Position numbers and translations under genes: made by a program. This document shows, piece after piece, positions 1 to 64,000 of a stretch of DNA of 64,000 nucleotides (positions within the stretch are counted from its first letter, which is position 1; each line of letters opens with the position of its first letter). The stretch spans positions 206,234,978-206,298,977 of the forward strand of contig CP136066.1 in NCBI GenBank assembly GCA_032622095.1. Direction: 5' to 3'. The stretch comes from Siphonodentalium dalli. Lineage: Eukaryota; Mollusca; Scaphopoda; Gadilida; Siphonodentaliidae. The notes under the pieces are model-generated. The model worked only from the letters and a program-made list of their open reading frames with translations. It was not told where the DNA came from and searched no databases.

Positions 1-479
1 TTTACCAAAAATCTATGTATCGAAGTTTTGTTTGTGGCATATGATCAAGATATCCTTGTTGATTGTTCATGTTCGTCTATATGTTATGTAGCTGATTTTA
101 AGAATATACAATACCACAATATTTGGGAAAGAAAATTGAAAATGCAGTCATAAATACAATTCATCTGATGATTTTATGATAAAATACCACATTAAGATAT
201 GTAATTAAGTAATTTGTGGCAAGATCTCTCCATGTTTTTCGATTTCTAAGAACAAAGAAAGCCACTTACCGAACATGCTATGCGTAATAGCATGTTTTTA
301 TTACCATGTTGACGGGGAAAAAATAGAGGGGTACACAAACAAAAGCCTCACATAAACCTGTTTCCACTAAAATATCAAGCTGGAAACAGGTAGATTCTGA
401 AAATAGACACACTGGTGGTATAGAAACTGTTCTCATATCGCTTTTAACATTCCGAAAACGCGCGACCACTTTTTTCGAC

Positions 480-800
480 ATAAGGAATCCGACTATCTTT
501 TTAATCCGTTGACATTCGTGGAAATTAGCCCTGTGACGTCGTCCATTTGCACCAAAAAAAATAAACAAAGTCCAATAACTCTGCTGAAAATATCCGGCCG
601 GACCTGGTTTGCGAACTCGTTCTAGATAGTAGAGGCTCTAAGGTCCCAAAAATGGCCAAAGTGTGCAAAATTGGATAAAAGCATGAAACTTGGTATACAC
701 ATAGTTGATGATATGGGGGTCAATATAAGAGCGAGACCCAAGCGTGAAAGTGACCTTGATGACCTTGAGGTCAAGGTCAAAGGTCAAATTTTCAATTTTT
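480..800. repeat. Dispersed repeat, copy 1 (with GACGTCGTCC block and AGGTCA block)
   Basis: Two blocks here recur elsewhere in the window. The block at about 497-610 (a GACGTCGTCC motif, an A-rich stretch, then AACTCTGCTGAAAATATC) recurs twice in the same orientation at about 17,090-17,220 and 17,255-17,400. The block at about 655-790, which ends in AGGTCA half-sites, recurs in inverted orientation at about 16,895-17,045. The recombined order of the two blocks suggests an interspersed transposon fragment rather than a gene. No long reading frame is conserved between copies. Confidence 0.7.
768..786 (+). promoter_or_regulatory. AGGTCA triplet (DR0 plus DR1 spacing) inside a repeat
   Basis: Three exact AGGTCA hexamers lie at 768-773, 774-779 and 781-786, giving zero-base and one-base spacings. 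AGGTCA direct repeats with one base between them are the DR1 element bound by RXR, HNF4 and COUP-TF class nuclear receptors. A diverged version is at about 1,115-1,138. Binding is an inference: the motif sits in a dispersed repeat with no adjacent gene. Confidence 0.3.
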
Positions 801-3012
801 AACTGGCGGTATGAGTTATAACATTTTTAAGACAACAAATTACTTATACATATCAAAATTACATTAATATGACTTCAAATAGGCCATATTAGTCACCTTT
901 ATAACAAAATCTACACAGATCTTGAGAACTTTTCATATTGAAGCTCAAAAAGTCAGTTGTTCATCCGAATAATTGCAAAAATTCCATGAACAATGAATAT
1001 AAAGTCCCAACTATTTAACATGCTCACTAAATGCCACCACATTCCACATCATTGTATTGCATATATATCAGCGTACATTACAAGAGTGAGACCATGCATT
1101 AAATTCACCCAGATGACCTTGAGGTCAATGTCAAAGGTCAAAACTCATTTTTATAAAATTGTTAATGGTGTGAGCTGAGCCTGAATTATTCCTCGATATT
1201 GGTCTAAAAATATGTTACTTTTATAAAGTAACATTTTGCTCATTTTAGTCACCCAACGCATTGTACAATACATGTATTACCCAAATGTTTGACACATAAG
1301 CACTACATGCGGTGGAAAAAACTTGGCATGATCACATGGTAATCGATTCTCTGGTCAGGATTAAAGGACAGTAAAATCACATATCAGCAATGTATAGACA
1401 GATTATATGTTGAATATGTTGAACTAACTAGAGACTAGCATCGTGATATAGCATACCCTTTGATTCACTAACTCCTCAGATATACCCTGTTGGTAACATT
1501 TATTGGTTTTCTCTTGAAAAAAGGAAGTTTAGTTTTGAAAGAAGTGTTCAAACAATGCTATAATGATATCTTTTTCGCAGACAATAAGTCATTGCTTGTA
1601 TAGAGTGTCAAAATGCTATGCCACTGAATCCTGAAGCAAGCCATGCAGGCTGGCTCTCTGGTGTTTACATCTCCGATTTGGTAGACAATGTGTGAAATGG
1701 TCATCAGCTAGCTAGGGTGGTCAATATACTAGTATATCTATGTATCAATGGGCCACATAACATGTACAATGACTGGATATTCACATTAGTGGCAGGTTAC
1801 CCGTATCTCATTATAGTGTCGTTATTCAGAAAGTTGTTGGCCAGATTGCCAGAACTGAACAGCGATGTCGGGGAACTGGATGTCTATAGTCTCCCCATAT
1901 TATGTTATCCGGTACCTCAATAGTTCCCAAAGTAGTGGTATCTAGGAACTGGGTGCATGTCAATCGTGGTGGTCGAAAGCAGGGGTCAAATAACTGATTC
2001 CAGCATTAATTGGTCAGCTAAAGTACCCACCACATATAATAACACATATCCATGCAAACCATACATTTGTTTGGCATCGGATCGTCAGCACCTAGGATAG
2101 CCCATGTGTGGCATAGCGATACATAGGACTGATTAGTCAAAGTGCCACAGTTTAGTGGTGACCAGATAACATACACCGGTATATGACTATTCCTCTAGTT
2201 TACCTGTGTCGTTGGATTTGAGAGGAATTTGCGATTCATCTGGGGCAGTGTATTCTACGTATCTATCCCGAAATTGGGACACCAGTGCTCTTGTCTCTAT
2301 TGGTGTCTAGAATATCCATATCATTGTGGTGGTCAATTTCAAGAGAAGTCACTGTACTCTAACAGCTGACAGTCTGCTGTGAAAAGCGTGACCTACACGT
2401 ATATATAGCAATGACAATATATTCTTATCCTGGGACTGGGCTACCCAAATACAAATTCCAGCAGTGGTCGGCCAAGTTAGCCATATCCAGAACATGCATG
2501 GCTGCCATTGGCTGGCCATAGAGTACTTCTGCAGTGGTGACCAGATTACCTATATCTCATATCCTGGAATTATGGTGCAGATCGAGTGCACCAATATCAC
2601 CCATGCACATCCTGAAACTAGGCAACTAGGTGCCAGTTTCCAGTGATGAAAGATTGCCTGTATTCTGGAATCATGTGATCATTGTGCACATCTTCACTTA
2701 TGATCAAATTCCCCATGCACCGCTTGACCAGTGTACCCATCTATGAAGGTGGTCCGATATCTCACTCATGGGGACTGAACAATTCTTCAATTTTGAAATT
2801 TCAGGACTGTCTGGTAGTACCAACTCTTAAGTATGAAACTTTTTTAATTTTGATAATAAAACCAACACATTATCTTCAGTATATTATGAAGAATATTAGC
2901 AAGGTATAGCCAATGTAACTTGTATTGCCATTGCCAAAAAAAGTACCTGATTCATGCCAACATTCCGCCTACATGTACACTTACATGGTCAAGCCATTTG
3001 GAAGTTTTGTGT
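801..3012. other. Non-coding stretch, no recognisable gene
   Basis: Only short reading frames without protein-like composition are present. Between about 1,700 and 2,650 there are loosely recurring phrases built on GTGGT(G/C)A(C/G)CAG and TATCTCATATCC, which may be a very old degenerate tandem repeat. I could not support any gene or RNA here. Confidence 0.5.
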
Positions 3013-3021
3013 CAAATGTGT
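3013..3021 (+). repeat. Left 9-bp target site duplication of the 10.8-kb element
   Basis: CAAATGTGT directly abuts the first base of the inverted terminus AGCAGCGTGAATTT. The same nine bases follow the opposite terminus at 13,861-13,869. The right copy continues AGCAGC, so a longer shared 15-mer is possible. Nine bases is the length that keeps the two inverted ends symmetrical. Confidence 0.8.
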
Positions 3022-3061
3022 AGCAGCGTGAATTTCGTTACTTATTCCTTATTCGTTATTC

Positions 3062-6000
3062 AAAAAATTTGGGAAAATGTGGCAAATGACCATGGCAACG
3101 TCTTAAGTAGGGCGAGACAAAATTTCCTGCGAAAAAAAATTCTGGAAAAAAGTTTTTAAATGCCTCGAAAATAGGCAAAGTCCGAAAATAAACGGAAATA
3201 GTCCGAAACAAGTGCAGGGTCGTAAATGGCCACCTCGGCCGAAAATTTTGGGCCGAAAAGATTTTCGGTCGAGTCAGAAAAAGTGGGTCGAATCCCAGTT
3301 TTCGCTCTGCTCGGTCGGGAAAATTTCGGAAAATGTGGCAAACTGTCACATATTAAAAAATGGCCACCTGGGCCGAACTTTTTGGGGCGAAAAGTTTTTG
3401 GGTCGAGTCCGAAAAAGTGGGTCAAATAGAAATTCCCGCTTTGCTCGGTCAGGAAAATTTGGGAAAATGTGGCAAATGACCATGGCAACGTCTTAAGTAG
3501 GGCGAGACAAAATTTCCTGCGAAAAAAAATTCTGGAAAAAAGTTTTAAAATGCCTCGAAAATAGGCAAAGTCCGAAAATAAACGGAAATAGTCCGAAACA
3601 AGTGCAGGGTCGTAAATGGCCACCTCGGCCGAAAATTTTGGGCCGAAAAGATTTTGGGTCGAGTCAGAAAAAGTGGGTCGAATCCCAGTTTTCGCTCTGC
3701 TCGGTCCGGAAAATTTCGGAAAATGTGGCAAACTGTCACATATTAAAAAATGGCCACCTGGGCCGAACTTTTTGGGCCGAAAAGTTTTTGGGTCGATTCC
3801 GAAAAAGTGGGTCAAATATAAATTCCCGCTTTGCTCGGTCAGGAGAATTTGGGGAAATGTGGCAAATGACCATGGCAACGTCTTAAGTAGGGCGAGACAA
3901 AATTTCCTGCGAAACAAAATTCTGGAAAAAAGTTTTTAAATGCCTCGAAAATAGGCAAAGTCCGAAAATAAACGGAAATAGTCCGAAACCAGTGCAGGGT
4001 CGTAAATGGCCACCTCGGCCGAAAATTTTGGGCCGAAAAGATTTTGGGTCGAGTCAGAAAAAGTGGGTCGAATCCCAGTTTTGTCGCTCTGCTCGGTCGG
4101 GAAAATTTCGGAAAATGTGGCAAACTGTCACATATTAAAAAATGGCCACCTGGGCCGAACTTTTTGGGCCGAAAAGTTTTTGGGTCGAGTCCGAAAAAGT
4201 GGGTCAAATAGAAATTCCCGCTTTGCTCGGTCAGGAAAATTTGGGAAAATGTGGCAAATGACCATGGCAACGTCTTAAGTAGGGCGAGACAAAATTTCCT
4301 GCGAAAAAAAATTCTGGAAAAAAGTTTTTAAATGCCTCGAAAATAGGCAAAGTCCGAAAATAAACGGAAATAGTCCGAAACAAGTGCAGGGTCGTAAATG
4401 GCCACCTCGGCCGAAAATTTTGGGCCGAAAAGATTTTGGGTCGAGTCAGAAAAAGTGGGTCGAATCCCAGTTTTCGCTCTGCTCGGTCGGGAAAATTTCG
4501 GAAAATGTGGCAAACTGTCACATATTAAAAAATGGCCACCTGGGCCGAATTTTTTGGGCCGAAAAGTTTTTGGGTCGAGTCCGAAAAAGTGGGTCAAATA
4601 GAAATTCCCGCTTTGCTCGGTCAGGAAAATTTGGGAAAATGTGGCAAATGACCATGGCAACGTCTTAAATAGGGCGAGACAAAATTTCCTGCGAAAAAAA
4701 ATTCTGGAAAAAAGTTTTAAAATGCCTCGAAAATAGGCAAAGTCCGAAAATAAACGGAAATAGTCCGAAACAAGTGCAGGGTCGTAAATGGCCACCTCGG
4801 CCGAAAATTTTGGGCCGAAAACATTTTGGGTCGAGTCAGAAAAAGTGGGTCGAATCCCAGTTTTCGCTCTGCTCGGTCGGGAAAATTTCGGAAAATGTGG
4901 CAAACTGTCACATATTAAAAAATGGCCACCTGGGCCGAACTTTTTGGGGCGAAAAGTTTTTGGGTCGAGTCCGAAAAAGTGGGTCAAATAGAAATTCCCG
5001 CTTTGCTCGGTCAGGAAAATTTGGGAAAATGTGGCAAATGACCATGGCAACGTCTTAAGTAGGGCGAGACAAAATTTCCTGCGAAAAAAAATTCTGGAAA
5101 AAAGTTTTAAAATGCCTCGAAAATAGGCAAAGTCCGAAAATAAACGGAAATAGTCCGAAACAAGTGCAGGGTCGTAAATGGCCACCTCGGCCGAAAATTT
5201 TGGGCCAAAAAGATTTTCGGTCGAGTCAGAAAAAGTGGGTCGAATCCCAGTTTTCGCTCTGCTCGGTCGGGAAAATTTCGGAAAATGTGGCAAACTGTCA
5301 CATATTAACAAATGGCCACCTGGGCCGAACTTTTTGGGCCGAAAAGTTTTTGGGTCGAGTCCGAAAAAGTGGGTCAAATAGAAATTCCCGCTTTGCTCGG
5401 TCAGGAAAATTTGGGAAAATGTGGCAAATGACCATGGCAACGTCTTAAGTAGGGCGAGACAAAATTTCCTGCGAAAAAACATTCTGGAAAAAAGTTTTTA
5501 AATGCCTCGAAAATAGGCAAAGTCCGAAAATAAACGGAAATAGTCCGAAACAAGTGTGGTGCCTTAAATGGCCACCTCGGCCGAAAATTTTGGGCCGAAA
5601 AGATTTTGGGTCGAGTCCGAAAAAGTGGGTCGAATCCCAGTTTTCGCTCTGCTCGGTCGGGAAAATTTCGGAAAATGTGGCAAACTGTCACATATTAAAA
5701 AATGGCCACCTGGGCCGAACTTTTTGGGGCGAAAAGTTTTTGGGTCGAGTCCGAAAAAGTGGGTCAAATAGAAATTCCCGCTTTGCTCGGTCAGGAAAAT
5801 TTGGGAAAATGTGGCAAATGACCATGGCAACGTCTTAAGTAGGGCGAGACAAAATTTCCTGCGAAAAAAAATTCTGGAAAAAAGTTTTAAAATGCCTCGA
5901 AAATAGGCAAAGTCCGAAAATAAACGGAAATAGTCCGAAACAAGTGCAGGGTCGTAAATGGCCACCTCGGCCGAAAATTTTGGGCCGAAAAGATTTTGGG

Positions 6001-6370
6001 TCGAGTCAGAAAAAGTGGGTCGAATCCCAGTTTTCGCTCTGCTCGGTCCGGAAAATTTCGGAAAATGTGGCAAACTGTCACATATTAAAAAATGGCCACC
6101 TGGGCCGAACTTTTTGGGCCGAAAATATTTCGGGCCGAGTCCGAAAAAGTGGGTCAAATAGAAATCCCCCCTCTGCTCGGTCAGAAAAATAGGTAAAATG
6201 TGGCAAATGACCATGGCAACGTCTTAAGTAGGTCGAGAAAAAATTTCCTGTCAAAAAATATTCTGGAAAAAAGTTCAAAAATGCCTCGAAAATAGGCAAA
6301 GTCTGAAAATGAACGGAAATTGGCCGAAACAAGTGGTGGGTCATTAATGGACACCTCGGCCAAAAATTTC
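3062..6370 (+). repeat. Left arm: 390-bp tandem repeat, about 8.5 units
   Basis: The period is 390 bp, judged from recurrence of CAACGTCTTAAGTAGGGCGA near 3,108, 3,488, 3,878, 4,268, 4,658, 5,048, 5,438, 5,828 and 6,218. Each unit is itself three blocks of about 130 bp. Two are diverged copies of one another, each starting at TGGCCACCT and containing GTCGAGTC, AAAAAGTGGGTC and a GAAAATGTGGCAAA end. The third starts at CATGGCAACGTC. Inner units are nearly identical and the last one, next to the core, is the most diverged. Long frames across the array on both strands are by-products of a repeat length divisible by three and are not treated as genes. Confidence 0.95.
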
Positions 6371-6558
6371 GGGTCTTGAGTAAAGACTCGACTTTAGGCA
6401 GCAGGTACTTCTGAAACAGATCAGGATAGGTATGTCGGTATCTGGATATTGGAACGTGTTAGCTCTAAGACAACTTTGGAGTTGAATACTCCACCAGTCC
6501 TGTACTTAGCCTCGCTATTAAAGCCGAACGCCTTATTCGTCATTATTATATTGTATAC

Positions 6559-7298
6559 GTGTATACATATAATAGTAGCTTCGCTATAGGTACGTTCATA
6601 ACACTCACAGATGTCCAAAAAGGCGAGGCGGTGGAACTCCTCCAATGCATTGACAACCGCGGTTGGGATCTACGAGTTGGCCTCCGCTCAATCACTTATA
6701 CAGTTTGGTGGTACAACATAAACAATGGGGAGTCGTTCTCGTGGAAGAACAGTCGCGGAATTATTAAAGAAATAGACGTTCCTCCGGGGCTGTATAACTT
6801 CACACATATATGGGACCTTGTCGAAGAAAACATTGACACCATACTGGCGGTGAGCAAAGTTAATGGTTTGATAATCTAACCGTGGATGATGGGCAGGAGA
6901 TCTTATTTACAAATGGACTGCTGTCCATCGATCTTTTTTACAGATGGACTGCTGTCCTTACTTGGATTGGACGACGGTTTAAATGGCCAGTGGCTCTCTG
7001 CGGGCACATCTACTGGGGACCGCCCGTCAACTTTGCATCCACAAAAATGCCTCATCTGCACTTGGAGCAGATAAACAGATCTAGTCCCGTTGTAGATGAG
7101 GATCCATCCAACATCCTGGCAACGAGTGGGTTTGACTGTCTCTGATTTTGTGCCATCGGCACCCTCCAAGTCGAGCATCCTGAGTTCAAACGTCTTCAGT
7201 GCTGAACACAGAGTGCATTGAAGATAGAGGTCCGCGATGATAGAGGTGCACGTCTGAATAGTGACCTACCTATCAGTGTGGTACTAGAGATACGATGA
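6559..7298 (+). pseudogene. Decayed capsid-like (minor capsid/penton-type) protein of the element
   Basis: The first 107 codons are open (6,559-6,879) and contain features such as LRVGLRSITYTVWWYN and DVPPGLYNF. The same protein then continues in other frames through FTDGLLSLLGLDDGL (about 6,935-6,980), HLEQINRSS and PSNIL (about 7,060-7,115). It ends with LPISVVLEIR and a TGA at 7,296-7,298. A phrase encoding FT(N/D)GLLS is duplicated around 6,905-6,955, and several frameshifts separate the segments. The composition (aromatic-rich beta segments, no catalytic motif) and the position next to the integrase are consistent with the small jelly-roll capsid proteins of Polinton-like elements. That assignment is an inference from pattern, not a proven homology. 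The true start is unclear, since an inverted repeat (TTGTATAC / GTATACA) overlaps the first codons. Confidence 0.5.
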
Positions 7299-7830
7299 GT
7301 ATCTACGGCCCTATAGAGTTTTCTGCACTCAGTGAGAGTTCCTACGGAACTGGTACTCCGCCGGGTAGTGCCCTGATTACTATCTGGGCATAATTCAATG
7401 GCAGCGTCACGTTGGTGGTTTACTCGGAAGGGGCGGCGATCGGCCGTTCACCATGGGGAACTCGGCTACTGGGGATAGGTTGTGTGGATACCCCGTACTA
7501 GCGAATGGTAAAATAATACGAATGGGCATGTCCGCGTCTAATGGTGACTTTGCCGCGGTTGAGGTTATAAACGGCAAAAAGACCACGGAGCAAAAATATC
7601 TAGTGAGAAACAGAAGAGGACGAGGGTGTTTGCAGATCCATTGAAGCTGCGACGGTGTAATGTAATACCGTTTGACTGGAAAGACGACCATTGTGGACGA
7701 AGTCGCAAATTCAACGAGATGAAAACTGAAATCCGGACTAGGGCACGAAAAACGCACGCCGCGGTGATGGATGGCGAGGCAAAAAAGCACTTATTCAGAA
7801 AGGCAGAGAAGAAGCCAAGGCGATTATAGA
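7295..7830 (+). pseudogene. Decayed element protein of unknown function
   Basis: An ATG at 7,295 overlaps the preceding TGA as ATGA and opens a 32-codon frame (MSIYGPIEFSALSESSYGTG...) that stops at 7,391-7,393. Protein-like sequence continues in other frames: a stretch around 7,453-7,640 with YPVLANGKIIRMG and NGDFAAVEVINGKK, then a basic C-terminal part to about 7,827 rich in Lys, Arg and Glu (KFNEMKTEIRTRAR, KKHLFRKAEKK). I do not recognise the family. The 4-base overlap and tight spacing suggest the two genes were once co-transcribed within a compact element. It could be another virion or DNA-binding protein. Confidence 0.4.
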
Positions 7831-7927
7831 AAAGTTATCAGTTTCGCGGTAGTGTAAACTCGTTCCCGTTCCTAAAGAACTGGCTGAGCCTCCTTATTAG
7901 TATACGTAATTTTATTGTGACTGTCAA

Positions 7928-7968
7928 TGTATTACAAAGTAATAATATGTATTACAAAGTAATAATAT
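7928..7968 (+). repeat. Tandem duplicate of a palindromic TATTAC-AAA-GTAATA motif before the integrase
   Basis: The 20-bp phrase TGTATTACAAAGTAATAATA occurs twice head to tail, and each copy contains the inverted repeat ATTAC/GTAAT. It lies directly upstream of the integrase remnant and downstream of the unknown gene. It may be a promoter or protein-binding site of the element, or a simple local duplication. Confidence 0.45.
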
Positions 7969-8897
7969 GAACAGCAAGGTGTCTAGTCGCATCGGGACAA
8001 TCTACTACAGCCCGAGGGTTACTGGAAGGGGCTTGCAGCAATCAAGAACCTCGCGGCAGCAGCCAATGTTTCTGCCAGATGGCCCAAGAAGCAGGCCATC
8101 TGGCAGATATACCTACCCAATCCGCATGTGCCAAGGCCCAAGTTTGACGAGCCAGTGCCAAATGAAGTCCACCAGGCCGACCTGCTTTTTCTGCCTCATG
8201 ACCGGGTGGTTCGCAAGACATACAAATACGCACTCACCGTCGTCGACGTGGCCTCTCGATACAAATAAGCCGAGCCCCTCGCGGATGCCATTGAACGGAT
8301 CTACAGTCGAGGCCCTCTTAGATGGCCGAAATTGCGCCAGGTCGACCCGGGGCTCGAGTTCATGGGTGCTGTGAGCCTCCTGCTAAGCAAGCACAGCGTT
8401 CAGGTGAGACGGGTCCGTGTGGATGTCCACCGACACCAGGGGGTCGTGGAGCGCTTCAACCAACACGCCCAGCAGATGAAGCTTCCCGCCGGTCAAAGGT
8501 CGACTGAATGGGTGGTTCGACTGCCCGCTGTTGTATCGTATCTGAACAATGAAATGACTCGTCTGACCGAAAAAAAGCCCTCTGATGCCATCAAGATCAA
8601 GTCAGTGAAAACCCTCTTCTGTTGTTCCAGGTCGTCCAATGGGGCCCAAAAAGCAAAAGCACCCCTCGCGAGTGGGCGTTCGTTACATCTACCAGCTTGG
8701 CGAGCTGGAAGGGGGCCGCCGACGCACAACTGACCCTGTGTGGTCCCTACATGTGTACCAACTTGAACGCTTGTCACCAAGCGCCCGACGAGCCTGTGCT
8801 CTACCATTTAGTGGATGGGCCAGCGCGCGGATTTGTCCGGAAAGTGTTGCTTGTGGTGCCTCCCGACACCCAGCTGTCACCAGCTAGTTCTGTATGA
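7967..8897 (+). pseudogene. Decayed retroviral-type (Polinton-class) DDE integrase
   Basis: Integrases of this class join element ends to target DNA using a D,D-35-E triad. The visible core contains HQADLLFLPHD (first Asp) followed by ALTVVDVASRY at about 8,170-8,262, QVDPGLEFMG (second Asp) at about 8,341, and HRHQGVVERFN (catalytic Glu) near 8,430-8,462. It continues LPAVVSYLNNEMTRL and KKPSDAIK. A C-terminal SH3/chromo-like region follows (VRYIYQLGELEGG and PVLYHLVDGPARGFV) and ends at a TGA at 8,895-8,897. Damage: a frameshift near 8,015, a TAA at 8,266-8,268 in the core, and further shifts near 8,620 and 8,770. The zinc-binding N-terminus is not evident. All three acidic residues survive in one frame apart from the TAA, so the family call is firm although the gene is dead. 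Confidence 0.85.
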
Positions 8898-8937
8898 ACT
8901 GTTAGAAGGACTAGACACTAGGTGTCTCGTTCCATGA

Positions 8938-9130
8938 ACAATGCTGCAGCCCCTCTTTTTCGGTTGCACTCTAGACAGGTCAGCCTCACATCTCTCTGCA
9001 GTGCCCTTTGTTGTTATCCAGCCAGTCGACACTAAATTACTGTGTGTCTTTGGATTGGAAGGCCAGAGCAGCCCAATCTCGCACGCCATGCAGCGGTTCT
9101 GTTGGGCTTCACGGAAATCGAGGATATAGT
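8938..9130 (-). pseudogene. HNH-like zinc-ribbon nuclease module at the C-terminal end of the minus-strand gene
   Basis: On the minus strand a CxxC knuckle reads RCMACEIGLLW at about 9,075-9,100. After a one-base frame change a second knuckle reads TCLECNRKRG near 8,955-8,985. A CxxC...CxxC pair with Asn-Arg-Lys-Arg after the second knuckle is the pattern of HNH/endonuclease VII-type ribbon nucleases. The central His-bearing loop is degraded here. Upstream, a charged linker (RQDQANGRQGF, VDYILDF) connects it to the helicase remnant with no obvious intergenic gap, so it was probably the last domain of a multidomain protein. It faces the integrase end with only about 40 bp between them. Confidence 0.6.
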
Positions 9131-10375
9131 CGACCTTGAGATTGAATCCCTGGCGTCCATTAGCCTGGTCCTGGCGCTTGTATACCACAAGCTTCCTTTG
9201 TATTTCCTTGCAGGCCTGGCATCGGAACACTCTTCCGGTGGACAGTTTACCCGTTCGAGCTGTTGCAAATACTCCACGCGGGATACGGCTAAGTAGCACA
9301 TATTGGACCACTGGAGGTAGTCGTCGATGATCCAGACATTCTGAGCGTCGTGGACCGTAAGTCTCTGGCTCGATTGGACGGTGAAAGCATAGCCCAGGCG
9401 CCAATCATCGGTTTTAATAGCACACTCGGCGGCCTCGATATAGACCGCAACGACGTCATTGAGAACAAGCTCTTCTCTGTGCGACGGGTCGCCAGTGCCT
9501 GCCATGGGATTGCGACGTCAATGTCCTGCTTTCGGCTGTCCTTGGGTGGTAAAGGATAGACACTGGGTTATCTAGGAAATGCTCCTTATGGCGTCGGAGC
9601 AACAGCTCATGTGTCTGGTCGCGGACCTTCTGGCGGCTGGTGATGATTAGGTCACCGGGCCTCCACTGCTCCACAAATCGGTCACCCAGTCAGCTCGGGA
9701 GAGCCCTCCGCATTTCCTGGCATTGGACTTTGTCACTATGAAGGCGTATACGCTTTTTCAGGGCTTTGATGGCTTCATCTTTTGCTCTGTTGTCGACACC
9801 AAACTCTTCGTAGTAGTCTGCCTTTTTTGCAACCAATGGCGAGGCATTTCACCTGCAATCGGTGGCGGCTGTCCTTGATCCCCGCAGCAAATTACATGGA
9901 CGCCATGTTGGTCACGTCAGTTTGAGAAAATCTCCAGGATAGGCCGGGGCACAGCGCAGACCTCGCCCCAGATGATGGCGCGCGTGATGAACTTCTGCCC
10001 CATGCGGTCGGACATCCAGGCATTCTGACCACTCCATCGGAAGAAGCTGTGGTATGTCTGTGCTTTGACCCCACGGGGCCACATTTCTTTCGCGAGGCAA
10101 TGGGTCGAGGTAATTACGGGGGTCTCTTACACGGAAGAGCTCAATCGCTCTTGTGGTCTTGCAGCTGCCCCCTCCATCATTAAGGTAGCTCAGCCGGTGC
10201 CGGGTCAGTTCGTCGTTGTAGCTGGGCGCCGTTGATTCCGCCATCGCTTTGGCTTGGCTACAGTATTCTGGCTTGGAGAAGAACTCGGCGTGTTCCTGCG
10301 GCATGTACAACTGCTCTCCCTTGTAGTGCCACTGAGCGGCATGAACCCTGTCTCGGGCCGGTGGCCTGAGAGTTA
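9131..10375 (-). pseudogene. Decayed superfamily 1 (Pif1/RecD-like) DNA helicase domain
   Basis: Reading the minus strand, a P-loop appears as LNDGGGSCKTTRAIELF at about 10,140-10,195; the usual Gly before Lys is Cys. Then come AQTYHSFFRWSG (about 10,030-10,070) and a motif II-like segment IIWGEVCAVP (about 9,950-9,985) in which the normal acidic pair is only partly kept. Later GDLIITSRQKVRDQTHELL (about 9,595-9,655) leads to the C-terminal RecA lobe with TVQSSQRLTVHD (motif V-like) and YLAVSRVEYL (motif VI, with the arginine finger) at about 9,285-9,385. SF1 helicases of this kind unwind replication forks or hairpins. Stops and shifts are scattered, for example near 9,690. The P-loop frame continues without a stop from the polymerase region upstream, suggesting a fusion. 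Confidence 0.8.
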
Positions 10376-11575
10376 GCTCGTATAGTGACTCCTGAGACAG
10401 TTGCGGCAGTATCCAGGGAGATACTCCACCTGTGGCACGTACGCCTAGACACCGTCAAGTTTCTGCAACGCGGTCTTCTGGACGTAAATGCTATCAGTGG
10501 CCACCCGGACAGCCTAATCGGGTTCAAATCTTGCCAGCATAGCGAGGAGGTTGATGTGGGCAAAGGCCAGCATTGAGGCCCTCACGTGGGTGTACTGGGG
10601 CTGCGAGCCATCGTAGTATGTGAGAATGTGGCCAAAGGGACACCGTTGGGGTGCGCCAACAAGACTGCCGCTTTTACGGGTGTCACTTACCAAGAAGTCA
10701 AGCTCTCCCTGGTCGACCACAAGCCTCCGTGTCAGTCTTTTGTCGTCGACCTTGCTGCCCTGGGTGAACTTGCCTATGATGCTGCAGCCTTGATCACGAT
10801 ATTCAGGGAGCCAGACCTCGGTTCGTTTCTCAAAGGTGATGATGGCCTCACGGACATTCAGGCTCTTCGGGAGACCGGACTCAACCAGGAAGGCGAGCAG
10901 GGGTGCGAGGGGGGGGGGGGGGCAGCACTGATCTGCGGAATGCCTTCCCAACCAGGCGGGATGACTGGATGGCAGTTAGGGGCGAACTCCCATTCCTGGA
11001 CCTCGGCAAAACCAGTGCCTATATCCCTGAGGACGGGGGCCGTTTATTGCGACCCGGGTCATGTGGTGGCTGGGTGCCATAATCTGTCAAATTGTGGCTT
11101 GGCCTCACCATGACCTTGGAATCTGGCCGGGTAGCAGGCTTTCATATCGATGCTGACGACGTCTCTTGTATCGTAGCCCATCGCATTCCAAAGGCTTCCA
11201 TGCTCGACGCAGGCTTTCTGCATGTCATCTCCGAGGTTAGCCGGGGTCGGTTTCCAGCCGTTGTGGTCTTTGGCCACGATACTGGCTGCGTGGTTCACAC
11301 CGAAGGCTCGGTCTGCGAGCGACTAATCGCCCAGAACTCTGCATGCTTCCTGTAGGTTTTGATGAGTCTCCCGTGTCCTGTAATTGCGGCCGTCTAGCAC
11401 AAACTGGTCCACATTGAGCTGTCTGTCTTGGCCCCCACAGCAGTCAGACTGCAATCGGCTCGTCCAGTATTGCCCCTCTGATTACTTGCCAGACGTCGCT
11501 TTCGTAGAAGTTGACCTCCCTGGACTATGGGAAGTGCAGGTCCTTGGACCATGCATGGCCGTTGTGGCAGATGAG
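10376..11575 (-). pseudogene. Decayed family B DNA polymerase (DNA_pol_B_2-like) domain
   Basis: Minus-strand fragments run in order from about 11,575: FYESDVWQVIRG, VLDGRNYRTRETHQNLQEAC, then VVSIDMKACYPARF at about 11,120-11,165, which fits PolB motif A (DxxxxYP). After a shifted region, a 146-codon open segment (10,514-10,951) holds FTQGSKVDDKRLTRRLV, ILTYYDGSQPQYTH and ASMLAFAHINLL, the motif B neighbourhood. Motif C follows as VRVATDSIYVQK at about 10,470-10,500. A TAG interrupts the frame just before motif C, and a run of 14 G (10,909-10,922) marks a slippage site. The N-terminal exonuclease region is absent: the right arm of repeats begins at about 11,580, so the gene is truncated or was rearranged when the arm expanded. 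Polintons carry protein-primed PolB; whether this one is of that subtype cannot be decided from these fragments. Confidence 0.85.
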
Positions 11576-11579
11576 CTTT

Positions 11580-13818
11580 ATATCTATTTTCGAGGCATTT
11601 TTGAACTTTTTTCCCGGATTTCTTTTTCACAGGAAATTATGTCTCGCCCTACCTAAGACGTTGCCATGGTCATTTGCCACATTTTCCCAAATTTTTCTGA
11701 CCGAGCAGAGCGGGAATTTCTATTTGACCCACTTTTTCGGACTCGACCCAAAAACTTTTCGGCCCAAAAAGTTCGGCCCAGGTGGCCATTTTTTAATATG
11801 TGACAGTTTGCCACATTTTCCGAAATTTTCCCGACCGAGCAGAGCGAAAACTGGGATTCGACCAACTTTTTCGGACTCGACCCAAATTTGTTTCGGCTGA
11901 AAATTTTTGGCCGAGGTGGCCATTTAGGACCCCGCACTTGTTTCGGCCAATTTCCGTTCATTTTGGAACTTTGCCTAATTTCGTGCATTTTGGAACTTTT
12001 TTTCTAACTTTTTTTTTTACAGGAAGTTTTGTCTCGCCCTACTTAAGACGTTGCCATGGTCATTTGCCACATTTTCCCAAATTTTCCTGACCGAGCAGAG
12101 CGGGAATTTCTATTTGACCCACTTTTTGGGACTCGACCCAAAAACTTTTCGGCCCAAAAAGTTCGGCCCAGGTGGCCATTTTTTAATATGTGACAGTTTG
12201 CCACATTTTCCGAAATTTTCCCGACCGAGCAGAGCGAAAACTGGGATTCGACCAACTTTTTCGGACTCGACCCAAATTTTTTTCGGCCCAAAATTTTTGG
12301 CCGAGGTGGCCATTTATGACCCTGCACTTGTTTCGGCCAATTTCCGTTCATTTTCGGACTTTGCCTAATTTCGTGCATTTTGGAACTTTTTTTCGAACTT
12401 TTTTTTTCATAGGAAGTTTTGTCTCGCCCTACTTAAGACGTTGCCATGGTCATTTGCCACATTTCCCCAAATTTTCCTGACCGAGCAGAGCGGGAATTTC
12501 TATTTGACCCACTTTTTGGGACTCGACCCAAAAACTTTTCGGCCCAAAAAGTTCGACCCAGGTGGCCATTTTTTCATAGGAAGTTTTGTCTCGCCCTACT
12601 TAAGACGTTGCCATGGTCATTTGCCACATTTTGCCAAATTTTCCTGACCGAGCAGAGCGGGAATTTCTATTTGACCCACTTTTTGGGACTCGACCCAAAA
12701 ACTTTTCGGCCCAAAACGTTCGGCCCAGGTGGCCATTTTTTAATATGTGACAGTTTGCCACATTTTCCGAAATTTTCCCGACCGAGCAGAGCGAAAACTG
12801 GGATTCGATCCACTTTTTCGGACTCGACCCATATTTTTTTCCGCCCAATTTTTTTGGCCGTGGTGGCCATTTATGACCCCGCACTTGTTTCGGACAATTT
12901 CCGTTCATTTTCGGACTTTGCCTAATTTCGTGCATTTTGGAACTTTTTTTCCAAATTGTTTTTTCATAGGAAGTTTTGTCTCGCCCTACTTAAGACGTTG
13001 CCATGGTCATTTGCCACATTTTGCCAAATTTTCCTGACCGAGCAGAGCGGGAATTTCTATTTGACCCACTTTTTGGGACTCGACCCAAAAACTTTTCGGC
13101 CCAAAACGTTCGGCCCAGGTGGCCATTTTTTAATATGTGACAGTTTGCCACATTTTCCGAAATTTTCCCGACCGAGCAGAGCGAAAACTGGGATTCGACG
13201 CACTTTTTCGGACTCGACCCAAATTTGTTTCCGCCCAAAATTTTTGGCCGAGGTGGCCATTTATGACCCCGCACTTGTTTCGGCCAATTTCCGTTCATTT
13301 TCGGACTTTGCCTAATTTCGTGCATTTTGGAACTGTTTTTCGAATTTTTTTTTCACAGGAAGTTTTGTCTCGCCCTACTTAAGACGTTGCCATGGTCATT
13401 TGCCACATTTTCCCAAATTTTCCTGACCGAGCAGAGCGGGAATTTCTATTTGACCCACTTTTTGGGACTCGACCCAAAAACTTTTCGGCCCAAAACGTTC
13501 GGCCCAGGTGGCCATTTTTTAATATGTGACAGTTTGCCACATTTTCCGAAATTTTCCCGACCGAGCAGAGCGAAAACTGGGATTCGACACACTTTTTCGG
13601 ACTCGACCCAAATTTGTTTCCGCCCAAAATGTTTGGCCGAGGTGGCCATTTATGACCCCGCACTTGTTTCGGCCAATTTCCGTTCATTTTCGGACTTTGC
13701 CTAATTTCGTGCATTTTGGAACTTTGTTTCCAAAATTGTTTTTCACATGAAATTTTGTCTCGCCCTACGTAAGACGTTGCCATGGTCATTTGCCACATTT
13801 TCCCAAATTTTTTGAATA
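11580..13818 (-). repeat. Right arm: 390-bp tandem repeat in inverted orientation, about 6 units
   Basis: This is the same 390-bp unit as the left arm, reverse-complemented, with CTTAAGACGTTGCCATGG near 12,041, 12,431, 12,599, 12,989, 13,379 and (mutated) 13,770. The copies differ from the left arm at shared positions such as TTTCGTGCATTTTGGAAC, so the two arms have been homogenised separately. A shorter interval (about 168 bp instead of 390) between 12,431 and 12,599 is a partial-unit duplication. Confidence 0.95.
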
Positions 13819-13860
13819 AGGAATAAGGAATAAGGAATAAGTAACTAAATTCACGCTGCT

Positions 13861-13869
13861 CAAATGTGT
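13861..13869 (+). repeat. Right 9-bp target site duplication of the 10.8-kb element
   Basis: CAAATGTGT immediately follows the inverted terminus ...TTCACGCTGCT and matches the left copy exactly. Confidence 0.8.
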
Positions 13870-14472
13870 AGCAGCAAAGTGGAATAATCCAATCTTGTGA
13901 TAAGATTTTTCTATAGTGAGAAACCAACGCTATTCATGCAGTAGGAGAATATAGGAGATTCAAATGTTTCCGTGTGTATTGATTGAAGTCAATTAAGCAT
14001 ATCGGCGGTTGCATTGTGGACATGTCGCTTAATTACCACCAGATTATGTTTACACATTCTGCTACAAATTTGGCCGATATCTCAAAACGTGTAGCTTTGG
14101 CGCCGTAAATCACACGACTTCTCCTGCCAAGTGTGTATCCATAGCAAGTATACCACGTAGCACATGTTACAAGTTAAACGAATGTTTGGCTGAACCTGGC
14201 CATTATCACCTCCTTCAATGAAATCAGTAGAAATGGTAATTTATTTATCACAGATAGGGTTACCATTCTAATGCCTTCTTTCTTCAAATTGGTATTTTGC
14301 CCCAAGGCTTACTGGCTGTGTTATTGGCACTCATGATTGAAAACATCTTCTTTTTTTCTCAAAGCACATTGATGACAGATCTTGAAACATGCTGTTGGGA
14401 GTTGAATATGATTTCGATAAATCGCCGACTTTACTTTATTCAGTTTAATTTTCAAAACAGGTATACATTTTG
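13870..14472. other. Unique-looking AT-rich stretch, no gene seen
   Basis: I find no protein-like frame, tRNA-like cloverleaf or clear repeat here. It separates the 10.8-kb element from the next inverted-repeat element by about 600 bp. Confidence 0.5.
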
Positions 14473-16081
14473 ACTACTCTTACCAAAATATCCTAGGATA
14501 TCCAAGAAATTCCTAGGATATCCTAGGAATAAAACCTTGGAATAGTTAGGAAAATTCCTTGGAATTCCTAGGATATCCTAGGATCGGAGTTTCAAGTTCG
14601 GAAAACCTTGGAATACCTCAGCAAATTCAACCGAGCTCATCCAAGGATTTCCAAGCTTTAAAATATCTTAATCATAACTTTTCCGAGCTTTGCCAAGGTT
14701 ACCAAGCTTTACCAAGGTGTCCAACCAAGCTTTACCAAGGTTGCAGCCTAGCTTTACCAAGGTTTCCAACATATCTTTACCAGGCTTTACCAAGTTTGCA
14801 GCCTAGCTTTACCAAGCTTTACTGAGGTTTCCAACCTAGCTTTACCAAGCTTTACCAAGGTTGCAGTCTAGCTTTACCAAGCTTTACCAAGGTTGCAGCA
14901 CAGCTTTACCAAGCTTTACCAAGCTTTAGCATACAACCTTGACCAATGTTGCAGCTAAGCTTTACTAAGGTTGCAACCAAGCTTTACCAAGGTTGCAGCC
15001 TAGCTTTACCAAGCTTTACCAAGGTTGCAATTGTTCTGTATTTAAAAGGTGAAAATCTCTAATGGCACTGAAAAGGCTTCAACTTTTGACAATATCATTA
15101 TCCTTAATGATACTATCTCTTGAAATTTACACAGTCTTGAACCATGCCATATAATCATTCATGATATTATTCATGAAAAGTTCACTTTTCAATCATGATT
15201 TTTTAATTTAATTTAGATTGAGATAAATGGTACCTTATGAAGTTATACCATGTACAATGCATATGATAATATTCACAGGTATATTTTTATGGATCTGATG
15301 TATTTGGAGAGTGATAAAACAGTTAAATTAGATAAATTATCTATGAATACATAATGATAGAGACAAGCCTTTGGACTGAAAAGGTAGATAGTGGTCCTTA
15401 AGGTCATTCTTGGAAATGGTAAAACAATTGTTAAAATAATATTATAAATTAGGGCCACATAAGCAATAACTTACCTGAAAATTGTTGTGATAAAACATGG
15501 ATTTAAACTCACTGCCACAGTTGATTCAAAATGTCTGCTACAGACAACAGTGACGTCTGCATAGTCATATGGCCCAGTCATGTGACTTGCGACTAAGCTT
15601 TACCAAGCTTTTCGAAGGATTTCCAAGCTTTTCCAAGGTTCCACTTCATGTGACAACCTTGGTAAACCTTGGTAAAGTTAAGATCCAAGATTAACTTAGC
15701 TTTACCAAGGTTTGGTCAACACTGAGAGAAGGATTTCCGAGCTTTTCCAAGGTTTCAATTTATGTGACAACCTTGGTAAAACTTGGTAAAATTTAGATCC
15801 AAGCTTTACTTAATAGCTTTACCAAGGTTTGGTCAACACTGAGTGTCTGAGTCAAGGATTTCCGAGCTTTTCCAAGGCTTTACTTTATCTGACAACCTTG
15901 GTAAACCTTAGATCCAAGCTTTACTTAGCTTTACCAAGGTCCCAACCAAGGATTTCCAAACTTTGTTGAAGGGTACATTTTTTCATTCAAAAAGCTTGGT
16001 TCAAACCTTGGAAATCCTATGAATTCCTAGGATTCCCAAACTTCTTTTAAAAAGCTCGGATGTCTTTTCGCAAGGGTAGTA
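14473..16081. mobile_element. 1.6-kb non-autonomous element with CTTTACCAAGG subterminal repeats
   Basis: The left end ACTACTCTTACCAAAA (14,473-14,488) is matched in inverted form by the right end at 16,065-16,081 (TTTTCGCAAGGGTAGTA), with a few mismatches. Inside each end are facing blocks of TTCCTAGGAT. Then come long subterminal zones, left about 14,640-15,030 and right about 15,590-16,010, made of recurring AGCTTTACCAAGG and its complement. The central 0.5 kb is AT-rich and repeat-free. No transposase frame is present. This layout is typical of a MITE-like element with transposase-binding subterminal repeats. No convincing target duplication is visible. Confidence 0.7.
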
Positions 16082-16880
16082 CTACATGCAACAAGCGTAT
16101 GGTCTGAACTGTATTAGCTTATGACAATACAATATTAATGGGATGAAAATAATAATTTAAAAAAATGGTGTATCTTCATTGATATGTGCCGTGTGCTGGT
16201 GAGACATGGGTTCCAATTCTGCTCATTGGATCTTTTATTCATCCTAATAAGGTATTTGATGGTGTTAAAATAATCAACACCAGCGAACACCATTCAGTTA
16301 GTGGTATGTAAGCGCATCATTCCAATTTAATAAACTGATATTTGTTTGTTTGTTTTATTGGGGTTAATGGTCGTTTTAGCTGCTATATCACATCATGTCA
16401 TATCAGGTCAGATTTACAGGTGGGGGAGAGGCTGCGCAGAGGATATATCTCACTGAGAATAAATCACTGAACACAGGAAAGCAATTGACAAACTTTCCCA
16501 ATTACATGTACATGAATCTGTGTGTGTGCCACTGATTCAAATCAGTTTCACCATCACTAATTGGAATGGCTTATGTTTGTCTAATGCAACACATACCTTG
16601 CCAACTGAGCCACTTTGTTCCCCCACTTATATTGGATATAATTATAATTGTTGCAATATGTTTGAATAAAACATCTAACCTGATACGCCTAAACCATCCC
16701 CTCTCCCAAGTGATAATTGACAACATGGCACAATTTTAAGTTCAAGGTCACCAAAAACATTCCAACTCTCATATAAAGCCCCCATATATTACGATGTTAG
16801 TCATATTATGTCTCCCCAGTGTGAAGTAATGAATAATATGCACAATGCATTATTTTTAGCTCCCTTGTGCACATTCCAGA
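16082..16880. other. No gene seen
   Basis: AT-rich sequence with a short TTTGTTTGTTTG tract near 16,340. No coding or RNA feature could be supported. Confidence 0.5.
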
Positions 16881-17530
16881 CAATCTACAGTGAAAATTCA
16901 TGTTTTTGACCTTGACCTTGACCTCAAGGTCATATGAGGGGGTCTGCCAATTTGGGTCTCGCTTCGAACTGAACCCCCATGGTCTACTCTATATGTGTAC
17001 CAATTTTCATGCTTTTATCCAAATTTGCACACCCCATCAGCTTACAGCCCCCACTAAGATACTGGTCATGTGAACTCATATACCAAAAAATCTTTTTAAT
17101 CCGTTGACATTTGTGGAAATGAGCCCTGTGACGTCGTCCATTAATTTGCACACACAAAAATAAACAAAGTCCAATAACTCTGCTGAAAATATCTGGGCGG
17201 ACCTGGTTTGCGAACTGGTTCTATATACTGGTCATGTGAACTCATATACCAAAAATATTTGAAATCCGTTGACATTTGTGGAAATGAGCCCTGGGACGTC
17301 GTCTATTTGCTATTTGGTAAATTTGACAAAAATAATAAACAAAGTCCAATAACTCCGGTAAATATATCCGGCCAGACCTGGCTTGCGAACTCATTCTAGG
17401 TAATGGCCAGGTGAACTCATATACCAAATATCTTTGAAATCCATTTACATTTGTTCAAGTTATGACTCTTACAAATGCGGGACGGACGGACGGAACCCAT
17501 TACTATATCCCCCGCAAATTTTAAATTTGG
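16880..17530. repeat. Dispersed repeat, copy 2 (rearranged relative to 480-800)
   Basis: Positions about 16,895-17,045 are an inverted copy of 655-790, including the AGGTCA cluster. Two direct tandem copies of the GACGTCGTCC block follow at about 17,090-17,220 and 17,255-17,400, and a third truncated copy starts near 17,425. The tail at about 17,480-17,540 carries GGGACGGACGGACGGAA followed by a short CCCCCGCAAATTTTAAATTTGGCGGGGG palindrome. Such tails are frequent in mollusc interspersed repeats. It is non-coding. Confidence 0.65.
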
Positions 17531-18097
17531 CGGGGGGTAATAATACTGATTTTTACTTCAATCTTGATGACAACACGCGTACGTTGGCAACAACATGTCC
17601 ACAGTTTATTACACCGGATCAGTTGATAATAGAATGTTTTGGAGCTTCCTCTTTCAAATGGTATATAATATGGCATATATTTTATATAAAGTAATCTGGG
17701 GGTTCGAAAATTAAGTGGGCCTTTAATTAGCTAATGTTTCAACAACAAAATGACATGCTTTGATATATGCATACGCAGCTCTATATATGTATAGCGCATC
17801 TATATATGTATAGCGTATATGTTACATTTGGTTTTTAAAGTAAAAACAAAAAGAAGATTGTTGCTATTGTAACTTTTGGTATGGAACCCTGAATACATCT
17901 TTAAACGATCATGTGTTACCATGTGAGTAATAATAGTCCCAAGTTCTGATCATGCTTGTAATATTCAGTTTCAATTCATGTAAATGGCATGAAATATAGA
18001 CTTGATAAACATATTTCATACCGCTTGGTTGGTATATCATCAATATTCTTTATTAAAGCTAACCATACATAATGGTGTCTCCTTAAAACAATAATCA

Positions 18098-18576
18098 TTT
18101 AAAGGTACTCAACCCGTAAAGAGGGTCCCCATCTCAACAGATTCCAACAACAACAATCCGATCGGAGGGTCCTATATTACTATTTCTTTGGCTTTGGGGG
18201 TAAAAAATATTTGATTCGAGTCGAGGAACCCATCAAACAAAGCTCATAGTTATTAGATATTGATTTTTGAAATTTGTTATAAACTCGAGATGAGTACTGC
18301 TAACTGCCGTAATCTGCTCTGGATGTGTTCTCCAAATCTATTCAAACAGACAAGGATGGATAACTCTAAAATCAAGTGGTAATTTTAATGCAATTTTGAC
18401 TGAGTTCTGGGCCAGATAGTATTCCCGATAATGAAAAATAATAGATTTCTAAAATCGATATCTAACAAATCTGAGCTTTGATGGGTGACTTCCTCGACTC
18501 GAATCAAATATTTTTGACCCCCGAAGCCATTGAAATAGTAATTGAGAGGAGTTTTATCGGGTTGAGTACCTTTAAA
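18098..18576. mobile_element. TTAA-flanked MITE, copy 1 (GGTACTCAACCCG ends)
   Basis: The left end AAAGGTACTCAACCCG and right end CGGGTTGAGTACCTTT are near-perfect inverted repeats, both embedded in TTTAAA. Further in, facing halves repeat ATTTGATTCGAGTCGAGG, AAAGCTCA and ATCGATATCTAACAAATC in inverted form, so the whole 479-bp unit can fold into a long hairpin. TTAA duplication is typical of piggyBac-type mobilisation; the family assignment is an inference. Confidence 0.8.
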
Positions 18577-18627
18577 CACATAAATAATAACATGGTGTTG
18601 GAAGGTGAAATAATAAAATTAAAGTAT

Positions 18628-19571
18628 GCATATATATATTGACATTGAAGTGAATGTGCATTACGGTATAGTTATCTATTTACAGTTATATAGGATAGCA
18701 TATATATATATTGACATTGAAGTGAATGTGCATTACGGTATAGTTATCTATTTACAGTTATATAGGATAGCATATATATATATTGACATTGAAGTGAATG
18801 TGCATTACGGTATAGTTATCTATTTACAGTTATATAGGATAGCATATATATATATTGACATTGAAGTGAATGTGCATTACGGTATAGTTATCTATTTATA
18901 TATTGACATTGAAGTGAATGTGCATTACGGTATAGTTATCTATTTATATATTGACATTGAGGTGAATGTGCATTACGGTATAGTTATCTATTTATATATT
19001 GACATTGAAGTGAATGTGCATTACGGTATAGTTATCTATTTATATATTGACATTGAGGTGAATGTGCATTACGGTATAGTTATCTATTTATATATTGACA
19101 TTGAGGTGAATGTGCATTACGGTATAGTTATCTATTTATATATTGACATTGAAGTGAATGTGCATTACGGTATAGTTATCTATTTATATATTGACATTGA
19201 AGTGAATGTGCATTACGGTATAGTTATCTATTTATATATTGACATTGAAGTGAATGTGCATAGTTATGTGCATTACGGTATAGTTATGTGCATTACGGTA
19301 TAGTTATCTGTATTACGGTATAGTTATGTGCATTACGGTATAGTTATGTGCATTACGGTATAGTTATGTGCATTACGGTATAGTTATGTGCATTACGGTA
19401 TAGTTATCTGTATTACGGTATAGTTATCTGTATTACGGTATAGTTATCTGTATTACGGTATAGTTATCTGTATTACGGTATAGTTATCTGTATTACGGTA
19501 TAGTTATCTGCATTACGGTATAGTTATCTGCATTACGGTATAGTTATCTATTTACAGTTATATAGGATAGC
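18628..19571 (+). repeat. Nested minisatellite with 72-, 48- and 20-bp periods
   Basis: Counting the phrase TTGACATTGAAGTGAATG, the start positions 18,639, 18,711, 18,783 and 18,855 give a 72-bp period. From 18,855 to 19,239 the period is 48 bp (eight steps). From about 19,268 to 19,548 only a 20-bp core, TGCATTACGGTATAGTTAT plus one base, repeats about 14 times. The longer units contain the shorter ones whole. An open frame across the 72/48-bp part exists because both lengths are multiples of three; the 20-bp part breaks it. Confidence 0.95.
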
Positions 19572-19620
19572 GCTAGCTTGGAGGTCTGAACTCTGACTCA
19601 ATATGAGAATAAATCATATA

Positions 19621-20230
19621 TTTAAAGGGGTACTGTACGCCATTTTCAATAAATTCCCGGTGATAACAACGATCTATTATCGATACTATATAGAAATATA
19701 AGTAATTTGAGTCGAAGATGTATTCTGTAAACGCTCAGGTTAATAGGCTATCTTAAAATTTAATAATTTAAAAGTTAATAATTTAATATAAATTGATTTT
19801 ATGGCTCCAGCCATAAAATGGCGTCTCTTAAAATTGGAATTTCCGTGTACAAAACGTAATCAAATTATAATTGAGGGATACTGGATTAATAAAACAATTG
19901 CACACACGATCGTTTGAAACATTATGCAGCAATGCTTATACGGGTAGAAAACCCAAGCCACTCATTGACTAGTGACCATACACTAACTTAAATGAGTATA
20001 TGGGACTGCTAAGCATATAATATAATGTTTATTTGATTCATTTGGTTGAAAACTGTACAAAAATTACTCGACAACGACAATTTGTATTTTTGCATTCCGG
20101 TAAATTTGCCATCCGTAACAATACTTCGTACTCAACAGACTTTCAAAAAATGGAAAAGTTGTTACCTTATTCTCCGACTCGGGGATTATAGAAACCAACA
20201 ACAACATCTTGGGTACAGTACCCCTTTAAA
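19621..20230. mobile_element. 610-bp MITE with TTTAAAGGGGTACTGTAC ends
   Basis: The first 20 bases (TTTAAAGGGGTACTGTACGC) match the inverted last 20 bases (20,211-20,230) at all but one or two positions. Both ends lie in TTTAAA, again consistent with TTAA or TA duplication. The interior has no transposase-like frame. Its ends resemble but are distinct from the GGTACTCAA family nearby. Confidence 0.75.
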
Positions 20231-21007
20231 CTATTCTAGTTTCCATCCATGACTGAATATTTTCACATATACATCTTGCGTATCTTGTGTTGTTTGGGTT
20301 GAGATGATTTCCGAGTAGCTCAAAAGGTTTAATTGTCATATTAGTAAGGTTTATATTTAACTTTTCCACCAACATTTTACGCTTGTCATCATGTTTTGAG
20401 CAATAGACAAAAATGTTTTTCATCTTCCATTACATTGCGATTTGTACATTTTCTGTCGATGTTATGTATTTCTATTTCTATGGCGAGTGCTTGTGCACTT
20501 AAAGTGATATGAAACACTCCAGTATGGTGATCAAATATAAATGGAGAATAATCTTGTTCAAAGTAGTAATTTTTACAAATATTATATCCAAACTGACAAC
20601 AAACACCGTCATTCTTATATATTAATTAAATGCAGTGACTCTCGATGGCGAAATCGTTTTCGTTAGTTTATCGCCAATAGATGCGTCCCGAATCGAGTAG
20701 TAAATATTTACAATTGAGCGTAGTTCAGACGATGTATTATATGGAGTGGTACGGTCGACTTGCTTCAGATTTTCGGCAATGTTAATAGAATGCTACATTC
20801 CTCCAATTGACATAGCGCCTGTATACTAACTCATCAGTTTTACGCACCAGAACAAGTACATAATGTCTTTAACATGTTGTGTATGTCGTCAAATGTCTGA
20901 TCTGGCATTTTGGGAGGCCAAAACTGAAGATAATTTTGACAAACGAATTCATCATATTTTATTCATGTGTAGTTGCAGTTTGGTATCATAAATATACTCA
21001 TATATAC
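20231..21007. other. No gene seen downstream of the orphan LPMO exon
   Basis: This would be intron sequence if the LPMO exon at 21,008-21,193 is functional. I searched the minus strand for the second-exon signature (Q-W near GGKCGxCGD) and did not find it here or further left. Confidence 0.5.
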
Positions 21008-21193
21008 CTCCCTTCCTCCACAGTATCCTTGGTTGTCGTCGTAGTCATTCGTAGGCATGTCAAATCCAAACCTCCACATGGAGGCCCGGGATGGAGGAAT
21101 TAGCAATCGTCCATGCCCGCTTACTAGGCGAAATGTCCAGCTACACGAAATAAACCAAATTATAGCACGCGACAAGAAGCTAACAGCTAACAT
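21008..21193 (-). CDS. First exon of a second AA15 lytic polysaccharide monooxygenase (gene B, incomplete in window)
   Basis: From the ATG at 21,193 the minus strand encodes a 26-residue hydrophobic signal peptide ending LVSG. The mature start is HGRLLIPPSRASMWRFGF, followed by YDDNQGYCGG. An N-terminal His exposed by signal cleavage, the P-x-x-R-x-x-M-W-R-F-G block and the YCGG end define the first exon of AA15 LPMOs, copper enzymes that oxidatively cleave chitin or cellulose outside the cell. The exon ends in phase 0 at GAG with a GT donor (GTATAT), like the complete neighbour gene A. The remaining exons should lie further left on the minus strand, but none is visible in the next 21 kb. Either the intron is very long or the gene is truncated. 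It lies 6.5 kb downstream of gene A on the same strand, which points to a tandem LPMO cluster. Confidence 0.8.
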
Positions 21194-22340
21194 CACAACG
21201 ATCTTACAGAGCTTTCAAGGCATATGAACAATAACTGAGGAGAAGAGACCGTCGGTCCACGAAAGAAAACGATAGCGAATCTCATTGCCACCCTCCCCTT
21301 TCCTGTTGAGTTATCGTTTCCTTGTTATCCTCATATGCCTGTTACATTTGTCACATGCCAGTGGGATTACCTATATAAAGTCGCGACAAAAGTGTCACCC
21401 ACTAGTGCCCATCAGTGATATAACATAGGATTGGAAGAGACCAACAAAGACCTTGTTATATTGTATTGTCACGTACCAAAATCCATGTTGTTTATTCGGT
21501 AAATATGCGTCTTGTCAGTTGCAGGAAATCGTGTCTGTTTTGATCACGTGATGTGACAGGTAATATAGAAAGGAGCGTCCGCGATATGGCCAATCATATT
21601 CCGGTCTAGACGCAATCCGCATACAAATTTTGTTTTTCATGTATTTCGAACTTTGGTTGCAATTTTTCTTTCATGACATACATTGTCGTTGAGAAAAACG
21701 GACAAAACATAATAATACGAACTTAGACTGTTTGTGCAATAGATCATCTACAATAACTTGAAGAGAGTAAACTAGAATATCCATGCAACTCATTTTCGTC
21801 ATGCATAATGTATTTACTGCAATGGCAGATGTGAAGAGATGAGTGATGGATGGGTGTAACGTGCATGCTTCCATCCTTTCACATGTCTTCGGCAAATTTC
21901 GTCAGTCCCCGTAGATCATATATGTTGTGTCATTCTGTGAAGTCCTTTGGTTGTATACGGATCTGAACCGGTCGCTTGCTGCATTACACATTCTTCGTTC
22001 ATTCTAATTTATAGAACAACGCATACTTTCAGTGTTAAATAGGCTATATTCGAAAAAAAAAATGTTAATTGTCAAATCATAATTTACTGAAATTTCTATT
22101 TGCGCCATGATGTTGAAAATGCATCCATGATTACAACACTGTTTTCCATTTTGCGTGCATGACACTTGTTGTAATTTTCACAATTAAAGACGAAAATAAT
22201 GTATGTTCTCCTGTGTATTGTAGCACAAAGACAAGCGCTGTTAAACTAATTAAGCTATTTCTGCAGACGCCTTGGCTCATATCAGGACAAATCAGGACAA
22301 CCGATATCGAATAGAATTGATAAACTGTTTGTTATACCGA
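21194..22340. other. 5' flank of the orphan LPMO exon, no further gene
   Basis: No other exon-like frame is evident. A TATATAAAG at 21,371-21,379 is on the plus strand and therefore does not serve the minus-strand exon in its usual orientation. Confidence 0.4.
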
Positions 22341-22619
22341 TTAAAGGTACTCAATCCGACTAAGCTAGCACCCCTATATTATTATTTCTTTTGGCTTCGG
22401 AAGTAAAAAAAAAATTTGATTCGAGTCGAGGAACCCACCCATCAAAGCTCAGAGTGATCAGATATCGATTTTTGAAGTTTGTTAATTTTTGGAGATGTGG
22501 ACCAGAACCACGTGCTCAAACAGACAAATTGCGGGTGTAAGTTGGATAACTCTAAAATCAAGTAGTTATTATTGTTAATAGTAACCACCCTGAGCTTTAA
22601 TCTGATTGAGTACTTTAAC
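22341..22619. mobile_element. TTAA-flanked MITE, copy 2
   Basis: The ends TTAAAGGTACTCAATCCGA and (inverted, right) TCTGATTGAGTACTTTAA belong to the same family as 18,098-18,576. Inside it shares ATTTGATTCGAGTCGAGGAA, AAAGCTCA and GATATCGATTTTTGAA with copy 1. It is 279 bp, so about 200 bp have been lost from the second half. Confidence 0.8.
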
Positions 22620-22816
22620 TGCATGAGTACCACCTAAATATGAGTCCCATGAATGAAGAATTAGAAATTCCATTCTGTGCTTTTAAATATACGGTTGTGC
22701 CTGGTTGTCCTGAAGCGGAACAATTCGGGAACGGTTAAATCACTATGAATGGTGTCGTTTGAAGGGCATTATACTAGAAATTGTCGGATTCTAACACGTC
22801 CTTATTAGAGTTTATA

Positions 22817-23592
22817 TAAAGCCCCGGTTCCATATCCCCGATTTCCCACCCCGAATGTTCCCGAATGACTCCCGAATCATATTTTTGCAAAAATCGTGGA
22901 GTAAGTTCGGGACGAGTCGGGACAGTGAATTTTTACCCCCGAACATGATCGGGGATATCGGTGCTATCGGGGTCGATTCGGGACAATTCTGGACTCGCTC
23001 CCGACAGTTTTGAAATGTTCAAAACTATCGGGAACCAAGCCGAATCGCTCCCGATTTGTAAATCATCGGGAGAAATTCGGGAGCAATTCGGCAACTATTC
23101 GGGAGTAGTCGGCAGTATTCGGCAATATTCGGGTAGATATTCTGGAGTAGTCGGCAGTATTCGGTAGGTTATTCCCGAATTCGCCATGTGTGGCTGCTTT
23201 TATACTGAGATCCGGTGTATCTGCAAAATTCGGCATCGATTCGGGACGTTCGACAGCAATTGAATACCAATTCGGTATCTATTCGGCATCAATTCGGTAC
23301 CAGTTCGGCATTGATTCGGGGTAAGTCGGTAGTAATCTGTCAATTTGGCAGCCACTCGCACGAAAGTTCGGGATAATTCTTGATCATTCGGGAAGATATT
23401 CGGAAGCATTCTGGAATACTCGGCAATGTTCGAGACGATTAAATTTTGTCATAATTCGGCATCAGTTCGGCGGCTTTTTGGAATAAAACTCGTCCAGAAT
23501 TATCTCGAATGCTGCCGATTTGGTCTGGTCCCGAATTTGTGCCGAATATACTAATTCGGGACAGAAAATCGGGAATATGGAACCGGGGCTTA
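22817..23592. mobile_element. 776-bp hairpin element with CCCCGGTTCCATAT ends and TTCGGGA subrepeats
   Basis: The left end TAAAGCCCCGGTTCCATAT and the right end ATATGGAACCGGGGCTTA are inverted repeats of about 25 bp. The interior is packed with short phrases built on ATTCGG, TTCGGGA and GTCGGCAGTATTCGG, mostly in one orientation to the left and in both orientations to the right. No coding capacity is apparent. The exact target duplication (TA or TTAA) is ambiguous. Confidence 0.7.
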
Positions 23593-23754
23593 AGGGTCAG
23601 GGGTCCCCAACATTTGTATCGAAATTGGGTAACTTTTTATTTAGCTCAACTTACTTTGTAAAGTTTGAGCTATTGCCATTGCTTGGTATCCGTCATCCAT
23701 GTGTGCGTATGTGCGTGTATGACGCTTCAACAATACAGGCTACATGTCATTCCA

Positions 23755-24830
23755 TTGGTCGGATCATTATGAAATTTGTCATAGCTGTTAGATTGGAACG
23801 AGTCATTTTGGGGGCATTCGGCCAAAAAACATAGCCGCCAGCAGCGATCTTGGATTTTACTCTTTGCATGACTAAATCCTTTGGCATGGGCTACTGGTCG
23901 TACCTTTGGTGGGATCATCATGAAATTTGTCATGGGTGTTAACAATGACATGCAGATGGGAACAAGTCATCTTGGGGTCATTCGGCAAAAAAACATGGCT
24001 GCCAGCGGCCATCTTGTATTTCAAATTCAATCCATTAACACGGGCTACAGGCCATACTATTTGTCTGATCATCATGAAATTTGTCATGGATGTTAATATA
24101 GACATGTAGATGAGAACGCGTCATTTTGTGGTCATTCGGCCAAAAAACATGGCCGTCAGCAGCCATCATGATTTTAATCTTTGCATGACTAGATCCTTTG
24201 GTACGGGCTACAGGTCGTACCTTTGGTCGGATCATTATGAAATTTGTCATGGCTGTTGACATTGACATGTATATGGGAACGAGTCATTTTGGGGTCATTG
24301 GGCAAAAAAAAACATGGCCGCCAGCGGCCATCTTGGATTTCAAAATTCAATCCATTAGCATGGGCTACAGGCCATACTGTTTGTCTGATTATCATGAAAT
24401 TTGTCATGGATGTTGACATGTAGATGGGATCGAGTCATTTTGGGGTAATTCGGCCAAAAACATGGCCGCCAGCAGCCATCTTGGATTTTACTCTTTGCAT
24501 GACTAAATCCTTTGGCACAGGCTACAGGTCGTACCTTTGGTCGGATCTTTATGAAATTTATCATGGCTGTTGACATTGACATGTAGTTGGGAACGAGTCA
24601 TTTTTGGGGTCATTCGGCTAAAAAAACATGGCCGCCAGTGGTCATCTTGGATTTCAAAATAAAATCCATTAGCACAGACTACAGGCCGGAGTGTTTGTCT
24701 TATCATCATGAAATTTGTCGTGGAAGTTAATATTGACAAGTAGATGGGAACGAGTCATTTTGGGGTCATTCGGCAAAAAAACATGGCTGCCAGTGGCCAT
24801 CTTGGATTTTACTCTTTGCATGACTAGACC
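23755..24830 (+). repeat. Tandem repeat of about 155-160 bp in alternating A/B units
   Basis: The phrase ATGAAATTTGTCAT recurs near 23,769, 23,920, 24,074, 24,237, 24,394, 24,550 and 24,707. Odd units read GGTCGTACCTTTGGT before the phrase; even units read GGCCATACT(A/G)TTTGTCT. The real repeating unit is therefore a dimer of about 315 bp. Each unit also contains an A-run followed by CATGGCCGCCAGCGGCCATC, a small palindrome. It is preceded by GTTTGAGCTATTGCCATTGC. Non-coding. Confidence 0.85.
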
Positions 24831-25239
24831 TTTCAACTTTCCACATTCCTGATCACTCCATTGACTGTAACACATGAAATTATTCCCTTTCCAATTTGAG
24901 CTACAGTGTCATTGACACTTTCTTTGTGGTTAATTTGTGTTGTGAATGATTTATTTTTGGCCAACATTGCATTCATCAGTCTACAACTGCAAAATGTGAT
25001 GAATATTCCATGATGTTAATTCCTATGAAAATAATGTGGTCCCCATGCAACCACATAAATCACCAAGACTGTACAGAGCTGCCATTACATGGCATCTTGA
25101 AACCTTTAATTATTTACTGAGCGGGGATCGACCATTTTAGAACAATTCAACTTTGACAGAAAATCTATGTCTTAAAACTGTTTAACACTAATGTATAATA
25201 CCATATGTTTTGTATGCGGTATAATAATGAAGGTTGAAA

Positions 25240-25790
25240 TGGCCTCCAGTCTACACTCCCAACGGGTATTTTCCTATTTTGAGAGCAAAAAATTAAAACA
25301 AGAAATATTATCTTAAGAGTATACTTAGAAAAATGTCTTTCGTCAGATTGTCTTTATAGTTAGAAATAAAATTTCTTATAAAAATTTTAATTCTAATCAT
25401 GAGAATATTTTTCTTAATATTTTCTAAGAAAGGATCAATTATTTTTCTCACGATTTCTTAATATTAAGAAATCATTTCTTAAATCCTAATAAGACTTTTT
25501 CTCATTGTCTAGAAAAAGGTAAGAAATAATTTCTCAATTGTCAAACAAATATTTTATAACAAGACTAAAAAACTAGAAAAGACTAGCAAATTTGGGAGTA
25601 TACTTAGAAAATGTTCTTGTTCTTATATCTAGAAAATATATTTATTAATACTAGAAATTATTTCCAATATGTTAAGAAATGCACTTTCTTACTTTCTAGA
25701 TAAAATTAAGAAAAACAATTCTCAAATTTCTAGAAATATAAGAAAATGTGTTTCTTGCAATTTCTAACAAACTCCAGGCAGAGTTATCTC
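25240..25790. repeat. AT-rich zone of TTTCTA/TAGAAA palindromes
   Basis: Many short inverted pairs of TTTCTTA/TAAGAAA and TTTCTAGA recur, and GAGTATACTTAGAAAA appears twice (about 25,316 and 25,595). This could be an old MITE pair. A similar texture recurs at about 33,340-33,545. No gene. Confidence 0.45.
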
Positions 25791-26189
25791 CCATTGCTCT
25801 GCTGAGATACCACTGCCATGAGGACATTTGGTATGGATTTCTTAAGTGTTCTTAGTTCTTATGTTTTATGATTAAAATTGTCGATGTCTGGCTCAGTTCA
25901 TATTGTTCTTATCAATATCGAAATAATTACCATTATTGTAAACTTTTGGTGGTCAAAATAAGACAATTAGGTACTAAAATTAGTTCCGACTATATGTACA
26001 AATAGATTTATCGGTCCGCAAAGTACCATCCTTGTGGCAGTGCTATATCGCAGTGTAACGTAGAGGGCGCTGCATGAAGTTTGGAAGATTGCGTGTCCAT
26101 TTCACCCAATCCGAAGACATGTAAGTAAGTTAACTCCAGCCCACGATTCCCGGCGTAAAGTCTGTAGAAGAGTAACATGGTGTATATAC

Positions 26190-26245
26190 CCCACCCCCCC
26201 CCCGCCCACACTCGGTCATATCTCGACCCATTTGGGGTGTTTTAT

Positions 26246-26276
<31 letters not shown>

Positions 26277-26375
26277 GGTCATATCTCGACCCATCTGGAG
26301 TGTTTTATACCCCCCCCCCCCCCACACACACACACACACTCGGTCATATCTCGACCCATCTGGAGTGTTTTCAAA
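26190..26375 (+). repeat. Three 65-bp tandem units separated by poly-C and (CA)n tracts
   Basis: The phrase ACACTCGGTCATATCTCGACC occurs at about 26,207, 26,272 and 26,338, each preceded by C runs of roughly 10-15 bases and, in the last two, (CA)n. The poly-C runs are G runs on the minus strand. Confidence 0.9.
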
Positions 26376-27130
26376 AATGGTTAAGACAATGGTTCGAAAA
26401 TTAAAAACTTTATTGATACATAATATATGCAATCATTTTATTTACAAAATACTGACAATTTTGGACAAAATATATACTTGGAAACCCACCTCCCGAACAT
26501 AGCGTTTATTTCGTCTTCCCCCGCTATACACGCTTGCAAATATTCATTTTTAAACTTTCCGATATTGCGAATCAGTAGACAGTGCACGGTACTCCAATCT
26601 AGATCGGTCATCTGTCAGAGCACAAACCTGGGCCGAGTATGTTAACACTTTTCGATACTTTGATGAGTATGCACTTCAGATAATAAGTTCAGCAGCCGAC
26701 CACGTTAAAGGCACGGACGGCGTTCGTTGCAGAAATATTCAAATTTCATATCAGGAAACAGTAACAAATAACGCTCTTTATGTTTACCATATCCGGATCT
26801 AAACAAAAGCCAGGTTCTGTAACGTTTTTTGCTTTCGTTTACATAACAAAGGAAAAACATTTGACAATAACATACTGTTTAGGCCATGTTTCTGATTGGT
26901 ATAAGAACATAGTCTGTCTATATTTTACTATTCTTTCTGTTTATGGCGGTTTATGACGGAGCTGAATATTTTAACAGCATACACACCGCCAACGCCGCCC
27001 GTATCTTTAATCTTATTATCTGAACATTTCCCAACAACGAATATCAATCACTCTGCTCTTGTATTATCTGCTTTCTGAGTGTTGTCCCGCCAAATGAAAA
27101 ACATCTTTCATCTAACGTGAACTGAAGTCT
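26376..27130. other. No gene seen
   Basis: AT-rich, with no exon-like frame or clear repeat recognised. Confidence 0.45.
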
Positions 27131-27654
27131 GAGTTTAGTCTGCCTGTCATTTGCAGAATGAGGTACCAAGACGGCGAATTTAGTGACGCTACCACCCAGC
27201 AGAGCGGACTAACATCACAGTCAGGGGTGATAGGAAGACAGTCAGCCATGACTATATTACCCTAACAATATAAATATATAGTCTATTAATATATATATAT
27301 ATATTTGTAATTGTACTTTCCATGTGTGTACATTGTAAATAAAATTATCCTATCACTAAATTCACCCTCTGGGAACCTCATTCTACATGGTTTCATCTGC
27401 TATGGGAGACATAGACTCAGATTGAAGTTTCCAAATGGTGAATATTGTATACCTCGATTATTATAGCAATTATATTATATTATATTATAGTTTCTATAGC
27501 AATTTGATAATAAAGACACCTTCCAGAGAAGATGAGACCTAAGCAGAATGAGGTCACCAGATGGTGAATTTAGTGATGCTAGCCCGCTATGCGGGATAGC
27601 GACTAAATTCACCCTCTGGGACCTCATTCTGCAAATGACAGGCACACTAAACTC
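27131..27654. mobile_element. 524-bp MITE just downstream of the LPMO gene
   Basis: The left arm (27,131-27,185) and right arm (about 27,600-27,654) are inverted copies: GAGTTTAGTCTGCCTGTCAT then TTGCAGAATGAGGT on the left, and the complement on the right. A second inner pair (27,345-27,386 and 27,543-27,575) repeats GAATGAGGT...GTGAATTTAGT, suggesting one element nested in or duplicated inside another. (TA)n lies at about 27,285-27,305. It begins about 90 bp past the LPMO stop codon, so it may form part of that gene's 3' UTR. Confidence 0.75.
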
Positions 27655-27745
27655 ATGCTTGAGTGAACTGAATCATTTGAAAACATTAAATCTCGATAGC
27701 TTGACAAAATTATGCTGGGAGGTATGGGCTGGTTGTTAAATTAAG

Positions 27746-28416
27746 CTATGTGTATCTGATTTTGTCCTTAAATGTTTCACGACAGTCTCTATTGCATAAC
27801 TTCTCCGGACATATTCCCTGAAAACACATTTTGATGCACCATAAATTATATTTGTTGTTGGTTGGATTGACTTTCGATCTACATTGTCCAAACTGCTCAT
27901 CAACTTCGTTCAACCAATCTGGAATTTCTTTCGTGGGAAACTTGGTTGTTGGTTTCTGTGTGGGTGGGACCCACGGCCTCCTTGTTGGTGGCTGCCATGG
28001 TCTTGGAGTTTCTGGTGCTCTTGTATTTTGTGGTTTCCATGGTGACCAAGCTTGCGGACTTTCCGTTGGTCTTGATGTTGGGGGCTGCCACGGGCTCCAT
28101 GGTTTCTGTGTTCCTGGTGCTCTTGTATTTTGTGGTTCCCATGGTGACCAAGATTGTGGACTTTCCGTTGGTCTTGCTGTTGGTGGCTGCCACGGGCTCC
28201 ATGGTTTCTGTGTTCCTGGTGCTCTTGTATTTTGTGGTTCCCATGGTGACCAAGATTGTGGACTTTCCGTTGGTCTTGCTGTTGGTGGCTGCCACGGGCT
28301 CCATGGTTTTGGTGTCCCCGCCCCTGTTCCAATGCTAATATCAGCACAGTTATACCACTGTTCTTGATGGCCACACCCAACGCAACATCCAGCATCTGAA
28401 CAACCCCAGCTATTTC
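27746..28416 (-). CDS. LPMO gene A exon 3: end of catalytic domain, W/P/S linker, Cys-rich tail
   Basis: A CTACAG acceptor leads to NSWGCSDAGCCVGCGHQEQW, which closes the AA15 domain. A linker of about 120 residues follows, rich in PWSPW, PPT and NTRAP. The C-terminal module after EIPDWLNEVDEQFGQC has six Cys in a WCxxxCxxGxCPxxxC arrangement and ends at a TAG at 27,746-27,748. The tail resembles the small Cys-rich ends seen on other invertebrate LPMOs and may bind polysaccharide or matrix; that role is an inference. No AATAAA was found close after the stop. Confidence 0.85.
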
Positions 28417-31400
28417 CTGTAGGGAAATGACATAGCAATTAGAGGCCTGGCGAACATCCGACACATTGCATTATACAGAAAGAGCATATGCGATTTTGTC
28501 AATATATTTCACGTATCGTTAGTATTTGCTTCTTTGTCGAACAAAATGCGTATACTGGTTGTGAAATAGTTCCAAAACTCCCACAATGCATAGCATCGGT
28601 GAATATCAACAAGGTGTTCAATGGAAGATCGGCCCATCCAGCGACGTAGCTGTCAATATAGTTGCACAGTAATTAGCGCTTTCGGGAATTGTGATGTTAC
28701 TTGTGTCAATGTGTGTCATGACTTCCATAAAGCTTGGAGTCATTAATATGGCAGTTATAACTGAAGAGGGGATCGTGCTAAATTATTCAAAACTTTGACC
28801 TTATGGTTTCAAAGAATACACTTTTAATTAACTAGCTTTCTTTTGGCAGTTTCAACTCGGTATGGGTGAGAGTGAACGGGTAACATTTTGACATAATAAT
28901 AAATCCCACAGCGGTTCAGTGCCAATGTAATCGATTACGATTACAATTACTTTTGATTTAATTTATTACGATTACGATTACTGATTACATTTTTTTCAAT
29001 GAAACCGATTACGATTACAATTACTTTGGTAAATGTAATCGATTACTTTTTGAGCTAAATTATTGCCATTCTTTTTTTTTTTTTATTCTTGTGAGCGTCT
29101 AAACGGTCATCGACTGTCTTGTGGTATCTCATTATCTTGTATACACGGGGAGATTGGTTAACGGCGGTTACGTCACATATTGAAACATTCAGACCTGCAT
29201 ACTTACAATATTTATTGGATTGAGTGATGGCCAAAAATTCCTAAACATAACACAGGTCCCCAGAAGACAAAAATTACCCCACCCCAACATGTGCATGATA
29301 CATAAAGCAAAACAACGAGCCACATAATCTGCCACATGGTCCTGCGTGGTCCGGACATTTTTCAAAGAAAGGTCAAATGCTATTGATATGATTATGAAAT
29401 AGTTACTGGTATATATAGTATGTTGAATAATTGTTAGCATTGTTATATATAATTATTATTTTGATATCGGTCTCGTGTGGACGTTTTATGTCATGAAACT
29501 GTTACTGTTACTTATGCTAAAATTATCACGCACATGGAAACCAAAATGATGACCAGAAATCGTAAAAATTGTCATAATTCCACGGTCTCGGTCTGTTTGG
29601 TAAACTGGTGGAAAATTGTGACTTGATGAGTATTAATTTCCATTGACAGGGCATCATCTAACAGAATGAACAATACGTTGGTCCCCAGAACCCATGCAAT
29701 CGCATCGACCCTCTCAGAAATGTGATTTGAATCCAGGGACGTGGTGACTCTGCAGCAGGGGGTGGGGGTCAAAATGTTCTCAACAGTTTGAGCTGTCATG
29801 CCTGGTACAACATTAGTTGGAAATATTACACAATGTAGGTTGAAATTGTTGTCATTGCTTGACATTCCAACAAGTAATTTCTGGGGAATTTGTTGTTTTT
29901 AGACCAACAGTCATATATACCAAACCCATCCCACCCCAACGGAAACCCTCTAGCCACGTCCCTGTTTGAATCATAGTAAACGCGGTTAGAAAGTTGGTCA
30001 CCAGTTGATTTTTCTGAGGATAGCTGCCAATATGGTGGCCATAATACAAAGCAACAACAAGCTGAACATGTTTGTTTTGATATATATCTTATCTTTATTC
30101 TTATGTAAACAATTAAATAAAGTTGATATGGAGCCAGCAGGCCATGATTAGTCTGAAGCGGTCTCCACTCTGTAGTTGATTGTAGGTTTTTTAATTAATT
30201 TGAGCTAAATTTCAGAAACATATATTCACGATCAGTCTCTCAGCATAGCCAGTAATTACAATGTGGCATACAAGGTATACTGTGTCTGTGTACAAGATGA
30301 AAATGAAAAGTATAGGGGAAAGTTTGTGTACTTACCCGCGTTGTGAAACCATTGCAAAACGCACTGTGAACACGTGACGTCAGGTGGGAGTACCAATGTC
30401 GTGGTAACGTTTAGTGGGTTGTAGCTCGTGATATAGTGTCTGGTTTTGCCACTGGGCGTTGCCAAAAGGTTCCTGTCGAAACAATCCTGGGTTGCCTTCT
30501 CCATGTAGTTGTTGACTGGACACAATCTGTACTCGAAATATCCTTGGTGATTTGCCGTTATCCAAGCTGTGATGTCAATCGTCTCGCCCTGACGATAGGT
30601 GCCCGTTATAATTCCATTGGCGAATCTACCACCCGCCTCATGTTTTCTTGTGCCATCGAATGGGTCTCCACACACGCCACATTTTCCGCCATTTTGTATC
30701 CACTGACGCTGAAGAGGAAAAGTTGAGTGATCAGCATTTATGGCCGGGATGGGTTTATTGGTGCATTGGAAAACTCCCCATATATAACAAGCAACATGGT
30801 ATACTACGATGGTAAAATACCATTGTAGAATGGCCACTTTGCCATGGTAACACCACGGTAGTATACCGTGGTACTACGGTGGCAGTATAGTTGTGCTGTT
30901 TCACACATTGGTATATAAAGTAGCATGGTAGAATGACAAATATATATATGACATGGTAGTACCATTGTGCTTTTTATATATGGGCCATAACCTAACAAAT
31001 TATATTCAATGTTGAAGCCACAACATTTATCAAGTTGGGATTGAAAAAACTTCTATAACTTCGCCCGCTGAACACCAACACACTATATTATCCCATAAGA
31101 TGTGGTGGCAGACCAATTCCAATGTTAATTGAACTACAATATGTTGATAAGCTCCACAGAGACACAAAACTTTTGCCAAATGTGAATTATTTTTGCCATT
31201 GGCAAATCTGGCAAGTGGCAGCGCGAACCCTGATGACCACTCAAGAACATGGTCCGCGCTGGACCAAAATGTACTTTTTGCTAAATGAAAATATATTTTA
31301 CCAAATTATTTTAGAAATTGCCAAATTCTATCACTGATAGTATCAGTTTCTGCAACATTGAGACTTATATTTCGACAACCGCTGTTTGAACGACTTTTGA

Positions 31401-34400
31401 TATAGATATATAGGAGAGTCGTTAGTTATTAATTATTCTCGCCTCCCTATCGTGGTCTATCAGATAATAACTGCTAAACTGCACAATACAATAGAATCTA
31501 CAAGGATTGCTTCACCAGAAGGACATCAAAAGAGGATTAGCCATGTAAACACCACCACAATAAACTATGGAATCATGTGCATGCCACCCCGACTGCGCGT
31601 GTAAACCACTGCATATTGCATGGCCAAACAATCGATGAAATTCGTTTGATAATTTCCGTTCCTTCGCCTGTTTCGTTGTTATTGTTTGCCTTTTCCTCGG
31701 CGACAAAATACAACCCATGCACATGGTTTCCATCAGAAAAATGTAACACTGCACGTATATATGTTGTAATGCGTGAAATTGTAATTTGGCTTGCTATAGT
31801 CGTTTTGCGTAGTATATATGGAATATGCCTTGAAGTGCTGGAAAATATAGCGAAAACTTAGATAAAAAGCATACAGTTGACGTTTTGTCTCTTTCAACTA
31901 TTCTCAGGTCACATAGAATATTGTGAGTAAATACAGCGAAACAACCGAAAAAATCAAACGAAATCATGGTTGTGTTATTTGGTCTTATTTCGGTTCTATC
32001 GCTTTCTTCGGTTATTTTGCCTGGCAGATCGCGTGTGCGTTTGAACTACATGTAATTACGCGTTCGTCCGTTGTACGTTGTATAATATCCATTCATTCGC
32101 ATATTTCGGGTTCGGATAATTACACACGTGTTCTACATATTTCGCCATGCAATATACAGTGGTTTACACACGCATCTGGAGTGGCACAAACAGGATTCCA
32201 TAATAAACACCAGTAATCCCTGCACCCGCCGATACTAATCCCAGCAGATTAACTGCATCTTGATAGAGGTGTTAACATTTCTGAATGCTAAAAACGCCAC
32301 TAATACTTAGTATATTGTAAGAGATTCCTGAAATGAATGGTATTGATTAACCAATATTTTTCAAATTTCTTGATGAATAAAAAAGTGACTTGCCAAATGA
32401 AAATATTTTTTTTAACAAATGTGAATTACTTTTGTCAAATTTGGCAAGTGGCAACGCGAACCCTGCTCAAGAAAAAACCGCCGCGAAATGTTGCAAAGAA
32501 TTCATTTGGAGCATACCTTCTCACTATACTGGATAATATTACCACCGCGGACATAGTGTTATAGTCTGCATGTGCGTGCTGCAGAGTTAGAAGTTTATCA
32601 ATATAATTATATATACCTCGCAATTATTAAGCGGTATATATAATCTTTAAACATGAAACTGCTCCTGTATTAATTAGACAGGGTCAGGTTCAGGATCGTT
32701 CAGCTGTCGAAGAGGGTTAGCACCCCGTCGGGAAGATCTATAATGGCCAGCACTGTAGTTATACCCCACCCCTGTCGTGGGATGGTAGCTATACCCCACC
32801 CTGTCGTGTGATGGTAGCTAGCACCTGCGTCGCGGGGAAATTCTGGCGCGACCCTTCGTGCGCGGGACTTTAAAATATGTCGATAAATAGGACTGCTTAA
32901 AATATAAGGACTTCATGAATTCATGCATGACTGGTGCTACACTGTTGACAATTTTGAGCAAAGCCGGTTTCTCAACCCCCTATATACCCCTTTGTCACAA
33001 AGTTCTCATCCCCTCCACTTAACCACGTGATTCATCTGTAAATGATTTTCAATTAAACACACTGCTAAATATAGTACTTCACGGAGACATAATATTCAGG
33101 CAACATTGTCACTGAAAAAATCGTATATGAGATAACATATGGTATAAGGTGACCATTGGATGTTTTTGCTAGGCTAAAAAAAAAAAATTCTTTCACAACC
33201 GTCAAATCGAAAGTCGATATTTGGCCAACATATTGGTCCGATCTAATAAATTCGTGGTATATAACACGTATATAAGGTGGCTTTATTGTATCTAAGCAGA
33301 TTAATTAGTCTAAAAATAATTGTTGTCTACGTTTCTTATTGTTTCAACGGTATGCTTTCTATATTTAAGAAACCAATTAATTGAAGAAATATTTTCTCGT
33401 CCGCGAGAAATACTTATACTCATATTTTAGAAATATATTCTTATACTTAAGAAATTAAAAAAATATGCACATAAATATTGTTCACCCTAGAAATATTTTC
33501 TTAATAATTAGAAATAATTTCTTGTTATTAGATTACTCCACCCTAATTCTCTGTGAGGTAGTGTTTTAAGATATATTTTCTATATAAGATGATTCTTTTT
33601 TGGCAGTGTACACTGGAGCATCATACTACTACATGGAGTTACAATGCAAACCGGCTGCATGCGTGCACAGGGTGAAATCTTAATATATTTCAACAAGGTC
33701 CAACCGTCCAAGAAGGGCAATAGCTCTGATAAAAATGAATGGACGAAGCCCGTAGTATATGTGGGTTCCTATCCTTTTCCACAACATATGATATCTCCGT
33801 ACCAAAAGCACAACAAATCCGATGATCCAAGCCTGAGTTACAAACTCAAATGTTTGTGCGGACACAAAATGGTTATACATAATGAATCAGGTATGGATGA
33901 ATCAGATTGGATTAAGTGGCTTTATATGTGTGACCCAGAGTTCTCACGCACATAATAACATACCTGTCGGTTACAGAGTCAGTGCAATGCTCTGTCGGTA
34001 TATGTAGAGAGTTCGAATTTATCCCCTCCAGATTTTCGTTTTTCAAGTTGGTAGAATTTCGCTATATAGAGTGTAACACAAGCCATAATTATATAAAAGG
34101 GTGCGTTCATATGCTAGCAAGTTTACATGATATGTTTAGCAGGCATTTCCTCATAGAAAACCACATGCGCCAGAATATGAACGGAAATTTCTCGTGCATA
34201 ACATGTATCTTTACCAAAGCGAACGCCTTATGAAAAGTAACAATTCTGTAGTTCCATGCACTTGTAACGGTGCTATACTGGCATTTGTCTTCAAATATAC
34301 CTTGTATGGTTGGTTCTTGCGAGATAATTGCATGATATTTACAGGCAAATTCCGGTATATAGCATCGCTACAGGTCGACCTGCGGAAATTATATAATTCG

Positions 34401-34829
34401 CACATAGTTAGCTGTAGTACAGATGCATTTTAAATGCTTGTTTGCGTTCATATTCTGGATCATTCTGGCACCATATCGTTTTCTACGACCAAATGCATGG
34501 CTGCAAACCATACAGTGAAAACTTGCCATGCAGTGTATGGACGTATCATATAAACACCATACATTACCTCTAATGAATCTTACCGAATATCCTCCACAAT
34601 AAAGTTCGTTATCATTAAAGTTTGAGGGATTTTCGTATCCAAATCTCCACATAGTGTTGCGGGCTGCAGGAACGATCACCATACCGTGGCCATCTACACA
34701 ACTCAGTCGTACAACCACAGTCATAAGCACAGAATTCAAAACCAAAGCCATACCATCTACACCACTCAGTCGTATAACCACAGTCAAAAGCACAGAATTC
34801 AAAATCAAAGCCATACTGTGGAGACTCAT
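27746..34829 (-). CDS. AA15-family lytic polysaccharide monooxygenase, gene A (three exons, span including introns)
   Basis: Three minus-strand exons join in consistent phase: 34,829-34,584 (phase 0 end), 30,708-30,336 (phase 1 end) and 28,416-27,746. Introns are about 3.9 and 1.9 kb with GT/AG borders. The predicted precursor is about 429 residues, or 382 after removal of the signal peptide. The mature protein begins with His1 (HGMVIVP). The second brace residue is in WITANHQGYFEYRLCP at mature residue about 89, and a Tyr at about 181 (QWYNCADI) sits where AA15 enzymes place the axial Tyr. These are the copper histidine-brace ligands. AA15 enzymes are secreted and cut chitin or cellulose oxidatively. 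After the catalytic domain come a Trp/Pro/Ser linker and a Cys-rich tail. Splice sites were read from sequence only. Confidence 0.85.
28010..28318 (-). repeat. 105-bp coding tandem repeat (about three units) in the LPMO linker
   Basis: The phrase GGCTGCCACGGGCTCCATGG on the plus strand recurs at 105-bp steps (about 28,084, 28,189 and 28,294), giving a 35-residue protein repeat with SWSPWEPQNTRAP and PWSPWQPPT. A fourth, shorter and more diverged copy is toward the C-terminus. Two units are almost identical at the DNA level, so the expansion is recent. Confidence 0.9.
28920..29050 (+). repeat. Degenerate ATTACG simple repeat
   Basis: Recurring GATTACGATTACAATTAC and its complement with ATCGAT, followed by a T run near 29,070. 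Lies in LPMO intron 2. Confidence 0.75.
30336..30708 (-). CDS. LPMO gene A exon 2: catalytic core
   Basis: A pyrimidine-rich acceptor (TTTTCCTCTTCAG) precedes RQWIQNGGKCGVCGDPFDG, the conserved AA15 block. The exon carries the second copper-binding His (codon at 30,547-30,549) and RLCP, and ends at LQWFHNAG with a strong GTAAGT donor in phase 1. Four Cys (GGKCGVCGD, RLCP, CSQC region) probably form the family's disulphides. Confidence 0.88.
30790..30975. repeat. Cluster of CCATGGTA / TACCATTG / CACGGTAGTATACCGTGG palindromes
   Basis: At least eight short inverted phrases of the form (A)CCATGGTA or TACC(A/G)T occur in under 200 bp, including ACCACGGTAGTATACCGTGG. It lies just upstream (in transcript order) of LPMO exon 2. 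It may be an extruding palindrome or MITE remnant. Confidence 0.5.
31160..31330 (+). repeat. Dispersed repeat with CAAATGTGAATTA and GCGCGAACCCTG, copy 1
   Basis: CCAAATGTGAATTATTTTTG, then GGCAAGTGGCA and GCGAACCCTG, recur at 32,405-32,470. Short SINE-like or MITE-like fragment in LPMO intron 1. Confidence 0.6.
31545..32212. mobile_element. About 670-bp MITE in LPMO intron 1
   Basis: The left arm (31,545-31,623: GTAAACACCACC...TATGGAATCATGTGC, GTGTAAACCACTGCATATTGC) is repeated inverted at 32,148-32,212 (GCAATATACAGTGGTTTACAC ... GGATTCCATAATAAACACC). The arm is about 65-75 bp with scattered mismatches. No coding capacity. Confidence 0.7.
32400..32470 (+). repeat. Dispersed repeat with CAAATGTGAATTA and GCGCGAACCCTG, copy 2
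   Basis: Shares AACAAATGTGAATTACTTTT, TTTGGCAAGTGGCAACGCG and AACCCTG with 31,160-31,240. Confidence 0.6.
32745..32830 (+). repeat. Short tandem duplicate (ATACCCCACCC-TGTCGTG-GATGGTAGCT)
   Basis: Two and a half copies of a unit of about 40 bp built on ATACCCCACCC(CT)GTCGTG. Non-coding, in LPMO intron 1. Confidence 0.7.
34103..34545. mobile_element. About 440-bp MITE adjacent to LPMO exon 1
   Basis: The left arm (about 34,103-34,184, with GCAAGTTT, TAGAAAACCACATG and CGCCAGAATATGAACG) is repeated inverted at about 34,448-34,545 (CGTTCATATTCTGG, TCGTTTTCTACG, AAACTTGCCATGC). It ends fewer than 40 bp from the exon 1 donor. Confidence 0.55.
34584..34829 (-). CDS. LPMO gene A exon 1: signal peptide and mature N-terminus
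   Basis: This exon encodes the leader and mature residues 1-35, ending YCGGYS before a GTAAGA donor. Candidate starts are Met codons at 34,829, 34,814 and 34,751. The leader is a tandem duplicate (21 residues each), so a start at 34,751 alone would still give a normal signal peptide ending in VDG before His1. I used 34,829 as the longest plausible start after the last upstream break in composition. Confidence 0.8.
34689..34814 (-). repeat. 63-bp in-frame tandem duplication of the LPMO signal-peptide coding sequence
   Basis: Two adjacent copies (34,814-34,752 and 34,751-34,689) encode MALILNSVLLTVVIRLSGVDG-like leaders of 21 residues each, with a handful of substitutions. Only the second copy abuts His1. 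Confidence 0.92.
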
Positions 34830-35724
34830 TGATCGGGGTATATGTGAGTAGAATGGAAATAAAGGGTCGAAGGATAACGCTGTTTCAATTCGCACAATTT
34901 ATACGAATTCAGATGCCAAGAAGTTTGCCTTATTAGCGGCATCTCAATGGCGCGGAATGCCTCGATAATCCCGCGGGATATTAGAGAATTAGACTATAAT
35001 ACGACGTTACGTAGACATCCGTTTGATGATTTTTGTGTATATTTGTCGTCCCAAGTTGTGAATGACAAACCGCCAGACACGATGCACAACAATTTGACTT
35101 TTAATTGAAGTTTTATTCAAGGTTGCATGTCCAAAAATCAGTCTGTTTGTTACTTAAGTTTGCAGATTAAAATTATTCGTGCCAACGATAAATTAAAATT
35201 TAATTTGTTCTTTGTGTGATTTATTGTTGTAAAATAACAAACATGAAAATGTAAAATGGAGATGGTGTTTCTCTTCTCCGAACTTCACACAGAGAGCTCT
35301 GTGTCATAATATAGGGCTTCCGTTAACATGTCGTATGTGGTGGGGAAAACACTTTTTGCCGAATTTTGAATCTACCTTTTCGATTACACATTATATACAA
35401 GTTCCAGAGATAACTTGTCGATATTTCAAGTATAAACAGGGGCGACGTTGGGTTTCTAAACCAATACATTTGAGCCAGAGAGACCAGTTAACAGGATCTT
35501 ATATATCAGTAGGAAATCATTTGTTTTCCAAATCATTTTTCCACGAATTGGGACAGAAACTGTTACTATTTTAATAACATTGCCGATATTTTATTATAAA
35601 TCTATCTATTTAAAGCAGTTTTTAATTAGTTGAAATATTTTTAACACCTGATATTTGTCGTGTTTTTGTTTTTCGGAAAAACAATGCAAACATCTCTTCC
35701 AAATGAGTTTCATAGAAAGTCTCA

Positions 35725-35742
35725 GGGGGGGGGGGGGGGGGG
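35725..35742 (+). repeat. Homopolymer run of 18 G
   Basis: Uninterrupted G run in repeat-like sequence upstream of LPMO gene A. Its flanks resemble those at about 29,750-29,860. Confidence 0.95.
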
Positions 35743-35941
35743 CTCAAAATAATAATTTGGCCAAAATTCAACAGTTGGATAATGATGCAACATTATTTGG
35801 AAATTACAGACCGAAATTAGGTTGAATTTGTTCTTGTTTGATATTCCTACCAGTATTTAGTGTGAAAAATGTTATATATAGACCGAGAGTCGAACGATTT
35901 TTTCATGGCTTTCGATAATTTAAAAAAAACTGAAATTGACC

Positions 35942-36078
35942 TACAGTAATGCCCTAAGTAATGGACTCGGTGAGAGCTTTCCGATGATTGGCAACAAGCC
36001 ATATTTCCGACTAAATCCTGAAAAGTTACCCATAATTCTGCTATGTTTAAGGAGTCCATTACTTAGGACATTACTGTA
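35942..36078. mobile_element. Mariner-type MITE (CAGTAATG ends, TA flanks), 137 bp
   Basis: The left TACAGTAATGCCCTAAGTAA and the right end (36,052-36,078) are inverted repeats over 27 bases with one mismatch, each starting with TA followed by CAGT. TA duplications and CAGT ends are typical of Tc1/mariner-related MITEs. This is the only intact copy; three truncated copies lacking the left end recur inside the 21-bp satellite. Confidence 0.85.
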
Positions 36079-36378
36079 CCAGCCACCTCCCTACCTGCAT
36101 GACCGGGACCGTTGAGTACCGATATCATTTCCGGTGTCCTTGTGCACGTGCACTTGATTAGCTGGATAAGTTTACCCCCCATCGCCCCTCGTCAATTAAA
36201 AGTACTCAATCCGAGTCGATGGTCCCAAGTATCATCAGATTCCATCAATTACAACATTTTTTTAAATGCCGATTCAGTTATCAGAATCGATTAATTTCGT
36301 TAAAATAATGCTAACCAGTCAACTATGGTTCACCAAAAACAAAAACAACATTTCTTTAAATGCCGCTTCAGTTATCAG
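35969..36378 (+). repeat. Satellite island 1 (MITE-derived, about 410 bp)
   Basis: Starting at GGTGAGAGCTTTCCGATG, this contains the rest of the mariner-type MITE, a CATTTCCGGTGTCC segment, then the TTAAAAGTACTCAATCCGAG end of the TTAA-flanked MITE family (36,195 on). It also has a short internal duplicate of TTTAAATGCCG(A/C)TTCAG. It ends at TTATCAGGTTCCTGTGGATT, where the 21-bp array begins. Confidence 0.85.
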
Positions 36379-36567
36379 GTTCCTGTGGATTTCCATTGGG
36401 TTCCTATGGATTTCCCTTGGATTCCTGTGGATTTCCCTTGAGTTCCTGTGGATTTCCCTTGGATTACTGTGGATTTCCCTTGAGTTCCTGTGGATTTCCC
36501 TTGGATTCCTGTGGATTTCCCTTGAGTTCCTGTGGATTTCCATTGGGTTCCTGTGGATTTCCCTTGG

Positions 36568-36978
36568 GTGAGAGCTTTCCGATGAATGGCAACAAGCCAT
36601 ATTTCCGACTAAATCCTGAAAAGTTACCCATAATTCTGCTATGTTTAAGGAGTCCATTACTTAGGACATTACTGTACCAGCCACCTCCCTACCTGCATGA
36701 CCGGGACCGTTGAGTACCGATATCATTTCCGGTGTCCTTGTGCATGTGCACTTGATTAGCTGGATAAGTTTACCCCCCCCATCGCCCCTCGTCAATTAAA
36801 AGTACTCAATCCGAGTCGATGGTCCCAAGTATCATCAGATTCCATCAATTACAACATTTTTTTAAATGCCGATTCAGTTATCACAATCGATTAATTTCGT
36901 TAAAATAATGCTAACTAGTCAACTATGGTTCATCAAAAACAAAAACAACATTTCTTTAAATGCCGCTTCAGTTATCAG
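36568..36978 (+). repeat. Satellite island 2
   Basis: Same 410-bp sequence as island 1 with a few substitutions. The left MITE terminus is replaced by 21-bp units (CCCTTGGGTGAGAGC). Only about nine repeat units separate it from island 1. Confidence 0.95.
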
Positions 36979-39900
36979 GTTCCTGTGGATTTCCCTTGAG
37001 TTCCTGTGGATTTCCATTGGGTTCCTGTGGATTTCCATTGGGTTCCTGTGGATTTCCCTTGGATTCCTGTGGATTTCACTTGAGTTCCTGTGGATTTCCC
37101 TTGGATTACTGTGGATTTCCATTGAGTTCCTGTGGATTTCCCTTGGATTACTGTGGATTTCCCTTGAGTTCCTGTGAATTTCCATTGGGTTCCTGTGGAT
37201 TTCCCTTGAGTTCCTGTGGATTTCCATTGGGTTCCTATGGATTTCCCTTGGATTCCTGTGGATTTCCCTTGAGTTCCTGTGGATTTCCCTTGAGTTCCTG
37301 TGTATTTCCATTGGGTTCCTGTGGATTTCCCTTGGGTTCCTGTTTATTTCCATTGGATGCCTGTGGTTTTTCATTGGGGTTCTGTTTATTTCCCTTGAGT
37401 TCCTGTGGATTTCCATTGGGTTCATGTGGATATCCCTTGGATTAATGTTGATTTCCCTTGAGTTCCTGTGGATTTCCCTTGAGTTCCTGTGGATTTCCCT
37501 TGGATTCCTGTTGATTTCCATTGGGTTTCTGTGGATTTCCCTTGAGTTCCTGTGGATTTCCCTTGGGTTCCTGTGGATTTCCATTGGGTTTCTGTGGATT
37601 TCCCTTGAGTTCCTGTGGATTTCCCTTGAGTTCCTGTGTATTTCCATTGAGTTCCTGTGGATTTCCATTGGGTTCCTGTGGATTTCCATTGGGTTCCTGT
37701 GGATTTCCATTGGGTTCCTGTGGGTTTCCATTGGGTTCCTGTGGATTTCCATTGGGTTCCTGTGGATTTCCATTGGGTTCCTGTGGATTTCCATTGGGTT
37801 CCTGTGGATTTCCATTGGGTTCCTGTGGATTTCCATTGGGTTCCTGTGGATTTCCATTGGGTTCCTGTGGATTTCCATTGGGTTCCTGTGGATTTCCATT
37901 GGGTTCCTGTGGATTTCCATTGGGTTCCTGTGGATTTCCATTGGGTTCCTGTGGATTTCCCTTGGATTCCTGTGGATTTCCCTTGGGTTCCTGTGGATTT
38001 CCATTGGGTTCCTGTGGATTTCCCTTGGGTACCTGTGGATTTCCCTTGAGTTCCTGTGGATTTCCATTGGGTTCATGTGGATATCCCTTGGATTAATGTT
38101 GATTTCCCTTGAGTTCCTGTGTATTTCCCTTGAGTTACTGTGGATTTCCATTGGGTTCATGTGGATATCCCTTGGATTAATGTTGATTTCCCTTGAGTTC
38201 CTGTGTATTTCCCTTGGATTCCTGTGTATTTCCATTGCGTTCCTGTGGATTTCCATTGCGTTCCTGTGGATTTCCCTTGGATTCCTGTGGATTTCCCTTG
38301 GATTAATGTTGATTTCCCTTGAGTTCCTGTGGATTTCCCTTGGATTCCTGTGGATTTCCTCTGAGTTTCTGTGGATTCCATTGGGTTCCTGTGGATTTCC
38401 CTTGAGTTCATGTGGATTTCCATTGGGTTCCTGTGGAATTCCATTGGATTCCTGTGGATTTCCCTTGTGTTCCTGTGGATTTCCCTTGGATTCCTGTGGA
38501 TTTCCTTGAGTTCCTGTGGATTTCTATTGGGTTCATGTGGATTTCCATTCGGTTCATGTGGATTTCCGTTGCGTTCCTGTGGATTTCCATTGGGTTTCTG
38601 TGGATTTTCGTTGCGTTCCTTTGGATTTCCCTTGAGTTCCTGTGGATTTCCATTGAGTTCCTGTGGATGTTCATTGCGTTCCTGTGGATTTCCAATGGAA
38701 TCCTGTGGAATTCCTTGAGTTCCTGTGGATTTCCGTTGCGTTTCTGTGGATTTCCGTTGCGTTCCTTTGGATTTCCCTTGAGTTCCTGTTGATTTCCATT
38801 GAGTTCCTGTGGATTTCCCTTGAGTTCCTGTGTATTTCCCTTGAGTTCCTGTGGATTTTCATTGCGTTCATGTGGATTTCCATTGGGTTCCTGTGGATTT
38901 TCATTGCGTTCCTGTGGATTTATCATGGATTCCTGTGGATTTCCCTTGGGTTCTTGTGGATTTCCATTGGGTTCCTGTGGATTTCCCTTGAGTTCCTGTG
39001 GATTTACCTTGAGATCCTGTGGATTTCCCTTGAGATCCTGTGGATTTCCCTTGAGTTCCTGTGGATTTCCCTTGAGATCCTGTTGATTTCCATTGAGTTC
39101 CTGTGGATTTCCCTTGAGTTCCTGTGGATTTCCCTTGAGTTCCTGTGGATTTCCCTTGAGTTCCTGTGAATTTCTCATGGATTCCTGTGGATTTCCCTTG
39201 GGTTCTTGTGGATTTCCATTGGGTTCCTGTGGATTTCCCTTGGATTCCTGTGAATTTTCATTGGGTTCCTGTTGATATCCCTTGGATTCCTGTGGATTTC
39301 CCTTGGATTCCTGTGAATTTCCATTGGGTTCCTGTTGATATCCATTGGGTTCCTGTTGATTTCCCTTGAGTTCCTGTGGATTTCCCTTGGATTCCTGTGA
39401 ATTTCCATTGGGTTCCTGTTGATATCCATTGGGTTCCTGTGGATTTCCATTGGGTTCCTGTGGATTTCCATTGGATTCCTGTGGATTTCCTTTGAGTTCA
39501 TGTGGATTTCCCTTGAGTTCATGTGGATTTCCCTTGGGTTCATGTGGATTTCCCTTGGATTACTGTGGATTTACCTTGGGTTCCTGTGGATTTCCCTTGG
39601 GTTCCTGTGGATTTCCTTTGAGATCCTGTGGATTTCCATTGGGTATCTGTGGATTTCCTTTGAGATCCTGTGGATTTCCCTTGGGTTCCTGTGGATTTCC
39701 CTTGGGTTCCTGTGGATTTCCTTTGAGATCCTGTGGATTTCCATTGGGTTTCTGTGGATTTCCTTTGAGATCCTGTGGATTTCCCTTGGGTTCCTGTGGA
39801 TTTACCTTGAGTTCCTGCGGATTTCCATTGGGTTTCTGTGGATTTACCTTGGATTCATGTGGATTTCCTTGAGTTCCTGTGGATTTCCTTTGAGATCCTG

Positions 39901-42900
39901 TGGATTTCCCTTGAGTTCCTGTGGATTTTCATTGCGTTCATGTGGATTTCCATTGGGTTTCTGTGGATTTTCGTTGCGTTCCTTTGGATTTCCCTTGAGT
40001 TCCTGTTGATTTCCATTGAGTTCCTGTGGATTTCCATTGAGTTCCTGTGGATATCCCTTGAGTTCCTGTGGATTTTCATTGCGTTCATGTGGATTTCCAT
40101 TGGGATCCTGTGGATTTTCATTGAGTTCCTGTGGATTTCTCATGGATTCCTGTGGATTTCCCTTGGGTTCTTGTGGATTTCCATTGGGTTCCTGTGGATT
40201 TCCCTTGGATTCCTGTGGATTTCCATTGGGTTCCTGTTGATATCCATTTGGTTCCTGTGGATTTCCCTTGGATTCCTGTGAATTTCCATTGGGTTCCTGT
40301 TGATATCCATTGGGTTCCTGTTGATTTCCCTTGAGTTCCTGTGGATTTCCCTTGGATTCCTGTGAATTTCCATTGGGTTCCTGTTGATATCCATTGGGTT
40401 CCTGTGGATTTCCATTGGGTTCCTGTGGATTTCCCTTCGATTCCTGTGGATTTCCATTGGGTTCCTGTGGATTTCCATTGGATTCCTGTGGATTTCCTTT
40501 GAGTTCCTGTGGATTTCCATTGGGTTCCTGTGGATTTCCCTTGAGTTCCTGTGGATTTCCATTGGGTTCCTGTGGATTTCCATTGGGTTCCTGTGGATTT
40601 CCCTTGGATTCCTGTGGATTTCACTTGAGTTCCTGTGGATTTCCCTTGGATTACTGTGGATTTCCCTTGAGTTCCTGTGGATTTCCCTTGGATTACTGTG
40701 GATTTCCCTTGAGTTCCTGTGAATTTCCATTGGGTTCCTGTGGATTTCCCTTGAGTTCCTGTGGATTTCCATTTGGTTCCTATGGATTTCCCTTGGATTC
40801 CTGTGGATTTCCCTTGAGTTCCTGTGGATTTCCCTTGAGTTCCTGTGTATTTCCATTGGGTTCCTGTGGATTTCCCTTGGGTTCCTGTTTATTTCCCTTG
40901 GATGCCTGTGGTTTTTCATTGGGGTTCTGTTTATTTCCCTTGAGTTCCTGTGGATTTCCATTGGGTTCATGTGGATATCCCTTGGATTAATGTTGATTTC
41001 CCTTGAGTTCCTGTGGATTTCCCTTGAGTTCCTGTGGATTTCCCTTGGGTTCCTGTTGATTTCCATTGGATTTCTGTGGATTTCCCTTGAGTTCCTGTGG
41101 ATTTCCCTTGGGTTCCTGTTGATTTCCATTGGGTTTCTGTGGATTTCCCTTGAGTTCCTGTGGATTTCCATTGGGTTTCTGTAGATTTCCCTTGAGTTCC
41201 TGTAGATTTCCCTTGAGTTCCTGTGGATTTCCGTTGAGTTCCTGTGGATTTCCATTGGGTTCCTGTGGATTTCCATTGGGTTCCTGTGGATTTCCATTGG
41301 GTTCCTGTGGATTTCCCTTGAGTTCCTGTGGATTTCCGTTGAGTTCCTGTGGATTTCCCTTGAGTTCCTGTGGATTTCCATTGGGTTCCTGTGGATTTCC
41401 ATTGGGTTCCTGTGGATTTCCATTGGGTTCCTGTGGATTTCCATTGGGTTCCTGTGGATTTCCATTGGGTTCCTGTGGATTTCCATTGGGTTCCTGTGGA
41501 TTTCCATTGGGTTCCTGTGGATTTCCATTTGGTTCCTGTGGATTTCCATTGGGTTCCTGTGGATTTCCATTGGGTTCCTGTGGATTTCCATTTGGTTTCT
41601 GTGGATTTCCATTGGGTTCCTGTGGATTTCCATTGGGTTCCTGTGGATTTCCCTTGGATTCCTGTGGATTTCCCTTGGGTTCCTGTGGATTTCCATTGGG
41701 TTCCTGTGGATTTCCCTTGGGTACCTGTGGATTTCCCTTGAGTTCCTGTAGATTTCCATTGGGTTCATGTGGATATCCCTTGGATTAATGTTGATTTCCC
41801 TTGAGTTCCTGTGTATTTCCCTTGGATTCCTGTGTATTTCCATTGCGTTCCTGTGGATTTCCATTGGGTTCCTGTGGATTTCCCTTGGATTCCTGTGGAT
41901 TTCCCTTGGATTAATGTTGATTTCCCTTGAGTTCCTGTGGATTTCCCTTGGATTCCTGTGGATTTCCTCTGAGTTTCTGTGGATTCCATTGGGTTCCTGT
42001 GGATTTCCCTTGAGTTCATGTGGATTTCCATTGGGTTCCTGTGGAATTCCATTGGATTCCTGTGGATTTCCCTTGTGTTCCTGTGGATTTCCCTTGGATT
42101 CCTGTGGATTTCCTTGAGTTCCTGTGGATTTCTATTGGGTTCATGTGGATTTCCATTCGGTTCATGTGGATTTCCGTTGCGTTCCTGTGGATTTCCATTG
42201 GGTTTCTGTGGATTTTCGTTGCGTTCCTTTGGATTTCCCTTGAGTTCCTGTGGATTTCCATTGAGTTCCTGTGGATTTTCATTGCGTTCCTGTGGATTTC
42301 CAATGGAATCCTGTGGAATTCCTTGAGTTCCTGTGGATTTCCGTTGCGTTTCTGTGGATTTCCGTTGCGTTCCTTTGGATTTCCCTTGAGTTCCTGTTGA
42401 TTTCCATTGAGTTCCTGTGGATTTCCCTTGAGTTCCTGTGTATTTCCCTTGAGTTCCTGTGGATTTTCATTGCGTTCATGTGGATTTCCATTGGGTTCCT
42501 GTTGATATCCATTGGGTTCCTGTGGATTTCCATTGGGTTCCTGTGGATTTCCATTGGATTCCTGTGGATTTCCTTTGAGTTCATGTGGATTTCCCTTGAG
42601 TTCATGTGGATTTCCCTTGGGTTCATGTGGATTTCCCTTGGATTACTGTGGATTTACCTTGGGTTCCTGTGGATTTCCCTTGGGTTCCTGTGGATTTCCT
42701 TTGAGATCCTGTGGATTTCCATTGGGTATCTGTGGATTTCCTTTGAGATCCTGTGGATTTCCCTTGGGTTCCTGTGGATTTCCCTTGGGTTCCTGTGGAT
42801 TTCCTTTGAGATCCTGTGGATTTCCATTGGGTTTCTGTGGATTTCCTTTGAGATCCTGTGGATTTCCCTTGGGTTCCTGTGGATTTACCTTGAGTTCCTG

Positions 42901-45900
42901 CGGATTTCCATTGGGTTTCTGTGGATTTACCTTGGATTCATGTGGATTTCCTTGAGTTCCTGTGGATTTCCTTTGAGATCCTGTGGATTTCCCTTGAGTT
43001 CCTGTGGATTTTCATTGCGTTCATGTGGATTTCCATTGGGTTTCTGTGGATTTTCGTTGCGTTCCTTTGGATTTCCCTTGAGTTCCTGTTGATTTCCATT
43101 GAGTTCCTGTGGATTTCCATTGAGTTCCTGTGGATATCCCTTGAGTTCCTGTGGATTTTCATTGCGTTCATGTGGATTTCCATTGGGATCCTGTGGATTT
43201 TCATTGAGTTCCTGTGGATTTCTCATGGATTCCTGTGGATTTCCCTTGGGTTCTTGTGGATTTCCATTGGGTTCCTGTGGATTTCCCTTGGATTCCTGTG
43301 GATTTCCATTGGGTTCCTGTTGATATCCATTTGGTTCCTGTGGATTTCCCTTGGATTCCTGTGAATTTCCATTGGGTTCCTGTTGATATCCATTGGGTTC
43401 CTGTTGATTTCCCTTGAGTTCCTGTGGATTTCCCTTGGATTCCTGTGAATTTCCATTGGGTTCCTGTTGATATCCATTGGGTTCCTGTGGATTTCCATTG
43501 GGTTCCTGTGGATTTCCCTTCGATTCCTGTGGATTTCCATTGGGTTCCTGTGGATTTCCATTGGATTCCTGTGGATTTCCTTTGAGTTCCTGTGGATTTC
43601 CATTGGGTTCCTGTGGATTTCCCTTGAGTTCCTGTGGATTTCCATTGGGTTCCTGTGGATTTCCATTGGGTTCCTGTGGATTTCCCTTGGATTCCTGTGG
43701 ATTTCACTTGAGTTCCTGTGGATTTCCCTTGGATTACTGTGGATTTCCCTTGAGTTCCTGTGGATTTCCCTTGGATTACTGTGGATTTCCCTTGAGTTCC
43801 TGTGAATTTCCATTGGGTTCCTGTGGATTTCCCTTGAGTTCCTGTGGATTTCCATTTGGTTCCTATGGATTTCCCTTGGATTCCTGTGGATTTCCCTTGA
43901 GTTCCTGTGGATTTCCCTTGAGTTCCTGTGTATTTCCATTGGGTTCCTGTGGATTTCCCTTGGGTTCCTGTTTATTTCCCTTGGATGCCTGTGGTTTTTC
44001 ATTGGGGTTCTGTTTATTTCCCTTGAGTTCCTGTGGATTTCCATTGGGTTCATGTGGATATCCCTTGGATTAATGTTGATTTCCCTTGAGTTCCTGTGGA
44101 TTTCCCTTGAGTTCCTGTGGATTTCCCTTGGGTTCCTGTTGATTTCCATTGGATTTCTGTGGATTTCCCTTGAGTTCCTGTGGATTTCCCTTGGGTTCCT
44201 GTTGATTTCCATTGGGTTTCTGTGGATTTCCCTTGAGTTCCTGTTGATTTCCATTGGGTTTCTGTGGATTTCCCTTGAGTTCCTGTGGATTTCCATTGGG
44301 TTTCTGTAGATTTCCCTTGAGTTCCTGTAGATTTCCCTTGAGTTCCTGTGGATTTCCGTTGAGTTCCTGTGGATTTCCATTGGGTTCCTGTGGATTTCCA
44401 TTGGGTTCCTGTGGATTTCCATTGGGTTCCTGTGGATTTCCCTTGAGTTCCTGTGGATTTCCGTTGAGTTCCTGTGGATTTCCCTTGAGTTCCTGTGGAT
44501 TTCCATTGGGTTCCTGTGGATTTCCATTGGGTTCCTGTGGATTTCCATTGGGTTCCTGTGGATTTCCATTGGGTTCCTGTGGATTTCCATTGGGTTCCTG
44601 TGGATTTCCATTGGGTTCCTGTGGATTTCCATTGGGTTCCTGTGGATTTCCATTTGGTTCCTGTGGATTTCCATTGGGTTCCTGTGGATTTCCATTGGGT
44701 TCCTGTGGATTTCCATTTGGTTCCTGTGGATTTCCATTGGGTTCCTGTGGATTTCCATTGGGTTCCTGTGGATTTCCCTTGGATTCCTGTGGATTTCCCT
44801 TGGGTTCCTGTGGATTTCCATTGGGTTCCTGTGGATTTCCCTTGGGTACCTGTGGATTTCCCTTGAGTTCCTGTAGATTTCCATTGGGTTCATGTGGATA
44901 TCCCTTGGATTAATGTTGATTTCCCTTGAGTTCCTGTGTATTTCCCTTGGATTCCTGTGTATTTCCATTGCGTTCCTGTGGATTTCCATTGGGTTCCTGT
45001 GGATTTCCCTTGGATTCCTGTGGATTTCCCTTGGATTAATGTTGATTTCCCTTGAGTTCCTGTGGATTTCCCTTGGATTCCTGTGGATTTCCTCTGAGTT
45101 CATGTGGATTTCCATTGGGTTCCTGTGGATTTCCCTTGAGTTCATGTGGATTTCCATTGGGTTCCTGTGGAATTCCATTGGATTCCTGTGGATTTCCCTT
45201 GTGTTCCTGTGGATTTCCCTTGGATTCCTGTGGATTTCCTTGAGTTCCTGTGGATTTCTATTGGGTTCATGTGGATTTCCATTCGGTTCATGTGGATTTC
45301 CGTTGCGTTCCTGTGGATTTCCATTGGGTTTCTGTGGATTTTCGTTGCGTTCCTTTGGATTTCCCTTGAGTTCCTGTGGATTTCCATTGAGTTCCTGTGG
45401 ATTTTCATTGCGTTCCTGTGGATTTCCAATGGAATCCTGTGGAATTCCTTGAGTTCCTGTGGATTTCCGTTGCGTTTCTGTGGATTTCCGTTGCGTTCCT
45501 TTGGATTTCCCTTGAGTTCCTGTTGATTTCCATTGAGTTCCTGTGGATTTCCCTTGAGTTCCTGTGTATTTCCCTTGAGTTCCTGTGGATTTTCATTGCG
45601 TTCATGTGGATTTCCATTGGGTTCCTGTGGATTTTCATTGCGTTCCTGTGGATTTATCATGGATTCCTGTGGATTTCCCTTGGGTTCTTGTGGATTTCCA
45701 TTGGGTTCCTGTGTATTTCCCTTGAGTTCCTGTGGATTTACCTTGAGATCCTGTGGATTTCCCTTGAGATCCTGTGGATTTCCCTTGAGTTCCTGTGGAT
45801 TTCCCTTGAGATCCTGTTGATTTCCATTGAGTTCCTGTGGATTTCCCTTGAGTTCCTGTGGATTTCCCTTGAGTTCCTGTGGATTTCCCTTGAGTTCCTG

Positions 45901-48576
45901 TGGATTTCTCATGGATTCCTGTGGATTTCCCTTGGGTTCTTGTGGATTTCCATTGGGTTCCTGTGGATTTCCCTTGGATTCCTGTGAATTTTCATTGGGT
46001 TCCTGTTGATATCCCTTGGATTCCTGTGGATTTCCCTTGGATTCCTGTGAATTTCCATTGGGTTCCTGTTGATATCCATTGGGTTCCTGTTGATTTCCCT
46101 TGAGTTCCTGTGGATTTCCCTTGGATTCCTGTGAATTTCCATTGGGTTCCTGTTGATATCCATTGGGTTCCTGTGGATTTCCATTGGGTTCCTGTGGATT
46201 TCCATTGGATTCCTGTGGATTTCCTTTGAGTTCATGTGGATTTCCCTTGAGTTCATGTGGATTTCCCTTGGGTTCATGTGGATTTCCCTTGGATTACTGT
46301 GGATTTACCTTGGGTTCCTGTGGATTTCCCTTGGGTTCCTGTGGATTTCCTTTGAGATCCTGTGGATTTCCATTGGGTATCTGTGGATTTCCTTTGAGAT
46401 CCTGTGGATTTCCCTTGGGTTCCTGTGGATTTCCCTTGGGTTCCTGTGGATTTCCTTTGAGATCCTGTGGATTTCCATTGGGTTTCTGTGGATTTCCTTT
46501 GAGATCCTGTGGATTTCCCTTGGGTTCCTGTGGATTTACCTTGAGTTCCTGCGGATTTCCATTGGGTTTCTGTGGATTTACCTTGGATTCATGTGGATTT
46601 CCTTGAGTTCCTGTGGATTTCCTTTGAGATCCTGTGGATTTCCCTTGAGTTCCTGTGGATTTTCATTGCGTTCATGTGGATTTCCATTGGGTTTCTGTGG
46701 ATTTTCGTTGCGTTCCTTTGGATTTCCCTTGAGTTCCTGTTGATTTCCATTGAGTTCCTGTGGATTTCCATTGAGTTCCTGTGGATTTCCCTTGAGTTCC
46801 TGTGGATTTTCATTGCGTTCATGTGGATTTCCATTGGGATCCTGTGGATTTTCATTGAGTTCCTGTGGATTTCTCATGGATTCCTGTGGATTTCCCTTGG
46901 GTTCTTGTGGATTTCCATTGGGTTCCTGTGGATTTCCATTGGGTTCCTGTGAATTTCCCTTGGATTCCTGTGGATTTCCATTGGGTTCCTGTTGATATCC
47001 ATTTGGTTCCTGTGGATTTCCCTTGGATTCCTGTGAATTTCCATTGGGTTCCTGTTGATATCCATTGGGTTCCTGTTGATTTCCCTTGAGTTCCTGTGGA
47101 TTTCCCTTGGATTCCTGTGAATTTCTATTGGGTTCCTGTTGATATCCATTGGGTTCCTGTGGATTTCCATTGGGTTCCTGTGGATTTCCCTTCGATTCCT
47201 GTGGATTTCCATTGGGTTCCTGTGGATTTCCATTGGGTTCCTGTGGATTTCCATTGGATTCCTGTGGATTTCCTTTGAGTTCCTGTGGATTTCCATTGGG
47301 TTCCTGTAGATTTCCCTTGGATTCCCGTGAATTTCCCTTGAGTTCCTGTAGATTTCCATTGGGTTTCTGTGGATTTACCTTGGATTCATGTGGATTTCCT
47401 TGAGTTCCTGTGGATTTCCTTTGAGATCCTGTGGATTTCCTTGAGTTCCTGTGGATTTTCATTGCGTTCATGTGGATTTCCATTGGGTTTCTGTGGATTT
47501 TCGTTGCGTTCCTTTGGATTTCCCTTGAGTTCCTGTTGATTTCCATTGAGTTCCTGTGGATTTCCATTGAGTTCCTGTGGATTTCCCTTGAGTTCCTGTG
47601 GATTTTCATTGCGTTCATGTGGATTTCCATTGGGTTCCTGTGGATTTTCATTGCGTTCCTGTGGATTTCTCATGGATTCCTGTGGATTTCCCTTGGGTTC
47701 TTGTGGATTTCCATTGGGTTCCTGTGGATTTCCCTTGGATTCCTGTGAATTTCCATTTGGTTCCTGTTGATATCCATTTGGTTCCTGTGGATTTCCCTTG
47801 GATTCCTGTGAATTTCCATTGGGTTCCTGTTGATATCCATTGGGTTCCTGTTGATTTCCCTTGAGTTCCTGTGGATTTCCCTTGGATTCCTGTGAATTTC
47901 CATTGGTTCCTGTGGATTTCCTTTGAGTTCCTGTGGATTTCCATTGGGTTCCTGTGGAATTCCATTGGGTTCCTGTGGATTTCCATTGGGTTCATGTGGA
48001 TTTCCTTTGAGTTCCTGTGGATTTCCCTTGGATTCCTGTGGATTTCCCTTAAGTTCATGTGGATTTCCGTTGGGTTCCTGTGGATTTCCATTGGGTTCCT
48101 GTGGATTTCCCTTGGATTCCTGTGGATTTCCCTTGGGTTCCTGTGGATTTCCTTTGAGTTCCTGTGGATTTCCCTTGAGTTCCTGTGGATTTCCCTTGGA
48201 TTTCTGTGGATTTCCATTGGGTTCCTCTGGATTTCCCTTGGGTTCATGTGGATTTCCATAGGGTTCATGTGGATTTCCCTTGGATTCCTGTGGATTTCCC
48301 TTGGGTTCCTGTGGATTTCCCTTGGATTCCTGTGGATTTCCATTGGATTCCTGTGGATTTCCATTGGGTTCATGTGGATTTCCCTTGAGTTCCTGTGTAT
48401 TTCCATTGGGTTCCTATGGATTTCCCTTGGATTCCTGTGGATTTCCCTTGAGTTCCTGTGGATTTCCCTTGGATTACTGTGTATTTCCCTTGAGTTCCTG
48501 TGGATTTCCCTTGGATTCCTGTGGATTTCCCTTGAGTTCCTGTGGATTTCCATTGGGTTCCTGTGGATTTCCCTTG

Positions 48577-48986
48577 GGTGAGAGCTTTCCGATGAATGGC
48601 AACAAGCCATATTTCCGACTAAATCCTGAAAAGTTACCCATAATTCTGCTATGTTTAAGGAGTCCATTACTTAGGACATTACTGTACCAGCCACCTCCCT
48701 ACCTGCATGACCGGGACCGTTGAGTACCGATATCATTTCCGGTGTCCTTGTGCATGTGCACTTGATTAGCTGGATAAGTTTACCCCCCATCGCCCCTCGT
48801 CAATTAAAAGTACTCAATCCGAGTCGATGGTCCCAAGTATCATCAGATTCCATCAATTACAACATTTTTTTAAATGCCGATTCAGTTATCACAATCGATT
48901 AATTTCGTTAAAATAATGCTAACCAGTCAACTATGGTTCATCAAAAACAAAAACAACATTTCTTTAAATGCCGCTTCAGTTATCAG
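48577..48986 (+). repeat. Satellite island 3
   Basis: Near-identical to island 2. It lies 12.0 kb further on and is followed by the same order of 21-bp variants as after island 2. Confidence 0.95.
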
Positions 48987-51019
48987 GTTCCTGTGGATTT
49001 CCCTTGAGTTCCTGTGGATTTCCCTTGAGTTCCTGTGGATTTCCATTGGGTTCCTGTGGATTTCCATTGGGTTCATGTGGATTTCCCTTGGATTCCTGTG
49101 GATTTCACTTGAGTTCCTGTGGATTTCCCTTGGATTACTGTGGATTTCCATTGAGTTCCTGTGGATTTCCCTTGGATTACTGTGGATTTCCCTTGAGTTC
49201 CTGTGAATTTCCATTGGGTTCCTGTGGATTTCCCTTGAGTTCCTGTGGATTTCCATTGGGTTCCTATGGATTTCCCTTGGATTCCTGTGGATTTCACTTG
49301 AGTTCCTGTGGATTTCCCTTGAGTTCCTGTGTATTTCCATTGGGTTCCTGTGGATTTCCCTTGGGTTCCTGTTTATTTCCCTTGGATGCCTGTGGTTTTT
49401 CATTGGGGTTCTGTTTATTTCCCATGAGTTCCTGTGGATTTCCATTGGGTTCATGTGGATATCCCTTGGATTAATGTTGATTTCCCTTGAGTTCCTGTGG
49501 ATTTCCCTTGAGTTCCTGTGGATTTCCCTTGGGTTCCTGTTGATTTCCATTGGGTTTCTGTGGATTTCCCTTGAGTTCCTGTGGATTTCCCTTGGGTTCC
49601 TGTGGATTTCCATTGGGTTCCTGTGGATTTCCCTTCGATTCCTGTGGATTTCCATTGGGTTCCTGTGGATTTCCATTGGGTTCCTGTGGATTTCCATTGG
49701 ATTCCTGTGGATTTCCTTTGAGTTCCTGTGGATTTCCATTGGGTTCCTGTAGATTTCCCTTGGATTCCCGTGAATTTCCCTTGAGTTCCTGTAGATTTCC
49801 ATTGGGTTTCTGTGGATTTACCTTGGATTCATGTGGATTTCCTTGAGTTCCTGTGGATTTCCTTTGAGATCCTGTGGATTTCCTTGAGTTCCTGTGGATT
49901 TTCATTGCGTTCATGTGGATTTCCATTGGGTTTCTGTGGATTTTCGTTGCGTTCCTTTGGATTTCCCTTGAGTTCCTGTTGATTTCCATTGAGTTCCTGT
50001 GGATTTCCATTGAGTTCCTGTGGATTTCCCTTGAGTTCCTGTGGATTTTCATTGCGTTCATGTGGATTTCCATTGGGTTCCTGTGGATTTTCATTGCGTT
50101 CCTGTGGATTTCTCATGGATTCCTGTGGATTTCCCTTGGGTTCTTGTGGATTTCCATTGGGTTCCTGTGGATTTCCCTTGGATTCCTGTGAATTTCCATT
50201 TGGTTCCTGTTGATATCCATTTGGTTCCTGTGGATTTCCCTTGGATTCCTGTGAATTTCCATTGGGTTCCTGTTGATATCCATTGGGTTCCTGTTGATTT
50301 CCCTTGAGTTCCTGTGGATTTCCCTTGGATTCCTGTGAATTTCCATTGGTTCCTGTGGATTTCCTTTGAGTTCCTGTGGATTTCCATTGGGTTCCTGTGG
50401 AATTCCATTGGGTTCCTGTGGATTTCCATTGGGTTCATGTGGATTTCCTTTGAGTTCCTGTGGATTTCCCTTGGATTCCTGTGGATTTCCCTTAAGTTCA
50501 TGTGGATTTCCGTTGGGTTCCTGTGGATTTCCATTGGGTTCCTGTGGATTTCCCTTGGATTCCTGTGGATTTCCCTTGGGTTCCTGTGGATTTCCTTTGA
50601 GTTCCTGTGGATTTCCCTTGAGTTCCTGTGGATTTCCCTTGGATTTCTGTGGATTTCCATTGGGTTCCTCTGGATTTCCCTTGGGTTCATGTGGATTTCC
50701 ATAGGGTTCATGTGGATTTCCCTTGGATTCCTGTGGATTTCCCTTGGGTTCCTGTGGATTTCCCTTGGATTCCTGTGGATTTCCATTGGATTCCTGTGGA
50801 TTTCCATTGGGTTCATGTGGATTTCCCTTGAGTTCCTGTGTATTTCCATTGGGTTCCTATGGATTTCCCTTGGATTCCTGTGGATTTCCCTTGAGTTCCT
50901 GTGGATTTCCCTTGGATTACTGTGTATTTCCCTTGAGTTCCTGTGGATTTCCCTTGGATTCCTGTGGATTTCCCTTGAGTTCCTGTGGATTTCCATTGGG
51001 TTCCTGTGGATTTCCCTTG

Positions 51020-51429
51020 GGTGAGAGCTTTCCGATGAATGGCAACAAGCCATATTTCCGACTAAATCCTGAAAAGTTACCCATAATTCTGCTATGTTTA
51101 AGGAGTCCATTACTTAGGACATTACTGTACCAGCCACCTCCCTACCTGCATGACCGGGACCGTTGAGTACCGATATCATTTCCGGTGTCCTTGTGCATGT
51201 GCACTTGATTAGCTGGATAAGTTTACCCCCCATCGCCCCTCGTCAATTAAAAGTACTCAATCCGAGTCGATGGTCCCAAGTATCATCAGATTCCATCAAT
51301 TACAACATTTTTTTAAATGCCGATTCAGTTATCACAATCGATTAATTTCGTTAAAATAATGCTAACCAGTCAACTATGGTTCATCAAAAACAAAAACAAC
51401 ATTTCTTTAAATGCCGCTTCAGTTATCAG
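51020..51429 (+). repeat. Satellite island 4
   Basis: Near-identical to islands 2 and 3. It is 2,443 bp after island 3, with the intervening array duplicated. Confidence 0.95.
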
Positions 51430-54400
51430 GTTCCTGTGGATTTCCCTTGAGTTCCTGTGGATTTCCCTTGAGTTCCTGTGGATTTCCATTGGGTTCCTGT
51501 GGATTTCCATTGGGTTCATGTGGATTTCCCTTGGATTCCTGTGGATTTCACTTGAGTTCCTGTGGATTTCCCTTGGATTACTGTGGATTTCCATTGAGTT
51601 CCTGTGGATTTCCCTTGGATTACTGTGGATTTCCCTTGAGTTCCTGTGAATTTCCATTGGGTTCCTGTGGATTTCCCTTGAGTTCCTGTGGATTTCCATT
51701 GGGTTCCTATGGATTTCCCTTGGATTCCTGTGGATTTCCCTTGAGTTCCTGTGGATTTCCCTTGAGTTCCTGTGTATTTCCATTGGGTTCCTGTGGATTT
51801 CCCTTGGGTTCCTGTTTATTTCCCTTGGATGCCTGTGGTTTTTCATTGGGGTTCTGTTTATTTCCCATGAGTTCCTGTGGATTTCCATTGGGTTCATGTG
51901 GATATCCCTTGGATTAATGTTGATTTCCCTTGAGTTCCTGTGGATTTCCCTTGAGTTCCTGTGGATTTCCCTTGGGTTCCTGTTGATTTCCATTGGGTTT
52001 CTGTGGATTTCCCTTGAGTTCCTGTGGATTTCCCTTGGGTTCCTGTGGATTTCCATTGGGTTTCTGTGGATTTCCCTTGAGTTCCTGTGGATTTCCCTTG
52101 AGTTCCTGTGTATTTCCATTGAGTTCCTGTGGATTTCCATTGGGTTCCTGTGGATTTCCATTGGGTTCCTGTGGATTTCCATTGGGTTCCTGTGGATTTC
52201 CATTGGGTTCCTGTGGATTTCCATTGGGTTCCTGTGGATTTCCATTGGGTTCCTGTGGATTTCCATTGGGTTCCTGTGGATTTCCATTGGGTTCCTGTGG
52301 ATTTCCATTGGGTTCCTGTGGATTTCCATTGGGTTCCTGTGGATTTCCATTGGGTTCCTGTGGATTTCCATTGGGTTCCTGTGGATTTCCATTGGGTTCC
52401 TGTGGATTTCCCTTGGATTCCTGTGGATTTCCCTTGGGTTCCTGTGGATTTCCTTTGGGTTCCTGTGGATTTCCCTTGGGTACCTGTGGATTTCCCTTGA
52501 GTTCCTGTGGATTTCCATTGGGTTCATGTGGATATCCCTTGGATTAATGTTGATTTCCCTTGAGTTCCTGTGTATTTCCCTTGAGTTACTGTGGATTTCC
52601 ATTGGGTTCATGTGGATATCCCTTGGATTAATGTTGATTTCCCTTGAGTTCCTGTGTATTTCCCTTGGATTCCTGTGTATTTCCATTGCGTTCCTGTGGA
52701 TTTCCATTGGGTTCCTGTGGATTTCCCTTGGATTCCTGTGGATTTCCCTTGGATTAATGTTGATTTCCCTTGAGTTCCTGTGGATTTCCCTTGGATTCCT
52801 GTGGATTTCCTCTGAGTTTCTGTGGATTCCATTGGGTTCCTGTGGATTTCCCTTGAGTTCATGTGGATTTCCATTGGGTTCCTGTGGAATTCCATTGGAT
52901 TCCTGTGGATTTCCCTTGTGTTCCTGTGGATTTCCCTTGGATTCCTGTGGATTTCCTTGAGTTCCTGTGGATTTCTATTGGGTTCATGTGGATTTCCATT
53001 CGGTTCATGTGGATTTCCGTTGCGTTCCTGTGGATTTCCATTGGGTTTCTGTGGATTTTCGTTGCGTTCCTTTGGATTTCCCTTGAGTTCCTGTGGATTT
53101 CCATTGAGTTCCTGTGGATGTTCATTGCGTTCCTGTGGATTTCCAATGGAATCCTGTGGAATTCCTTGAGTTCCTGTGGATTTCCGTTGCGTTTCTGTGG
53201 ATTTCCGTTGCGTTCCTTTGGATTTCCCTTGAGTTCCTGTTGATTTCCATTGAGTTCCTGTGGATTTCCCTTGAGTTCCTGTGTATTTCCCTTGAGTTCC
53301 TGTGGATTTTCATTGCGTTCATGTGGATTTCCATTGGGTTCCTGTGGATTTTCATTGCGTTCCTGTGGATTTATCATGGATTCCTGTGGATTTCCCTTGG
53401 GTTCTTGTGGATTTCCATTGGGTTCCTGTGGATTTCCCTTGAGTTCCTGTGGATTTACCTTGAGTTCCTGTGGATTTCCCTTGAGATCCTGTGGATTTCC
53501 CTAGAGTTCCTGTGGATTTCCCTTGAGATCCTGTTGATTTCCATTGAGTTCCTGTGGATTTCCCTTGAGTTCCTGTGGATTTCCATTGAGTTCCTGTGGA
53601 TTTCCCTTGAGTTCCTGTGGATTTCTCATGGATTCCTGTGGATTTCCCTTGGGTTCTTGTGGATTTCCATTGGGTTCCTGTGGATTTCCCTTGGATTCCT
53701 GTGAATTTTCATTGGGTTCCTGTTGATATCCCTTGGATTCCTGTGGATTTCCCTTGGATTCCTGTGAATTTCCATTGGGTTCCTGTTGATATCCATTGGG
53801 TTCCTGTTGATTTCCCTTGAGTTCCTGTGGATTTCCCTTGGATTCCTGTGAATTTCCATTGGGTTCCTGTTGATATCCATTGGGTTCCTGTGGATTTCCA
53901 TTGGGTTCCTGTGGATTTCCATTGGATTCCTGTGGATTTCCTTTGAGTTCATGTGGATTTCCCTTGAGTTCATGTGGATTTCCCTTGGGTTCATGTGGAT
54001 TTCCCTTGGATTACTGTGGATTTACCTTGGGTTCCTGTGGATTTCCCTTGGGTTCCTGTGGATTTCCTTTGAGATCCTGTGGATTTCCATTGGGTATCTG
54101 TGGATTTCCTTTGAGATCCTGTGGATTTCCCTTGGGTTCCTGTGGATTTCCCTTGGGTTCCTGTGGATTTCCTTTGAGATCCTGTGGATTTCCATTGGGT
54201 TTCTGTGGATTTCCTTTGAGATCCTGTGGATTTCCCTTGGGTTCCTGTGGATTTACCTTGAGTTCCTGCGGATTTCCATTGGGTTTCTGTGGATTTACCT
54301 TGGATTCATGTGGATTTCCTTGAGTTCCTGTGGATTTCCTTTGAGATCCTGTGGATTTCCCTTGAGTTCCTGTGGATTTTCATTGCGTTCATGTGGATTT

Positions 54401-57400
54401 CCATTGGGTTTCTGTGGATTTTCGTTGCGTTCCTTTGGATTTCCCTTGAGTTCCTGTTGATTTCCATTGAGTTCCTGTGGATTTCCATTGAGTTCCTGTG
54501 GATTTCCCTTGAGTTCCTGTGGATTTTCATTGCGTTCATGTGGATTTCCATTGGGATCCTGTGGATTTTCATTGAGTTCCTGTGGATTTCTCATGGATTC
54601 CTGTGGATTTCCCTTGGGTTCTTGTGGATTTCCATTGGGTTCCTGTGGATTTCCCTTGGATTCCTGTGGATTTCCATTGGGTTCCTGTTGATATCCATTT
54701 GGTTCCTGTGGATTTCCCTTGGATTCCTGTGAATTTCCATTGGGTTCCTGTTGATATCCATTGGGTTCCTGTTGATTTCCCTTGAGTTCCTGTGGATTTC
54801 CCTTGGATTCCTGTGAATTTCCATTGGGTTCCTGTTGATATCCATTGGGTTCCTGTGGATTTCCATTGGGTTCCTGTGGATTTCCCTTCGATTCCTGTGG
54901 ATTTCCATTGGGTTCCTGTGGATTTCCATTGGATTCCTGTGGATTTCCTTTGAGTTCCTGTGGATTTCCATTGGGTTCCTGTGGATTTTCCTTGAGTTCC
55001 TGTGGATTTCCATTGGGTTCCTGTGGATTTCCATTGGGTTCCTGTGGATTTCCCTTGGATTCCTGTGGATTTCACTTGAGTTCCTGTGGATTTCCCTTGG
55101 ATTACTGTGGATTTCCCTTGAGTTCCTGTGGATTTCCCTTGGATTACTGTGGATTTCCCTTGAGTTCCTGTGAATTTCCATTGGGTTCCTGTGGATTTCC
55201 CTTGAGTTCCTGTGGATTTCCATTTGGTTCCTATGGATTTTCCTTGGATTCCTGTGGATTTCCCTTGAGTTCCTGTGGATTTCCCTTGAGTTCCTGTGTA
55301 TTTCCATTGGGTTCCTGTGGATTTCCCTTGGGTTCCTGTTTATTTCCCTTGGATGCCTGTGGTTTTTCATTGGGGTTCTGTTTATTTCCCTTGAGTTCCT
55401 GTGGATTTCCATTGGGTTCATGTGGATATCCCTTGGATTAATGTTGATTTCCCTTGAGTTCCTGTGGATTTCCCTTGAGTTCCTGTGGATTTCCCTTGGG
55501 TTCCTGTTGATTTCCATTGGGTTTCTGTGGATTTCCCTTGAGTTCCTGTGGATTTCCCTTGGGTTCCTGTGGATTTCCATTGGGTTTCTGTGGATTTCCC
55601 TTGAGTTCCTGTGGATTTCCATTGGGTTTCTGTAGATTTCCCTTGAGTTCCTGTAGATTTCCCTTGAGTTCCTGTGGATTTCCGTTGAGTTCCTGTGGAT
55701 TTCCCTTGAGTTCCTGTGGATTTCCATTGGGTTCCTGTGGATTTCCATTGGGTTCCTGTGGATTTCCATTGGGTTCCTGTGGATTTCCATTGGGTTCCTG
55801 TGGATTTCCATTGGGTTCCTGTGGATTTCCATTGGGTTCCTGTGGATTTCCATTGGGTTCCTGTGGATTTCCATTGGGTTCCTGTGGATTTCCATTGGGT
55901 TCCTGTGGATTTCCATTGGGTTCCTGTGGATTTCCATTGGGTTCCTGTGGATTTCCATTGGGTTCTTGTGGATTTCCATTGGGTTCCTGTGTATTTCCAT
56001 TGGGTTCCTGTGGATTTCCATTGGGTTCCTGTGGATTTCCCTTGGATTCCTGTGGATTTCCCTTGGGTTCCTGTGGATTTCCATTGGGTTCCTGTGGATT
56101 TCCCTTGGGTACCTGTGGATTTCCCTTGAGTTCCTGTAGATTTCCATTGGGTTCATGTGGATATCCCTTGGATTAATGTTGATTTCCCTTGAGTTCCTGT
56201 GTATTTCCCTTGGATTCCTGTGTATTTCCATTGCGTTCCTGTGGATTTCCATTGGGTTCCTGTGGATTTCCCTTGGATTCCTGTGGATTTCCCTTGGATT
56301 AATGTTGATTTCCCTTGAGTTCCTGTGGATTTCCCTTGGATTCCTGTGGATTTCCTCTGAGTTTCTGTGGATTCCATTGGGTTCCTGTGGATTTCCCTTG
56401 AGTTCATGTGGATTTCCATTGGGTTCCTGTGGAATTCCATTTGATTCCTGTGGATTTCCCTTGTGTTCCTGTGGATTTCCCTTGGATTCCTGTGGATTTC
56501 CTTGAGTTCCTGTGGATTTCTATTGGGTTCATGTGGATTTCCATTCGGTTCATGTGGATTTCCGTTGCGTTCCTGTGGATTTCCATTGGGTTTCTGTGGA
56601 TTTTCGTTTCGTTCCTTTGGATTTCCCTTGAGTTCCTGTGGATTTCCATTGAGTTCCTGTGGATTTTCATTGCGTTCCTGTGGATTTCCAATGGAATCCT
56701 GTGGAATTCCTTGAGTTCCTGTGGATTTCCGTTGCGTTTCTGTGGATTTCCGTTGCGTTCCTTTGGATTTCCCTTGAGTTCCTGTTGATTTCCATTGAGT
56801 TCCTGTGGATTTCCCTTGAGTTCCTGTGTATCTCCCTTGAGTTCCTGTGGATTTTCATTGCGTTCATGTGGATTTCCATTGGGTTCCTGTGGATTTTCAT
56901 TGCGTTCCTGTGGATTTATCATGGATTCCTGTGGATTTCCATTGAGTTCCTGTGGATTTTCATTGGGTTCTTGTGGATTTCCATTGGGTTCCTGTGGATT
57001 TCCCTTGAGTTCCTGTGGATTTCCATTGAGTTCCTGTGGATTTTCATTGGGTTCTTGTGGATTTCCATTGGGTTCCTGTGGATTTCCCTTGAGTTCCTGT
57101 GGATTTACCTTGAGATCCTGTGGATTTCCCTTGAGATCCTGTGGATTTCCCTTGAGTTCCTGTGGATTTCCCTTGAGATCCTGTTGATTTCCATTGAGTT
57201 CCTGTGGATTTCCCTTGAGTTCCTGTGGATTTCCCTTGAGTTCCTGTGGATTTCCCTTGAGTTCCTGTGGATTTCTCATGGATTCCTGTGGATTTCCCTT
57301 GGGTTCTTGTGGATTTCCATTGGGTTCCTGTGGATTTCCCTTCGATTCCTGTGAATTTTCATTGGGTTCCTGTTGATATCCCTTGGATTCCTGTGGATTT

Positions 57401-60400
57401 CCCTTGGATTCCTGTGAATTTCCATTGGGTTCCTGTTGATATCCATTGGGTTCCTGTTGATTTCCCTTGAGTTCCTGTGGATTTCCCTTGGATTCCTGTG
57501 AATTTCCATTGGGTTCCTGTTGATATCCATTGGGTTCCTGTGGATTTCCATTGGGTTCCTGTGGATTTCCATTGGATTCCTGTGGATTTCCTTTGAGTTC
57601 ATGTGGATTTCCCTTGAGTTCATGTGGATTTCCCTTGGGTTCATGTGGATTTCCCTTGGATTACTGTGGATTTACCTTGGGTTCCTGTGGATTTCCCTTG
57701 GGTTCCTGTGGATTTCCTTTGAGATCCTGTGGATTTCCATTGGGTATCTGTGGATTTCCTTTGAGATCCTGTGGATTTCCCTTGGGTTCCTGTGGATTTC
57801 CCTTGGGTTCCTGTGGATTTCCTTTGAGATCCTGTGGATTTCCATTGGGTTTCTGTGGATTTCCTTTGAGATCCTGTGGATTTCCCTTGGGTTCCTGTGG
57901 ATTTACCTTGAGTTCCTGCGGATTTCCATTGGGTTTCTGTGGATTTACCTTGGATTCATGTGGATTTCCTTGAGTTCCTGTGGATTTCCTTTGAGATCCT
58001 GTGGATTTCCCTTGAGTTCCTGTGGATTTTCATTGCGTTCATGTGGATTTCCATTGGGTTTCTGTGGATTTTCGTTGCGTTCCTTTGGATTTCCCTTGAG
58101 TTCCTGTTGATTTCCATTGAGTTCCTGTGGATTTCCATTGAGTTCCTGTGGATTTCCCTTGAGTTCCTGTGGATTTTCATTGCGTTCATGTGGATTTCCA
58201 TTGGGATCCTGTGGATTTTCATTGAGTTCCTGTGGATTTCTCATGGATTCCTGTGGATTTCCCTTGGGTTCTTGTGGATTTCCATTGGGTTCCTGTGGAT
58301 TTCCATTGGGTTCCTGTGGATTTCCCTTGGATTCCTGTGGATTTCCATTGGGTTCCTGTTGATATCTATTTGGTTCCTGTGGATTTCCCTTGGATTCCTG
58401 TGAATTTCCATTGGGTTCCTGTTGATATCCATTGGGTTCCTGTTGATTTCCCTTGAGTTCCTGTGGATTTCCCTTGGATTCCTGTGAATTTCCATTGGGT
58501 TCCTGTTGATATCCATTGGGTTCCTGTGGATTTCCATTGGGTTCCTGTGGATTTCCCTTCGATTCCTGTGGATTTCCATTGGGTTCCTGTGGATTTCCAT
58601 TGGATTCCTGTGGATTTCCTTTGAGTTCCTGTGGATTTCCATTGGGTTCCTGTAGATTTCCCTTGGATTCCCGTGAATTTCCCTTGAGTTCCTGTAGATT
58701 TCCATTGGGTTTCTGTGGATTTACCTTGGATTCATGTGGATTTCCTTGAGTTCCTGTGGATTTCCTTTGAGATCCTGTGGATTTCCTTGAGTTCCTGTGG
58801 ATTTTCATTGCGTTCATGTGGATTTCCATTGGGTTTCTGTGGATTTTCGTTGCGTTCCTTTGGATTTCCCTTGAGTTCCTGTTGATTTCCATTGAGTTCC
58901 TGTGGATTTCCATTGAGTTCCTGTGGATTTCCCTTGAGTTCCTGTGGATTTTCATTGCGTTCATGTGGATTTCCATTGGGTTCCTGTGGATTTTCATTGC
59001 GTTCCTGTGGATTTCTCATGGATTCCTGTGGATTTCCCTTGGGTTCTTGTGGATTTCCATTGGGTTCCTGTAGATTTCCCTTGGATTCCTGTGAATTTCC
59101 ATTGGGTTCCTGTTGATATCCATTTGGTTCCTGTGGATTTCCCTTGGATTCCTGTGAATTTCCATTGGGTTCCTGTTGATATCCATTGGGTTCCTGTTGA
59201 TTTCCCTTGAGTTCCTGTGGATTTCCCTTGGATTCCTGTGAATTTCCATTGGTTCCTGTGGATTTCCTTTGAGTTCCTGTGGATTTCCATTGGGTTCCTG
59301 TGGAATTCCATTGGGTTCCTGTGGATTTCCATTGGGTTCATGTGGATTTCCTTTGAGTTCCTGTGGATTTCCCTTGGATTCCTGTGGATTTCCCTTAAGT
59401 TCATGTGGATTTCCGTTGGGTTCCTGTGGATTTCCATTGGGTTCCTGTGGATTTCCCTTGGATTCCTGTGGATTTCCCTTGGGTTCCTGTGGATTTCCTT
59501 TGAGTTCCTGTGGATTTCCCTTGAGTTCCTGTGGATTTCCCTTGGATTTCTGTGGATTTCCATTGGGTTCCTCTGGATTTCCCTTGGGTTCATGTGGATT
59601 TCCATTGGGTTCATGTGGATTTCCCTTGGATTCCTGTGGATTTCCCTTGGGTTCCTGTGGATTTCCCTTGGATTCCTGTGGATTTCCATTGGATTCCTGT
59701 GGATTTCCATTGAGTTCCTGTGGATTTCCATTGGCTTCCTGTGGATTTCCCTTGGATTCCCGTGAATTTCCCTTGAGTTCCTGTGGATTTCCATTGGATT
59801 CATGTGGATTTCCATTGGGTTCCTGTTGATTTCCATTGGGTTCCTGTGGATTTCCCTTGGATTACTGTGGATTTCCCTTGAGTTCCTGTGGATTTCCCAG
59901 GGATTCCTGGATTTCCATTGGGTTCATGTGGATTTCCATTGGATTCCTGTGGATTTCCCTTGGATTCCTGTGGTTTTCCCTTTGGATTCATGTGGATTTC
60001 CCTTGGATTCCTGTGGATTTCCATTGGGTTCCTGTGGATTTCCCTTGAGTTCATGTGGATTTCCCTTGGGTTCATGTGGATTTCCCTTGGGTTACTGTGG
60101 ATTTACCTTGGGTTCCTGTGGACTTCCATTGGTTCCTGTGGACTTCCATTGGTTCCTGTGGATTTCCTTTGAGTTCCTGTGGATTTCTCATGGATTCCTG
60201 TGGATTTCCCCTGGGTTCTTGTGGATTTCCATTGGGTTCCTGTGGATTTCCCTTGGATTCCTGTGAATTTCCATTGGGTTCCTGTTGATATCCATTTGGT
60301 TCCTGTGGATTTCCCTTGGATTCCTGTGAATTTCCATTGGGTTCCTGTTGATATCCATTGGGTTCCTGTGGATTTCCATTGGATTCCTGTGAATTTCCAT

Positions 60401-63400
60401 TGGGTTCCTGTTGATTTCCCTTGAGTTCCTGTGGATTTCCCTTGGATTCCTGTGAATTTCCATTGGGTTCCTGTTGATATCCATTGGGTTCCTGTGGATT
60501 TCCATTGGGTTCCTGTGGATTTCCCTTGGGTTCCTGTGGATTTCCTTTGAGATCCTGTGGATTTCCATTGGGTTTCTGTGGATTTCCTTTGAGATCATGT
60601 GGATTTCCCTTGGGTTCCTGTGGATTTCCCTTGGGTTCCTGTGGATTTCCTTTGAGATCCTGTGGATTTCCATTGGGTTTCTGTGGATTTCCCTTGGGTT
60701 CCTGTGGATTTACCTTGAGTTCCTGTGGATTTCCTTGAGTTCCTGTGGATTTACCTTGGAGTCATGTGGATTTCCTTGAGTTCCTGTGGATTTCCTTTGA
60801 GATCCTGTGGATTTCCCTTGAGTTCCTGTGGATTTTCATTGCGTTTATGTGGATTTCCATTGGGTTTCTGTGGTTTTTCGTTGCGTTCCTTTGGATTTCC
60901 CTTGAGTTCTTGTTGATTTCCATTGAGTTCCTGTGGATTTCCATTGAGTTCCTGTGGATTTCCCTTGAGTTCCTGTGGATTTTCATTGCGTTCATGTGGA
61001 TTTCCATTGGGTTCCTGTGGATTTTCATTGCGTTCCTGTGGATTTCTCATGGATTCCTGTGGATTTCCCTTGGGTTCTTGTGGATTTCCATTGGGTTCCT
61101 GTGGATTTCCCTTGGATTCCTGTGAATTTCCATTGGGTTCCTGTTGATATCCATTTCGTTCCTGTGGATTTCCCTTGGATTCCTGTGAATTTCCATTGGG
61201 TTCCTGTTGATATCCATTGGGTTCCTGTTGATTTCCCTTGAGATCCTGTGGATTTCCCTTGGATTCCTGTGAATTTCCATTGGGTTCCTGTTGATATCCA
61301 TTGGGTTCCTGTGGATTTCCATTGGGTTCCTGTGGATTTCCATTGGATTCCTGTGGATTTCCTTTGAGTTCCTGTGGATTTCCATTGGGTTCCTGTGGAT
61401 TTCCCTTGGATTCCCGTGAATTTCCCTTGAGTTCCTTTGGATTTCTCTTGAGTTCCTGTTGATTTCCATTGAGCTCCTGTGGATTTCCATTGAGTTCCTG
61501 TGGATTTCCCTTGAGTTCCTGTGGATTTTCATTGCGTTCCTGTGGATTTCTCATGGATTCCTGTGGATTTCCCTTGGGTTCTTGTGGATTTCCATTGGGT
61601 TCCTGTGGATTTCCCTTGGATTCCTGTGAATTTCCATTGGGTTCCTGTGGATTTCCCTTGGATTCCTGTGAATTTCCATTGGGTTCCTGTTGATATCCAT
61701 TGGGTTCCTGTTGATTTCCCTTGAGTTCCTGTGGATTTCCCTTGGATTCCTGTGAATTTCCATTGGGTTCCTGTTGATATCCATTGGGTTCCTGTGGATT
61801 TCCATTGGGTTCCTGTGGATTTCCCTTCGATTCCTGTGGATTTCCATTGGGTTCCTGTGGATTTCCATTGGATTCCTGTGGATTTCCTTTGAGTTCCTGG
61901 TGATTTCCATTGGGTTCCTGTGGATTTCCCTTGGATTCCCGTGAATTTCCCTTGAGTTCCTGTGTATTTCCATTGGATTCATGTGGATTTCCATTGGGTT
62001 CCTGTTGATTTCCATTTAGTTCCTGTGGATTTCCCTTGGATTACTGTGGTTTTCCCTTGAGTTCCTGTGGATTTCCCTGGGATTCCTGGATTTCCATTGG
62101 GTTCATGTGGATTTCCCTTGGATTCCTGTGGTTTTCCCTTTGGATTCCTGTGGATTTCCCTTGGGTTCCTGTGGATTTCCATTGGGTTCCTGTGGATTTC
62201 CATTGGGTTCATGTGGATTTCCCTTGAGTTCCTGTGGATTTCCCTTGGGTTCATGTGGATTTCCCTTGGGTTACTGTGGATTTCCCTTGGATTCCCGTGA
62301 ATTTCCCTTGAGTTCCTGTGGATTTCCATTGGATTCATGTGGATTTCCATTGGGTTCCTGTTGATTTCCATTTGGTTCCTGTGGATTTCCCTTGGATTAT
62401 TGTGGATTTCCCTTGAGTTCCTGTGGATTTCCCTGGGATTCCTGGATTTCCATTGGGTTCATGTGGATTTCGATTGTATTCCTGTGGATTTCCCCTGAAT
62501 TCCTGTGGTTTTCCCTTTGGATTCATGTGGATTTCCCTTGGGTTCCTGTGGATTTCCATTGGGTTCATGTGGATTTCCATTGGGTACATGTGGATTTCCC
62601 TTGAGTTCCTGTGGATTTCCCATGGGTTCATGTGGATTTCCCTTGGGTTACTGTGGATTTACCTTGGGTTCCTGTGGACTTCCATTGGTTCCTGTGGATT
62701 TCCTTTGAGTTCCTGTGGATTTCCATTGGGTTCCTGTGGATTTCCATTGGGTTCCTGTGGATTTCCATTGGGTTCATGTGGATTTCCTTTGAGTTCCTGT
62801 GGATTTCCCTTGGGTTCCTGTAGATTTCCCTTGGGTTCCTGTGGATTTCCCTTGGGTTCCTGTGGATTTCCATTGGGTTCCTGTTGATATCCATTTGGTT
62901 CATGTGGATTTCTATTGGGTTCCTGTGGATTTCCCTTGGATTCCTGTGGATTTCCTTTGAGTTCCTGTGTATTTCCATTGGGTTCCTGTGTATTTCCATT
63001 GGGTTCCTGTGGATTTCCATTGGGTTCATGTGGATTTCCTTTGAGTTCCTGTGGATTTCCCTTGGATTCCTGTGGATTTCCTTGGATTCCTGTGGATTTC
63101 CATTGGGTTTCTGTGGATTTCCATTGGGTTCCTCTGGATTTCCCTTGGATTCCTGTGGATTTCCCTTGGGTTCCTGTGGATTTCCCTTGGATTCCTGTGG
63201 ATTTCCCTTGGATTCCTGTGGATTTCCCTTGGGTTCCTGTGGATTTCCCTTGGGTTCCTGTGGATTTCCCTTGGATTCCTGTGGATTTCCCTTGGATTTA
63301 TGTGGATTTCCCTTGGATTTATGTGGATTTCCCTTGGATTCCTGTGCATTTTCCTTGGGTTCCTGTGGATTTCCCTTGGGTTCCTGTGGATTTCCCTTGG

Positions 63401-63492
63401 ATTCCTGTGGATTTCCCTTGGATTTCTGTGGATTTCCCTTGGATTTCCATTGGGTTTCTGTGGATTTCCATTGGGTTCCTCTGGATTTCCCT

Positions 63493-64000
63493 TTGTTATA
63501 TAGCATTGTTAAAAAGAATATTGAGCCCCTCAGACTCAGAAGGAAACTAGATATATCTGTAATTTTTATAAAGAAAAAAATTATCACAGTACTGTGAGAA
63601 AATGAAATCAGTTCAATTCGTTGTGATATTATCGTCTAAACTATCGCCGGCCCTGCTATACATACAGTTACATATATATTGCAGCTATTGCAGCTATATC
63701 CAGGGTCGTGGTAACAGGTGGGGTGGGGCGTCTCATCCCAAATTTGGTCATGTGTTGAAATTGTTCTATAATAGTTTGATTTTGGAACAATTTAATAGTG
63801 GGGAATTTGTAGTTTTTATACCAATATTTGCATTATATATTTCCTATGTTAGGTCAAATGTTTTGATTGAAATGACCATCAGTTGGAAATATTCCAACCT
63901 TAGTGGATGTGAGGCCAGTCTTGATGATAGGATTTTTTTATTTTCAGGTTTAAAAACAATTCTCAAACCGGGCATATATAACCATGGTCAGACCGGTGTG
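63493..64000. other. Right flank of the satellite, no gene seen
   Basis: AT-rich. The part at about 63,700-63,960 (GTCGTGGTAACAGG, GGTGGGG, TTGAAATTGTT, TTGGAAATATT) loosely resembles 29,730-29,990 and 35,750-35,830, pointing to one more dispersed repeat family. Confidence 0.5.

What the first reader, a model, noticed from the sequence alone, without database searches (positions are those of the whole stretch)
3013..13869. 10.8-kb foldback element with perfect 9-bp duplication carrying a Polinton-like gene set
Seen: identical inverted ends starting AGCAGCGTGAATTT, flanked by CAAATGTGT on both sides, with 390-bp tandem units forming the inverted arms. The core holds remnants of integrase, PolB, helicase and a capsid-like protein. 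Known: Polintons have plain terminal repeats and 6-bp duplications, while Foldback elements have tandem-repeat arms and 9-bp duplications but no such genes. The combination suggests either a distinct lineage of large self-synthesising elements or a Polinton-like core captured by foldback arms.
Basis: partly seen in the sequence, partly recalled or inferred. Interest (0 to 1): 0.88.

Follow-up and report, generated by a model that had tools for sequence, protein, structure and literature searches.

The report
Foldback transposon carrying dead virus-like genes
A large jumping-DNA element with long inverted repeat arms carries the broken replication and integration genes of a virus-like element, and in its lineage arms and genes have moved together and recently.

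Summary
Window 3022-13860 is a mobile element with inverted AGCAGCGTGAATTT ends, arms of 390-bp tandem units and a perfect 9-bp duplication. The genome is 2.23 Gb; the end had 830 first-look candidates and 40 scored places, all 97-100% identical; I read loci covering 28 of the 40. Eighteen elements show two ends: 11 have a perfect 9-bp duplication, 2 match in 8 of 9, 2 have a perfect 8-bp one, 3 none, none only 6 bp. Three full-core copies differ by 0.05-0.31% over 1.9 kb of core, at sites with different 9-bp duplications, so arms and core moved as one. The core holds a Maverick/mavirus-type integrase, a probable PolB, a helicase and an endonuclease-VII-like piece, all broken; I found no capsid gene. 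A capsid-plus-integrase locus elsewhere shows no arms in 9.6 kb, and one core-less copy also has a perfect 9-bp duplication. Best reading: a foldback transposon that captured a Maverick-like module and is moved in trans. A Maverick lineage with its own arms and a 9-bp integrase stays open.

The parts
3013..3021 (.). target-site duplication CAAATGTGT, left copy
   Evidence: 9 of 9 match with 13861-13869
3022..3063 (+). left terminal cap: AGCAGCGTGAATTT plus 7-bp TTATTCC-type repeats
   Evidence: shared, with small changes, by the end-bearing loci printed
3064..6373 (+). left arm, 8.5 tandem units of 390 bp
   Evidence: TRF 97% matches; blastn
6374..7900 (+). left core, unidentified broken frames (for example 6469-6879)
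   Evidence: no Pfam match for 6469-6879, 6864-7145, 7563-7829; no match to the capsid or ATPase frames of L040
7987..8882 (+). broken rve integrase: piece 7987-8268 and piece from 8269
   Evidence: homologues; rve in 10 of 10 homologues scanned of 69; tblastn of P0010 to 8155-8882 in three pieces with one in-frame stop
8877..9404 (-). endonuclease-VII/HNH-like piece at the 3' end of the helicase piece
   Evidence: Endonuclease_7 best 6.7e-4, in 4 of 23 homologues at E<=0.1; phrog_2633 0.061 on the frame itself
9032..10454 (-). broken superfamily-1-like helicase
   Evidence: 182 homologues of 9032-9517; UvrD_C_2 in 2 of 23 at E<=0.1; AAA_19 0.0047 on the L010 counterpart of the upstream piece
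10478..11322 (-). broken probable type-B DNA polymerase
   Evidence: 140 homologues of 10514-10975; IDMKACYPA at 11125-11151 and ATDSIYV at 10481-10501 (motif reading recalled); no Pfam or PDB match
11584..13811 (-). right arm, 5 full and 2 partial inverted units of 390 bp
13812..13860 (-). right terminal cap, GAATAAG repeats and end AAATTCACGCTGCT
13861..13869 (.). target-site duplication CAAATGTGT, right copy

Best explanation
A high-copy foldback-type DNA transposon family in which one lineage carries a captured, now dead module of a Maverick/Polinton-like element (rve integrase facing PolB-helicase-endonuclease VII). Shown: arms and core moved as one unit, recently, with 9-bp duplications; copies share a cap of about 27 bp followed by short 7-bp repeats; a core-less copy can have the same duplication. 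Inferred: a transposase supplied in trans binds the cap and inserts with a 9-bp stagger (most likely a Mutator/Phantom-type enzyme as in other foldback families; not found here), and the core is cargo. Also inferred: unequal exchange between the 390-bp units makes the arms shrink and grow.
For: 18 two-ended elements: 11 perfect 9-bp, 2 with 8 of 9, 2 perfect 8-bp duplications, 3 none. A 1602-bp copy with arms and no core has a perfect 9-bp duplication (L036). Over 1.9 kb of core, window, L015 and L018 differ by 0.05-0.31% at three insertion sites. Core-arm junctions are shared: the left one by L012 and L013 (98%) and L016 (85%), the right one by L017 (92%). The integrase was interrupted in every copy where most of it was matched (11 of 11: window, L013, L015, L016, L018-L020, L025, L026, L029, L039), 8 of them with the same pattern of pieces, so the enzyme comes from elsewhere. 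A locus with capsid-like, packaging-ATPase-like and open integrase frames (L040) has no arm or cap by blastn over 9.6 kb. Foldback elements with 9-bp duplications and a Phantom transposase are in print (PMC3169594, passages seen), and rve integrases typically give 6 bp (PMC12220804, passages seen).
Against: No Mutator-type transposase showed up in the frames that I scanned, and I could not search the genome for one. Of the 4 two-ended copies without core, only L036 has a recognisable duplication; L021, L022 and L024 have none (L022 has AGAAAAATA on both sides, offset by 3). L010 has the same ends and an 8-of-9 duplication but PolB/helicase tiles only 77-79% identical; its PolB differences from the window fall 28/31/59 by codon position, which suggests that the two cores descend from PolBs still under selection after they split (its helicase differences, 39/40/45, show no such pattern). 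That would need either two captures or a time when the armed element was self-sufficient.
Confidence: 0.49

Rival explanations
1. A distinct Maverick/Polinton-like lineage that evolved foldback arms and whose rve integrase inserts with a 9-bp stagger; the window copy is a dead derivative moved by live relatives.
For: The integrase model matches the mavirus integrase (4.0e-8) and a MELD virus integrase (8.8e-8) ahead of retroviral ones (low-confidence model). Core sequence sits between these ends in copies from 0.05% to about 22% divergent. All 14 two-ended core-bearing copies have a duplication, against 1 of 4 without core. PolB third-position excess between L010 and the window. Ends begin AG, as recalled for Polintons. 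174 integrase matches in this genome, some with long frames.
Against: L036, without core, has the same 9-bp duplication. L040 lacks arms. A motif like the foldback end, AGCTGTGTGAATTTAGTTAGCGGC, lies 181-516 bp past an integrase match at 7 of 7 places, but shared sequence continues past it at all 7, so it is not shown to be an outer end. 9 bp would be unusual for an rve integrase.
Confidence: 0.41
2. Two unrelated elements lying nested by chance, one inserted in the other, at this place only.
For: Nested insertions are common (recalled); the core genes are dead.
Against: The same arm-core junctions recur in other copies, and near-identical full units lie at three sites with different duplications.
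Confidence: 0.03
3. Assembly artefact or segmental duplication.
For: Long tandem arrays are prone to misassembly (recalled).
Against: Different perfect 9-bp duplications at 11 places on six contigs (C1, C2, C4, C6, C7, C9).
Confidence: 0.02

Closest known systems
Tm1, Mutator/Foldback family of root-knot nematodes (PMC3169594, passages seen)
   Same: Composite inverted arms of tandem repeats with variable copy number, mostly 9-bp (8-10) duplications, MITE-like and gene-bearing members.
   Different: Tm1 units are mostly 14 bp and the gene is a Phantom/MULE-like transposase; here units are 390 bp and the genes are integrase, probable PolB, helicase, endonuclease-VII-like.
Maverick/Polinton elements and mavirus
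   Same: rve integrase of the mavirus/MELD-virus kind together with a probable PolB.
   Different: 9-bp rather than 5-6-bp duplications (for the latter), tandem-repeat arms, no capsid or ATPase found in the element.
Tlr1 element of Tetrahymena, pPolB-SF1 helicase-GIY-YIG fusion (described in PMC12721341, passages seen)
   Same: Polymerase, SF1-like helicase and a nuclease in that order on one strand (pieces).
   Different: Nuclease is endonuclease-VII/HNH-like, not GIY-YIG; whether the three were one gene here is not shown.
Galileo and Drosophila Foldback (abstract beginnings; Galileo also in a passage; the rest recalled)
   Same: Long internally repetitive inverted arms.
   Different: P-type transposase in Galileo; shorter units (recalled).

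Membership tests
Foldback-type transposon (structural class) | long inverted arms built of tandem repeats, copy number variable between copies | tested here: met
   left arm from under 1 unit (L015) to 9 (L018)
Foldback-type transposon (structural class) | 9-bp target duplication | tested here: met
   11 of 18 perfect, 2 with 8 of 9, 2 of 8 bp, 3 none
Mutator/Phantom superfamily | MULE transposase encoded by an autonomous member | not tested
   no such domain in the frames that I scanned; the genome-wide family search was not run, the tool being mostly busy
Polinton/Maverick | rve integrase of the Maverick kind | tested here: met
   second catalytic D and the E 35 residues apart (D26, E61)
Polinton/Maverick | protein-primed type-B polymerase | tested here: inconclusive
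   homologues and recalled motifs only; no Pfam or PDB match; model pLDDT 44.5
Polinton/Maverick | 5-6-bp target duplication | tested here: not met
Polinton/Maverick | capsid protein and packaging ATPase | tested here: not met
   20 core frames gave no Pfam match except a weak rve; capsid and ATPase frames of L040 have no match in the window at E<=1; a protease was not looked for
Tlr-type replication fusion | PolB-SF1 helicase-nuclease in one gene | tested here: inconclusive
   pieces in that order on one strand, all broken

The most novel reading that the evidence does not exclude
A self-synthesising Maverick-like lineage that has evolved foldback arms and an rve integrase with a 9-bp stagger, whose branch-cutting endonuclease VII serves the cruciforms that such arms form; core-less foldback copies are its parasites.
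Probability: 0.35. Interest if true: 0.85.

Novelty: new variant of a known kind. Interest (0 to 1): 0.62.

Why it matters
Foldback arms are known with Mutator-type and P-type transposases (PMC3169594, passages). I saw no printed case with a Maverick-type integrase and polymerase in four searches of open-access papers; I saw listings and abstract beginnings only (20 of 48 papers listed, 15 of 161, 15 of 39, 12 of 163). If captured, it shows a route by which virus-like replication genes are spread by an unrelated transposon. If native, it breaks the rule that rve integrases of this group duplicate 5-6 bp, and one genome with many recent copies makes that testable.

Tried and rejected
Capsid in the window core: no support. 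Fold of the PolB homologue: poor model, not searched. The integrase model is also poor (pLDDT 47.7); its Foldseek hits have low TM-scores and rest on 3Di plus sequence. Viral-contig scans with pieces and alignments found no relative and no copy of the end. The bacterial/archaeal genome scan gave one 3152-bp contig filed under an archaeal MAG with a polymerase relative.

The idea that the integrase of the capsid-bearing locus L040 lies beside the same outer end looked strong (17 of 20 letters, 0 of 60 simple shuffles; 7 of 7 motif places next to an integrase match, 0 in the reversed control) but failed: shared sequence goes on past the motif at all seven. Also, 7 motif places stand against 174 integrase matches. 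Of five further integrases whose downstream side I read, one (L041) had the motif; L042, L043 and L045 run into PolB/helicase/nuclease-like sequence (my reading of the letters, not searched), and L044 has neither. Genes inside L023 and beside L037 are not shown to belong to the armed elements; the one in L037 lies outside its small element as I read its inverted arms.

Counts dropped or partial: 28 of the 40 scored ends were read. Eight end-bearing loci (L011, L014, L023, L027, L028, L035, L037, L038) gave no mate with at most 1 mismatch in the stretch and are not in the tally of 18; L027 has a possible mate with 2 mismatches and no duplication. One end of L018 has 1 mismatch. The 15-of-26 core count includes L010 at 77-79% and L012 and L028, which keep 568 bp only.
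Full report
What is there. The element runs from 3022 to 13860 (10,839 bp) between two copies of CAAATGTGT. Its ends are identical for 14 bp and occur nowhere else in the window at up to 2 mismatches. Behind each end is a cap with 7-bp TTATTCC-type repeats, then 390-bp tandem units, 8.5 on the left, 5 full and 2 partial inverted ones on the right. The core is 6374-11583.

Copies. The 88-bp end had 830 first-look candidates, 40 of them scored, all 97-100% identical. I fetched 25 loci which, with the window, cover 28 of these 40 ends (extensions). Eighteen elements show two ends (motif with at most 1 mismatch). Their duplications: perfect 9 bp in window, L012, L013, L015, L017, L018, L019, L025, L029, L036, L039; 8 of 9 in L010 and L016; perfect 8 bp in L020 and L026; none recognised in L021, L022, L024. 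Split by content, 14 of 14 with core sequence have a duplication and 1 of 4 without core (L036). With equal base use a perfect 9-bp match has a chance of 1 in 262,144 per pair. No pair is explained by 6 bp. By eye the duplications have no common sequence.

Do arms and core travel together? Fifteen of 26 end-bearing loci carry at least part of the window's core, 11 show none, some of these seen only in part. Of those read, only window, L015 and L018 keep the whole core; L013, L019, L020, L025, L026 and L039 share one deletion that begins after window 10498, so a deletion derivative was itself amplified. Over window 8374-10300 the three full copies differ by 0.05-0.31%; L013, L019, L020, L025 and L026 differ by 0.58-1.25% among themselves and from the full copies; L017 differs from the window by 4.4% and L016 by 6.3%. 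The left core-arm junction recurs in L012, L013 and L016 and the right one in L017, of the five loci compared. So arms and core are one mobile unit in this lineage. L010 has the same ends, related arms (84-86%), and helicase and PolB tiles at 79% and 77%; its junctions were not seen to match.

The genes. A single open piece, 8269-8733, found 69 homologues among 304 candidates, best 1.6e-41. Ten of the 69 were scanned: all ten hit rve, seven above Pfam's cut-off. The second D and the E are 35 residues apart (D26, E61 of the piece). A model of homologue P0010, of low confidence, found the mavirus integrase first and a MELD-virus integrase second in a library of viral models, then retroviral integrases, and retroviral intasomes in the PDB. 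On the other strand the piece 10514-10975 found 140 homologues among 167 candidates (best 8.0e-66) and the piece 9032-9517 found 182 among 212 (best 1.5e-37). The first is a probable type-B polymerase: IDMKACYPA and ATDSIYV read like motifs A and C (recalled), but none of 21 homologues scanned hits Pfam at E<=0.1 and the profile hits nothing in the PDB at E<=1. The second is a helicase some of whose homologues end in an endonuclease-VII/HNH-like domain (of 23 scanned: Endonuclease_7 in 4, best 6.7e-4; HNH in 7, best 0.008; UvrD_C_2 in 2, best 0.086). The order polymerase-helicase-nuclease recalls the Tlr1 fusion of Tetrahymena (PMC12721341, passages). Some homologues are named as proteins of Candidatus Thiodiazotropha MAGs, one of Elysia marginata, one of Funneliformis geosporum; the first are perhaps host DNA in symbiont bins (inference).

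All of these genes are broken in the window. The integrase is interrupted in each of the 11 copies in which most of it was matched, and 8 of these (window, L013, L015, L018, L019, L025, L026, L039) break into the same pieces, P0010 residues 1-169, 172-225 and 222-262 or nearly so. Differences from the window by codon position show no pattern in L017 (28/35/30), L016 integrase (15/13/15) or L010 helicase (39/40/45), but do in L010 PolB (28/31/59) and in the integrase of L040 (24/81/39). The last two suggest that those lineages split while the genes were under selection; they do not say whether the arms were already there. Frame breaks blur such counts.

The wider family. P0010 has 174 matches in this genome (1925 candidates, 143 scored, so a lower bound). 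One of the best, fetched as L040, has within 9.6 kb frames matching a major capsid N-terminal domain (6e-4, below Pfam's cut-off) and a poxvirus A32-type packaging ATPase (9.7e-6, above it), and a 418-residue open frame with the integrase (the P0010 match runs on past its end and counts 2 stops), but no arm unit and no cap by blastn. So a capsid-bearing Maverick-like locus exists in this genome apart from foldback arms, as far as 9.6 kb shows. A motif like the foldback end lies past the integrase there and at six other places, but shared sequence continues beyond it at all seven, so I do not count it as evidence for shared ends.

How it works. Shown: unit mobility, 9-bp duplications, shared ends, dead cargo, a core-less copy with the same duplication. 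Inferred: a trans-acting enzyme. The 9-bp stagger and the arms fit Mutator/Phantom-type foldback families (PMC3169594, passages); the same passages say that different classes of transposase sit between foldback-like arms and that such families are proposed to have arisen independently. A 9-bp stagger would be unusual for an rve integrase, which typically gives 6 bp (PMC12220804, passages). I therefore give capture 0.49 and a native armed Maverick lineage 0.41. The L010 PolB data and the duplications of all 14 core-bearing copies are the main points in favour of the second.

Print. Searches looked for foldback and Polinton features together, or for Polintons with molluscs or duplications; I saw parts of the listings and abstract beginnings, and none of these announces such an element. 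Subscription papers and Repbase were not searched, so priority is not established.

Noticed in passing
window 36978-63442 (and 36378-36569): A 26-kb tandem array of about 1263 copies of a 21-bp unit (84% matches); 21 bp is seven codons, so a repetitive coding sequence is possible.
   Followed up: no
window 18630-19549: Three abutting tandem arrays with periods 72, 48 and 20 that share sequence, as if one unit had shrunk stepwise.
   Followed up: no
L040 (G000:C6:128114800-128124400): Capsid-like, A32-ATPase-like and rve integrase frames in one stretch, apart from foldback arms.
   Followed up: partly
G000, 7 places listed: AGCTGTGTGAATTTAGTTAGCGGC, resembling the foldback end, lies downstream of an integrase match at 7 of 7 places but is followed by shared sequence.
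   Followed up: partly
L023:2620-4358 and L037:5142-5897: P-loop-like (my reading) and zinc-finger-like frames (DUF7128 at 2e-5 in L023) near two foldback ends; L023:3655-4419 is 88% identical to L037 in the other orientation; in L037 outside the foldback element as I read it.
   Followed up: partly
L001: A 3152-bp contig filed under a Diapherotrites archaeal MAG encodes relatives of this polymerase and helicase, perhaps a misbinned eukaryotic contig.
   Followed up: no
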